Assembly: GCF_037975245.1 (NCBI RefSeq)
Contig: NC_092583.1
Location: forward strand, 16,764,764 to 16,828,763
Direction of reading: 5' to 3'
DNA from: Apostichopus japonicus
Taxonomy: Eukaryota > Echinodermata > Holothuroidea > Aspidochirotida > Stichopodidae
Length of the DNA stretch: 64,000 nt
Shown: positions 1 through 64,000 of the stretch, one piece after another
Position numbering within the stretch: position 1 is the stretch's first letter
How the letters are laid out: each line of letters starts with the position of its first letter
Translations under genes and position numbers: made by a program
Notes under the pieces: generated by a model
Database searches by the model: none
What the model was told of the DNA's origin: nothing
What the model saw: the letters and a program-made list of their open reading frames with translations, nothing else

Positions 1-923
1 GCTATTCTGGCAACAAGAAACAAAAGTTTCAGAGTATTTAATTGTAACATACAGTAGTGTAAATATTCAATTTGAATTGCATCTTGTTAGAATTCCATAA
101 AGATGTTTATGTGTTTTAAATAAATGGTAAATATGGTATCCAGGGCAACAAGAACCACAATTTTCAGACAGATTGCATTTCATCTTTATGGATTCCAGAA
201 TGGTATACATTTAGGAATAGAAGTGCATGTGGCAATTCATACAATAATACAATTATAAATTTACATCAATTAGTATTACCCACATCTGTTTTGATGAAAT
301 GAATATTGATATAATATTGAATATTTGAGAATGAATGCATATGTTAATAAACAGGATACTATCTAGATAAGTATGTTAATAGATACTACAGCATGTAGAT
401 GGATACTTAGGACAGATGTCAATATAAGACCCACTTTTTGAGGGTAGTATTACTGTGTAGAATGACTATGTGTGTATTGTAGACAGCAGAATCCTATTTT
501 AATAATTAGTCCAGCTATTGGCTATATAGTAACCTATAAAATAAGTAAAGAACTTTGTTTAGAGGCCAACGCCACCATTATCAATATCACCTTTGAAGAA
601 ACTCTCTCCTGCCAGACATCGTAATATTTGGAGGAAACCAGAGGTGTTTTAATTGCAATTTTACTTAAAGGAACTGTTGCCAACTATTTCATTATTTCTT
701 TTTGCCGGATGGGAACATTAATACATTTACTTAACATTATACTGTGCGGAGACAGAACCCCCCCCCCCCCCCCTCAGCCAGCACCAACAATCACCTCCTT
801 GAAGGAAGCAGAGACCAAGAAACATACTCAGCTTACTATTTACACAGAACTATGTTTGTTACTTATTCTAAGTTTTCTCATTGGAGATGCCCCAATGGTA
901 AGGCAATTATTTCCAAATTTTTA

Positions 924-1002
924 TCTGATATTGAAGACATTTCATGGTAAGTTTAGCCCTAATTGTCTGATATTGAAGACCTTTAATGGTAAGTTTAGCC
1001 CT
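924..1002. repeat. 42-bp tandem duplication
   Basis: Two near-identical copies of a 42-bp unit lie head to tail, beginning at 924 and 966; each carries 'tctgatattgaagac' and then 'atggtaagtttagccct'. The rest of 1-2240 shows only a C run near 762-774, a G run near 2012-2023 and AT-rich sequence, with no supportable gene. Confidence 0.8.
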
Positions 1003-2244
1003 AAAAGCCCCTAATTAATTAAATTATTATTACTGACTGTTATTGTATTATTATTATCTGACTTTAGAACCCTGCACTCTGTTGTCAAGTGTTATTTATT
1101 TTGTCTCTGTGTCTCCTAGATAAAGCTCAGAAGGGCTCATACTCCCTGAGCATGAAGTTTCAAGATTATTAAAAATCCAGTATAAGTACATGAAAGTACA
1201 TATTTATAAATATATTTATAAATTAGGATTTCTAAATACTAAAGATTAGACTATCAAGAACCCTCGGTGGTGGATTTCCCAATACACATAGTAGTGGCAC
1301 CAGCAGAGGGACTGACAATTCTACAGCAGAATAAGTTTCTCTAAAATTGTTTGGCATACATTATTTTTCAAAACTTAGGCAAATCAATAAATTTCTATGA
1401 AGAATATAAAAATACAGAACCCTGTGCCTAAAGGTACACTGGAAGCAACTAATTTTATGTAAGTGATACCACAAGGAAAATATATTCTAATATCTTAGGA
1501 AAAGCCCATTGGCCATTTCAGCAAACTACTTGTAGCAAAAAAATAAGTCTTGCACAAAACTCTCACAATCAATGAAACTCACCCTCCCACCTCATCACTT
1601 GGCTGGAAATAAAAACTTAATTTTGTACCAACAGTTATAATTTGCTCTGCAGTGTGTGTAATCAAATCATTTGCCTAACACTGCATAGCTGGAGTAGGAT
1701 GCTGTTAAATGCTCACCTTTTCTTATTGACTGCTAGACTTCTAACCACCTTAGGTTCGCTGTCTACTAAGATTGCATTACGTTTACCATTTGCAGATTCC
1801 CAAAGTCTTCTGCATAAAAATTTTTAAATTGAAGAGTGAAACATAAGAAATTCAAGATCATGCAAATTTCAACATGTGCACCTTGATGCTTTACATTAAG
1901 CTTGGATGTGATTACTATATACAGTAGGTGTGTTTGATGTTAACCTGAATAAACCAAGAGAATGAGCAGAACAATCAGCAAAGCCTGACGAGAGGGTGTA
2001 TTGGGACAGGATGGGGGGGGGGGGGTGGGGATACCACCTCAGGATTTCTGTTCAAATAGGGGGTTGGGTAATTATGTAATATAGGATAATTTAATTCTCA
2101 TTTTCATAATTAAGGAAAATGAAGACCTCAAAAAAAGGGGACCACTTTACCAGCAATGTAATTGTCCCTTGGTAGAAACCTGGCTCTCAATACCACTGCC
2201 ATTAGTAACTGCTCACCAAATTGAAACAAAATGAAAATGGCTAC

Positions 2245-2337
2245 TTGCATTGGTTCTTTGCTTCCATCTAACAGCTCAAACAGGGCACTCCCAACTTGAT
2301 TGCCACATTGTCCGACAAATATTGGTACACAAGACAT
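2245..2337 (-). CDS. Tubulin-family N-terminal exon (delta-tubulin-like), partial
   Basis: The minus-strand reading frame starting with ATG at 2337 carries the tubulin signature GQCGNQVG at residues 9-16, followed by SALFELL. In tubulins this box lies right after the first beta strand and binds the guanine nucleotide. The short lead before the box and the non-alpha/beta context resemble delta-tubulin more than alpha or beta; this is a judgement by eye. An in-frame ATG 24 bases upstream (2361) is possible. I end the exon at a weak donor (CAA then GTAGCC), phase 0; the open frame itself runs on to 2128. Remaining exons would lie at lower coordinates or outside the window, and I could not find them in 1-2240. 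It could also be a processed or orphan fragment. Confidence 0.5.
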
Positions 2338-2989
2338 CACTGGAATAACATTCTTGCACACACAACTTTAAAACTAAGTTGGAAGCAGAGAAAGTTATGC
2401 CTATTTGCCAAATATTAATTCTCCACTGTAGGTAATAATAAAGAAATAGAGAAAACTATATAATTAACATGACTCCATTGTGAAACATTTGCACAAAGCC
2501 TTAGCCATAAAAGGTAGTTTCTTGTGAAAATCTTTAATATAACTTAGTCCCTGTGAAATACAAGGATAAATGCCTGGGGAAAAAAGAAAACCAAAACTAA
2601 AAGAGAAATAAAGGAGATAAGACTTAGTTGAAAGAACAGAGTAATCAAACTTAAATATGTAGAGGATGATCACTTTTATATAGTACTTTCTACTGTTGTT
2701 ATCAACATACTGAAAGTGTAAGGGATATCAACGCTGCAGTCTGCATGTAATGCTCATGCCGTATAATCTTGTGGTATCATTCTCTTCCACTAGGAGAAAA
2801 GTATGGTAAAGTAAGTGTAGCCTATCTGAAGCATAATCTGCAAGGCTTAATCTCTCTAGCTTACCTGTAAAAAAATAACTTTGGTGGTTTGCACAAAGGA
2901 AACAAATTTCATTACACAACTTTGTTGGGAAGCAAACTCTCCATCTCTACAAGATCAAAACACTAATGTAACTGGTGCCTTTACAATAA

Positions 2990-3565
2990 GGTGACCATAT
3001 TTTTTCCAGGATATCCAGGGATGTGATATTGCTATTGACCCCCCACCCCTCCTCCCATGTTGATATCAAGGTTTAGTACCTACATTGTACCTTTAAAGGG
3101 AAAGGTGGAATTTTGATGATGACTCAGTGTTTGGCAAGTTCTGTTTCAATGGCGATGCTCAATGCCCAAGTTTGCAGCATGTCACTTAGAATCAACTATT
3201 TTAGATAAATAGCCACAGCCAAACCATAGGTATATGGAAGCATTCATCACTTTATACAACATGATGCTTTCTTGTGAAAGTATGGCCTGGACAGGCTATA
3301 AAGTTATACAATGATCTGATTGCAGTTATCTGTGAACCAAGAATAAAATTTACATTGTAAACAATCACTGCTTAGGTTAAGTTGTCTGCTCTACAAACAT
3401 GTGGCCAAACATGTAAAATTGAAATAATATGTGGCCGGATTTCAAATCTGTGTATATCCGCATGACAACACATAAAATCTTGGGACATTTCCAGGGAAGC
3501 TTTCAATCCAGGGACAGTAAGTGAAATCCGGAGATTGTACCAGAAATCAGGGACATCTGGTCACC
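2990..3565. mobile_element. Terminal-inverted-repeat DNA element, copy 1
   Basis: The stretch begins 'ggtgaccata' and ends with the inverse 'tggtcacc', with further complementary bases (ggacatc next to the right end). The inside resembles the stretch at 22606-23262: both contain a 'gaccccncaccccnnccc' tract followed by 'gttgatatcaaggtttagtac' or close variants, in the same order. No target-site duplication is clear and there is no coding frame, so this is an old non-autonomous copy. Confidence 0.55.
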
Positions 3566-3695
3566 ATATTTTACTGCTAATTTAGCCGTGCTATTCTTAA
3601 ATTCTCCTGTTAAGTGACATACCATTTATTACAAGTACTAGAACTGAAGGTCTGTTTTAACTTCTAACGTTACTCTACTAGTCATAGTAACTACA

Positions 3696-4467
3696 GGGTT
3701 TCAGTTATTCTCCGCACATGGTACTTTCCGCTGATTACCGCTGATTACTTTCCGCTGAAAAATTTCTTGTACGGAAAGGAATGGCCATTCCCACTTACAT
3801 GTACACTACAGTTTTCTTTCAATTTAGGATACCAAATTCAGGATGATGAAACTAACATGAGAAAGTATCAAAGAAAGTTGATAAGCATGGTTAGACTGAG
3901 TTCACTTCAGGAAAGATAAGCTGCTTATAATTTACTGGAGGCATGGGTGTATGTAATTAAGGATTACGTAAAGAAGTAAAAGGTGGTGGCGGTTGAAGTA
4001 AACGAATTTTATCAAAAGAATACAACAGGTTAATGAGAAAATATCACCAAAAATGTTCCCTTAAGTATGAAACTTTGAAAGGATGAAACGTAAATTGTTA
4101 CGACAGCTCACCTTTTTCACCTCATGCCATATCGAAAACTACCACCAAATAAGGTGGCGCTGTTTAACTAAATAATTAATGCCGCCACTGGACTAAATAA
4201 TCATTCCTCTTCCGAACCTAAGCTATCCTAATAATAATGTAGTCTCGGAGCTAAATTCTATCCTGCTACAGTCAACTTCTATCTTCTCTGTCCACCTAAG
4301 TCATTTCAATGTGCCTAATCAGTTCAGTAAGCCATTCTGCTCCTCCAAAATAAAAACCGGTATTTTTACATCGACAAAACGTTCGAATTTCTGCTGATAA
4401 ATTTGTTGTGCGGAAAGCACCGTCTTGTGTCAGCAGAAAGTACTGTGTGTGAAGAATAAGGGTACCC
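3696..4467. mobile_element. Non-autonomous TIR transposon (about 770 bp)
   Basis: The left end (ttattctccgcacatggtac, then tttccgctga) and the reverse complement of the right end (ttattcttcacacacagtac, then tttctgctga) match over about 30 bp. Further inside, 'gcggaaag' and 'gctgataaattt' style motifs recur in inverted order. No transposase frame is present. A target-site duplication could not be identified. Confidence 0.55.
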
Positions 4468-5117
4468 ATACTAGAGCACTTGGCCTAATAGGTCAGGTTA
4501 ATTACTCCAGTCCTATGCCTGAGTGAGCATGGAGCAATGATATAACCTAGCCTTTCAACTTCAAGTTGGCAGTAGGAGCACAGGGGTTCCCAACGTTTGT
4601 AACACAGTAGTAAGGCATAGGGATAACTTTAGTAAAATACCAGCTTAGGCTTATATCAATGATTAATGACTAGCCTAGGAGACTTACATTTAACGTTACG
4701 CCTAAGCTAGGCCTAGTATTAGTAGTAGTAGTAAAACTAGTACTACTGCAGTAGGACAGAAGTTTTACCTTTTTTGCCAGGTCGCACACGCAAGGGTTCA
4801 ACATCAACTGTTAACTTGGAATTGTGGCAGTTCCCACGTCCATTTATTTAATTTATTTGTACATTTATTTATTTAATTGTATGTCACAAACTTAGCCTAC
4901 AACTGATATTAGGTTTCCAACGATTGGAACAGGTGCCTACTTAGTACTTATCACTTCCTTTAAAGTTTCGCGCTACTGGTATTGTGTAAACCTAGTCGCG
5001 GTTGACACTTACATTTACGTACATGTGTCTTTGCTCTATCCGTTTCCTTGGAAACTAAACCAAAACGAGTCTGCACATTTCTCAAAAAGCGTAAGAGTAC
5101 ACCTTGCCTACTGTGGC

Positions 5118-5159
5118 GCACTGAACTAAAAATAAAATAAAGTTATTTTAGTTCAGTGC
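5118..5159. repeat. Perfect 14-bp inverted repeat with 14-bp loop
   Basis: The sequence 'gcactgaactaaaa' at 5118-5131 is exactly complementary to 5146-5159. It could form a hairpin or be a small MITE remnant. The surrounding 4470-6200 contains no gene I can support. Confidence 0.6.
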
Positions 5160-6205
5160 TGTGGCCTTGAACTGATTGTGGCCATGAAATCAAACAGACA
5201 ATTGTCTCGAAAACGCCCACAAGTAAAATCTCAAAATTTAGGGACATCGAACTCTTCCAAGTTCACGTTTTAATTACCTACCTTTTGATCTACTGTATTT
5301 GTTCGCAGTCTAAGGTCCTTAAGGACATGAACATAAACTTTGAACAAATGAGCTGCATGGGGTTTCAAAAACACCAACAATTTAAAGGCTCTTTGGCCAG
5401 GACATAATATTTCGTGCCCCGTAAATTGGGAAGATTTTGTACACTTGGGGCTCGCACAAATTGTGGCATATGTCGCCTCCCACCCCCACCTCACACCTTT
5501 GTGTCCCAGCCTGACAACAGGTTAACCATAACACAGTTAGAATTATGTACGTCCACCTGAAATAAGAACCATTGGCGGGTAAAGTTCATATAAAGCCTAC
5601 TGAAATTTCAACCTTCCCTTTCTGTTTTTTTTTTCTTGGCATGTTTATATTATATATCAATCATCAATATTAGCCTAATTGTTTATGGTGCTTCCATGGT
5701 GGACTCTTGATAGTGATTTAAAGCATCTTGGAAATTTGCTGGTGAAAATTACACAACGAGAGCTACACATTGCAGGTTGAGAGATACCATACTAAAAGGT
5801 TCACCGCTCTACCTCTAAATTTGTTTCTTTCGTTTGACACGCTGATGCTACCGGTTATGTTATCACACTATGTATCACACTATAGCATGCTGATATATAA
5901 GACCACAGCCGAAATATCTTATTTTCTGGAGCCGCGACACACAGTGGATTGAGTGGTTTCCTTATGCCACAGCGGAAGTAATATAAGTAAAGAGCCATAC
6001 TTTAAGGTTTATTCCTTGCAAGAAATATGCTTTGTTTTTACCATTTCTCCCGTTTTGAATAGTTTGTTTGTTTATTTATGTTTTTATGCTAAAAGCATTT
6101 ATTAACCATCCTAGATTGGTCTCACGTTGAATATTAATTTACGGAGTGTTTCGTAAATCAGTAAACTAGTTTGTCACGTCATAGAAACTCGAGCATCGAC
6201 CAGCA

Positions 6206-6213
6206 TATATAAA
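6206..6213 (+). promoter_or_regulatory. TATA box of the ODC-like gene
   Basis: A perfect TATATAAA lies 195 bp upstream of the ODC-like start codon at 6408. A transcription start about 30 bp downstream would give a 5' leader of roughly 170 nt. The motif is seen; its use is inferred. Confidence 0.5.
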
Positions 6214-6407
6214 TGGCAAAATGTTTCGATTCTTCCACGAATCTTTTCACAGCACACATAGTTAACTCGGTTATGTAAACGGAAACACCCGGATCATCAC
6301 ATTAACCTCTTTGTGTCAAGCTTTCGGGGTGTTGGAAACACGCGGGAACAAGATAAGTTCATGAAAACACCTCGTCAACACCAGGACCATAAGCAACATA
6401 TTTTGAA

Positions 6408-9400
6408 ATGCTTCTAAGAGTGTTTCAACGATGCGGAGTTTTAAACCGTCATACCACGTCCATCTTAAAAAGGAGACAAAGTGAATTTACAGTTTGTCGA
6501 GACGATGAGAAGAAAATTGACGTCATGAGAAGACTTATACAGGAGAGATCAACTGACAAGGTAACACAAAAGGATATTGAAGATTTGTTGAAGAGAATTT
6601 AATGGAGAAATTCAGATTAAATTATAATTATATTTTATGTTCTATTGCAATTCAGTTATATTGCACGTTTGTAAAGACACCGGTATTACCCAACCTTTAT
6701 TTCCATTATGAATAGCGAACCTTTTATCGAAACAATGCACGTTATGAATAACGAACCTTATGAACAATGACCCTTATGAATAGCGGACCTTATGAATATC
6801 GGGCAGACCCCCCCCCCCCCACATAATGTACCGCTGTTATCGACTAAACTAGGAGCGTGACAGAGCTTTTTTTGCCAGCCAGAATAAGTTTTAGGTAATG
6901 CAAGAAACAAATTAGCTTCGCAACAAACAGAAAGCATCAGCAGACACTAAGAAACACGATACTGCAAGGTGACCCCAACATTTAGACAGGTTATATAGAA
7001 CTTAATGTTTTATTAGTGTGTTATTGTGTATGACGTATGTGTATAGCTGAAATTTCACTTTCCGCCACTTATAGGTGTCCTTTAATATTTTACAGCATAC
7101 AGCTGGCAACGACGCCTTTTACGTCATGGATTTAGGGTATTTTGTTAAATCAGTAATGGAATGGAAACGACTGTTGCCTCGAGTCTACCCTTATTACGCG
7201 GTTAAGGCCAACCCTGACCCCGTTTTACTGCAATTCATGACGAAATTGAAATTTGGCTACGATTGCGCCAGTATGGTATGTTGTTTCTTATTTTATAACA
7301 CCCGCCCACCACCTCTCCATTTCATGTTTTTGTTAGTATTGAGTGTTACCTCAGCTCAAGAAAAGAATTAATTTTTTATATATCTTTCTTTGTATAGATT
7401 TCCTCAAACTATGATAGGAAACGTCTTTTGTCTCTTGCAGCAAACATGACCACCAAATTAAATAATATTTAAAAAAGGAACAGAATACAATTATAATAAT
7501 ATAAATAGAATATAAAATAAAAATTCCACGGTTATCGTGAAGTGGTATGAGTTCACACAGGCCTACGTCTTGGGAGCGTCAGTAAAGGTTCGTGTGCATG
7601 CATGATCTATTAACGTACGTATACGTTTATCCTCGTAAGAGTACATTGTGACAACGTAACATGACTATAGTCAGTAGACGTATCGAGGATAAAAAAGGTA
7701 ACACCAACATTACGAAGGAAGTACGTGAAGGTGTGCTAGGAATACTATGTGGGTGGATATTTAGGACAGCTTGACCATCCCCCTCTATTTATTATTTGTA
7801 CAATGTGAGATGACAAGTGTCATAATTCAACACGTAGAAAGCAATTGCAAGTTAAACCTTACCTACCACATTGCAGTTTATGGAACGACTTTACTGGTTT
7901 TTCCTTGTATATTTTGTCTGTATGTTTATTTTGTTTTGTTTGTTTGTTGTTTGCATCAGAATGAGATAAAGATGATAACGGGCAAGGGAAACCCCCCTAC
8001 AAGGATTATCTATGCAAACACCCGTAAACAACCCTCCCATTTGAGATATGCAGAGTCAGTCGGGGTAAAGTATACCACTGTTGACGACGAAGATGAACTT
8101 CACAAGATAAAGCAAAACACCCCAAATATGAGGTAAGAATATGCAAGTATAAAGCGGGTCAATCGAACGATGTTAGCTTCCATATATTACCGCAACCGGC
8201 CTACTAAGTTACAAACCCAGTGTTCGTCCACAACATGTATGCAAGTTCCTTATCTAATAACCGCGCCCGTATGCAAGTTCCCTATCTAATATGGTTCAAC
8301 GTCTCTCTATTGGATGAAACAGTCATATTACGGCGCGCCGCCTCTCTCTCTTGAAAATATCTGCATTCTCTGCAGGATTTGTAGATCCTTCATAACAACC
8401 TCAATGAAACTACTTAAAGGTGAAAAGGTGTAACCAGTTGTAAAAAATACTAATGTAAACCATGAAAAAGTTTTCTTTCTTTTATGCGTACTACATGTTA
8501 CTGTACGGTTATTTTTAAGGTTTTATTGCAAACGGGAAAATGGGAAAATCTATTTTATCAAAATGGTCTCAGAATATTTTCATTTTCATTTTCTACAGGC
8601 TTTTACTACGGTTATCTACGTTAAACTTTTCCGCATCTCTCTCAGAGGGAATGTGTAAAAAGTTTGGTTGTTCGCAACAAGAGGCTTACAACTTGCTAAA
8701 AACGGCCAGAGAGTTGGGACTGACGGTGAATGGTGTCAGGTAAAGCACCCAAAATATTAAATATATGTATTTGTATGTATAAAATGCGTAATATTGCATA
8801 TCAGCGTTGAACTTACATTATAGTTATCATATAATGTTCGTTCCCGTCATCCATGAGTACTTCATGCATATATTATCTTCCTTCATTTACATATATAAAT
8901 TCTTCCAGTTTAGTTTATAACCTGTTTAATTCTCTCCACAGTTTTCATGTAGGTTCTGGTTGCAGCGATCCTCATGCATTTTCAAAAGCTCTACAACTCG
9001 CAAAAGAAGTATTTATGAACGGGGCTGAACTAGGTTACAATATGAATATATTGGACATTGGTGGTGGATTCGCTTCTGAAACAACTAACAATTATGGAGT
9101 TGTTGCGTTTTCGTTGGTATGTAGTTTTGTTATATCATTGTGTATGTATGACGAGCAAAGTGGGAAAGTCACCAACCCCCCCCCACCTCTCTCTCTCCCA
9201 TCCTTCCATTCCCCACCACCTCCAGAAAGAGAGGTTCAAGGACACAAGATGCGTGAATGTGACCCCACACCCCGTGCTAACTGATATGCCCTCCGGAGTA
9301 AGTGAACTGAACCAACGTTTTAATTCGGAACAGCAGTCTTTAAAGTGGGGCAGTATTTATTTTATTAATGCCATCTTAACCTTTATTTTCTTTTGACAGA

Positions 9401-11233
9401 TGGCTGACGTCATCAGAAAAGCTTTGGATGAATACTTTCCTGAAGATAATGCTGTGCAGATTATCGCAGAGCCAGGAGCCTACTTTATGATGCCATCAAC
9501 CGATTTGGTCACAAATATCATTGGAACAAAAAATAACATTGGTAAACAATCCTTCGGCTTTCAAGAACATGAAGATGGACCGGAAATCGAATACTTTATT
9601 AATGATGGAAATCAGAGCTCTCTGTTTGTTTACAACTTAGAACCGGATCTTATACCGGTGGCAAAGGTATATATGCTTCATGATTCAAAAAAGCGACTGT
9701 GAAAACATTTCGCGACGCTGCATAACTTTTCAATTTGAAGCTGCTCGGCCTTTTGGCTAAGATCATGTGCTGTATCTATTCACTAACCAAGGTCGTGATC
9801 ACATGGTCAGTCTCGATGCAAAGGGACCTTGGATGAGAGCACTAAAATGAATTGCTCAATATAATATTGTTTCCTTTTGGTAAAAGTTAACTCTTTATGT
9901 AATGCACACATATCAAGTTGAGACTATATAGAGCATTCAGTTTGAAATGAGAAATGCTACTTCTCAACTTGATAATGAAAATATAACCCTTCCATTTGTT
10001 CAATTTAAACTGTAATTAATTAAGACTGTTTTACATGAGTTTGTAACATCGTTACGACTGTCAGCAAGGAAAATACTCCCTATATGGAGAGTTATTATAA
10101 ATCAACTTTATACAACTAAAATGTGTTAGATCATTATGAACACAATAGTTTCATCATGAGCATTTATCGTATGTGGCATATTTAATTTGCTGGTAAGTAA
10201 CGAGGTTTACGATATAAAATTCCTTATGCGAGACCTAGTTACTAAACTTTGCTGGTACGAGGACGGTACTGAGCATAGGCGTAGGAGCCCAGTTTGATTG
10301 GGGGGGGGGGGGGGCTGATAACGACTTAGTCGAAAAATATAACCAACATTTTTCGCGTTCAACATGTTAATGTACATATCACATAGGCATGCATAGGTTA
10401 TTACATCGCATGCCAATTAAATACAATCATTAACCTTGTTATCACCCTTCCATATTGGTTAGAAGTTGTGGGCAAGTAATGATAATAATAATATATATAT
10501 AAGTTTAACCATTGAAAAACACACTGGTGAATTACCGAATATATAGGTGCTGGTGCAATTCAAATCACCAGGCATTTCATTCACCGAAAATTCCTTCAAA
10601 CAGTTGTTTTTGCTTTCAGTAGGTGCCCGAAAAATTCTCAGCATATTGCCCGAATTTTCGCAAACATGTTTGGTTGAGGACTGCAGCCCCCCCCCCCCCC
10701 GCCTCCTACGCCTATGGTACTGAGTGAGAATGGGGTTGATAAACTAATATTACGAGACTTATATGATCGAAACCGTCACATCTTTAGAAGAGATATAGGA
10801 TCATGGGCGGCGATCATAGGTGAGGGGGACGTGTCCCCCCCAATATTTTAGGCTCCGCTTTGATAGTAATTCGCGAATAGTAATATATATATATATATAC
10901 AAAATATCACGAAGCGCTCAAACAATTTGGGGGATGAAGTTGCTTGCCCCCCCCCCCCCAATATTTGAAACAAATCACCGCCCCTCTATAGGATCACTCC
11001 AAATACATGTTTCTCACCCTTTTTTACAGCCAGTTTCAAAAGATTATTTTGATGCGCCAACATTTAAATGTAAAATTTGGGGTCAAACATGTGATGAAGA
11101 CGTCATTATGGAGGAATGTCAACTACCCAAAATGAAAACCGGCGATTGGATACATTTTACAGGTGAAGACTATATAATTACATTTAGAAAAAAGACATAT
11201 GATGGGGTGCAAACTGATTTCATTTATTATTGA
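6408..11233 (+). CDS. ODC1: Ornithine decarboxylase-like PLP enzyme, seven exons, complete
   Basis: Exons are 6408-6560, 7096-7275, 7960-8132, 8599-8739, 8942-9116, 9400-9666 and 11030-11233. All junctions are GT-AG and phases agree (0,0,2,2,0,0), giving 430 residues. It is a fold-III, PLP-dependent group IV decarboxylase; the family makes putrescine from ornithine as the first step of polyamine synthesis. Visible hallmarks are the PLP lysine in YYAVK (K88), DCAS (D107), R173, FHVGSGC (H218), LDIGGG (254-258), AEPG (E298) and WGQTCD (C384, D385). Oddities: the phosphate-binding Arg after EPG (human R277) is Ala301, and the substrate contact human D332 is Asn353. The protein stops at IYY, so it lacks the C-terminal antizyme/proteasome tail. 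The first 25 residues have no acidic residue and several Arg/Lys, which could be a mitochondrial presequence. It may be a paralogue with another substrate, or an antizyme-inhibitor-like pseudoenzyme. A candidate AATAAA lies at 11603-11608. Confidence 0.88.
9740..9782 (+). ncRNA. U2 snRNA-like 5' fragment (pseudogene or SINE head)
   Basis: The segment 'gctgctcggccttttggcta' and the following 'agatcatgtgctgtatctattc' match the conserved 5' end of U2 snRNA (stem-loop I and the start of the branch-site recognition region) at nearly every position. The branch-recognition GUAGUA reads GCTGTA here and similarity stops soon afterwards, so it cannot be a functional U2. It lies in intron 6 of the ODC-like gene, sense strand. 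Confidence 0.6.
10274..10716. mobile_element. hAT-type MITE with G/C runs at both ends, copy 1
   Basis: Termini are 'cataggcgtaggagcc' and its near-exact inverse 'gcctcctacgcctatg'. An 8-bp target-site duplication, GTACTGAG, flanks it (10266-10273 and 10717-10724), as hAT elements make. Inside each end is a G or C run of about 14-15 bases. A second copy is at 39395-39843. There is no coding capacity. It sits in intron 6 of the ODC-like gene. Confidence 0.85.
10804..10986. mobile_element. Short MITE just upstream of ODC-like exon 7
   Basis: Inverted ends (gggcggcgat at left; atcaccgccc at right) are flanked by a direct repeat TATAGGATCA at 10794-10803 and 10987-10996. The interior contains two C runs and a (TA)n stretch. 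The right end is 43 bp from the exon 7 start, so only about 33 bp of unique sequence hold the splice acceptor. The interior 'ctccgctttgatagtaattc' links it to the repeat modules at 17440 and 42350. Confidence 0.75.
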
Positions 11234-13436
11234 TCTGGATAGATTGGCTAACTTATCAACGACAAACATAAGTTTATGCTTGCTCCTCAGTATATTATAT
11301 CGACAAGAACCTTTCATAACAGCATTTCAAAGGTATATGTGTGTATGGGGGTAGGGGGGTTCAAATTTCCTTCGACTGATTCGGTAAGGGCCTGAACCTG
11401 TATGGAAGAACTAGAAGCAAATCAAGGTTTTTATAAAAGTAGTGGTGCTTCTCTGTGGTCAGCAACCCGACTTCGATGTAGGGTGTCTGGGGGTCCTCTC
11501 ACATAAGGAAAATTAGACGCCCAATAATACATTCCGAAGCATACTATAGATTATAAATTAGGTCTACATATAAGTAGCTAGTCTAAACGCAAGATTTGTG
11601 GTAATAAATAATTTTCTGGTTTTTAATTTTTCCCGGCTAAATGCAATAAATTCCTCGATTGAACCATTTTACCCGACTGACGATGGGATGTGTCCATTTG
11701 ATACATTAATTATTGAAATATTTTCTTATTTTCTTTTCATATAAAGATAAGGGGTCATACTCGTCTGTATATTGCACAAATTTCAATGGTTTCACAAATA
11801 GACCAACATGCCGCTATATTTCCAAGTCTATGCTGTAAGTGGTTATTGATTTCTTAATAATTATGCACCAGAAGGGGGGAAAGGGAATACTTGTGTCTTA
11901 TACCAAGTTGCGGTTGCATGATTCGCAATATTTCCCAAACATATCATTTTATATTTTCACCATTATCAGTTAAGAAATTATCAAATGTCCGCACGTTATA
12001 CTTTTTTTAAGGATATATATATATATATATACAAATATCCTGATATTGGTGTGTGTCAAATATAAACCACCACCTTATTTAAACACCAAAAGGGAATTAA
12101 CAGAACCAATTTATTGACCATGTATTTAAGGTGGTGATCTATAATTTAATTTACTAAATAACACTTTTAAGCAAGATTTCTTGCAGGTTTTGAATACGAA
12201 TAAAGTCTTTCAATGTATATTAGGAAATAATACCACCTTACGTAGTCCTGATATTTTTTTCTATTTTTTAACACCTTCAGAACACGTTTGGAAACTTTGA
12301 TAAGAGACGGCGTTTTTGAACATCTTCCGAATCACCTCGGTTTATACAAGGTCGTTGACAGCAAATAGGAAGATTTCGATTGAAAAACTATATTATAATT
12401 TAGAGAGCCTACCCATATGCATGTACGGTATGTTAAATCTCGGAGACATTTCAGGAATTTGGAATTTCATTTAAATTTTCAGAGTGGCTCCATAATTGTA
12501 CCAAAAAAAAAGGGATGTAGTCACTGGGCAGGTAAAGCCGACCCTGCATGCAGGCCGATAGGGGGTTTGCATGGGATCGCCTACGCAGGTGTAAACGTAT
12601 AAGGATGTGATCATAACTAATTATTAATTTTTGTTTAGGACTATAAAAGATTAAAATAATCTGATGGTAACATACATAAACAGTAAAGACGCCCAACGTC
12701 GAAATATAAACGCAACCAAATCGTAGCAGGTTTATTCGCCTGACAAGTTAGATATAAACTTCAATAGTTTCAACAAGAGTATAAATAAACACTTTATATT
12801 AATTTTGTTGAACAAAAACCATTTTGTATTGGAATAACTGTTTGAAAACTTGATCAAACACTGGTATAACGACATATCAGAGAAACATGAAATCGAATTA
12901 AAGTGTGAAACTATATCTATTCAGTATAAACTAGGCCGCCTATAGGCAAAAATAGAAACGATGGAAAGTGGTATGTACATAAAGATTCAACGCAACGTTT
13001 ACCACTGACCTGGCGGTCGGCTTCAAAGAAATTATTAACGTACTTTGAAAATCAATAAATGATAAATATTATTATAATGCCATTTTTATATAGGCTACTC
13101 GTAGTACTAGTATTATAATTATTGTGTATCAATTTGCATGTTGAACTAGCCAAGCCTACGTTCATTGGTCTTTTCCTTGTAACCTATTCACGCTTTACAA
13201 AGGGTTATTGAGGATTGTACTCACATGATGATAAAGGTCTGAGTGACGTAACTGTCTGGTTAAGATCCAAGAAGAAACATCAGGAGCACGAACCCGGGTC
13301 GAACGAAAAAACATCAAATATTTACAAACATCACACTGATAGATCAACACAATTTCCTCCTTTCGACATAGGCCAAGGGGCTACAACTGTTGGAACTATA
13401 ACAGTTATACGATCGAGCATCTGACAATTCAGCCTC

Positions 13437-13735
13437 TAACTTTGACTTTTCAGAACACCTGTGTTTTGAATCTCCAAGTAGCCACGCGTGTCCTTTCATT
13501 CATTATTCATTGTGGGGGAGCAAATGTTTTGTTATTCAAATTACTACGGAAGTGTTCTTTCTTTGGTGTGTATTCAATCGTTGTTTACAATCAAAATGTG
13601 ATTATTACTCACTAAACAGGTGTTTATATGAAACGTTAACGTTTGCTGCAATTCAGGGGCGTGTGTGCTCACGTCACATCGTCAGTCGAGGGATTTTTTA
13701 ATTTCAACCGGGGAAGACACCCCCCCCCCCCTCCC
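13437..13735. repeat. Direct duplication, copy 1 (partner 14128-14440)
   Basis: About 300 bp recurs in the same orientation at 14128-14440 with roughly 75-80% identity by eye. Shared landmarks in order: acacctgtgtttt, gtgtcctttcattcat, atcgttgtttacaatcaaaa, cacgtcacatcgtca, and a terminal C run. No reading frame is shared. Confidence 0.75.
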
Positions 13736-13974
13736 TCTTTTGAACATCACACAGTATTTATTGACACCATTTTGCATTTAGGACTACTTCTTAAATAAAA
13801 CTAATTTAATGATTGCATGCAAAATCCGCTCTATTCCACTCTATGAAATAGAACCTTGGGTTATACTTTTTGGTAGCACTTTTTTCAATGGTAAGAGAGC
13901 AGAGAAATCTGTCTGTTCAAAACAATCTGTTGCATGAGTGCATTTTACCCATCTTAATATAATATGTTGTAAAA

Positions 13975-14111
13975 AACAAATAATGAATGGTTTCCATTCG
14001 TGCAATAGTGCAAATAGTGGAATGTTCCATTCAACTCGGCTGCGCCTCGTTGAATGGAACATTCCATCTGAAATATTTGCACTATTGCACTCATAACCAT
14101 TCATTATTTGT
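13975..14111. repeat. Foldback palindrome between the two direct repeats
   Basis: Two arms of about 60 bp are complementary: the left starts 'acaaataatgaatggtt' and the right ends 'aaccattcattatttgt'. The inner arms are 'gttccattcaac' and 'gttgaatggaac', around a 13-base loop. This is a long hairpin, typical of foldback MITEs. The open frame across it is a palindrome artefact. Confidence 0.85.
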
Positions 14112-14127
14112 ATACTAACATCATCAA

Positions 14128-14440
14128 ACCTTGACTTTACAAAACACCTGTGTTTTTAATCTTCAGTAAGCCACGTGTGTCCTTTCATTCATATTCATAA
14201 TAACGGTCAGACTTTGTGGGCCACCAAATCTGTCGTTATTCTAATTACTATAGGAATAGTTCTTACTTTTGGTTGTATATAATCGTTGTTTACAATCAAA
14301 AACTGATGATTGCTCACTAATCAATTGTTTCTATGAAAGTTAACCGTTGTTTTTGTTTTTTCAATGGCGTGCGTCCCCCACGTCACATCGTCACTAAGGG
14401 GATTTCTAGGGATTCAACGGAGGATGACACCCCCCTCTCA
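14128..14440. repeat. Direct duplication, copy 2 (partner 13437-13735)
   Basis: This is the second copy of the segment described at 13437. The two copies flank the 13975-14111 palindrome, so the unit may have spread or duplicated with it. Confidence 0.75.
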
Positions 14441-14732
14441 CTCTTTTAACATCACTAATAGTTAATTAGTGACACAATCTTGCATTATATAGACCTAATT
14501 TATAGTTTAAATTTGTCGAAGAATGCACCATTTGACGTCATAATTTTCTATGTTGTTTTTCTATGGAAAGGGTTCCCCAACCCGACGGCTTGAATGACCT
14601 CAAAGCAGCACCCCCTTCTTCAGGGGTTAGGAGCCGGGGGGCACTGGGGGCACGTGCACCCCCCCCCACTTTTTTCCAAAATAGCAATGTGCCCTATACT
14701 GGCAAATATATATGGAACGCGAAAAGGGCAAC

Positions 14733-14875
14733 CATATTTCGTTGTCTAAACTAAGTTTGTTGCAGTCTAAACTAAAGTTGTTGCTGCTGTTTTACCACGT
14801 TGTTGCTCAAACTCACGTTGTTATTTTAACTTCCGTTGTCTAAACATACGTCGTTGTCTAAACTTACGTTGTTGC
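14733..14875. repeat. Degenerate 'cgttgttgtctaaactta' tandem repeat
   Basis: Five to seven imperfect copies of a short unit containing gttgttg and tctaaac lie head to tail. Immediately upstream (about 14610-14720) is a piece of the poly-C repeat also found at 20236-20330 (ggcacgtgcaccccc, then atgtgccctatactggcaaa). Confidence 0.6.
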
Positions 14876-15296
14876 TATTGGCGCTGTTCAAAATTGCTCG
14901 ACCGCGTAATGTAAACCAGAATGCAAAATGCATTGAGGTTTCGATGACTTCAGTACACTAGAAAGGTGTTAGTATAAGCAGAACTAGCTGTTACTATAGA
15001 AATGGCCCGAACCACCATTTTGATACATTAACACTACGGCATGATAAACACAGGTCAGTCTACTGTACGTTGCTATAAACACCTGCACCAAAAACAATAG
15101 GGGTCTTGGAGGTCCAAGTCCATTTGGAGTCACCAAACGCAAACTTGTGGAAACCTTGTTTTATTAGCTACCGTATATCCCACAGCCAGTCTATCAGATA
15201 ACATGTGCGTTAGTACAACTCATACGAATAGGAGGCTGCACGGTAAACAACTTTTAAAATGTTATGATGTTATACTTATAGGCTATGCATATACGC

Positions 15297-15545
15297 TGTG
15301 AATGTCGGAAATCAAGTACAACGTCGAGTGTCTAGACAAAGTACCAGCATAAAAATACTGCACTTTTAAACTGATTTCATTGAGCCCCTCCAACATTGTG
15401 TAGAGATAATCTGGGAATGTCGTTAATCAAGTAAAACGAGTGTCGAGACAAAATGCCAGCATAAAATACTGTACTTAAAATTAAATTATTGAACCATTAC
15501 ATGATGTCTGGATATGTTGTGAATGTCGGCAATCAAGTAAAACGA
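15297..15545. repeat. Three-copy tandem repeat, period about 107-115 bp
   Basis: The phrase 'gaatgtcggnaatcaagta' (once gaatgtcgttaatcaagta) recurs near 15298, 15413 and 15520, with 'gacaaantnccagcataaaa' following in the first two units. Nothing else in 11240-16030 supports a gene. Confidence 0.7.
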
Positions 15546-16042
15546 ATGACAGTAACATTACTAAAGACAAATTCGTCCCGATCGAACACCAATTGCGTTT
15601 ATTATATAACCTATACTTTTGATGTGTATTACAGATATACCCCTACTCTACTATAGTGTCCTTCTGCTCACCCATATAGTTCTATTGTTAGATCGGGAAT
15701 AACACACCCCATGTTTAGATCGAGGAAGTACTTAGATGGAAAGTAATGTTGATAGCTTAGGCTGCAAGTTGCGTTACAACACACATGTATCCACGTATAT
15801 AAAGCTTGCATACATCCTTATATGAAAGGTTAACATTTCATAATATTTCTACATAGTGAAGCTTGAAGATCTCTGTCGTGGATACAGGTACGGTATGTGT
15901 CCGACGTCAACCGTAACTGTTTTCGATTTTGAAATGTAAGTATAAATTTATCTTTCAAGAATACAGTATAAACCCTCCATGTTACTGTCTTGAACACCTC
16001 TACAATGGCACATGCATAGCGTGAGTTTAGATTAGGCCAGAT

Positions 16043-17561
16043 CAGGGACGTAGCCAGGGGGGAGCAGGGGGAGCGACCGCTCCCCCCTTTCAGTTTCGAA
16101 AAAAATGTTTAAAAACTGTCGTTTTTTAGCATGGTATTTTGTCAGTGCTCTTTTGATCTTGAATACTCGTCAGCACCGTTAACTCGATTATAATCGTAGT
16201 AACATTCCCGCCTACTGATTGAACTACTTACTTAGATTGGCAGATGCAATTAGCTAAATTTAGCCTATAGCCTATTACAAGCCTACAGTTGGCCAAAGCG
16301 TAATAACATACATATTGCCTTATGTCATGAACCGTATGCACAACAACGTCGACAACGTTCGTTCTCATCCTTTCTTTGATTCGTCCTAAGTTGTTGCACG
16401 AACAGCATGTTATGAAGCTAAGCTAGCAATCGTACGTGATACGCACTTCCTATAAATAATTATTACACTGCTAATACACTGCGATAACGATATTTTTTTA
16501 GACCACTGCATATCTGGCTTTATTACAAAATATGAAAGTTTAAATTGTCCATCAGTTAAGTTCGTCAAATGTATTAAAGTCCAGACATTGGACAATAAAC
16601 AAGAATCATCCTACTGGAAAAATTGTAAAAGGGCACTATGTTTGTCTTTCTGATATATTACGTACAAGAACATGTAAAAGAATTCAAACAGGAAACAAAA
16701 TCTGCTGATAATAAGATATCATATGTTTAGGGGCGTAGCCAGTATGTAGCACTGCAGGCCCGGGCCTACACATTTTTGGGCAAGTTACCTTTTTTTAAAA
16801 TACACCCATAATTCAAATCCATAAGCTTGCTGGAGGAGTTTAAGATTCTAGACAGGAAAAACTATTGAAATGAACGTAGCAAGAATATGGCCAAATTATA
16901 GGTGACCTATTCTTCTGTCATCTAGGCTGTCATTTCTATCGCGTGTCGTTTCAATCAACACTCTACCCGCAGAAAAAGACTAGATTCCGATCTTGTCAGT
17001 AGTAACATCTAGTTAAGAACCCGTTTACGCAAATAATATTTCAGTTGAGAAAACAGTTGAGAAACTTTGCATCAGATGGCAATCGTCGGATAGCTCTCGC
17101 CTTCTCTTATAGGCTAACTTAAACATTTACTAGCTACAGTTGTATCAAAGACAAGTACTGGCTGTAGTTGTATCAAAGACATTTCTGGCCTATCTTTGTA
17201 TATACAATTATCAGAAGTTGAAAAGTAAGACTACTCTGTACATGTACCTTGCTAATTTTAAATATATACATTATGTAGTATTGAATTACGTACTATTTTA
17301 ACTCGTTTGTTTGGGGGGTTTAAAAGTGATATTGAATGAGGTGTCTCAAGTTAGCAAGAGGCCAGGGAACCAGAATGAACACTCGGGAAGGGCCGTTTCC
17401 GGCCATCTGGGGGGGTTTGTAAAACCAAAAATTTTCTTGTACGCTCCGCGCCAACCGATGGTGGCGCTCCGCTCAGATAGTCGTGCCTACAACTTTGAAA
17501 ATCCATATCAATCGCAAAAAGTGCTCCACCCCCCGCTTTCAAATTCCTGGCTACGTCGCTG
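16043..17561. mobile_element. hAT-like non-autonomous element, 1.5 kb
   Basis: The left end CAGGGACGTAGCCAGG and the reverse complement of the right end (CAGCGACGTAGCCAGG) match at 15 of 16 bases. Both sides carry the 8-bp duplication GGCCAGAT (16035-16042 and 17562-17569). The right part (about 17370-17500) holds the module 'tgtacgctccgcgccaac' followed by 'gatggtggcgctccgct', repeated four times between 39140 and 42380. No transposase frame was seen, and a second insertion may be nested near 16730. Confidence 0.8.
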
Positions 17562-18537
17562 GGCCAGATCGCAATGTTTGTAAATGGACACTTGGCAAAT
17601 AGGCTATATATGCCAAACATTATTCATAGTTACATTAGTTAACTTGTTTGGGCCCCTAAAAACAGAAATGTAGCTACGACCCTGGATGGAATAACCACCC
17701 ATACTTTTGAAACTCATGTATAAATGAATTCCAACGGGTGATTTAGGCCTATTGTGTATTATTTCGTTCGAGGAACAGGAAGATCCCGAAACGGGAGCTG
17801 GTAAATGCATGGATTGAGGTTTAGTATATACTAAAATTCCATCTTGATCAAAATGAAAACTGTCATTTTTAAGCCATCAGTCATAACTTATTTTCTAAAA
17901 ATAAATTCTTACAATTTGGGGAGGCGTTTGAAGAGAATTTGGGGGCCTTATAGCTACCCTTCCCCTCACCATGTGGCAACGACACTGATTCCATCCGCGT
18001 CAAAATAGAAACATCAAATGTAATGACTGAAACCATGACTGCACAATGATTCTACGATATATCTATTTCGGGACTTTTCCCGACAGTGGTTAACATTTCA
18101 GACGGATGGGGGCTACTGTAATTGTGCCATGGTATATTTCTTATAACACCAATAAAGAAAGTGTAATGTTCGTATTTAAAAACTGAAAATATCGAAACAA
18201 ATCGGACCATTTTTTTCCTTTTATTTTTTATTTCTCTTGTTTCTTTCAGTTGATTGATATAACAACTATACTGGTGGCGTCTATATCAATTGCTACTGTC
18301 AGCCAAACCAAAACATTTCAGTGATAAACATTGCAGTGGTACGACAGCACAGCGATAAAGAAGGATAAAAATACATTTATCAAGTTCCCCTACTTTTGAC
18401 ATTTAATTAAGTTCCAAGTTTTTGACTTAACCCTACTTTATGAATATATATAGAATACAATTGATAAATTCAAAGTTAGAGAACATCTCTGGCGCTTCGA
18501 TCAAATCTACTAGCGGCATATCATTATTACCGGGGAT

Positions 18538-19919
18538 ATGAAACCAAACATGTCTGTCAAAAAAGGAAAAGTATGGTCACATAACAATACAAAAGGTTGT
18601 TTTATAAATACAAATCATGTTTTGCTTTTAGCCATATCAATTAAGGTAATCTGTTTAAATGTTAATTGGTTTTTAATTTACGCATCCGACAAAATGAGAG
18701 TTTTTGCGAAGTCAGAACAGCAAGGCAGATTCGATGTTTGGAATTTTCAAAGTGAAACTCATCAAACACGTACCTCATCTTTCCATAACGAGCGCCAGGT
18801 ACACAGTGATATTATCAATGGGAGGAATGTCAATTTGACGGATCTGGAAATATTAAATGATGCAAAAGAAGAGTGCCCTATTGTTACTCGTCGCGGAAGA
18901 AAAACGGACCAGCAGCCGCCTGTGGCCAAAATATCGACAAAGCTAAGGAATTCTTCTCATTTTCCACGTACCAGTTACATTCCATCAGATGCGATACAAC
19001 GATCGTGCAAGTTTCTTCGCACTTTGTCGTCGACAGATATTGAATCATTTCGAAATCATGTCGTAAACTTTGAAAAGACATTTGGAAAATCAGTTTCGGC
19101 TGTTCCAGAATACCTACGTTACCTGTTATCGTTGAATATTTTCTCTACTATGGGGTATGAGCAAAAGTTACCGATCGCATTGATAATAGGCTCTAAAAAA
19201 GGGGGGGGGGGGGGGTTACAACTGCATTTAGTAGCACGACGGAATTCGAGAAGGGTTTGGTCTATTGTAAATCAAAGTTACCATTTAGCTACAAGAACGA
19301 AATAAATTTGGAAAAATCACCATCGTATTTTCCGACCGAGTCAGTTCCAAAAAGAATCAAGGAAAGTCTTGGGGGAAAAGTAAAATTTATTATTTGCGTG
19401 AGAGACCCCGTAGAGCGGGCGATATCGGACTTTCATCACACGTCATATTTAAGAATGAGGCACAGAGACATGTGGGGAAGAACTAGGGAGTCGGAGGGCG
19501 AAAGATTCGCCAGCGTATTCATTGACGAAAATGGAAATCTAAAATCGAATCAAACTGTAATTACGGAAAGCCTTTACGCTGTCCATCTCCGCCATTGGTT
19601 GCAGTATTTTACTCTTGATCAGTTTTTGATTATCCATGTAGAGGATATTCGAAGAAATTTATCAAAAGTAATGACAGAAGTCGAAGCATTTTTAAATATT
19701 GAACCTTTCTTTAAGTTTGAAATGTTTAAATACCACAGACGATCCTGTGTTAAATTACCAACTTCGGATAACGCTTATTGCGCGCCAATTTGGGGAACAG
19801 AACTTGCACATCCTCGGCTGAATAAGACGGTTACCCGTATGCTACGCGATTATTACAGACCGTTTAACCGAGAATTTGAAAGCATGACGAATAGAACATT
19901 TTCGTGGACATATTTGTAG
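18538..19919 (+). pseudogene. Heparan sulfate 3-O-sulfotransferase-like gene, frameshifted at a G15 run
   Basis: Intronless and Golgi type II in layout: a short N-terminal tail, a membrane anchor at about residues 27-49, a stem, then a sulfotransferase domain. The first frame (from 18538) carries the PAPS 5'-phosphosulfate loop LPIALIIGSKKGG (about 212-223) and then runs out of frame after a 15-G run at 19201-19215, ending at 19305. The domain resumes in another frame: LPFSY, EKSPSYF, the 3'-phosphate loop VRDPVERAISD (about 19398), LYAVHLRHWL, AHPRLN and DYYRPFN, stopping at 19919. These are HS3ST-family landmarks. Compared with the family, about 20 residues are missing just after the loop, including the catalytic Glu of the ENEVHFFD-type motif. 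So even without the frameshift the enzyme should be inactive. An assembly error in the G run could explain the frameshift, but not easily the deletion. Confidence 0.8.
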
Positions 19920-20002
19920 ACTATTTAAATATGGCTGGGTGTGTATTGTTTATCCAATTGAAACCTCACTTCAGCTGAGGAATAATAAAGAGCGTACAAA
20001 CA

Positions 20003-20070
20003 TAACAATGGAATTTAACTAATAAAGAAGCTGATATAACAATTGAATTTAACTAATAAAGAAGCTGATA
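20003..20070 (+). terminator. 34-bp tandem duplication carrying two AATAAA signals
   Basis: Two 34-bp copies (20003-20036 and 20037-20070) lie 84 bp after the sulfotransferase-like stop. Each contains AATAAA (20021-20026, 20055-20060), and another AATAAA lies just upstream near 19984. These are plausible polyadenylation signals for that gene. Confidence 0.6.
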
Positions 20071-20235
20071 TCCAATTTTCAATGCAGGTTGACCTTCGTA
20101 AATCGTGAAGTTTCAGACTGATGTTCCTCAAACCATGGTGCTATGGCGCCCCCATATGCTTCAATATACTAGAGTTGCCGGGACAATGTATTTTTGCTTG
20201 GTTTGAGTTGTTATACAATTTAGGCTACGGTATGC

Positions 20236-20564
20236 CCAGGGGGATAGGAGCCGGGTAAGGGGGGCACGTGCCCCAACTTTTTTTCTCCAAAATATCAAAT
20301 GTGCCCTACTGGCAAATAAAATGTGCCCCTTTGATGAAGAACTGTCTTTTGGATATCTTAAGCCTTTGTTAATTTTAATATTTCATTTTAATTATTCACG
20401 TGCACCATAATAATATTGATAGCATATATACTAACACATCATATATATTTAACCTGATATGGCGGGTGTGTATCGGTTTATAGCATAACGAGTGGTTGTT
20501 GTGGAATGAGCAAGTGCCCCTCTGATGTTGTGCCACCTCCTTTTTTGAAGCTTCCTACCCCCAT
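20236..20564. mobile_element. hAT-like MITE with 'ggcacgtgcccc' motif
   Basis: The left end 'ccagggggataggagcc' and the right end 'gcttcctacccccat' are imperfect inverted repeats. The flanks CGGTATGC (20228-20235) and GGGTATGC (20565-20572) agree at 7 of 8 bases, as expected for an aged hAT target-site duplication. It shares its left interior with about 14610-14720. From 20573 to 22600 I see no gene. Confidence 0.6.
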
Positions 20565-22605
20565 GGGTATGCTACAATGTTTTCCGTATCTATACCTGTA
20601 CCATTCACCGCATTTGCTGTATGGGACTCTGTTGCAGAAATGGCTGAAATAAATTGATTTGGATTTGGATTGTTGCATTAGTTTGAACTTGATTTTGACC
20701 CTACTTAGGATAGCCTCCAAACTGAGATGTTACATTATCAGTTTCACAATTCATCATTTGCTGTCATGTGCAGGATTCATTCATTTATGGTCTTGCTATA
20801 GTTTTGACCACAGGTCCAAAGACTTGGGGTAATGTATCAGTGATGTCACAAAATAAATTATTCCAATATATCCATGTTTTCTTTGTTTTCTCGTTCTAAA
20901 TTTGACCAAGAGGTTTTCCATCCTTTCCCATTGGCACCTCTCTCGTCTCCCCTCTTCTACAGAGGTAGAGGTAGATGAATGGGTATAACGATAAATCGCG
21001 ATTCAAATGGGTAAGGAAACTCCTTTTCCTACAGTAAGTTGTATGTGATGGCATCAGTTATAGACATATGGACGGTCAGTGTAGAGTCAAAAATACATAG
21101 CCTCCAATTTGTCGATCTGGAATTCCTATAAGTGTTTTCAAAGATTATAAAAGTTAATTAATTCCTCCATCCAAAAATCCCACAGCCCCTCCCAGAGAAC
21201 TGAAAACGTGATGCATCAGTCGGTATACATAAATAGGCTTACATGATACCTAGCGATGTGACAGCAAGAATTTTGTAATATTCTGACAGAATTGATAGTA
21301 AGGATTTTTTTCATAAATTATCTGTGACTGGATATTGAAAAACATCTATTCTTCCCTCACGTCCCTCCCCTACCCATCTCTATATAAGATATATCAGATG
21401 GAGGCTACATCTGTGACTGGACATTCCAATATATATTTGAAACGATAATGAGTTGGAAAAATATATATTCTTAAAGTCGTGCGGCTTTTCAAGATTAGGT
21501 CTTTTCATCGGTAGTTTTTAACTTTCTTGGGTATGTGGGGAGGAGGGGGGCGTACTACTGCTTTTAACTTTCGAGTTTGCAGAGTAAAACAGGGAAATCA
21601 TATTATTTTCGAACTGTCAATACAGCCATACATGCACTACTAGGTATTGATATTTAAATCCTCTCTCAATATATGCTGCAAAATAAGCGTGTTTATCACA
21701 AGTCTATAGATTAGAATTGAATCATTTCAGTTACCAAACAATAAGGCGCAAACGGCTTTCAATAATTGACCCTGCAGCGAATGCGGATCTGTGATGCGGA
21801 TGTTGAAATTCAACCGAAGCCAATAAATATCGTTATGCTCCTTGACTCTATACATATCAGAGTCAATTTGAAACTGTTTTGGTATCGATATCTGTTTGTA
21901 AAAGAAACTATTCCGTTTGAATTTTCAAAAATGATTCGTGTCAGTTTAAGTTGCAGTTTTAACATTAACATTAACAGTTGATGAAACAGTAAGGGCAACT
22001 TTGTTAGTAAATGACCATTGTAATTATCCGTAAATAAACAGATCGTAACCTGGAAAAAGGAGAAGACTTAAGGATTGGTTGCAAGATTGTTAGCTTTTTC
22101 TTTATCTGGACGGGTCTCGCAAGAATTTTTTGTTCATGGTTTGTAGAAAAAAATGTCATTAAGAACATTTAATACATCTGCCTTTCTTAAAGTTATTTAA
22201 GGGTTTGATTTCCAAGACTTTCGTCAAAACGTTTTGTGGATAGCCTAACGCATCGCAGTGTTCGGGTCATGAGTAATAAGGATTGTCAGCCTAAGTCAGT
22301 ACAGTAACACTAATCGTAATTCAGCCTGTACCAATACTATTACTATGTTGCTTAGGCTATGATTAATCACTTCTTTTAGTGCGTAACATAGGCTGGTCTA
22401 CATGCTAAACGTTCTTGAAGCCGTTTCATTCCAATTTCACACAATCCGATTATGCGAGGCGCAAGTTTTGATGGAACTCTAAGTTTCGACCGAACTCTTA
22501 GCGAAGATTTACGTAATGTACATAGTCCTAGCTCTATCAATTATTGTTTGTTTCATTTCATTAAATCACAATGATATGCATTTGTTAATACACAGTTATA
22601 AACCA

Positions 22606-23262
22606 GGGGGGACCAGAAGTAAGATGAGTTTTCCAGTCTGGTCTTACAGAGTAAAACAAGAAAATTAAATTTTAGATAGAGAAAAGAAAACATGGAGAAA
22701 ACACATAGAAAGAACACTGGAAATCCGAGAACATGATATTGAAGTTGACCCCAGTCACCCCACCCCTGCCCCTTATGTTGACATCAAGGGTTAGTACTTA
22801 CATAATACTTTTAAAGGAAGGCATTTTGAGGGTCTCTCAGTTTTAGTCCAAAGTTTTCAAATGCCTCCAGGTTTGAAGTTAGAACACTGCAGAAACAAGT
22901 ATTTTGTCCATGGTCAATGAAAATCCAATGCCACAACCTTAAAGGTAGCTGGAAGCCTTATTATTCATCACTAAGTGCAACATGATGTAGAATTACATGC
23001 AATATTGAAATGATATGGGTTGCCTTTGTCTGCGAGCCATGTATAATATTTACGTACGTAGAACTTTGTAAACAATTATAGCTTAGCCAAGGTTCAAACT
23101 GCCTCTATGAATGGGAAGCCAAACAGGAAAAACAGAAATTTTTGCAGATCCTTTTCACAAATTTGAGGGATATTCCATGGATTTTACGGAAAATTCTGAT
23201 ATATTTCCAGGGATACTTATCATCTGAAGACTTATCCCAAAAATTGAGGATGTTTGGTCACC
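22606..23262. mobile_element. Terminal-inverted-repeat DNA element, copy 2
   Basis: This diverged relative of 2990-3565 has the same order of motifs (gttgaccccagtcacccc, then cccttatgttgacatcaagg and gttagtacttac) and ends with 'tttggtcacc'. The left boundary is approximate. The open frame at 23142-23402 begins inside its tail and is not a gene. Confidence 0.5.
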
Positions 23263-23938
23263 TTAATCTATACTATGGACACGTAACTAGACTCCAACTC
23301 GGACTTGTGACTCCTGCTGAGGCCTTAGGTTTCTCTTTCAGGTGGAGTTACAGTAATGTTGTTTTTACTGCAGTAAGAAATAATTCTTCCTGTAATAATT
23401 AATGACATTCCCACTGCGACTGCGACAGCAAAAAATTCCTGATATACTGTAGGTGTTATGCTCAGAAGTGTTTATGAAGTAATATAGGCCTACCTAATCA
23501 TGATTTCCCCAACTCGACTCTTACTCCAGCAAAAAATATCCTGTAAAAAGGGAGATGTATGCTTCTCAAAAGCATTTATGAAGTAATATACTGTATCTAT
23601 AATGGTTTCACCATGGCCTGCAACTCCAGCAAAAAATAAGCTGTCCGAATAGTGCAGGGTATTCTGTATTTATTCCACATTTTTCTTTTAATATTTTATT
23701 TTCAAAATGCACCAAACCCTGTTACTACACTATAACTTTCTCATATCAAGCTGATATTTTACGCATTCAGAGTTGGACAAAGCAATTATCCCTTATATGC
23801 AAGTGGCCAAATCTGTCCAGGCCATCCAACTCTGTCTATTTCTTCATTGTATTACTACTGCACATGTTGATATCATTAAGTCTTACGATTGTATTCGTTT
23901 TTGGTTTTTCTATCTCAGGTGTGACTTAAAGAGCCAAC

Positions 23939-24898
23939 ATGGGGTATGACATCCAACGGTTTGAAGGGGATGTGGATGAGGAGCTCATGTGCCCGATATG
24001 TCATCAAGTCTTGGAGGATCCTTTGCAGGTACCTCAATGTGAACATGCATTCTGTTCGGGTTGTATAAAAGAATGGCTGGCTCGTAATGACTCTTGTCCG
24101 GTTGACAGAACAGCCGTGACGAGCGAACAACTTAAACCTGTACCCAGAATCCTTCGCAATCTGTTAGCACGACTGAAAATATCCTGTAGCAATAAAAACC
24201 ATGGTTGCAATGCTGTGGTTAAATTAGATGCATTGAGACAACACCTTGAAGAATGTATACACAACCCTAAGAGGCCCATAGAGTGTGAAGATGGTTGCGG
24301 ACTAGTTATTCCCAAGGATGAATTAGGAAACCATAACTGTGTGAGAGAGTTGAGAGCCATTGTCCAGCAGCATCAATCTAGGGCATGCCGATCGGATGCT
24401 ATGATGGCTAACATGAAACAGCAAATAGAGGACCTGAAATCAGAATTGAACATGTTGAAAGAATACGTGAGGGCGATGCGTGTTGCCACTCCAAACCCTA
24501 ACCCTTCCCTTCGGGCCATCGAAGATGAGTTTGAGCACAACGAGATAGTCCGCTGGGTCAACTCTGTCCCTATTGCCCGTGTTACCCGATGGGGTGGAAT
24601 GATATCCACTCCAGATGCGGTCCTCCAGGCTGTCATCAAACGGTCCCTCATCGAGTGCGGCTGTCCAAGCCATATCTTAAATGACCTGATGGAGAACGCC
24701 CATGAACGTAATTGGCCTCCTGGATTGAACACACTAGAAACGAGGCAAATGAATAGACATAATTATGAGCAATATGTCACCCGAAGAATACCTGGTAAGC
24801 AAGCTGTTCTTGTCATGTATTGCGAGAATGCACACATGGGTGATGTTCTGATCGTCGAGCCTGGCATTGTCATGATATTTGCACATGGCATTGAATAA
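23939..24898 (+). CDS. RNF41: E3 ubiquitin ligase RNF41/NRDP1, coding exon complete
   Basis: The 319-residue product matches NRDP1 in length and order of domains. A C3HC4 RING covers about residues 18-57 (CPIC, CEHAFCSGC, CPVD). A Cys/His zinc-binding TRAF-type region follows (about 80-135; CEDGCGLVIPKDELGNHNC), then a coiled coil (about 136-175), then the USP8-binding domain with the hallmark stretches RVTRWGGMISTPDAVLQAV, NAHERNWP, LETRQMNR and MIFAHG. In other animals NRDP1 promotes ubiquitination and turnover of ErbB3 and BRUCE in the cytoplasm and is stabilised by USP8; that role is inferred here. The whole CDS lies in one exon that begins after a splice acceptor at 23917-23918. An in-frame TAA at 23927-23929 fixes the start at 23939. 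At least one 5' non-coding exon must lie upstream. Nothing is broken. The 3' UTR may extend to AATAAA at 26736-26745. Confidence 0.95.
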   Translation: MGYDIQRFEGDVDEELMCPICHQVLEDPLQVPQCEHAFCSGCIKEWLARNDSCPVDRTAVTSEQLKPVPRILRNLLARLKISCSNKNHGCNAVVKLDALRQHLEECIHNPKRPIECEDGCGLVIPKDELGNHNCVRELRAIVQQHQSRACRSDAMMANMKQQIEDLKSELNMLKEYVRAMRVATPNPNPSLRAIEDEFEHNEIVRWVNSVPIARVTRWGGMISTPDAVLQAVIKRSLIECGCPSHILNDLMENAHERNWPPGLNTLETRQMNRHNYEQYVTRRIPGKQAVLVMYCENAHMGDVLIVEPGIVMIFAHGIE

Positions 24899-27800
24899 GG
24901 TCAAAGATCATGTACAATCCTGTGTAACTTAAATATTCATAACTTACCTTAATAACTCTTTACCATAGGTGCTAATCGAAGAAAGTTTTGGCAAACTGTT
25001 TATAAAAAACAGCTTGGTATTAGTAAGAATATGTTTAGTTAAAAGTGTTCAACATCATGTACATCCTAACTTGATTTTTTATGTACTCAATCAGAAAGCT
25101 GTAACTTTGCAACAAAACATTCTTTCTTGCCAGAAAAGTTATACTGATGTAAGACTGCTAAGACTTAGTTGGTGGTCTCTTGGAAACAAGTAATTTTTGA
25201 ATATTATGAAAATAACACCAGGTCATATATGTTGTAGGAATTTTCAGTGGTTTGAGGCTGATGAAGCTTGTATTGCTGATTCATAGCTATTTTATTAGGC
25301 TTTAATGAAAGCCCAATGAGCTGTTTTCAGACTAAAATCATGATGCTGAAGAAACGGTAGAATGGTCAATACCAGTATGAGTAAACTAATTTATGCAGGG
25401 TAAGTCATTGCAAGTATTATTAATGTAGGAGCGTGATATAAATATGAGAGTTAGTATAGATTCACAGCAACGATGTATGGAGGCTATTGGCTACAGTAGT
25501 ATAGTCTATTGTTATTTAACTGATGGATGGTATCTAACTTACTTTACAAAATAATAGTCAGTTGTGAACGTTTTGCAAGATTTTCCAGGCTTGAGAAAAT
25601 TTATCTACCATTTTCAGAGCTTGCTAACTTGCAAAATTCAAGGTGTAGCTTTCATTCATGTGATTGGGGGGGGGGGAGGGTGGGTGTCACTGAATCCTCT
25701 ATGATGGGACATGCATTACAGACTACAGTCAAACTGGGATTATCTGGACATTTTTAACCTGAATGAGGGGATATACAGATCTCTAATCTAAAGTTTCATA
25801 TTTGTAGGATGTTACACAGGTCTATCAGTACTTACAGTCCAGTAAATCAAACTTCATTAATAAAGAGCTCTGTGTGTATTGTCATGGCTGGCAAAGCTCT
25901 CTTTGTACTATGTTCCCAATACTGGAGATATTACTGTAGGTTCCCAACATTTCTGTTACAATATGCAATGTAAGCACACCAAAAATGTCAAATGAGATGC
26001 TAAGGTACTGAAACAGGCTTATGTTGTTTATCATCTTCTTTGATATCTGGACAGCCTCTAGTCCCAACATGTCTCGAAACTCTCGATTATGAAGGTGTTA
26101 CTTGAGTATTGAAAGCTGCAGATATTGTTACTGTGTGCAAAGCAATGTAAGAATTCACAGCTGTTACTTTTTCCACATTAACTGTGCTTAATCATGTAAT
26201 CAGAGTTTTTTTCTCTTGTATAGAAATATGGAGTCTGGACAATGGATTTAAGTCTGTGAAATTGCTTTAAAATATTGCTACTGTGACCAACAGTGGAGTG
26301 AATTTGTTACAACACCAAATACATATATGTGTATGCAAAGTAAAGTACTTTATATGTACATATTCAAATTGAGTCATAAGAGATGACTTGTTATATGAAT
26401 CAGGTTCAGTCATTAGGAATTCTTCCAATTCTTTAAAACCAACCTTTTTTTCGTCAATGAAAACTGCTGGCTCTTTCAGTATTTTGGAACCATCTACCAA
26501 GATGAGGAACCAATTAACCAAAGGGAGAATATATTGGTAAAGCTGACAAATTAGTGGAAGATATTGCAATTGTTTGAAAAATATTGTTTTCAGCATATAT
26601 TTTAAAATGTTATCATCGGTACATGTTTATGTATGCATAGCACTGTGGCATTATTTTATTTGAAGTTAGAGCTCTAGAAAATGTACTCCAATACAATAAG
26701 CATTTTGATTTAAAAGTAAGACTGAAAAGTATACAAATAAATAAAGGTACATTGCTAGCTTTATCACACTCCATTTGGCATATAATATACTTTATTTCTG
26801 AGTTTGTGTAGGGGAGATGGGGGGTGGGGGAACGGGGACAATGGGAAGATTGAAGGAAAGTACAGGGACATACATGCCAATAAAGAAATAAAAGGAGAGT
26901 ATTTAAAAATGTTATGATTTCATGTAAAATTCACAGAAACTTCAAGTAAAGCTTATGAACTTAACTTTAAAATAGAGCAAATGGGAAAAGTTATAAGTCA
27001 ATATTTGTGTAGTTTTATTTGTGTAGTGAATGCTGGTAATATTCTTCAAATGAGTGTAGTCTTCCAGGGTGTCTATCACTAACCCTCGTCCCACCCCACT
27101 CTAGCACAATGTGAGCCAAGGCTGGAAGTGCTAAAGCTTGATAAATTAGTCAGGACATAATACAGCAGATTGTTGATCGATAAGCCATCCTCATATCCCC
27201 CCCCCCCTCAGAGAAAACATCCATCCATGCCTCATTCCCTTCCTCTCCTATACTACCCCCCCCCCTTCCTACCATACATCCTGTTCCCTCTGATACCCAC
27301 CACACCAATACAATCATGCCATGCCATGTTTTGTTGAGGCCTTTTAGATTTAACTTTATTCTCCTCACAGTTTGCTGTTTAAATACAATTAGTGTAAAAC
27401 TTGAAACTGCCACAAGACATTTGTTTCCTTTGAAAGAAAATGTAAACAATGCACTGTTTATTGATGTGAATAAAAAAAAAAATAAAGACTGGAGTATTTT
27501 GTAATATAAACATGAATTGTTCTTTTCTCTTTAATTTGTGTGCCATCGTTGCAGAATATGGTTGCTGTATGACATCTTAAACTCGATGGGGGCTGGGTGG
27601 GGTGGGGGGGGGGCGGTGATGAAGGTATATATTATACTTAACCATTTAACATAACATTTGCAGTGAATTGAAAGTTGGTTACATTGAACCACAACATTTA
27701 ATGACACCAAGCACAGTCACCACCATTGGCCCGCTGTGAATGGAGGCACTGTGATCAACCACTCTTAATGTCACTGTTTTTCGTTCACCTCGAAAATGCG

Positions 27801-28031
27801 AATAGGTTTCATAGCTTACTGACATTTTGAAATCATGCATTTACGAAAAGGCAGCCCTTCAACACAGCCATCGTAACTCGTAAATGCAACAAGAGCCTCT
27901 CTTTAGCTTTGTGGAGTAGTTCGTCTCAAACGTCTCTATCAATCAGAGTAAAGAGATGTTTTGTTAACTGTTTCTCTTCTAACTCCTTTCAGAGAGTATA
28001 TGAGTGTTTGATAGAAGGGGACGAGGTGTTG
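24899..28031. other. Gene-poor stretch after RNF41 (probable 3' UTR, then intergenic)
   Basis: No coding exon is recognised. It contains a G run near 25666-25676, AATAAA motifs at 26736-26745, two C runs at 27197-27206 and 27256-27266, and a G run near 27601-27612. Confidence 0.5.
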
Positions 28032-28039
28032 GTGTAGGG

Positions 28040-28449
28040 CAGGGTTGTCCAACCTACGGCCCGCGGGCCACAGTCCGGCCCGCTGCAGGGTTGCGTCCGG
28101 CCCGCCAGAGATGCTCTAGGGTGCGAAATTTTAGTGAGCAGATTTATTGATAAAAATTGAAGCTATATATAATCAATCATTCGAACCTTCTGGGTCCAAA
28201 AAATTGCATACATGTCAGTTTGTGTGACACTCTCTCAGCGGAGGGGGGGGGGGGAGGGGGCGGCTGGACTTTATTCATCTGTTTTATCAGAAAGGGAAAT
28301 AAATCAGTGCGCTCCGCGCGCAGTGCTCACATTTTGTTGCCTTGGACTTCGGGCAAAAAATCGAAAAATCGAGCGTAGGGTTCATGCGGCCCCTCCTTCA
28401 TCATTATCATTCCATGTGGCCCTCCTCCGCAAAAGGTTGGACAACCCTG
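28040..28449. mobile_element. hAT MITE, 410 bp, intact ends and target-site duplication
   Basis: The perfect 16-bp terminal inverted repeat CAGGGTTGTCCAACCT is flanked by the 8-bp duplication GTGTAGGG at 28032-28039 and 28450-28457. The left subterminal region has the CpG-rich phrase 'acggcccgcgggccacagtc'. A G run lies in the middle. No transposase is present. Perfect ends and flanks suggest a fairly recent insertion. Confidence 0.92.
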
Positions 28450-29806
28450 GTGTAGGGGTTACGAGAAATTCGTCAGTGGTCGATTTGTGACATTCAAACA
28501 AGATGCAAATTCCTATGATGTTTAGTAAGAGCGCCATCTATTTAAACGAGCTGCCACATGAATTTAGACAGCACGGTGTCCAGTTCCGAGTTTATATGTG
28601 GGGAGATAAGAATCGTTAGATGGAACAAGGAACGTCTTACGGAAAAAAGAAGCAAAAACCAGAAGAAACTTTTTGAGCTTTATTTTCTCTATCTTCCTTA
28701 ATATATTCACAGCTGTCCATTGACGTAGGCTCACATTCGTAACAGTAGGAGCTCTTGTGCAACTCACAGTCGTTTTAATAAGCTGCCATACATACAATAC
28801 ACACTGAGAATGAATAAATACCGTGGTATATATATATATATATATATAAACACACACATACCCCCAACATCAATATGTATTATACATTTCTTGTGCGTCT
28901 GACAATGATTGCAAGAACGTATGGGTGGTCGCGGCGTCCGGTAGGCATCTCTTCGTGGGATTGCCTATTTCTAACAAATTTTCCTTGCCTTTACAGCGAG
29001 CACTGTACAACTTACTTGTTTTAAGTGCGGAGGGGGATTTTTTCTTGTTGGGTACTTTTTTTATAAACAGCAATAAGCAAAATTGACTTACATATATTGA
29101 TAAAAAAGACAAAAACATAGTGTAACTTTAAAAAAGCTTCAACTTTTAAATGACTTTATATTTGTTAAATTTTGGTCAAGTTGTAAAAGAGCAGCATTAA
29201 TGGTCTTGAAAGAGAAAATATATTAAGATATCGTTATAACTTTGGGTCTACAAAAAACCCAAACCCTATAAAAAAAAGTAAAGACTTCACTAGAAGTTTC
29301 TATAATCGCTGATATAAGTATCACAACAACTAGATTTGATGTATTAAATATTTACATATTATTATGTATATCTTTGGTTATAATTTACATGACAGAACGT
29401 CACTGTACTTGTTGAATTTTTCACGTGAGTGACTCACTAGAATTTAGAAATATATGACGGATGCAAACTCGACTGATGATGGACAATTTTCTTATTGTTA
29501 TTAAAGGGAGTGAAGACTCGCGCAAAAAGAAACGTCTCATGTCGGTAATCTGACCTAGTTTCGAATGAGGTGTAACAGAAGTGTTAGACACCACCATCGA
29601 TCCCAGAAAATACACACACAGCTTGCTACCGTCGGTAATTAGACACTAGTGTACAGTAAGTACATACAGCTGCGCTCAATACCCACAGCACAGTGTACAA
29701 ACGATACAGCGATGGACATCTCAGGTCCAGCTAAAGATAACAAGGTATCACGTTTCATTACTGTCTGCATTTTGTAGCGTCAAGAGAAAAACTTCACTTG
29801 CAAGCA

Positions 29807-29920
29807 ACGGAAGTTAACTTTTTAAAGATGGCGGCACGCTGTTTGGGGCGAGTCTTCAATGCCTTTAAGCAGGAACATCAACCTTTTTTGCAACGTATAC
29901 AGAAACAGCGAAATATTTGA
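29807..29920 (+). promoter_or_regulatory. Candidate ETS/YY1 promoter with a 30-codon ORF
   Basis: An ETS-type site ACGGAAGT (29807-29814) is followed 11 bp later by AAAGATGGCGGC (29825-29836), the YY1 motif typical of first exons of housekeeping genes; its ATG is also a start codon. The ORF from 29828 encodes 30 residues, MAARCLGRVFNAFKQEHQPF and ten more, ending at TGA 29918-29920. No product is recognised. A donor-like GTATAC at 29895 could make it a first coding exon, but no matching downstream exon was found. A second upstream ATG (29712) opens a short frame with AAG|GTATCA. Confidence 0.35.
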
Positions 29921-31497
29921 TTAATCTGAAAAGAAAACAAGAAAATAGTGTTTGTTTCTCAAAATGACTGCACATACATACACTATAGATAATGTTTGAA
30001 GCCACCATCACTACACATGAGTACAGAGCGGTAGGATGTAGGGCTGTGGTTTGTGTTGGGAAAGGGGTTGGGATGTATTCATTATATCGGTATATATGTA
30101 GTTAGCAATCCAAAGCTGTGCTAGAGGGTTTTGCGACAAACACAATTGCAACAAAAATAAGTTTTTGATGTGTAGTAAATTAATGATTATCAATATTCTG
30201 GGTTGGGTCAGCTCCGATATACAACCGTGTGACAAAGTTTTAACATTTCTTTCCTAACGAGAACATTAATATTTGGCAATCCGAGCCATAGAGTCGAATT
30301 CACTTCCAGAATATGATTATTTCCAAGTGATTATGTGTTACATGAATGATTTATGTATATAAACTATGAGAACCATCCAACAGCAAGTCTTACCGTGTTT
30401 TTACATATAAACACACTGCCTTCTCACTTTGTCAAAAACAAACTGCTCGGGACAGGAAAATATCTCTGTGAAAAAAATGGATGATAAAAACGACTGATTG
30501 ACAATTACTACTCTCATATACATTCCTTTCTCATACTTTCGAGATATTTTACTTGTCCCAGATGGAATAAATTAAATCAAATCTGAGGTACAGTAGGGTG
30601 ACGTTCCAGGTAATAAGAACTTCTTCCTTTGTTCAACGTAAATACTTTCTTCGTGGGGTTATTCGAGGCATATTCATATGTGAAGTATTGGTGGAAATTT
30701 TTACACCACTGTAATGCTATAGTTTGTATATTTATTCTGGACAGAAATTGAAACTTTTGTTTACGCATTATGAAAGAAAGGGTGTTTGTCCTGTGTGATA
30801 TGTGATTAAACCACCCTATTGTTTACTGTAACAACAAATCCTGGCTTAGTAGGGGTGCCGTTCGTCATCTTAAAGTATTATTTTTTGTTATCAAATTGTT
30901 CATGTTATTATTTTAAATCCATATTATCAAACTTATTAACTCGAATCATCAAATTTCATTGTGCAGAATGACGTATTTTTGTAAATCTTTTATATTAATT
31001 TTTACATGCATATTAATATTAATATGAAAAGTGCTTTGGATGAGAATATATTGTGGCTCAATGTGAAGTCATTGGACATTCACTAAAATGTAATTAACTT
31101 CACTGTGGTAGGCTACCAGCTGTGCTATGCAAATAAAATTGTCCTTGTTATTAAAATAATACAGTATAACTGGTTAGAACCTAGTAACAATGGCAGCTTA
31201 GGCCTGGTTCTAAATAAGACTATGCCTGGGCTGTGTTGACATTTCTTACGGAAACGTTCTTTGTAGGAATATTAAACATTTGTGGAGATAATAGCTGTCA
31301 AAACATAGTTTCCATGGTATAGTAGGAAAAAAATAAACATTCGATAATGTCACCAGCTGAGAAAAATCACTAAACAGTCGATAATGTCACCCGCTGAGAT
31401 AAATCATCGGCAATCCATGTGTAACTGGATATCTCCCTCCCCCTTCTCCCCTCCCCTTCTCCCCTCCTCCCTCCCCGTCTCGAGAAGTTCCGGGTCC

Positions 31498-31503
31498 TTT
31501 ATT
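31498..31503 (-). terminator. Polyadenylation signal of the LDLa gene
   Basis: On the minus strand AATAAA lies 114 bp after the TAG stop of the LDLa gene. It is the nearest canonical signal. Confidence 0.5.
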
Positions 31504-31616
31504 GTAATAATCATAATAACCATTGTTTGTTTGTTTGGTTTTGTCTAACTTTGTTGAAAAAAAGAACTTTTCTTTATGTAATATATGTCACGTGGAATCA
31601 AGGAGCAGAAGATAGA

Positions 31617-34600
31617 CTATAACCCACCCGCGTATTTACATCCTTTCTCGTCAACTCCATCTTTACAGTCTTGTGTGCGGTCACAGAGGAATGATTTGAG
31701 ACGACAAACACCATCACACGAAAACATCTCGAATTCTTCACACTCAGTCCTGGTTCTGTCTGCAAGTAGATATACAATTATGTACCAAACAGAAAAGACA
31801 AAACAAAGTGGTTCAATTGAATTATAAGAAAAGGATAAAATACCATCAAGAAGGCTTTAACAAATTTTGAAGGAAATAAAAGAAACGTTTGGGTAGAGCG
31901 GTGTGCTTGAATCATTGATTGACCTTAGAAAGACAAACCTGTGTGTATATTGTTGAGCTGGAGAGCTCAGTTATAACGGTGCATATATCTTGTAGTTTTC
32001 GTCGCGGAGGTTGCTTGTCTCAACCATTAAAACAAACAGAGACTCCCTTGTTTTTTTAATCCTAGTGTAACTGCGATACATTTTGGAGAATACTATGCGA
32101 GACAACTATCGCACTCTTTAAGTTGTATGTTTTATTCAGTGATTGAACACGTTCTGTGAGTTAAATAATTCAGTAATACTATAATGGAAGTACTTCATGA
32201 CACAAGTTTATCGATACTAAGGCGTTCTCACCATAAAACATTACAATTCAGGCCGGATAAATGGAATTTTGGGCAAATAAGGTATTCTAATCAGATGCAG
32301 TCATTCCGGGAAAATACTCTATAGTCTAAAATACTCCTTTTTGATATCTTGATATTATTTCCTCATTGTACGTTACACTCTAGAACTGGTACAGAACTGA
32401 AAAGATAAACCCTTTAGCTCTGTCTAGTAATGTCTAAGCTTATGCCCTCTTCTTCGACGGTATGGGGTGGGGGGGGGGGGGGCTGGGTGGACCAAACGTT
32501 CACCGACATCTTAATATGAACAAACTTATTAGGATATTGATATCAAGTTTGGTGGATTAATCAATCATGGGCAAAATTCAAGATGTATAAATCAAAAATT
32601 GTTCATGTAAAAAATTCACTGCACTTGCGCAGTGTATAAATATTTACCACAATTAAGTTCGTCTGATTGATCCCTACATTGTATGAAGCCATTGCAGAAT
32701 AATTTCTCCTTCAGACATTGGAGGCCATCAGCGCATTTACGATAACCACCTGGACATTTATTTTGACATCTGATAATCAAAAGAGGGGAAAGAATTTTTA
32801 AAATTCATATAAAGGAAGTCACGTTCTTAGCGTGAGAACGTAATTTTTTTTATAAAAAACACCTTTCAAAGATTCGGGACTCTTTTCTGGTCTTAGTTTT
32901 GTGACCAGAGACCAGAGTATAATCATATCATGTAGAGAATTATCCTAGTATGAAATACAACTTTAGTTTATTATCACTTGCACTTTTATTATAAAACTGT
33001 TCTAATGTGTATTATAAGGTCAAAGTTGATTATCCTAACCACTGCATCGATTTTTATGAATTGTTCCGAGGTCATAATGAACTTTCTTTCCATTTGATCT
33101 TATCTGATTATGAAATCAAAATATCTGTCTGCTAATATGATACTTCCTCGTCGCCTAGTTGTTTGCACTTCGGACGAGAAGTAAAACTTTGTGTCACGTT
33201 GACCAAAGAGTATCAGTAATTTGTTATAGCAGGGAGTTGTTATGGAAACTCCCTGGTTATAGGTCCCTTGCTCTGAACAAGGCTAGATAAGATTCACATA
33301 TAATGTGACAACATAATGAATAGCCATATAGCTAAGCAATCAACGTGGTTAGAATTATCCAATAGCATCCATTTATCGAGTTATTACCCGTTCAGTTCAT
33401 TAAGACAAAATATTTTGTGTACGACAAATTTTGTATCAGGTTTCCTGGCCTATTCTTGCAATCCTCGTTCCATAATTCCTAATTCCTGATGCCATTTTGA
33501 TGAAGTGAACTTATAGATTATGGTTTCAGGTAACTTATCTCTCCTAACCCGATTGGATTTGGTTTCACCAGATTGTAGCATATTTACCACAAAAGGCAAA
33601 AACCAGTCGTTTTTATTAACTACACGGAGTTTTGAACCAATCAAGAGGTAAAGAGGTAATGGTGATAAGAAGTTTGTACCTACCTCGCCTTCCTTTCATC
33701 CTCTCCATTGATGCAGTCCTTGTTGCCATCACAGAGGTCTTCTGGTAACAACTTGACTCGAAAACCCCCCGGGGACATACATCTTGACAAAACTGGTAGT
33801 GCCTCGTTATCCCTAGATTTTGTATCGTCATATTTAGCCTCGTCTCCCTGAGTATTTTCTGATTCTTCCGGTCTATCTTCATCTCCCCCTCTTAGTGTTT
33901 CCATCTGTTTCTCAATGTTATCTATTCCTCCTGTTCCACTCATCTCCTCTTCAACTTGACCTTTAACCTCTTCTTCCTCTGTTTCATCTTCATCAGTGTT
34001 TTGTTCATCACCTTCCTCCTGGTAACCTGGACGATCGTCTGAAATTTCTCTCTGTTCGTTCTCATTTTGGCTTTGTTCTCGTTCAGCTTCTTCTTCTTCT
34101 ACTTCTTCTGTATCTTCTTCATCTTCATCTTCTTCTTTCTCCTGATTCTGTTTTTGTCCCTCATACTCCACCAGGAGTTGTATTTCCAGGTCTTTCATGT
34201 ATCCTTCGTACTCATTCAAGAAACCATGATTCAATTTTGTGAAGGAAATTATATCTTCACCATAACCACTTCCTTCTACTGTCGGAATAATTGTTTCTCC
34301 GCTGCCAGATCCATCCCCGCTGATATCCATAACATCTATCGGAAGATTAGTCGTAATTTCATCATCTGTATGATTCTCCTCCGTCCCTGGTAACATGAAT
34401 TTAGGAACAAGGTCCATTGTGTCCTCCAGGGCATCAACCAAACCAGAAGTCAACTTTAAATTCTCCAATTGTTTGTCCAAGTCGTTTAAAATCCCTTCCT
34501 CTTCTTCTGTTCCTGTCTTAATATTTTGATCACGGATCTCCGTCAATTGGTTTAAATCGGTGGCCATTTTAGAACTCTCGTGTTGTGATGTCATTTCCTT

Positions 34601-35403
34601 TAGCTGAATCTGTAATCTAAGATTATCTAAATCAAGTTCTTCGTTTGTACTTAAAGGTGAGGTATGGTCAAGTTCTTCGTTCGTACTTAAAGGTGAGGTA
34701 TGATCTGTTAAAATCTTCAGAAGGTTCTCTTCGCGACGTGAAGATGCAGATGACTCGTTAGTCACTTGTCGACGTCGTCTCCTCGCTCGTACCTTTTCGT
34801 TCAAAAATCGTCCATTTTGGCTCAAATGAGGTCCGTTTCTTTCCAAGAGTTCAAGAAAGTGGCCATTTCTAACCGTCATTTTAGCTCGAGAGTTCCTTAG
34901 ACGGCCGACTCGTTTTGTGAAATGTCCATCTGTGAATTGAATAATTAATGGCATAATGGTGCATACAATGTAAAATATCTGTACTAAATTCAGCAGTCAT
35001 ATCAAAAGACTATTAGGAAAGGTTACTTCACACTCCCAAGAAGGTACAAATTTTAATCTATTTAACCTTTTCTGTGTAATCTGGCATAAATCATTCAGTA
35101 AAGACATAATTTTCCAGCTTTATTTATATATATATTTATGCATCTGGCAATCACCAAGCTCGGACGGGGTTAGCAATGCATATACACTGGATATATAAGC
35201 CACCAAACTTTCTTTTTATCATTATGTGTGTGCTACTATGTGTATGCATCCTTTAATTATCATTCCAAATCTTCTTTTTCCTATATATGATATCAACGAT
35301 TTGATTCGTTGTTGTTATACTCACTGTTGTTTGATCCAGTTACCATGGAAACGGAGATGAGAGTGACCAAGAGGAGAAACGACTGGACAGTGATACTAGC
35401 CAT
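31617..35403 (-). CDS. Secreted acidic LDL-receptor class A protein, proteoglycan-like; four exons
   Basis: Exons on the minus strand are 35403-35325, 34929-33684, 32769-32648 and 31759-31617. GT-AG junctions and phases (1,2,1) agree, giving 529 residues. Residues 1-23 form a signal peptide (the upstream ATG at 35478 would spoil it). A basic segment around 74-81 (RARRRRRQ) fits a furin-type site. A 12-residue unit DHTSPLSTNEEL is repeated in tandem at about 102-125. Two acidic Ser-Gly sites follow (DGSGSGE near 234, EGSGYGED near 247), the pattern used for glycosaminoglycan attachment. A long Glu-rich disordered region (about 290-400) precedes three C-terminal LDLa modules. The first module keeps only four of six cysteines; the second (CPGGYRKC to DELNC) and third (CEEFEMFSC to DEKGC) have all six and the acidic calcium-binding end. 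No membrane segment is seen. No known orthologue comes to mind; an extracellular matrix or coelomic-fluid role is inference. Confidence 0.85.
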
Positions 35404-36061
35404 TGTCGGAAAAGCTTTATCAAAGGAAAATTCTATTGATTGAAGAAAAAAGTCATAAAATTCGCATTTATTAATCAATGAAATCTAAAATCCTTCTTCT
35501 GAAGATACTCCACATATCACGCCACTCCTGCTTTCAAGTGCTCCTGCCCCCTTGTTCACCGTTACCACCTCACCACCACCCCTCGCTATGGAAATTGCTA
35601 CGAGAGAACAAAATATCTAAAAATGTTGCAGCTTCCGATGCCGTTACCCTCTGGACCCCAACTGGCCTTTTCCCTAGTTCAGAAACAGTGCACCCATCCC
35701 TTCCCCTTCCTCCCACCCCTCTCGCCGCCACAATCAGAAATATCCCACCTTGGCCACCTTGTTTAGATTACGAACGGGAAAATTTAAGAGTACAATTGTT
35801 GGCACTTTTATCGAGCAATTCTCAATCACAGTTTTGAGATTGCTGTACTATATATATAGCACGTATATAGCGCAAATAAAACTGTTTCTATATATCGTAT
35901 ATAGCTGTATGTAGATGGCTAGCCCACACTAGCTTGATGGGCTATATGGTACATGGCAGATGTAACTAGTAATGAGTGATAGATAACATGAACTCTACAA
36001 ACCTCATCTTAATTATTATTATTATTATGTAACCTCACAATTAATTTTATTTATATAATGT

Positions 36062-36063
<2 letters not shown>

Positions 36064-36103
<40 letters not shown>
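36064..36103. repeat. (TA)n microsatellite
   Basis: About 20 uninterrupted TA units. No gene is supportable in 35404-38560; the proline-rich open frame at 35478-35837 lacks any recognisable domain. Confidence 0.95.
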
Positions 36104-36108
<5 letters not shown>

Positions 36109-39100
36109 CAGATATATTGAATGCCGAAAAAATGGTTGCTTTACATTTCTTGCTCTAGCCTGATGTTTCAGAACTTCATTTATTTAACTTTCGAAAGTTT
36201 CATTTGGTGACGTTTCTTCCTATAAGTGTATAATCTATACAAGTTGACGTTTGCTTTTAGTTAACATACCTTAAGATGGCATCGGTGTTCAATCGAAAGA
36301 TGTTAAGAAACTCTCTGTATTTGATGCAATTTGTCGTAAGTGGTCCTTTCACATACCAGTTGTCTCTTACACTTCCCCTGTCATTTGGTCAAATGGATTA
36401 GCAGATTAGATTTAAGACAGATCAGATTAATAACTGCTTAGTCTCGTAAAATCCCAACTGCTTGTGGTAACCAATTGGTTCTGCAATTACTTGTTTACAC
36501 CTGTGCATATCTGCTTGCCCAAAATCCCACAAATCTTAATACAGTGTAAAGGAAATCAATAGGCTGCCTGAAGCGGTATACATTATCTTAGGTCCTTGGA
36601 CACCTCTCTCCTACCCGGACTACTCTTAGGACCTTCCCTGCTTCTATTATCATCAAGGAATGTATTCGTTGTACGTCATACATCGCCACCGTAACACCGA
36701 CACTTCCCGGCTGGTTAGTTCGATAATTATTGATCTATCGCCCCCAAACAGAGGACCTTGTGACATATACGTATAACGGTATAGTAAACGGGGTTTGATG
36801 ACCTCTAACATTAGAGCAACAAACGTGGTACACGTAGCTGCGATCGATAGTTTTATGTAGCATACATAGAACATTGGTCCAGTTCGTCCTTGCAGGCCAC
36901 ATTGATCAAATAGCCAATTTTCAAAAGGCAGAAATTTCCTTTAAAACTGAAAGACGTTTGGAATGCCCCTTTTGAAGGCAAAATTGATGATGACGATGAT
37001 TCTACAGTCCAGGTCTGTAATGTTTGCTTCTGAGGAGCTGATGACCTAGACTACGTGTTTCAGCCACTTTTACAGTTGGGCCTCTGATATATTCATGCTT
37101 GTATCTCAAATATATGAACGTGAAATGTAACACTAATAATAGTAATAATAGTTGTTTCCAGTGGTCTGCAAGATATTAAACATGATCTAGAGCCCGTTAT
37201 CCCGGAATTGTGACGTAATAGTGGATGTGTGAAAATATAAACGAGTTAAGAAAGCGATTTTGAAAATCAAAAGTAACTTAACATTCGATGAAATCATTGT
37301 GGAAACATTATGCACGAACAATTTTTCATACGGAGTTTTGAAAGGATAGATTTAGGCAAAAATTTATGGTGTTGAGTTGTAGTAACCCACTTTTGTACTA
37401 ACTATATAATTTTAACTAGAGTGTTGAAAGAGATAAACAAAGATAAATAACTCTCGACTTTCCAGATGCACGGCACCTTTGCATCTCTCTTTATAAGAAC
37501 AGAAGAAGTTGATTACAACTCTGTGTAATAAAAGACAACAAAATCATTTGTAATTTTTTTTAAAAAACACGACTTTTGGCAAGTGTAATGATGTCCTCTT
37601 GAATGACTTTCATTGATTAAGTTTATTATATCCAAAAATTTTACACGAACACACCAGGACACAAATGTTATGCCCCGGGATTTCATGCTATATGACCGTC
37701 AGCAAAGCACAATACAAAGCAGCATCGATTCTCCTAAATCATGCATTAAAAGAATCGCATGCTGGTCAACTAAAGTAACCAAAGATTGTAATCTCAAATG
37801 TATATTTTCCTGGATTTTAATGTCCTACATATTATTCTGAGACGGTCAGTATTTCAAAGAGCAAATGCATGTTTTCGTGCGAGCAAATTTTCGAAAGGTG
37901 CATGGCAGTGTAATATGTAATTGAGGGTGCATGTCAGTATAATATGTACATTGAGGTTGCAGTTTGAGTGACCATTATTTCGATTCTAGCATATTTGAGG
38001 TAACATCGATGACTATGAAGGGATATGCTTGAAATTCCCAACCTTACCCGCGATAAGGATAACATCGTGTTAATAAAAAATCAATGTTCTGACCATTGGG
38101 GTGAGTTTTTATGAATTCGTTAAGTTTCCAAGTTTCAATGTAGTGCTACTTTACATAGAGTCACTGTTGTCTGTGATGTTTAGATGAGAAAATAATTTGC
38201 ATAAAATCTTATTAATTGCTGTTTTGAAAGGAGTAAAATTTACAAGAACTATAATCAATAATTATTACTTTTCGTCGTCTATTTTGTCTTTTTAAATTTC
38301 AAAATTGCAAATAACTGTGTATTTTGTGCTAATGTCTCCTTTTTCAGTTAAATCGTAATATTTAGAATGGGCGTGGTCCGCTTATAACTTTAACTGGAGT
38401 TTCGGTGAGTCTCCCCCGTTCCCCTCTTTTTGGCCCACCAAGGGATCACTTTTTTTCTGAGGGATCGGTAAATATATCATGTACATGTTTATTATTTCAC
38501 CTTTTAATAATTTTTGTTTGGGGGAGGGGATGTAATTATGGTTAGCGGTTATATATGCAGGTGCGTATCCAGGGGGGGGGCGTTGGGGGCGCGCGCCCCC
38601 CGGGTAAGGAAAAGAGGAGAGAAAAAAAGAGAAGAAAAAAGGGAAAAGGAGGGGGAAAAAAGAAATGGAGGAAAGGAAGGAAGGGAAAAGAAAAAGAAAA
38701 AAGAGAGAAAAAGGAAAAAAGGAGGGAGTAGAAGATAGCCAAGACCTCGGGAAGAGAAGAGGAACAGTCATAGTTAAAGCGCTGATCCCTATAATATACA
38801 CAGGGTAGCCAGTGACAGATCAAGGATTACGGAGGGGGTGTGCGCCTCACCCTACCCCTTACACCGACAACTCCATTTTTGACGTTTCCATTTTTCCTCT
38901 CTCACTAATGTATCTATATAAATACTATATATGGTCTATCATAACGCGTGTGTGTGTATGGACGCCTTAAGCAATTGTACAATTGTGCTATATGGAACCA
39001 ACTGTGGCTGGTCTTGAACTCAACCGAGTCGTCGGGGTACATGACGCATTTCGGGAAGGGGGCGACCGCCCCCCCCCGAGCAAATTTTCTTTATGACATC

Positions 39101-39394
39101 GCTAGTAATTTCAAAATAGACAATGCTTAGATGCAACTTACAAGGCCTGGGAAGTGTCATTTCCAGCGATCTGGGAGGCATTTTCGGCCAAAATTTTCCT
39201 TGTACGCTTCGCGCCAAACCATGGTGGCGCTTCGCTTAGATAGTTTGCCTACAGGCTTCGCCCCTCCCTTGGCAATTACTCGCTACACGCCTGTTCGAAT
39301 TTGTAAAGCAAAGAGCAGATAAAACATCATATCAGTGAGCATTGAAATGCATGTTCCACGACGAACAGCCTCAAAAACTGTCTATGTGTGTAGT

Positions 39395-39843
39395 TCAAGG
39401 CGTAGGAGCCCAATTGGATTTGGGGGCTGTAATGACTTGCCCGAAAAAAAGCCAAAATTTTTCGCGCGCAAAGCGCGCGTTCAACATATCAATGCCAATA
39501 TCATATAAGCAAGCATCGGTCATTACAGTGCATAGCATCGTGTACCGCACGGTCCGTCAAAGTTGCAGAGTATACCGATGCTATGTAAACAACCAAATGT
39601 CTTATGTAGATGGAGAAAAATCATACAGATCCATTTATGTCAAAACTCTTTTACAGTAGTAATGTCGGCCAAGCTTACAACTTTATTTAATTACCAAGGA
39701 GATCCATTTTTAAGCTATTCGTTGCCATTTATTTTTCTTCCAGTAGGTGCCTGAAAAAGATGGGGAAAAATTTGGTTGTGGGTTAGGGGTTGGGGAGGGG
39801 GGGGGGGCTGCAGCCACCGCCTCCTACGGGACCTACGCCTATG
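39395..39843. mobile_element. hAT-type MITE, copy 2 of the 10274 family
   Basis: Left end 'tcaaggcgtaggagcc', right end 'acctacgcctatg'. The 8-bp duplication TGTGTAGT flanks it (39387-39394 and 39844-39851). It shares with the 10274-10716 copy the interior 'cccgaaaaa', 'tttttcgcg', 'gttcaacat' and 'agtaggtgcc' motifs, and a long G run beside the right end. Confidence 0.8.
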
Positions 39844-40525
39844 TGTGTAGTGTTCGGTTTCGATAAACCTGATATCGGAAATATCTGCTATTTTTCATTT
39901 CCTTCAACCAAGTTTTATAATAGCCATTATAAGAGGTTGCAATATTTCTACACCAATAAATTAACTGTGTCGGAATTTTCCAAAATTTCCTCACCAACAT
40001 TCTTCAACATACTTTCCTCTACTCGTGCAACTTTGACCTGTCTGTTAGGGATTCAAGGAGGTTTTTCTATATTGGTTGTCCATAGATTGAATTTTGTGCA
40101 ACATTATGGGTATGTTTTCAAGTGATTTTATTCACGAGAAATGTGAATTTTCAAATTCTCACCAAATAATGGGCTTAAAACCTTGAAAAGTGGGGCTTTC
40201 GGATATTGTGGGCCGTGACGTAGAATCACCTACAAAAGCAATCATCCATAGGACATGCAATCAGGTCGAACATGATGTGTGACTGGTGACAATCTGCAAA
40301 AAGGTTATGGATGGAAAAAACTTTTGGGAAACACTTGGTTCTCATGCAAAAGTGTACATCTGGTTGGTCATTTTCAAGCCCGAGAAGTGCTATTTCCGGT
40401 GATCTGGGGGGGTATCCAGGGGCGGATCCAGGGGGGGGCCCGGGGGGCCCGGGCCCCCCCTTTTTGAAAATCCTGATTTTTTTTTTTTTTTTACCGCGCT
40501 CGAGGGAAAGTGCCCCATGCGTGAT

Positions 40526-41867
40526 CAGTGGCGTAGCTACGGGGGGCCTGAAATTGCAGACATGAGATCCATATTTTCAGGCTAGGTACATGCTGCTTAG
40601 AATACTCGGGAAGTGCCGTTTCCGGCCATCTGGGGGGTTTGTAAAGCCAAAAATTTTCTTGTACGCTCCGCGCCAACCAATGATGGCGCTCCGCTTAGAT
40701 ATTCTTACGTTCAGGCGCGACTGGACCAGTCAGACCCCCCCCCCCCTGTCACAAATCCTGCATCCGCCCCTGATATGTCATTGAATATTCCACAAAACAA
40801 CTTTTTATGTCCACGAAACTGTCGAAACATGATTTTCACTACTGGTAGAGATATAAAATATTGGGAATTCTGAATTTCCTGCAAACATGCGGCTGTGCCT
40901 GTTCAATACTCACTACTGTATCGCCTTAAAAAATGATGAGTGGAAATAGTTTCTCCAGGACCGTATCGTATCGTGGGTATCGAGTGCGTCTGATATACGA
41001 ACGTACGTAGTACGTACGTACGTACGTCTATGATGATATGCACTGTACTGTACTGATAAAAACATAGGTGAATTTCACTCCATGGGAGTGATCACTGAGC
41101 ACATTCCGGTATAAGAGTGAATTTCCACTCCATTTGAGTAAATCTTAACTCCTAATAGAGTTATATTCACTCATATTAGGAGTGAGGGTTAACTCCAATA
41201 GAGTTAAATTTTACTCTTAATTTGAAGTGCGCCGAGTGATCACTCCAATGGAATGAAATCCACTCATTTGTTTTTAGAGTGTTGCTAGATATATGAAGAA
41301 GAAATTTACATACCAATACATGTTATCGGTCATCGATTGGCACAAAAAGCCAGATTCTGATGACAGCTGCCTCAAGAAACCCAATAAATGGCCTAATAAG
41401 CACCGAGCCATCAATGTGGACCATTACCGAAACATCGATGCGTGTTATTCTTCCACCCCCTTCCTCTAATGCTATTTAAATCCACATGTGGGCATATCCT
41501 GCAAATCTACCGGTAGCCCACAGGGATTTGAGTTGGGAGAAAGGCCTTGACAGCTTGAAACGACAAATGATGCCAACTTCCCTCAAGTTAAAAGTCTGGC
41601 TGAGTTGGCAAGGCCAGTCAGCATGAAAGAGAAAAAACTTTTTTTGCATTTCTGTCACCAAAGTTGCACATCTTTTTGGTTGCTATTTTGCCTCACAGGT
41701 GCCATCTCCTGCGATCTGGGGGGTGCTGAAATCTCAAATTTTCTCTGTACGCTCCGCGCCAACCAAGGTGGCGCTCCGCTTAGATAGTAAACTCCGCCCC
41801 CCCCCCCACAAGAAAGAACAGCCCCCCATGCCCCCCCCCCACTCAAAAAATCCTAGCTACGCCACTG
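40526..41867. mobile_element. hAT-like non-autonomous element, 1.34 kb, same family as 16043-17561
   Basis: Ends are CAGTGGCGTAGCTA and its exact inverse. Flanks TGCGTGAT (40518-40525) and TGCGTGAA (41868-41875) agree at 7 of 8 bases. The element carries the repeated module at both sides and a foldback element (41057-41282) in its middle, so it was itself a target for insertion. Confidence 0.8.
41057..41282. repeat. Foldback MITE built of 'gagtgaatttcactc' units
   Basis: The two halves are inverse copies over at least 70 bp: from aaaaacatagg and gagtgatcactgagc on the left to their inverses near 41230-41280. The centre has further 'aactcctaatagagtta' palindromes. The whole 226 bp could fold on itself. 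Confidence 0.75.
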
Positions 41868-42425
41868 TGCGTGAAATTTTTTGTAAAATAAATTTGCAAA
41901 AAGAGTACACCATCATTCTGATAAAGTGAAGGTGAGAGGGGCGCTCTGACTGCATCAATAGTCTCCATCTGGAAGGGGGCATCCAAGATGAAATGGCCTG
42001 GAGTAGCCTGGTAAAAAGTAATTTGCATCACCACCTACTCCCCAAAGACGTAAATCCCAGCTCATTGCTCGAAATTGCCAAATTAATATATGCCCGGCAA
42101 ACCATGAATACATGATTTATTGGAAATAAATTTTACTCCAAACTTTCACGAAAAGTAGCACCAGATTGCACCGAGGACCTCCATATTTTGTGAAATTTTC
42201 CCAAAGGGGAGGGGGGCACCCACTCCCCTTAGACCCCTCCCCCAGGACGACGATTAGGCATTTCCCATCTGGGCCCCCCCTTCGGCGAAATCCTGGATCC
42301 GCCACTGGTATCAAAACCAGAAATTTTCTTGTACGCTGCGCGCCAACCGATGGTGGCGCTCCGCTTAGATAGTAATTCGCGCCCCCCGGGTTAGAAAATC
42401 CTGGATACGCGCCTGATATGTATAG

Positions 42426-42508
42426 GGTACGATGGCCGAGTGGTTAAGGCGTTGGACTTAAGTTCCAATGGACGAATATCCGCGTGGGTTCGAACCCCAC
42501 TCGTACCA
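42426..42508 (+). tRNA. tRNA-Leu (anticodon UAA), intact
   Basis: The acceptor stem GGTACGA pairs with TCGTACC, with discriminator A. The D arm is GGCCGAGTGGTTAAGGC, as in class II leucine tRNAs. The anticodon stem TTGGA pairs with TCCAA around loop CTTAAGT, giving anticodon TAA. The variable arm is long, and the T arm is GTGGG-TTCGAAC-CCCAC. There is no intron. At 83 nt it reads the UUA codon. It lies 10 bp after the right edge of the transposon nest. Confidence 0.96.
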
Positions 42509-42520
42509 GACGTAATTTAC

Positions 42521-42524
42521 TTTT
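42521..42524 (+). terminator. RNA polymerase III terminator of tRNA-Leu
   Basis: TTTT on the coding strand, 13 bp after the tRNA 3' end, is the minimal pol III stop. Confidence 0.7.
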
Positions 42525-42738
42525 GCAGCAATCCAGTATAAATTGATACCCCTACAGTGCATGACAGAAATAAAAATAAAAATATATAAGATAACATATT
42601 CGTGGAATAATAGTGTAGCCAAGGCTTCGCACCCACGCATTCGTATATTAAACTATCACTTTTCTTTTTCCATATTAAAAAATTAAATATACCAATTATG
42701 ATGTACATATCGATGGACACAGACAAAACCAGCGAGTT

Positions 42739-42821
42739 TGTCTTTAAATAAAAGAGAAAGGGACGTTGGATATAAGCCCCTAATGAAAGATATCTGCGTT
42801 GTTCGAACCAAACTCGTATAG
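42739..42821 (+). pseudogene. Decayed tRNA-Leu copy
   Basis: The segment 'gacgttggatataagcccct' through 'tatctgcgttgttcgaacc' and 'aactcgtata' aligns base for base with the 3' two thirds of the intact tRNA-Leu 313 bp upstream. The anticodon stem and acceptor pairing are lost, and the 5' part is barely recognisable. It is an old duplicate, not functional. Confidence 0.65.
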
Positions 42822-44131
42822 CTTGACATCTGTTAAATTTCTATTCGGAGTAACTCTCGCAATTTTCTCATAAACCATACGTTTTATCTGCTTCATTTAT
42901 ATGGTTTGTTGTTCCTTCTTGCAGCTGTGTTCGATTAATTGCCCCAAAATTTAAAGTTTGAGACTCCGGTTGGAAGTCTTCTTGTTATAATACCCGACTG
43001 TTATGAAAACTGTAGTCGATTTCAGGTTACATTTCTTAGCTTTAGGAGCAGGATTTTAAGGTATGGTTTTTACATACCAGTTGGAAATAGTTTTCCTCTT
43101 TTTTTAAAGTTTGATCTTGCCTGCCTTTATTTGTAGATCTGCATGCCAGTTCAGAATGATAGGAAATACCGCTTGGCTGTGATCGATTTGTTAAAGGATT
43201 CGAAATATGCTGTTTTTTTTTGTTTCACAATACTATCGAGAAGTTATTTTAATGTTTTATGTTATAAACTTAGTAGTTTAGCCACATTGACAGATAAATG
43301 TCAGTGACACTCTTACAGAATTTTTTTTACAGAAAAATGATATTTATAAATTATGGCATAAATTGGGCACTTTTATCAATTTTCACATTATCCTGCCCGG
43401 CTGCCAACTTTTAATGGGTGAATTTAGCAGAATTTGAGTCTTGGTTGTTCAAGAAAATAGTGCTAGTAATGTTTCTATAACTATCCCAGTTTTCAAGGTA
43501 TTCAGGGTTCAAATCCCGCAAGTCTCTTGAATGTTCATTATGGATACATTGATGATGACGTCAGCTCCTCAGTGCAGGCCTAACATTTAATATTTATCAA
43601 TTGTTTAATTCTAATGACTGAAACAAAACATTCATTTAAATTCTTATGAACAGCAGCTAGAGTACCATTAATTGAGTGACATTCAACACTACCTTTATTG
43701 ACAATTTTGGAATGTATTGTCAACATGTTATTAGAAGCTAAGATAGTCTTAGGTTTTCCTGATGACTTCTGAGTTTGCAATTGAGGAGCCGTCTCCGTCT
43801 CGTAACGTGGCGCCCTCAATCGCTGGCTGATCTCTGGTTGTAAGGGGAAATGTACATTAAGGATCATTTCTCCCCCCCCCCCCCCCAAATAACAAAATTG
43901 GTACAAAAATACAACCGGGGTTGATGTAAGTGCTTTTAACGGTGCACAACATGTCAAAATTATTGATGTGCACGAAGTCATCTTTGAAATACATAATAAT
44001 GAAGAATTTTCGATTACGAAAGCCAACACACGAAAAGAGAACAACTGCAAATAGTTTACATATTGCAACAGTGTATGTTCAAAAGCAGATATTAATTTAT
44101 ACACTAGCAAATACAAATGTATACCAAACCC

Positions 44132-44137
44132 TTTATT
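44132..44137 (-). terminator. Candidate polyadenylation signal of the p75NTR gene
   Basis: AATAAA on the minus strand lies 254 bp past the TGA stop. A (TA)n tract of about 50 bp (44172-44221) lies between the stop and the signal, so the transcript's 3' UTR would carry it. Confidence 0.4.
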
Positions 44138-44169
44138 TATAGGCCAATTTAATTAAATATATATTAATA

Positions 44170-44171
<2 letters not shown>

Positions 44172-44221
<50 letters not shown>
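44172..44221. repeat. (TA)n microsatellite in the probable p75NTR 3' UTR
   Basis: About 25 TA units, preceded by the related 'taatattaatattaatata'. Confidence 0.9.
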
Positions 44222-44224
<3 letters not shown>

Positions 44225-44390
44225 CAGCATACTTCATGTTAGTTGACAAACAACCAAAATTGTGTCTTTTACTATATGTGCAATATTAGGGTGAAATCTT
44301 TTCTCAACATGTATTTCACAAATCGTAAAAATATTTTTGAATAATAATGTACCGTACTATTTTGACAATGATTTTTTGATTCCAGATTCA

Positions 44391-45689
44391 TCATAAGTTG
44401 CCGTTATTTGTTAATATCAAGTTTGCTAAGTCCTTCCTTTGAATGCTCATTAAAGCTTCATTAAGAGCGTTCACTGTTGCCATGGTTCCATCACGTGACT
44501 GCCATTTATGAAACATTTGATGTACTGGATTTAAATGGCCGTCCTTCGACTTGCTAAAGTCTTCCTTGTCCATGTTTGTAAAGTTTAACTGAGTACATAG
44601 TGCTCGCCAATCTCGACCGTCCTTCCTTGAAATCATCAATTTTTCTTCTAATTCCACCTTTTTGTCCGAATGAAGTTCTTTGTAAAGGGTTGTTGGTGAT
44701 ACTGTAAAATGACAAGAAAGTATACGGATTGTTGATGGGAAAAGAACATTTGAACGTAGATAAATTGACTTGTATTGATTTTCTTGCATACATTGACTGA
44801 CACAGATTGTACAATCTAGATCAAAATTAGTGACATTACTGAAATTGATTTGTCACTTCCCACCCTAAACCGCAATCTCACCCCCCCCCCCAAATGTCAT
44901 GACTTTTTTCAGAAAATAAGTTCGAGCAGTACTCTGCCTTCTCCTAGAGAAATATTCGGCCCCGTAAATAATAGCTTAGCTACGTCCCTGCACAGAATAA
45001 ACTAGAAACAAGAAGAGTAAGAACATTAGTGGGTTTTACAAATAGAGATGATACAATGACTCGAATAAATGAATCAAGTAAGGTAAACTCTAAATTACCA
45101 GTAGTTGAGGTGTACCTAAACTACCGAAGCCTGTACTCACCATCTGTGGAGGGAGAAACTGTGGCAACAACGTACGACGAAGGCCCCGTATACGTAGTAG
45201 CAGTCAATACTTGGCTTCCGTTCAAGTTCTCTGGGTTTTTCTCAATATCTGTTGAACTCGTATTAGATCTGTTTGAAAAAAAAGCATTGTTCAAAGAATA
45301 TGCGTACCGTACTTTTGCCGCAACACTACTATTTCACATTTATGAACACGTTAACTAAAAGTGTTTCTTTTGACTCTTCTGATTACGTTTAAATGTCACT
45401 TTAAAATGTTGCCATTTCCAGCTACAACCCCTAACTGTCAATAACTTTGTGCCATATATCATCCACTTATTGATATAACTGAACTTGTTACCAGGGAAAA
45501 CAATTCCGGACGCATATGTTCATTGCTGTTTCGTGAATTAATTACGCAACATGATAAGATCTATGTAAATCCGATATTCCTATATTTCAAATGACGTCAT
45601 AGGGATATTACTTGATCACAGCATCATAGAACTAACAGGTGAGATAAACATTAAGTCCTCCCTTTTCGACTTACACGTTGTAGTACACT

Positions 45690-45784
<95 letters not shown>

Positions 45785-48151
45785 ATCAAGGTTCAATTGT
45801 TGCGTTTAATAAAATTTGAAATGTTTCTTACCTGACCATCTTTTGAGAGGCTCTCAATTTGATTTGATGAAACGACCATCTTTTAAACAATACATAGATG
45901 AGGAGGCCAACGACGAGAGCCGCAAGGAGAACACAGTAAAGAGGAACAATGCTGACCCCGGGATGATATGGGTGGCCAGTGGGGTCTGATGGTGGCGTCA
46001 GTGAAATGTCACTTGATGGAGGCGCTGTTGAGAAATTGGAATGGATCTGTATTAGTATGACTGTGGAAACGCTGGCTTAGTGATGTAGGTAGTAAAAACA
46101 TTTTTTTATTCAGTTTCATGTGTAAACTTGGGATGGCTATTAAAAAGATAAAATTAAATGAATTTTGTTGATTATAGTATTAAATAGTTGCCATATACCA
46201 TGAAAATTATCTCAAAGAATGTCGGGGTAACAAAACCGGGAATAGGAAGATTTACTACAATAATTTATAACTATAGCCTTATTAGTTATCGAAATTATAC
46301 GAAGAGAACACTTTCTCACTGAAAATATGAACCATCACTATTGATAGAACATGGATTTATATCAAGTACAAGTAAAACAAATTTATTTTGCTTTGTGTCA
46401 TCTAGCAAGCAAATTCGAAACAACATGAGTCATTGGAGGAAAATGAAAATAATTCGCATTACATAGTTTAAATAGAAGGCTTTTTGCCTCTAAGTACCTC
46501 TCGCCCGGCGTAAGCTAATATGCTGCTACAAATACACAACGTAAGGTATATATTCGGTGCTCTACTTTATCTTGCGGATGCATAATTCAATCAAGAGTCA
46601 GACGAAGATTAACATTGATCCGCATATATACATCACCAAAATCAAAATGATAAAGTTTCGACCAAGATTTATGGAGGTAAAAAACATAAACCATGAACGT
46701 TTCGCCCAGTGAAAGGTCTTAAATCTAGACTTAACATTTTTAAGTGTTTGTGGTTCTACGTTTATGTGTTATCGTAAAATGTTGGTTTTTCGGGAATAAA
46801 ATTTACAACGACAAAAAGAATCAAAGCGTGTATATGTAGTAGCTATCTTGAGTGAATTGAACGAGGGTGTTGGCAGGTTGACAGACATATAAACAAACAG
46901 GGAGGAAAGAGAGACAGAGAGAAGAGAGAGGAGAGAGTTATGACACATCGTACAGTTGTATCTTTCAAGTTTTGGCATTAATTCTGGAAGGCATAATCAG
47001 AGAAAGTATATTTAATCGTAAAATGTCGCGTATGAAATGTACGTAGTGAATGTTAGGGAGTTATTACTTGTTTGTATAACACAGACGCTGATCTAAAGTC
47101 AACAACATGATTCTAAAACATTGCAGATGTCACCGAATGTTGTTTTCGTGACGGAGAGTTTCTGGAAGTTGGCGAGCAAGGAACAATGTAACATACGAAC
47201 CATACTATGTTGTCGAAGTTTATAGTGAGTAAAGTTAGTTAAATCACCGTAAACGAAATTTCAATTCAACAATCTATGCAGCCTCATTGTTTTGTTGTTT
47301 CTTTGTTTTCAATCGACAAAAGGGAAAGTATTTTAGGATTGACTATTATCGATTTTGAGAAATACACGGTAGACAGGTTTCCTCGCCCAACGCTTAATCA
47401 TATGATTCTAAATGACATGCAAAGCGCACATTTATTTCCAAACCACCTTTTCATTATTTGACAAGAAACTCGAGTAGTCAAATAAATGAATTAAATTATT
47501 TGGTGATGATAGTATTGAGAATTGACCAAAATCAACACACAACTTCGTTAATGTAAAAAGAAAACAACATTTTCGAAAACAAAGTTAATTTGTTTACTCA
47601 CGTGAACAAACAGTATCTGAATACTTTGTGCAGTTTTCTACTATGAATGTTCCTCTCCGACATCTTGTACAAGGTTTACACACGGTTGCCCTGGTAACGA
47701 CATCTGAATAAGTCTTTAATGGGACACATTCTTCACATATTATATCTTCCAAAAATGTACATGGCTGTATGGTTCCAAAACCTGGCGGACAAACACTGCA
47801 TTGGCTGCAGACGCCCCCATTCTTTCGAAAAAGTCCCATTTTACACCGGCAACTCGAATCATGTGTTGAATTGCATTTACTAATAGTCACTTGATCTGAA
47901 TTGCACTCTGTACATGGTCGGCAAGGGTTGTTACCCCACTCATCTGAAAAAGTCCTGTTCTGCCGACAAGGTTTACATTGGATGTTTGTAACACCACAAA
48001 GAGAAATAGCCCCCTCTCCAGGGGGACATGCATCACAACAGTCACCGCTGTCTGTATACGTGTTACTTCTACACTGAGGTGCTACTGTCGTCGACCGAAC
48101 TACCTGTATCATCTGTGATGAAAATAATATGAAAAAAAGAAGATAAATCAT
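44391..48151 (-). CDS. NGFR: p75-type neurotrophin receptor (TNFRSF16), four exons
   Basis: Minus-strand exons are 48151-47602, 46024-45832, 45268-45141 and 44701-44391. GT-AG junctions and phases (1,2,1) agree, giving 393 residues (vertebrate p75NTR about 427). Order: signal peptide (about 1-20), four TNFR cysteine-rich domains (about 27-183), a short Ser/Pro/Thr stalk, one membrane helix (about 206-229), a linker of about 75 residues, and a C-terminal death domain (about 305-385; DWRALCTQLNF, HPV-type LNPVHQMFHKW, NALNEALMSIQRKDLANLI). The helix keeps the p75NTR-specific membrane cysteine (PLYC, C213), the AxxxG dimer motif (ALVVG) and the FKRW exit. As a family, p75 binds neurotrophins and signals through death-domain adaptors; ligands here are unknown. 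Start caveat: the first 13 codons overlap a perfect polypyrimidine-CAG acceptor, so a separate upstream signal-peptide exon is possible. Confidence 0.92.
45692..45780. repeat. (TA)n microsatellite, about 44 units, in a p75NTR intron
   Basis: An uninterrupted 89-bp (AT)n tract lies about 50 bp inside the intron that follows the transmembrane exon. It is long enough to be unstable or to extrude a cruciform. Confidence 0.95.
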
Positions 48152-50980
48152 GTCTGAAATTTTTTATATCATTTGTACAAATATGGAAAAATCATTACAA
48201 AGAGACGATTTAATGAGATTTAAAATTTTAGTCATTAAATCATATTCAGCCATCGATAATGATGATAACAAGCAAAGTACATTCTGTGAATAACCGAAAT
48301 TTACACCAAAAAAAAGATAGTTTAAATGGGAAGGGCAGAGTTTCTGGTATATAACGTGGCCTGGGGCGCGAGAAAATACTCCGATTGCGTCGCATAAAAT
48401 ATATCTAAGACAAAGCGTCTGTGTCACCTTCGCACATTTTCCATTTTCACGAAATGTACCATTATGTATTAGGTACGTTATACCGTTATCCGTGACGTCA
48501 AATTTAATAAATATATAGTTCGTTTAATATATATGCTAGTTGTGTAAACCGTTATTGCTTTTACATAAACTATATTATACACTTAATCAATCTTGAAACA
48601 ATATCCCAAAGTAATTTTGGCGTCCGTTAGATTAACACTACATGAGTCAAGAGTTGGGATGGATTTCAATCTGGTGGTAAATTACGCTGCGGCTTAGTAA
48701 ACACCGCGTGGTTTGTACATGTACTGTCAACTCAATTACAGCGGAGAAGAGAACGTCTGGAGAGATGTGCTAACGTTGAACAACACTCCTTGGATCATGA
48801 TACCATAAAGCAACCAAATATGACGTACTGGGCACTATGGTCTTTGAGGGAGCGGGCGGGTATTATTAGGTGGGTCGGTGGGTGGGTGTTCTGATCATAA
48901 TGAGCAGGGGTAAAGTTTCTCCGATTTTTTCGAATGCTTGTTTGTATACATTGTGGTGAAGTTTTTCACAATGCTGACATGTTGCCTCAGACTGTGTAAA
49001 CTATTACGCTAGATTGCTGGTACCCACTCCTTAATCTCCCCTTCCCTTACCCCCCCCCCTCAACCCGCAAATCCTTTAGCCTTGTATTGCATTCCTATCA
49101 GTGGTATGTCGAGTACTTTTCACATGAGAACGTAACCAAACATAAACTGATATGTTAAGTAAATTGTAATAAACTTAATTGATACATTTACTAACTTAAT
49201 TGTCTGATATTTATTTCTTTAGTTTCTTAGTACACACATAAGTCTTTAAGCTCAGCTGGACTACGAAAACAACGTACCGGTACGGTGAACTGGCAGCTTT
49301 GTGGTTTGCGTAAACGGCTTGAGTAAGTTTGTCAATTCTGACACAACGGGAGCCGAGGGTGCACAAATTTGTTACAGTTTCTATTTCATCATTGCCGTTA
49401 AATCATGTGCTTAGTCTTCAAGCCACGGGGTGTTTAAATTGTGACGACAGACACAGCGTGTCTTTTATATAGTCTTTTGATAACACGGAGAAATCTCGAG
49501 GTATTAGAAAACGAACGATGTTTGTAAATATTAAACGTTTGGTAAAGGAAAAGGAGAATTCAATGGTCGAGACAGTTGTACAGTAATATTTATAAGTTAA
49601 TTAGTTAGGTAAAGTCTCCGACACGTTCATTTACCGCATCGTTTGATCTTGTGGTGTGGTCTTAGTTAACGCGGGATAAATCAACGCATAAACTTCTCTC
49701 CGATCCACAAAGTAACATTGATTACTGTCTACTAATATTTCACATAAATGTTTATAACATACTTCCTGTCAGAATACTTAAAGGACCACTGGTTAGTGGA
49801 TTCAATTTCAATACGTAGAACATCCGATTTTTCAGCGACTTTTTTTTTATCAAAAAACAAATTATCGGTACTTTTTATTTGCAAAAGTTCAACAACAACG
49901 AGGTATGATCGCTGGCATTACTTACAAATTTTCGATGCATATTATGAAAGAGAAAGTTGCAAACATATTCTGCTAAGCTATTTGCCTGTGTTTATTGACT
50001 ACTACCAAACAGAAATGTGTAAGCAGGTCATCGAAACTTTTAGATTCGACCGGAAATCGTTAATTTACTTGCTGTGTATCTGGAGTGAGTCAACTCCTTA
50101 ACTGTACGTATGTGATGTGGATATATGATTGCATCACACACCGATCACTTTGCATTGATACCTGTACTTGAGGTAGTTACAAGTCAACGGCCTTTTGAAA
50201 CTTTTCAGTGATAGGTGACATTAATGTTCTTAGATTTAAGATTCCCAAAGGTGTCGCTTACAGCTGTTGAGTGAGTCGTGATGTTATTCACCATATGCTT
50301 TAATAATGCGTTATTAGAATCCACACTTGGTTGGGGAGAAAAGGTGTTTACTATGGTTTTATCGCATGTACTAGACTTGTCCAAGTCGTAAAACCGGCAA
50401 AGGCTATGAAAAAGACGGCAGATGTACGATAAATACCGTGCTCGTTTATTGCAACATAGACAAGATAAGGGTAACATAAACAGACTGAATTTGATTTACT
50501 TGGAATTTTTTTTGTAACCTTATTCCATTTCTCATCAGATTTATACCAATTATTTGCTCTGTTTTTAAGCGTTACTTTTTTGGCGAGAGAAATATAACTG
50601 GAAACGCAACCGTGAATGAAAATTGTATCTACATCTTGATTAGAACTGATACTTAAAATTATCAGTTATCAATTTATTTATCAGAAAATACCAGAAACAC
50701 ATTGACAACATGGCAGCCCTCCGGCACGACGTTGATATCCTAAATAAATGCAGGCGGAGTTAGATTTTCCTTAGATATCAAGTCCTAGGTTGGTTTGCAA
50801 GTTATGTTGTAAAGAAACCTTCCATTTCATATTATGCAGGTATCTCCTTTCTAAAAGGACAATTGGAAACGGGACAAACCATCAATTTTAATTTATTTTA
50901 TATAGGTGAGACAGGCCATGCAATGTTAACATGCAACGTATACACGTGGTCAGTATAATAAGCAAATCAATATACCTTCC
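48152..50980. other. No gene recognised
   Basis: This is upstream of the p75NTR gene and may hold its promoter and a first non-coding or signal exon, which I could not identify. The 117-residue open frame at 49748-50101 has no domain, splice context or recognisable similarity. Confidence 0.4.
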
Positions 50981-51886
50981 ATAGGGGCGGATTCATGATT
51001 TTAAAACAAGAGGGGTGTTGTCCTGGGGTCGTTGCATCCGATTCCAATGTAGGAAAGTTTAGGGCTCGTAGCCCAGAAAAGTAATGAGACGTCAAATTGT
51101 GCATTTTAAGGCATATTTTGACTATAAATTTTTCAATCAAGAAATGGGGTACACATCCCAAACACACCCTAGGTCCGCGCCTGCCTTCCTGTGATACAAA
51201 TATAAGCCTATGCTGTTTTTCAGTTTCATCCAGATATACATTTCCCTCTGGACTCGTATACTATACTAACTGCATGGCAACCTTAACAATTTAGTTACAT
51301 GGTTTGAAATACAATATGTCGCAATGCGCATGCGTGATTCATATTTGATATGAGTTGGCTCACGCAGCTCTATTGGTCATCAATATATACTTTTATGAAG
51401 CCTCTCCATATGGCTGATGGAAACATCTCATAATAAAAGTCACTTCAGGATTTCTGGGAGCAGAAAAATACAACTATAATTGGAAATCAAGATGTTTTAT
51501 AGAGATGGTATAACCAAGGGAAAATAAAATGAGGTACTGAATACCGAAATACCACGTAACGGATTCTTTGACTGAGATCCTGCATGTTGTGGGTGACGTT
51601 GATGTGAATATCTAATATAAGTAGATGGAAAACAGATTGGAGTTTTCGTGAAACTAAAATATATCGAGCCAGTGATGACGGGTAATATTACATGGTGACT
51701 TAGAAGGTCATATACGACTAAGAGACAAACCAGGCCAGTGTGTATATTTTACAAATCAGCCATGGCGGGCGGACTGAGGGATAAATCCGTCTCAGTGATA
51801 AAGGAGGCGGCAATGGTGCCTCTAACTCACAGGCCCAGTTGAGTACCGATTCCGACCCGTGTGCAGGCAGGCTAATCCGCCCCTAT
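50981..51886. mobile_element. Candidate TIR element, about 0.9 kb
   Basis: The left end 'ataggggcggattcatg' and the right end 'gctaatccgcccctat' are inverse over about 14 bp. The flanks do not give a clean duplication. The ends resemble the 'caggggcggatccagg' termini seen in the 38563-42415 nest. Confidence 0.45.
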
Positions 51887-54800
51887 AGTATACAAGGAAA
51901 CTGAATGTTGGTCCACAAACCATCGTACAAACTGCAGGACGTATGCACCAATGGGAAATGGTATAGGTTAGCCAAAAGCGAGTGGCGGAGCGTTACTCGA
52001 GAAGATTGGAAAAGTATATCGGCGGAACGGACGGAACTATATACAAAATCACGACCGACGAGATTCTTGGCGAAGGAAATAGTGAGACAAATTAACATAT
52101 TTAATGAAGGATATGATACCTGATCGGTCCAGTCACCCCTCCCCCTACCTTCCTCTTCCCCTACCCCTTCTCTCAAAACAAGTTATCCTAATTAAGGAAT
52201 GATCCGTGTAAAGTAATTCGTGTTTTTTGGAGAAAGTGATATGAAATCTTGAATAACTAATACTTTTGACGAGAGTATAGTCTATAGCCCTATTAGAAGT
52301 CGATATAGCAAATACATACAATTTCTCATGTCTTTCGTTTAAGAAACTTCCAAAAACATTTCAGTTTTGAAAAAAAGAGAGAGAGATACGATTCATTTGG
52401 TTATGAATAAGCCGGTCATTCAAGTTGATTTCGTATGGAACGCCAAAGTACCATCCAGTGATATATAATAATGATATTTATTATTGAACTACATCATAAG
52501 TATACCGAAACATTAAAATGTGGTCATTTATTGAAATAATATTCTTATAAAATAGTATATGGATATGTATGATCTGTAGGTGATTCATATGCATAAAACA
52601 CATCGGTTTAGTTAATAAGTGCAAACTTTTTAACGTATACTCATTCATTTTACCCTTTCACATTATTGCTCATTGTGGTAACATGTATCATAATCCTGAA
52701 ATGTCATTTCGCGTTCCATACTAACCATTTGTCAGGTTTTCAAGAGCACGCCATCATACTGTTTGGTGGCGGCGAAACAAAATTTAATTAGCTAACTAGC
52801 ACTTCAAAGAAAACCCGACAATCGCTAAATAAAATCCTGTTAGCCAAATCAAAGGAAAGCAAAATGAAGCCAGGCACATTTGCCTGTAGGCAATGATATT
52901 ATGTTAGAAGAATAGTTGATATGAATTTAACCAAAATTTAGTAGCCAAACTGTCTGACTGTCGTTGCGAAAGAATTCAAAGTGAATTGGTTACCTAACGT
53001 CACTTAAATACAAGTATAAATCAAAACCGCTCTTGAAGGGTAAACGAACACGCAATTCTCCCTGACCCACCACCCCCCCCCCCCCCCCCTCGCAGGCTTG
53101 CAGAAAATTGAAACAGTCGCGACTCATTATGCCACAAAGCGTCTGACTCATAGAATGAGAGGACCACTGGCAACAAGGCTGCCAGCTACGAGACGTTTGG
53201 TTACTACAAATTAAGTTGGTTAGTGCCGGAATATCTATTATATACCGACGGGCCAAGTGACCAGGGTATAGAGGGGCCTCAAAGTCAAGGGACCTCATGG
53301 AACATGTAGTTTGACGCTCTTAAATGCCACAGAAAAGTTCATATGAGTCTCTCTTCAGTTAAAATCAATTTTATATAAAGAGAAAGGGTCTGATGTCTCG
53401 ATCCTAGTAGGATCTACGTCCAAGCAGAAATGCATCTAATATCGATAATTACATCATAAATTTAGAGACAGAACAAAGGATAGTGAGACGAATAGAAAAA
53501 GGAATATGAGAAGGTTGAGGAGTTGTAACAATGGAAAGTTAATTAGTCTCGATTACCATATAACTCCCATTGATCAATTTAGCCAATTTAACATTTTGCA
53601 ATGTAATGGGGAGTGGAGGGGGGGGGGGGGAGGGGGTCATTCACCTATGACGTGATTTGCATATCAGCAATATAATGCAATATGTATACTTGTATATGCG
53701 CTCATAAAGAAGTTTGCAATTTGAAATTTTGCGTAAATTTGATCAATTGCTGACTTTTCTTATTTGATTAAGTGTACAAAGTTGGTTTCAAAATGATGAG
53801 TTACATTCACCGTAAAACTTTGCTGCAATTATCAAAATGATAAGATTTAGCAAGATCCTTTTAAGAAAGATTGTTCAAATGTTTGCTTTATGTTAATTGA
53901 ACTATTCGTCACTGTTGAATGTTGAAATACCGTATTATAAGTAATCGGTCCATCAGCTTTCAATTAAATGACAGGTTGATTATGTAATAAATGAGAGGAA
54001 TTTATCAATTTAATACAACTTGTAACATTATTCAATTATCATTTAATAATTCTGAAGAATATTCCTAATTTATTAAAGGAATAACATTTCGACGGTATAC
54101 TTAGAGTTTTCGTTTCTGCGATATCATTCACTACTTTTATTTAAATATTATACGTATTTATGTAATCACGGGTCACGTGACAAATCTTTGAATCCCCAGC
54201 TAACCGATATCTGTCGGCAATGCTCATACGCAATTTCCCTCCGCAAAATTTAATTATTGAGTCATGTTTTTGTCTTAGCCGACCAATTTTGCAAAGAGAA
54301 AATAATTCGTTTTCTTTTCTTGTTTTTCTCCCTTTAGCATCGGATCGCGAATAAAACACATTCCTTTGAAAGGCAACCATTTGATATGTCTGTCCGTTCT
54401 CCCTAAGCACACGTCAATTTAATTTAATTCCGACCCACTGTCGACCCTGTCCTAGATAAGTCTATGATAAACCGGTCAAGAAATGTATCCTAAATTCTAA
54501 CCATTTTACAGCATGGCAACTTTCGTCACTTGGAATTGTTTACTGAATGAACTCTGGATACATTGATACGTGATACCTTTGTTTTTCTCTCTCATTATGG
54601 ATAATAAAGTGGTTGTTTTGGGTAACATTGCCAAGTACATTCAAAACAAACGAATAGCCTAGGGAATGTCTATTAGGCCTAGTACATCGTCATCTAGCGG
54701 CTTAATCCGATGCAATCAACCAAGGTCTGACGAGAGAGAGAGGGGTGGGGGGGGGGGGCGACATAAGGAGCTGAACTCAATTATATAGGTGGCCAGAGAA

Positions 54801-55007
54801 ATATGGGATAAAAACAATGTATTCTCTTTTTCATATTATACTCATATTTTATAGGTGGAGGCTGTATATTTGCCGACACACATCAGCGAAGTTTAAACAT
54901 GACAATGAAGTATATCACTTGATTACATACAAACGGTTACAAATGATTACACACAAACGGTATGAAAGCCGAAAATATTTACAATTTTGAAATACCACGT
55001 TCTAAAG
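51887..55007. other. No gene recognised; long C and G runs
   Basis: The stretch is AT-rich with a C run near 53072-53089, a G run near 53618-53631 and another near 54745-54757. No exon-like frame has a recognisable domain. Confidence 0.4.
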
Positions 55008-55165
55008 CAGGGAATCTTTATCGGCGGTCCGCGGGCCAAATACGACCCTAGAAAGTTTCAATCCGGCCCGCTAAATAAAAAGCGACCCACAATCTTACAC
55101 TTATCGGGTTCAAGGGCCCTTATGGCTTACAGGCTATCACCCCCACTGGTCTGTCCTACAATGTG
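55008..55165. mobile_element. hAT MITE left-end fragment
   Basis: It starts with CAGGG and carries 'ggtccgcgggccaaatacga' and 'caatccggcccgc', the same subterminal pattern as the intact element at 28040. No right end or duplication is found, so it is truncated or very old. The right boundary is approximate. Confidence 0.5.
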
Positions 55166-58100
55166 CTCAATTTAGTTGTATAAAGAGTTTGCCACTGCTT
55201 GACCATTGCTCCAACACCGATGTTTCTCCCTGGCCCGTTCTTAAGCATATACACACTACAATGACACGTGAATGTAGTATCAAACTTGCGGATGTTTGTT
55301 CTGATGAAGCGTATGTAACATGCAGGCTTGTTTCTCTCTTCCAATCAATTGCGTTTGGGAAGAGAGATATGATGGGTTATTTAACATAACAGTCCCACAA
55401 AATCTCTCCCACCCTTCCCTTTCCTTCTATCAAATTTCTTATAATAATATATCCTTCTTGTACTTTGCAATTTATAATGCACGGTGTAGCCCTTATACGG
55501 TAAGGCGATATATAAAATACAATCAATGAAATCGAACACGATGTGCGTGTGTATGTGTGGAATTGTTGTTTGCTTGACTAAAGCATTGTTAGAAGTATAT
55601 GATGAAGACATAACTCACATCCCAACCATTCCACACACGTCTCATAATGTCCATATTAAATTTTAAATTAATACTTAATATTCTGTAGCGTATTACTCAC
55701 AGTTAATTAATTTATGTTTTTACTTGCTTGTTTATTACGTTTTTATTTTTATTTTTTATATTTTTTCTCATTCTTCTTTTTCTGTCTTTTTTTTAAAGCG
55801 AATTATTAGTACAGTGAAACACGTCACTATATGATGTTGGTAACGATTGCACTTATATACATTAAATCTCTTTACACATTGTCGGTACAAGATCAAATAC
55901 AACTGGCGGCAAACTTCAAAGGAATTAACATCACTCCATACAATGAGCTTTACAAATAAAATTGAATGGATTGATTTACAATCAAATAAATTGTGATTGT
56001 GAAGAATAAATTTACAAGGCTTAAAAGATTTCGGTTTTTTTTTTTTTTTTTTTTGGCGGATGAAGAACGTGACTTAAGTGAAACGAATACAGTTGGTATA
56101 TTGAAACTGACGTATTTATTAATGTGCGAAATCGACGAGATCTTGGCAAAATTACTCTATTTTAATCTAAGTGAGTAATATTTTATTGACTTGTCTCTAT
56201 CAGACAATTATGGGAACATGAATTATACATGTATTAATGATGTCTGATCATGTGACTGTGGACACCGTATTGCACCTGCATGTAATAGGCTAAACTTGTT
56301 TAAAAAAGCAAGAAAGAGATAATTAACGTTGGAACAAACATTTCAAGAAGTGGCTATGTATATAAATAATTTTTCAAATGATTTTTCATTTTTCTATCAT
56401 ATTATTTCTAGCTATATTTAAGATCAATTTGTCCTCATAATTTTTTCTCCAACAAGGAGCCTACCTTCTTTGAATTTTCTTTTCTTACTTCTTTCTATCT
56501 GGTATGATTTTTATTATTATTGTTAATATTTAAACATTTAAACAAAATTTTTTTGTTAACCGTGTCATGCATTACTAAAGAAGTTACAAAAGGGATCTCT
56601 TATGCATTTAGTTTTCCATATTATTAAAGAGAGAATTTATTTCCAAGGATAAACAAACTTTGATTTGCGAAGTAATTTTGTATGTGATTTCCATTATTAA
56701 AAGTTATTATAAATGTGATCATTATCATTTGTTTTTTTTTGGGGGGGGGGGTGGTGTGACCTAATTGACATGAAGTATCATAACGAAGATTTAAGAGGTT
56801 CAGATTTAAGCGAACGATTTTCAACATCTTCTCCATCACCTGAACATGAGTTAATAAAGATTGAGTCACGTTAATTAACTATATTCGTGCTATTGTTTGG
56901 GGGAAAACCTGATCAAACAAAGAGATCAACTCAAACAGCTGTTTTAATTAGGCTTACATATGATGTGAATGTAGATAACATACTATAGTCAACCGATACA
57001 CACATACATACATGCCTAAATTACAAATCATTGATCTGTTGGCAGCAATTATCGACATATAGTTTCAAAATGTATCACGTGACACTGGATTTCACACAGT
57101 TGACAAACGCAATTAATTGATTTAAGTCCATAACGTGGCAAATGGCTTGTTGACTGTCTAATATAGCACTAACAATACAATCTCGCATAAATGGCAACGA
57201 CATGTGGTACTGTAATTCTATAGGAATCAGGGAGCACACAACTGTTTGATTCCACCTTTATCACTATAGTATAATCATATTGGTTCTTTCTTTATACCGT
57301 GTTTTAAGATTTTTAATTTGACACAAATCATAAATGTAAAAAAAAATGGAATAATTTCCAAACTATTCGACTAAACAAACTAATGGACTACATTTGTTAT
57401 GTGATTTCCACATATCGAACAAAATGTTCAAAATCAACTCAAACAGTTGTTTAAAAATTAATAGACTAAAGTTAGCCAATTTCATATTCATCATGGCCCA
57501 TGACCTGTAAGCTCTCTTCATCTGTGACACATATACACACGCACTCATGCTAACAACATTATATATGATAGCACACAGCAATATTCGTGAACTATCTAAT
57601 TATGTATGTAAATATCCAATAAAGAAATAAATTAAACTCGATAAAGTTACATACAAATGTGTCAATTTCTTTCCATCAAACACAGAAAATTTGTTATGAA
57701 AACAAAATAAGACATAAAAAGAGTGATTTTTATCATTACGTAGCAGCAAAAATCAGTTTGATTCATCCCCATACATGCATAAAGAATCACCTTATTTTTT
57801 TTTTGGCATTGGCCTAAATTTATCTTTAGAGTCGACAGACCGCCGGATTAGTTGCCCCATTTCCCCGGGGTAAGTGGGAAAAAATGTTCACTCCCGTAAG
57901 ACTAGTTTGTAATATTAATCTTTACAAAAGATTTATAAAATGTAGGTTGATTTACACTTTACTCGGTCGGCATATATATTACCATATATACATTCATCCC
58001 TGAAAGGCGGTCTTTTGTAAAAAAAAAATAATAAGAATAATAAAAAAGTAAATAAATACAATAAAAGGCATTCCCGACAAAGAACAGATACGATATTCGC

Positions 58101-61100
58101 ATGAATGCTTGCTATGAAGTGCGACATCGTCTATGTGTGCTACATGCTTATGTAATTGAAATAACATTCAATTAGGCTTGAAGTCTACCGCTGTTAGGAG
58201 AAGAGGCAACTATGATGTTTACATATCTGTGAGAAGATGATAGTCAATGGTACACCTGTACCGCTTTAAACAGAATCTGAAATTATATTAAAGGATTACA
58301 TTAGACATTACTATATGTGATATTCCGATTTTCAATGTATTCACATTTAAAACATGCTGTAATGCTTCTTTAAGTCGAACTCGATAATAATGACGTCATT
58401 TCCTCAGCGCATGCCTTAATATATATGTTCATCCATTGATGCAAACATTCTAATAACTCAAAAACATTCTAACTACACATAGTTACAGTGGCACACGGAA
58501 TACAAAATTTACACCCTGTTGTACTATCTGTAATGCATTGTGAAAATATTCCTGGAGAGCGTGAATGTGTTATTATTTCATATTGAACCTGTGGAATTAT
58601 AATGGGCTAGACTAATTGGTTAGGCTACTTTATTTTATGAGCCTCATCATGATGTTTCATGAATGTTTAAAGAAATACAGTATAGACTGATATAGAGCTG
58701 TGGTTCCTTTAATAGTCTACTACATTCAGTCAAACTTCATTTTAGGTCCATAGTCATCCTTTAATATTTAGAGTGTTTCACAACAAATATAATTGCGTAT
58801 AAAGCGAAACATAAGTGCATTAAAATGCAACAGACAGACGTAGGCGTTGCGATGGTACTTGTTGTTCTTACATCTGAATATATAGTTTAGTGGCACAGCT
58901 GTTCTCTTGCACATCTGCCGTTTGACTAATAAACAAAAGGTTTTTGTCATGTCACTATGTAGAACTAAGGTCATGCATAAATGCAAACGCTTGCTCATCA
59001 CATTCAGACCTATAACTTGAGGCCCTATAGTCTGCTGCCTAACTATATACTGCTAGGTTATGCGATGGATTGGCGCTTAATGTATAGACTATGTTACATT
59101 GATTCCATAGCTACAATGCAGATGATTCTTAGCATATTCACTTTGCAGTCTATACGTACTGCACTGCTCTACAAAAGCAACCAACAACGCGATTTCATTA
59201 AATTTCTTACGACATTCGAACAAACCCGAAACCTTCAAAATTGATAAAGGTAGATTTACCAATGGTTATTAGAAAACAAGGTACTTTATACTTATTGTTA
59301 CTTTGTTTAATTATTATAAAGTAAATTATTATAAAAGTTTCCATAAAACACTAAAACTTTATGCTTACTAATTATGCACTATGGAAGAATTTCACAGTCT
59401 TCTGAGGCCCAGACTGATCATTGATAAAAGTATAAGCTTAAGTTACAAAGGGATAATGATTAGTTTATAAGTTGGACTCATGTTTAGATATTATCGGCAA
59501 TAATTCTTGTAGTTTTTTTTTTCTCTCTTTTTATTTTGGTTTTGTTTACAAAACACTATAATATAATACAGAATGAATACTTTAAGACCTTTAAACTGAA
59601 ATTAAAAAGTATCGACGCAGGTTTACGTCCACTTACAGTCTTAGTTTGCTTAAGTAATACATGTTTTATATAACATAAAAAGCCTATTCCATAACATGCT
59701 AAGCGTTTCTTATCAATACTAATACACTCGCAATATGTACTGAGTTTTTTTTATTTCAAATCGAAACTCCATCATTTTAACCCTTAATCTTATTTCACAG
59801 TCTGTACTTTTGGCGCCATTTGTATAGTATTCGCACCTTGCCGTTAATTCACAATCCCTGTATGTAGTTACAGATCTGACTAAGGGTATTTGTCAAACGA
59901 CACGAAGGACCTGAGGCGTAGCGTGAGTCATCTATAAGATGCCCGAATCACCGAGACAATTAACGATTTAAAACACCGTCCCGCATCGCTGGTTAAAATT
60001 TAAAGGACCACAAACGATTTTTAATAAATTACATGAGACATCTCTTAATTTTGAAGACTATGATCCAAACTTAAAGAAAATATTAAGTTTGAGATGAATT
60101 GTCTTCTCCTTGTATTGAAACCCTTGATGTGCCTCTATGATACGGGTAAATATATTCACAACATTAATACATATTTTACTGATGAACCGAAAGAGCGAAA
60201 CATCATCTTGAGTTCTGTTTCGAGTACAGGCAATTTAAATTAATGTGACTGTGTAGTGTAACATGTGATGTTGACATTTATTGTTAGAAACAATTCTGTT
60301 CGTCTTCATATTGTATATAAATATGCCTACGTAGGAGGGATAGTTGAATCAACAAGATATATGCTATTTAGTTATGCATGTCCCATAATATCCATATACA
60401 CTCCACGTATAGGCTCATCGTAATTACATTATTACAAATACTTGATTGAATGATTCAGCTTAATCAAATGTCATGCAAAGTCTCAAACTCAATGCACCAA
60501 CCTATCTGTAACCATCTTCGTAAGATGAGCATAGTTTTGTCTATTCTATCACTCTATATATAGTCAGTACAAAACTTTCAGGATTTTAAATCCTTTGAAA
60601 GACATGCATTGGGCGTGTCATGTGTAAGATCTGTGTTGTGGCGTGGCAGTTAATATTCTCGTATATGTTTAGCTTGAACTTGATCTAGGATAATTGCAAT
60701 TAAATAACCAAAAATGCAGATGCAAATGAGATGTAACATCCAAATTTTGCATCAGATTTAGTCCATCAATTTCATTCACTGCCCAACCACCCCCTACCCC
60801 GCCCTCCCCGCCCCTCTCGTTGCTCAAATGTCACTAAATCTGTCCTTTTAACAGTTAACTTACTTATCCCTTTTCTATCAGTTTGGCTTGATGCTTTCAT
60901 AATGCATGTTACATATAGTTTATACTAAAAGTATTTATCTGTCCGCGTCCACTAAAAGGTATACTTGCCTCATCTACAATAGTTCTCTATTGATTTCATA
61001 GCGCTGTATCGTTCCTCATAAACATGTTAGCTTGTGTGTTATTTTATATGTGAAAACGACTGTATTTCATCCTTAGCTTTAAGATATAGATACTGATATT

Positions 61101-64000
61101 GCTAATAGCATGATGAAGATATAGCATTAATAGTTGTCATATATCTAAATCCCCGCGAGCGCAGGAAAACGAAAGAATGGATCCTTCGTTTTAAGTGAGC
61201 TCAAAGCTTAAAAAGAAAAGAGGCTGCATTTTCTTTAAGTCACAGTCAATTTAAATTTACAGCTATAAGTACAAAACCAAATTTTGCTTCGACGATCAAT
61301 TTTGCTTCGTCACAATATAAAAGAAAGTGCCGACAGACATTTTTCCATTTTTTTTTTTAGCTTTCTTCATGGTTTTATTTTTAAATGTTCTGCCATTGCT
61401 TAATCACTATGCATCTGCATATAAATTCATAATTTTTGCGTTGCATTTTATCATTTTCAATTAATACCGGTACCTTTCATCTCCGGAATTAACGAACTGC
61501 AAATGACGTGGCTGGGTCTTTCATCTCTGAATCGTTTCCCGCCATTGCAAAGATATTTTACCGCCATCTCTTGGCTTTAATATAAAGCGATGGTGAATAT
61601 TGCAGCCGAGCGTGTTACTTGAGTCACGGCTGTGCTCATCCATGGCGCCAAATGAATGCTTCATATGGCTGGGAGTTTTACAATAACTTTTTAGAAATGT
61701 ACTTAAAGCTTCAAAATTTGTTCAATGAGTAATAATTGGTGCTCTTCCAATGTTTCCATTTTGCTAAAGATAGGAAACATTTTTGTTCATTCGCCTTTTC
61801 ATGAATTGGTAGGCTGAATTTATCAAATGAACTGAAGAAGAAGAGTAGTGTGCTTTATAAAAAGGGGGGACCCCAACATTGGGGAAGGGATATATATATA
61901 TATTTATTGGGCCTGTATAATTTAAATAATTTGTATGTTGCTTGAGTACCGAATTGCCTCTCTAATCATCACGAACATAAATTTAGTATTATAATTCGAA
62001 TCCTGAATGTCTAAACACACAAGTTATGACTTCTCTCGAATTGCAGGCACAGTCTGTACCATATTGAGGAGTGTAACATATTGTAGGTCACCGATGCGCT
62101 CAAAAAAATATATAGAAGAAATACAAATCTTCATTAAATGCCTGTTCTTTATTCCTTCTTCTTTGTATGTTCTACGCAAGCAGACATAGGCCTACATTCA
62201 AGATGGCCGGTCTATACAGACAGGGAGAAATTCTCAGAACGTTCACTGACCGGTTAACCTACAAAAGAAAAATTCTCAGTTCTTTGTTTCCAAACTTATA
62301 CGCTGTACTCAATTTTATCCTCAAGTTTGTTTCTACAAATCGACAGTGACTTTTTTCCTACTCGCTTTTCCTTCTTTGTCATTCGCTTATGTTAGTCGAT
62401 TTATAGAATGTCTGCCTGCTCGGTGAATGACCCTGCAACCTGTTTGAATCGTCCACCAAATAAAACAAAAATCCATCAGGTTCATGTTTAATATGCAGGC
62501 GCTTCATATACACGCCGCTGCCTCAATTAAGTTATACGCATTGAAGCATGCGTAGCAGACGACACTAATAAGTGAAGCCTGGGGCCCTTATTACAAGTCT
62601 TAAAATAACAGTTGTTCTAAAGTAGCTAATCAATATGGACATAAAAATTGAAAAATCACTGAGTCATATTCAACTTTCAAAAGGATCGTTGAAGAAATTT
62701 GTTTTAAGGCAAGCATGTAGTTAGGCGGCGAAACCCTAAAAGCCCACGCAAGCAGATAAGAGTATAAAGATTGTTGTCATATATAAATGGAAATGCATAT
62801 GTAAAAAGCAGTTTGACGAGAGTATCAAATTACTCCGAAGTTTCATTTAAACATCGACAATATTAGTCGCTGTCTTTTATATCTTACTTGCCTTCCTTGT
62901 GACATTGACGGAATGAAACCATCAAACAGATTAAAACGTCCCCTATTTGAGTCAAAAACTGAGGCACTTCATTTTGACAAGGGGGACTTGTTTCTTTATG
63001 TCTAAAACACCAACGGGGATTTGAGGAACTTTGTGCAAAATTGGATCTAATGAAAGAAGCGAGATTCATTCGATCTTAGATTAGGGAAGAAAAAAAGTAT
63101 TATAAATCAGTATTAAGGTCAGAAGAGAGGTTTCCGGTCAGTGTGAGTTCATTAACGGTTGCCATTCATTAGACTAATTTTATCACTTGACAGTAAATGT
63201 TGATATTGGTTAAAGATAAAGAAACGTATAGTTATACAACAGCAAAGATGAAACTTAACACAAATTAGTGTATTGCCTCACAGCATCAACGTGAATTCTT
63301 CCATGGTCTTAAAATATTATTACAAATACACTCGTGACTAAAGTCTCATTGACAAACTTAATTTGCATAATGCGAGGGTGCATCAAATTAAATCCAGATA
63401 CCATCCTCCATGAAACTTAATATTGATGACTAACTAAGCCGGTCGACAGATATGCCAGATTCTGGAGATTTATAAGGAGAATTGGAAATTGTCTCTGACA
63501 GGAATACAAGGCGGAGTAAGAAGATGGGGGATGGATTTGGGGTTTATCAAGGAAAAGGTGTGACTCATTCGGAATTAGAGTTACAGGCCAACGGTTTCAC
63601 TGAGAAAGCGTAATTAAGATATAACTATAACAGTTTGATATTCTCCCGTGATTCCATTTTGAAATTTCTGATAATATTTTTAACGCTTAATCTTGCAAAG
63701 TAATTTTGAAAGTTTTATGAATTTGGTTATGGAGAAATTTCCGAAAATAATAAGGTTCTGTGTACACAACTATATTTGCAAGTATGAAGCGATTAAGGCC
63801 ATGCATTTTTCATATGCTATGCCTGATAAATTATTACTTGACTTCGAAAAAGACGGTAAGAGAGTACTGTGGAATTTCCAACTTAACATGAAAGAAATGT
63901 AATGATAAGTGTGGAACGCGAGGAAGGACAATTAGTTTAAATTTACTCTATAAAAGGATTATTTAATCGTAATCAAATTGGTCTTTCTCATCTTGTTTTC
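55166..64000. other. Gene desert: no coding or RNA gene recognised
   Basis: Nearly 9 kb of AT-rich sequence with only scattered T runs (56037-56054), one G run (56742-56752) and a short (TA)n near 61892. Open frames are all under 90 residues, without domains, signal peptides or paired splice sites. Confidence 0.45.

Follow-up and report, generated by a model that had tools for sequence, protein, structure and literature searches.

The window, a stretch of 64,000 nucleotides from the sea cucumber Apostichopus japonicus, carries on its + strand an ODC-like gene beginning at position 6408 which, on balance, appears to encode a pseudoenzyme with the fold of ornithine decarboxylase (ODC), one of four such genes beside one canonical ODC in the same genome, kept for the sake of its binding partners. 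The kinship of its product with ODC is, by sequence, far beyond chance: phmmer matched residues 43 to 430 to the human ODC chain (E 3.2e-80) and, in the corrected gene model described below, residues 43 to 434 (E 1.5e-84), both fold type III domains were found (Pfam PF02784, E 1.7e-69; PF00278, E 5.8e-11), and the window protein and human ODC share 39% identity across 379 aligned residues. A mitochondrial presequence, for which the net charge of +5 in the first 28 residues might have spoken, was unsupported, its helical moment being equalled by 727 of 2000 shuffles.

A corrected gene model with nine exons

The original prediction had described seven intact exons and a protein ending at IYY. 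Exons 1 to 6 and the beginning of exon 7 indeed hold, with AG/GT splice sites and consistent phases, while the end of exon 7 was wrong and two further exons follow, giving nine exons and 465 amino acids (ODC residues carry their human numbers):

6408..6560, + strand: exon 1, ending in ...RSTDK with phase 0 out; residues 22-48 are 56% identical to exon 1 of paralog C6b
7096..7275, + strand: exon 2, carrying the PLP lysine K69 (K88 of the window protein) and the equivalent of D88
7960..8132, + strand: exon 3, carrying E94 and the region of the antizyme-binding element (human 117-140)
8599..8739, + strand: exon 4, carrying the equivalents of R154, K169 and G171
8942..9116, + strand: exon 5, carrying the equivalents of H197, S200 and G235-237
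9400..9666, + strand: exon 6, with E274 retained, R277 changed to Ala301, Y323 changed to Gln and D332 replaced
11030..11162, + strand: exon 7 with corrected end, carrying C360, D361 and D364; donor ACAG/GTGAAG, phase 1 out
11163..11233, + strand: start of intron 7, previously taken as coding (EDYIITF...DFIYY and a stop)
11747..11834, + strand: exon 8, previously missed, reading DKGSYSSVYCTNFNGFTNRPTCRYISKSM(L), with G387, Y389 and F397
12281..12368, + strand: exon 9, previously missed, reading TRLETLIRDGVFEHLPNHLGLYKVVDSK and a TAG stop; acceptor CACCTTCAG/A, phase correct

The donor of exon 7 has the identical place and phase in all three paralogs and in canonical ODC. In these four genes, all of this genome, an intron follows '...WIHFT', which makes 11162 the most likely end of exon 7, and the IYY end most likely reflects read-through of intron 7. 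Exon 8 is flanked by the acceptor TATAAAG/AT and the donor CT/GTAAGT and is matched by exon 8 of paralog C6a (tblastn E 4.4e-5, 48%). Exon 9 was not recovered by tblastn with the C6a tail, its likeness to paralog exon 9 (RLDELVSGGAF) being judged by eye only. With both exons found, IYY was rejected as the end of the protein, although an alternative transcript with that end may exist. The misreading can be understood because the tail past 11162 resembles human ODC, with 6 of 24 residues identical, a value that was reached by 48 of 20000 tail shuffles in a comparison picked after the likeness had been noticed. The wrong tail had also implied a loss of Y389 and G387; both are retained in the corrected model, whose C-terminal end restores them together with F397.

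The corrected end lies 34 residues past the IYY position, which corresponds to human Y407, as compared to 54 residues in human ODC (chain 2on3, 461 long), so that the tail reaches in length only the start of the segment 441-461. For a Xenopus ODC paralog, the last 21 residues are described as required for antizyme-driven degradation (excerpt of PMC6738921). In its stated form, the proposal that a protein ending at IYY would be released from turnover control fails, because IYY most likely stems from a misreading. For the canonical ODC (contig C9), a search for its last exon brought up no candidate that stood out.

Active-site residues of the window protein

We tabulated 21 positions, namely the 20 listed in PMC5518511 and, in addition, Y323. 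None of the 21 varies among the 16 ODC-type sequences compared, which comprise human ODC, that of T. brucei, the canonical one of this genome and 13 bacterial sequences, the latter classed as ODC-type by sequence and taken from 15 bacterial or archaeal loci of which L036 and L038 were left out. The window protein does not have the full set: R277 is Ala301, Y323 is Gln (with V322 being Asn in the same alignment), and D332 is replaced as aligned. Kept are K69, D88, E94, R154, H197, S200, G235-237, E274, C360, D361 and Y389, as well as the dimer-relevant residues D134, K169, K294 and D364. The alignment also shows R154 retained, against a loss that had been suspected by eye, and it bears out the earlier reading that the PLP lysine and the Cys-Asp pair are kept and that R277 has become Ala301.

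The same reading had placed Asn353 opposite D332. While D332 is not conserved as aligned, its counterpart varies with the alignment, being Asn353 with phmmer, Pro356 in two MAFFT alignments and Glu355 when no gap is opened. In addition, a two-residue insertion could place Asp357 opposite D332, and the loss in the window protein alone is therefore not beyond doubt; paralogs C6a and C6c have no Asp in the stretch around this position.

Of the 62 positions at which the 16 ODC-type sequences all agree, 10 are changed, without enrichment of the 20 listed positions over the other invariant ones (2/20 versus 8/42, p 0.48). The human residues reported as most important for antizyme binding did not discriminate, one of seven (E136) being present in the window protein and likewise one of seven in canonical ODC.

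Four ODC-like paralogs beside one canonical ODC

A search with the PF02784 profile found the ODC domain at five loci of the genome. The canonical ODC keeps all 21 tabulated positions, while 3 are changed in the window protein, the least altered of the four paralogs, 4 in C6b, and 6 each in C6a and C6c. R277, Y323 and, as aligned, D332 are changed in all four paralogs; further changes affect D361 in three, S200 in two, and C360 and K169 in one each. All four genes have open frames, intact splice sites and nine exons at the same positions, with the intron phases 0,0,2,2,0,0,1,2 in common. Inactive ODC-homologous forms have been recognized by changes of key residues beside a full-set ODC (excerpts of PMC5574924 and PMC5518511), the same combination as found here; the four paralogs are probable pseudoenzymes.

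In the phylogeny with ODC and AZIN, proposed as a check with the original prediction, the four paralogs form one clade (support 100/100), which lies on the side of the eukaryotic ODC and AZIN sequences. A single clade of the paralogs and AZIN1 was rejected (AU p 0.0197; AZIN2 was absent from the tree). Their likeness to AZIN1 is thus convergent and does not reflect common descent with it. Constraining the paralogs together with the canonical ODC was not rejected (AU p 0.09), and they may stem from an echinoderm ODC or from an earlier split.

Conservation of the four genes at the protein level is far above that at silent sites. The window protein is 48 to 51% identical to its paralogs with silent sites saturated; against C6b, pN is 0.33 and pS is 0.79 (saturated). 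The recent pair C6a/C6c differs by 4.8% over 1305 coding bases, without an indel, and by 11.4% over 2078 aligned bases of introns 3-8, with intron 6 (94.7%) as similar as the exons. The dN/dS of this pair, 0.66, is not significantly different from 1 (p 0.16, Fisher test).

Comparison with known ODC relatives

With ODC (EC 4.1.1.17, a fold type III PLP decarboxylase), the window protein has in common both Pfam domains, K69, H197, E274, C360, D361 and Y389, differing from it in the changed R277 and Y323 and the replaced D332. AZIN1 (PDB 3btn, 4zgz) resembles the window protein in its ODC fold, in the replacement of R277 and D332 and in the retained K69 and C360, yet it lacks D88, R154 and Y389, all of which the window protein retains, and keeps Y323, which the window protein lost. 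The planarians Dugesia japonica and Schmidtea mediterranea have, beside a full-set ODC, paralogs in which R277 has become T (ODC3), A (ODC5) or K (ODC6); unlike the window protein, S. mediterranea ODC5 also lacks C360 and ODC6 lacks K69 (PMC5574924). The RNAi phenotype of planarian ODC5 and ODC6 is described as not rescued by putrescine (excerpt of PMC5574924). The ODC-related mouse protein ODCrp/gm853 is given as inactive on ornithine, lysine and arginine and as not heterodimerizing with ODC, and yet it keeps all 20 listed catalytic residues (excerpt of PMC5518511).

For human ODC, kcat values per min are given as 225 for the wild type, 21 for R277S, 4.5 for V322D and none for Y389D. About 9% of kcat is left in R277S and 79% in D332E; R277 is ion-paired with D332 of the same subunit (excerpt of PMC4139326).

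In the open-access literature, and within the terms searched, no title dealt with ODC-like paralogs or with antizyme inhibitors from sea cucumbers or other echinoderms, and none of the terms ornithine decarboxylase, ODC, antizyme or decarboxylase occurs in the main text of the genome preprint on Holothuria glaberrima (PMC13228809). For three regenerating species, one of which may be a sea cucumber, a set of 18 genes with differential expression includes one annotated 'ornithine decarboxylase'; the gene copy is not specified there (excerpt of PMC5764997).

Proposed function and alternative explanations

The losses of R277, Y323 and D332 would have happened once, in the ancestor of the clade. 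PLP would then be held weakly or not at all and ornithine decarboxylation be very low or absent; judging from these residues, we consider it quite probable that the window protein is inactive on ornithine. Weak residual activity may exist, because the human R277S and D332E enzymes are not dead. The folded protein would be kept for partners, most likely through competition with ODC for antizyme, as known from vertebrate AZIN1, or else through pairing with the canonical ODC, lowering or steadying its activity. A regulatory role, as antizyme decoy or ODC partner, is our best guess, whereas an antizyme decoy specifically is a possibility that falls short of being probable.

The original prediction had left the choice between a different substrate and a non-catalytic regulator, of which the regulator is the better half. 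A different substrate is weaker because the changes at R277, D332 and Y323 concern the cofactor phosphate and the dimer and active-site architecture, with D361 lost in three of the four paralogs and C360 in one. That the window protein is still an enzyme, holding PLP without R277 and acting on a substrate other than ornithine, is consequently unlikely, even if K69, H197, E274, G235-237, C360, D361 and Y389 are retained and mouse gm853, inactive on ornithine with all 20 residues, indicates that relatives of this fold can leave ornithine (excerpt of PMC5518511). Gm853, however, has lost none of the 20, in contrast to the clade described here, where the change of the PLP-phosphate arginine in all four paralogs suggests a clade-wide loss of chemistry. 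We give similarly little probability to the gene product acting solely as a partner of canonical ODC, whereby a heterodimer at the shared active-site interface would lower or shield ODC activity with antizyme not involved. The retained D134, K169, K294 and D364 are in line with such pairing, and heterodimer inhibition has been proposed earlier for inactive ODC paralogs (Ivanov 2010, via an excerpt of PMC5574924), but close to the interface V322 is replaced by Asn and Y323 by Gln, and in the human protein V322D makes the dimer about 6-fold weaker (excerpt of PMC4139326).

More doubtful still is the idea that the four sea-cucumber genes are an old ODC-fold clade in their own right, lying outside every eukaryotic ODC and AZIN sequence in our comparison. 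Such proteins would have retained the pyridine-ring pocket and the Schiff-base lysine while losing the phosphate clamp, and they would be more than antizyme decoys, with the pocket serving another purpose than ornithine decarboxylation, for instance to sense or carry a small amine or a vitamer. Relaxed constraint on a gene heading to decay is very unlikely. The changed invariant positions and the dN/dS of C6a/C6c would fit it, but in all four genes the frames are open and the splice sites intact, protein identity to the window protein persists despite saturated silent sites, and within the C6a/C6c pair the exons have diverged less than half as much as introns 3-8 and carry no indel. The three open-frame paralogs, which share the losses, the intron phases and the protein-level constraint, thus uphold the earlier view that the gene is not decayed and probably not an ordinary ODC.

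Significance

We return to the reading favored here, a pseudoenzyme kept for its partners. In the corrected gene model, the truncation that had partly supported the original finding is gone. Inactive ODC paralogs, including the planarian forms with R277A, R277T or R277K, have already been published, and the window gene adds another. The four-gene echinoderm family joins a recurrent pattern in which copies of ODC alter catalytic residues while retaining the fold. Together with the canonical ODC (0 of 21 positions changed), the four paralogs (3, 4, 6 and 6 of 21) provide a graded set within one genome, such that the order in which contacts to cofactor and substrate were lost becomes readable and testable.

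Identity of the gene and its paralogs

As read in the original prediction, the ODC-like gene on the forward strand, starting at 6408, has seven exons and a 430-residue translation with Ala at residue 301 and Asn at residue 353. The gene is real, as predicted: both ODC/DAP/arginine decarboxylase family domains of Pfam matched the protein, and its best PDB matches under the seven-exon model were human ODC chains (E 3.2e-80), ranking above T. brucei ODC, AZIN1, and diaminopimelate and arginine decarboxylases. Given these domains and human ODC as the top PDB match, the protein belongs to the eukaryotic ODC/AZIN group.

Searching the genome with the PF02784 profile gave at least 16 exon-level matches, grouped by hand into five loci, with the following match counts being lower bounds: three in the window, four in a canonical ODC on contig C9, and three in each of three ODC-like loci on contig C6. 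The C9 gene is a partial model (381 aa) with one additional intron inside exon 6, which has a weak donor; its first and last exons were not found in modelling of the fetched locus. On C6, the paralogs C6a (434 aa) and C6b (421 aa) share one orientation, and C6c (434 aa) lies ∼1.6 Mb off in the opposite orientation. C6a (C6:16749710-16762503) and C6c (C6:18384009-18390370) are a recent duplicate pair with 90.8% protein identity. Their exons are identical at 1242/1305 bases (95.2%), with no indels, and their introns 3 to 8, when pooled, at 1842 of 2078 aligned bases (88.6%; intron 6 alone, 94.7%); intron 1 gave a poor alignment (54.7%), and intron 2 was left out on account of its length.

Revised 3′ end

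The original prediction ended the protein at IYY, which is most likely a misreading of the 3′ end. Each of the three C6 genes has '...W(L/F)(Y/F)FT' as the last coding stretch of exon 7, before a phase 1 donor, ACAG/GT; the next exon, exon 8, contains D(M/Q)G(A/S)YS...FNGF, an ODC motif. In the window, the identical exon-7 donor lies at 11162, and tblastn with the C6a exon 8 as query matched 11746-11832 (E 4.4e-5). At the apparent stop, all four ODC-like genes present a phase 2 GTAAGT donor, and a ninth exon follows in the correct phase: RLDELVSGGAFGEINFCV in C6a and C6c, TRLETLIRDGVFEHLPNHLGLYKVVDSK in the window, and a short KLLYKLM in C6b. The window exon 9 is less certain than exon 8, because its resemblance to C6a exon 9 was judged by eye and tblastn with the C6a tail as query missed it.

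The intron phases 0,0,2,2,0,0,1,2 are common to the four genes and matched by canonical C9 ODC wherever its exons were located. Under the corrected model, the human ODC match rises from 273.2 to 287.7 bits and coverage of the C-terminal Pfam domain extends from 1-91 to 1-95, its last position. The end in the seven-exon model may represent an alternative transcript end: its tail shares 6/24 identities with human ODC, a likeness equalled by 48 of 20,000 shuffles and rarer than comfortable for coincidence, but the comparison was picked only once the likeness had been noticed. The nine-exon model gives a protein of 465 residues, 34 of them past the human Y407 position.

Other features seen in the window are as follows.

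Additional features of the window
9737-9927, forward strand, intron 6: U2 snRNA-like, well-kept 5′ end, 30.1 bits (below the Rfam gathering score of 46); probably a U2 pseudogene
19197-19916, forward strand: ORF with a sulfotransferase domain (PF00685, 1.3e-14)
23930-24895, forward strand: 322-codon single open frame, RNF41/NRDP1-like (USP8_interact, 1.3e-79, plus RING)
33683-34996, reverse strand: Glu-rich 438-codon ORF with a two-copy 36-base repeat; no Pfam match at E 0.01; C-terminal stretch LDL-receptor class A-like by eye
42426-42508, forward strand: tRNA-Leu (TAA), 64.4 bits (Rfam)
44394-44852, reverse strand: death-domain ORF
47597-48163, reverse strand: TNFR cysteine-rich ORF, perhaps forming a single TNF-receptor-like gene with the death-domain ORF on the same strand

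Active-site residues

We tabulated 21 positions (human ODC numbering), namely the 20 critical ones listed in PMC5518511 plus Y323. All 21 are identical in 16/16 ODC-type sequences (human, T. brucei, C9 and 13 bacterial), a set drawn without two fetched loci, the fragment L036 and the distant archaeal relative L038, which differs at 88, 323, 332 and 397.

Changes at the 21 positions
Window: 3/21; R277A, Y323Q, D332
C6b: 4/21; R277L, Y323F, D332, D361A
C6a: 6/21; K169N, S200L, R277T, Y323F, D332, D361A
C6c: 6/21; S200V, R277T, Y323F, D332, C360L, D361A
AZIN1: 5/21; D88A, R154H, R277S, D332E, Y389D

The main residue call, Ala301 at the R277 position, was thus borne out. D332 is likewise replaced as aligned, but its predicted identity as Asn353 depends on the alignment: phmmer places Asn353 there, MAFFT Pro356 and a gapless hand count Glu355, and a two-residue insertion could bring Asp357 opposite D332. 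Among the four paralogs, the catalytic Cys360 is lost solely in C6c, and K69, D88, E94, R154, G171, H197, G235-237, E274, D364, G387, Y389 and F397 are kept in all. Like AZIN1, the window protein is changed at R277 and D332; unlike AZIN1, it keeps D88, R154 and Y389 and has a changed Y323.

Descent and selection

The tree groups the four ODC-like proteins in a single clade (support 100/100) that joins the eukaryotic ODC/AZIN side (100/100); ODC and AZIN1 separate from it at 92/90, under the tree tool's star mark. Grouping the clade with AZIN1 was rejected (AU p 0.0197); grouping it with C9 ODC was not (p 0.0922). Between the window gene and its paralogs, silent sites are saturated (pS 0.79-0.81) and pN is lower (0.33-0.34), and the 20 listed positions show no excess change in the window protein relative to other invariant ones (2/20 versus 8/42, p 0.48). 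These sequence comparisons therefore argue for long-term protein-level constraint on the clade, and targeted loss of the active site is without statistical sign. For C6a/C6c, dN/dS is 0.66, not significantly below 1 (p 0.16).

Possible function

Within a subunit of human ODC, an ion pair joins R277 to D332, both of them dimer-interface residues, and kcat per min is 225 for the wild type, 21 for R277S, 177 for D332E, 4.5 for V322D and undetectable for Y389D (PMC4139326). In the same study, introducing the AZIN1 residues at 277, 331, 332 and 389 together brought the dimer Kd to 15.9 µM, against 0.10 µM, yet this quadruple mutant was still largely a dimer; with V322D and D134A included as well, it became predominantly a monomer. 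In the window protein, R277A, a replaced D332, V322N and Y323Q occur together, with Y389 and D134 retained. By analogy, the four changes would weaken PLP binding, with little or no ornithine decarboxylation expected and the dimer perhaps weakened. Its likeliest use would then be binding, with antizyme (as for AZIN1) or ODC itself as partner. The antizyme-binding element does not discriminate, because canonical C9 ODC has equally few of the listed human contact residues (1/7 in each). The original interpretation, a different substrate or a non-catalytic regulator, appears sensible but unproven.

Inactive ODC paralogs have arisen recurrently (Ivanov et al. 2010, as told in PMC5518511 and PMC5574924). 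PMC5574924 describes six ODC homologs in the planarian D. japonica; in place of R277, ODC3 has T, ODC5 has A (the change seen in the window protein) and ODC6 has K, and putrescine did not rescue the ODC5/ODC6 RNAi phenotype. The sea cucumber ODC-like family adds to these already described inactive ODC paralogs.
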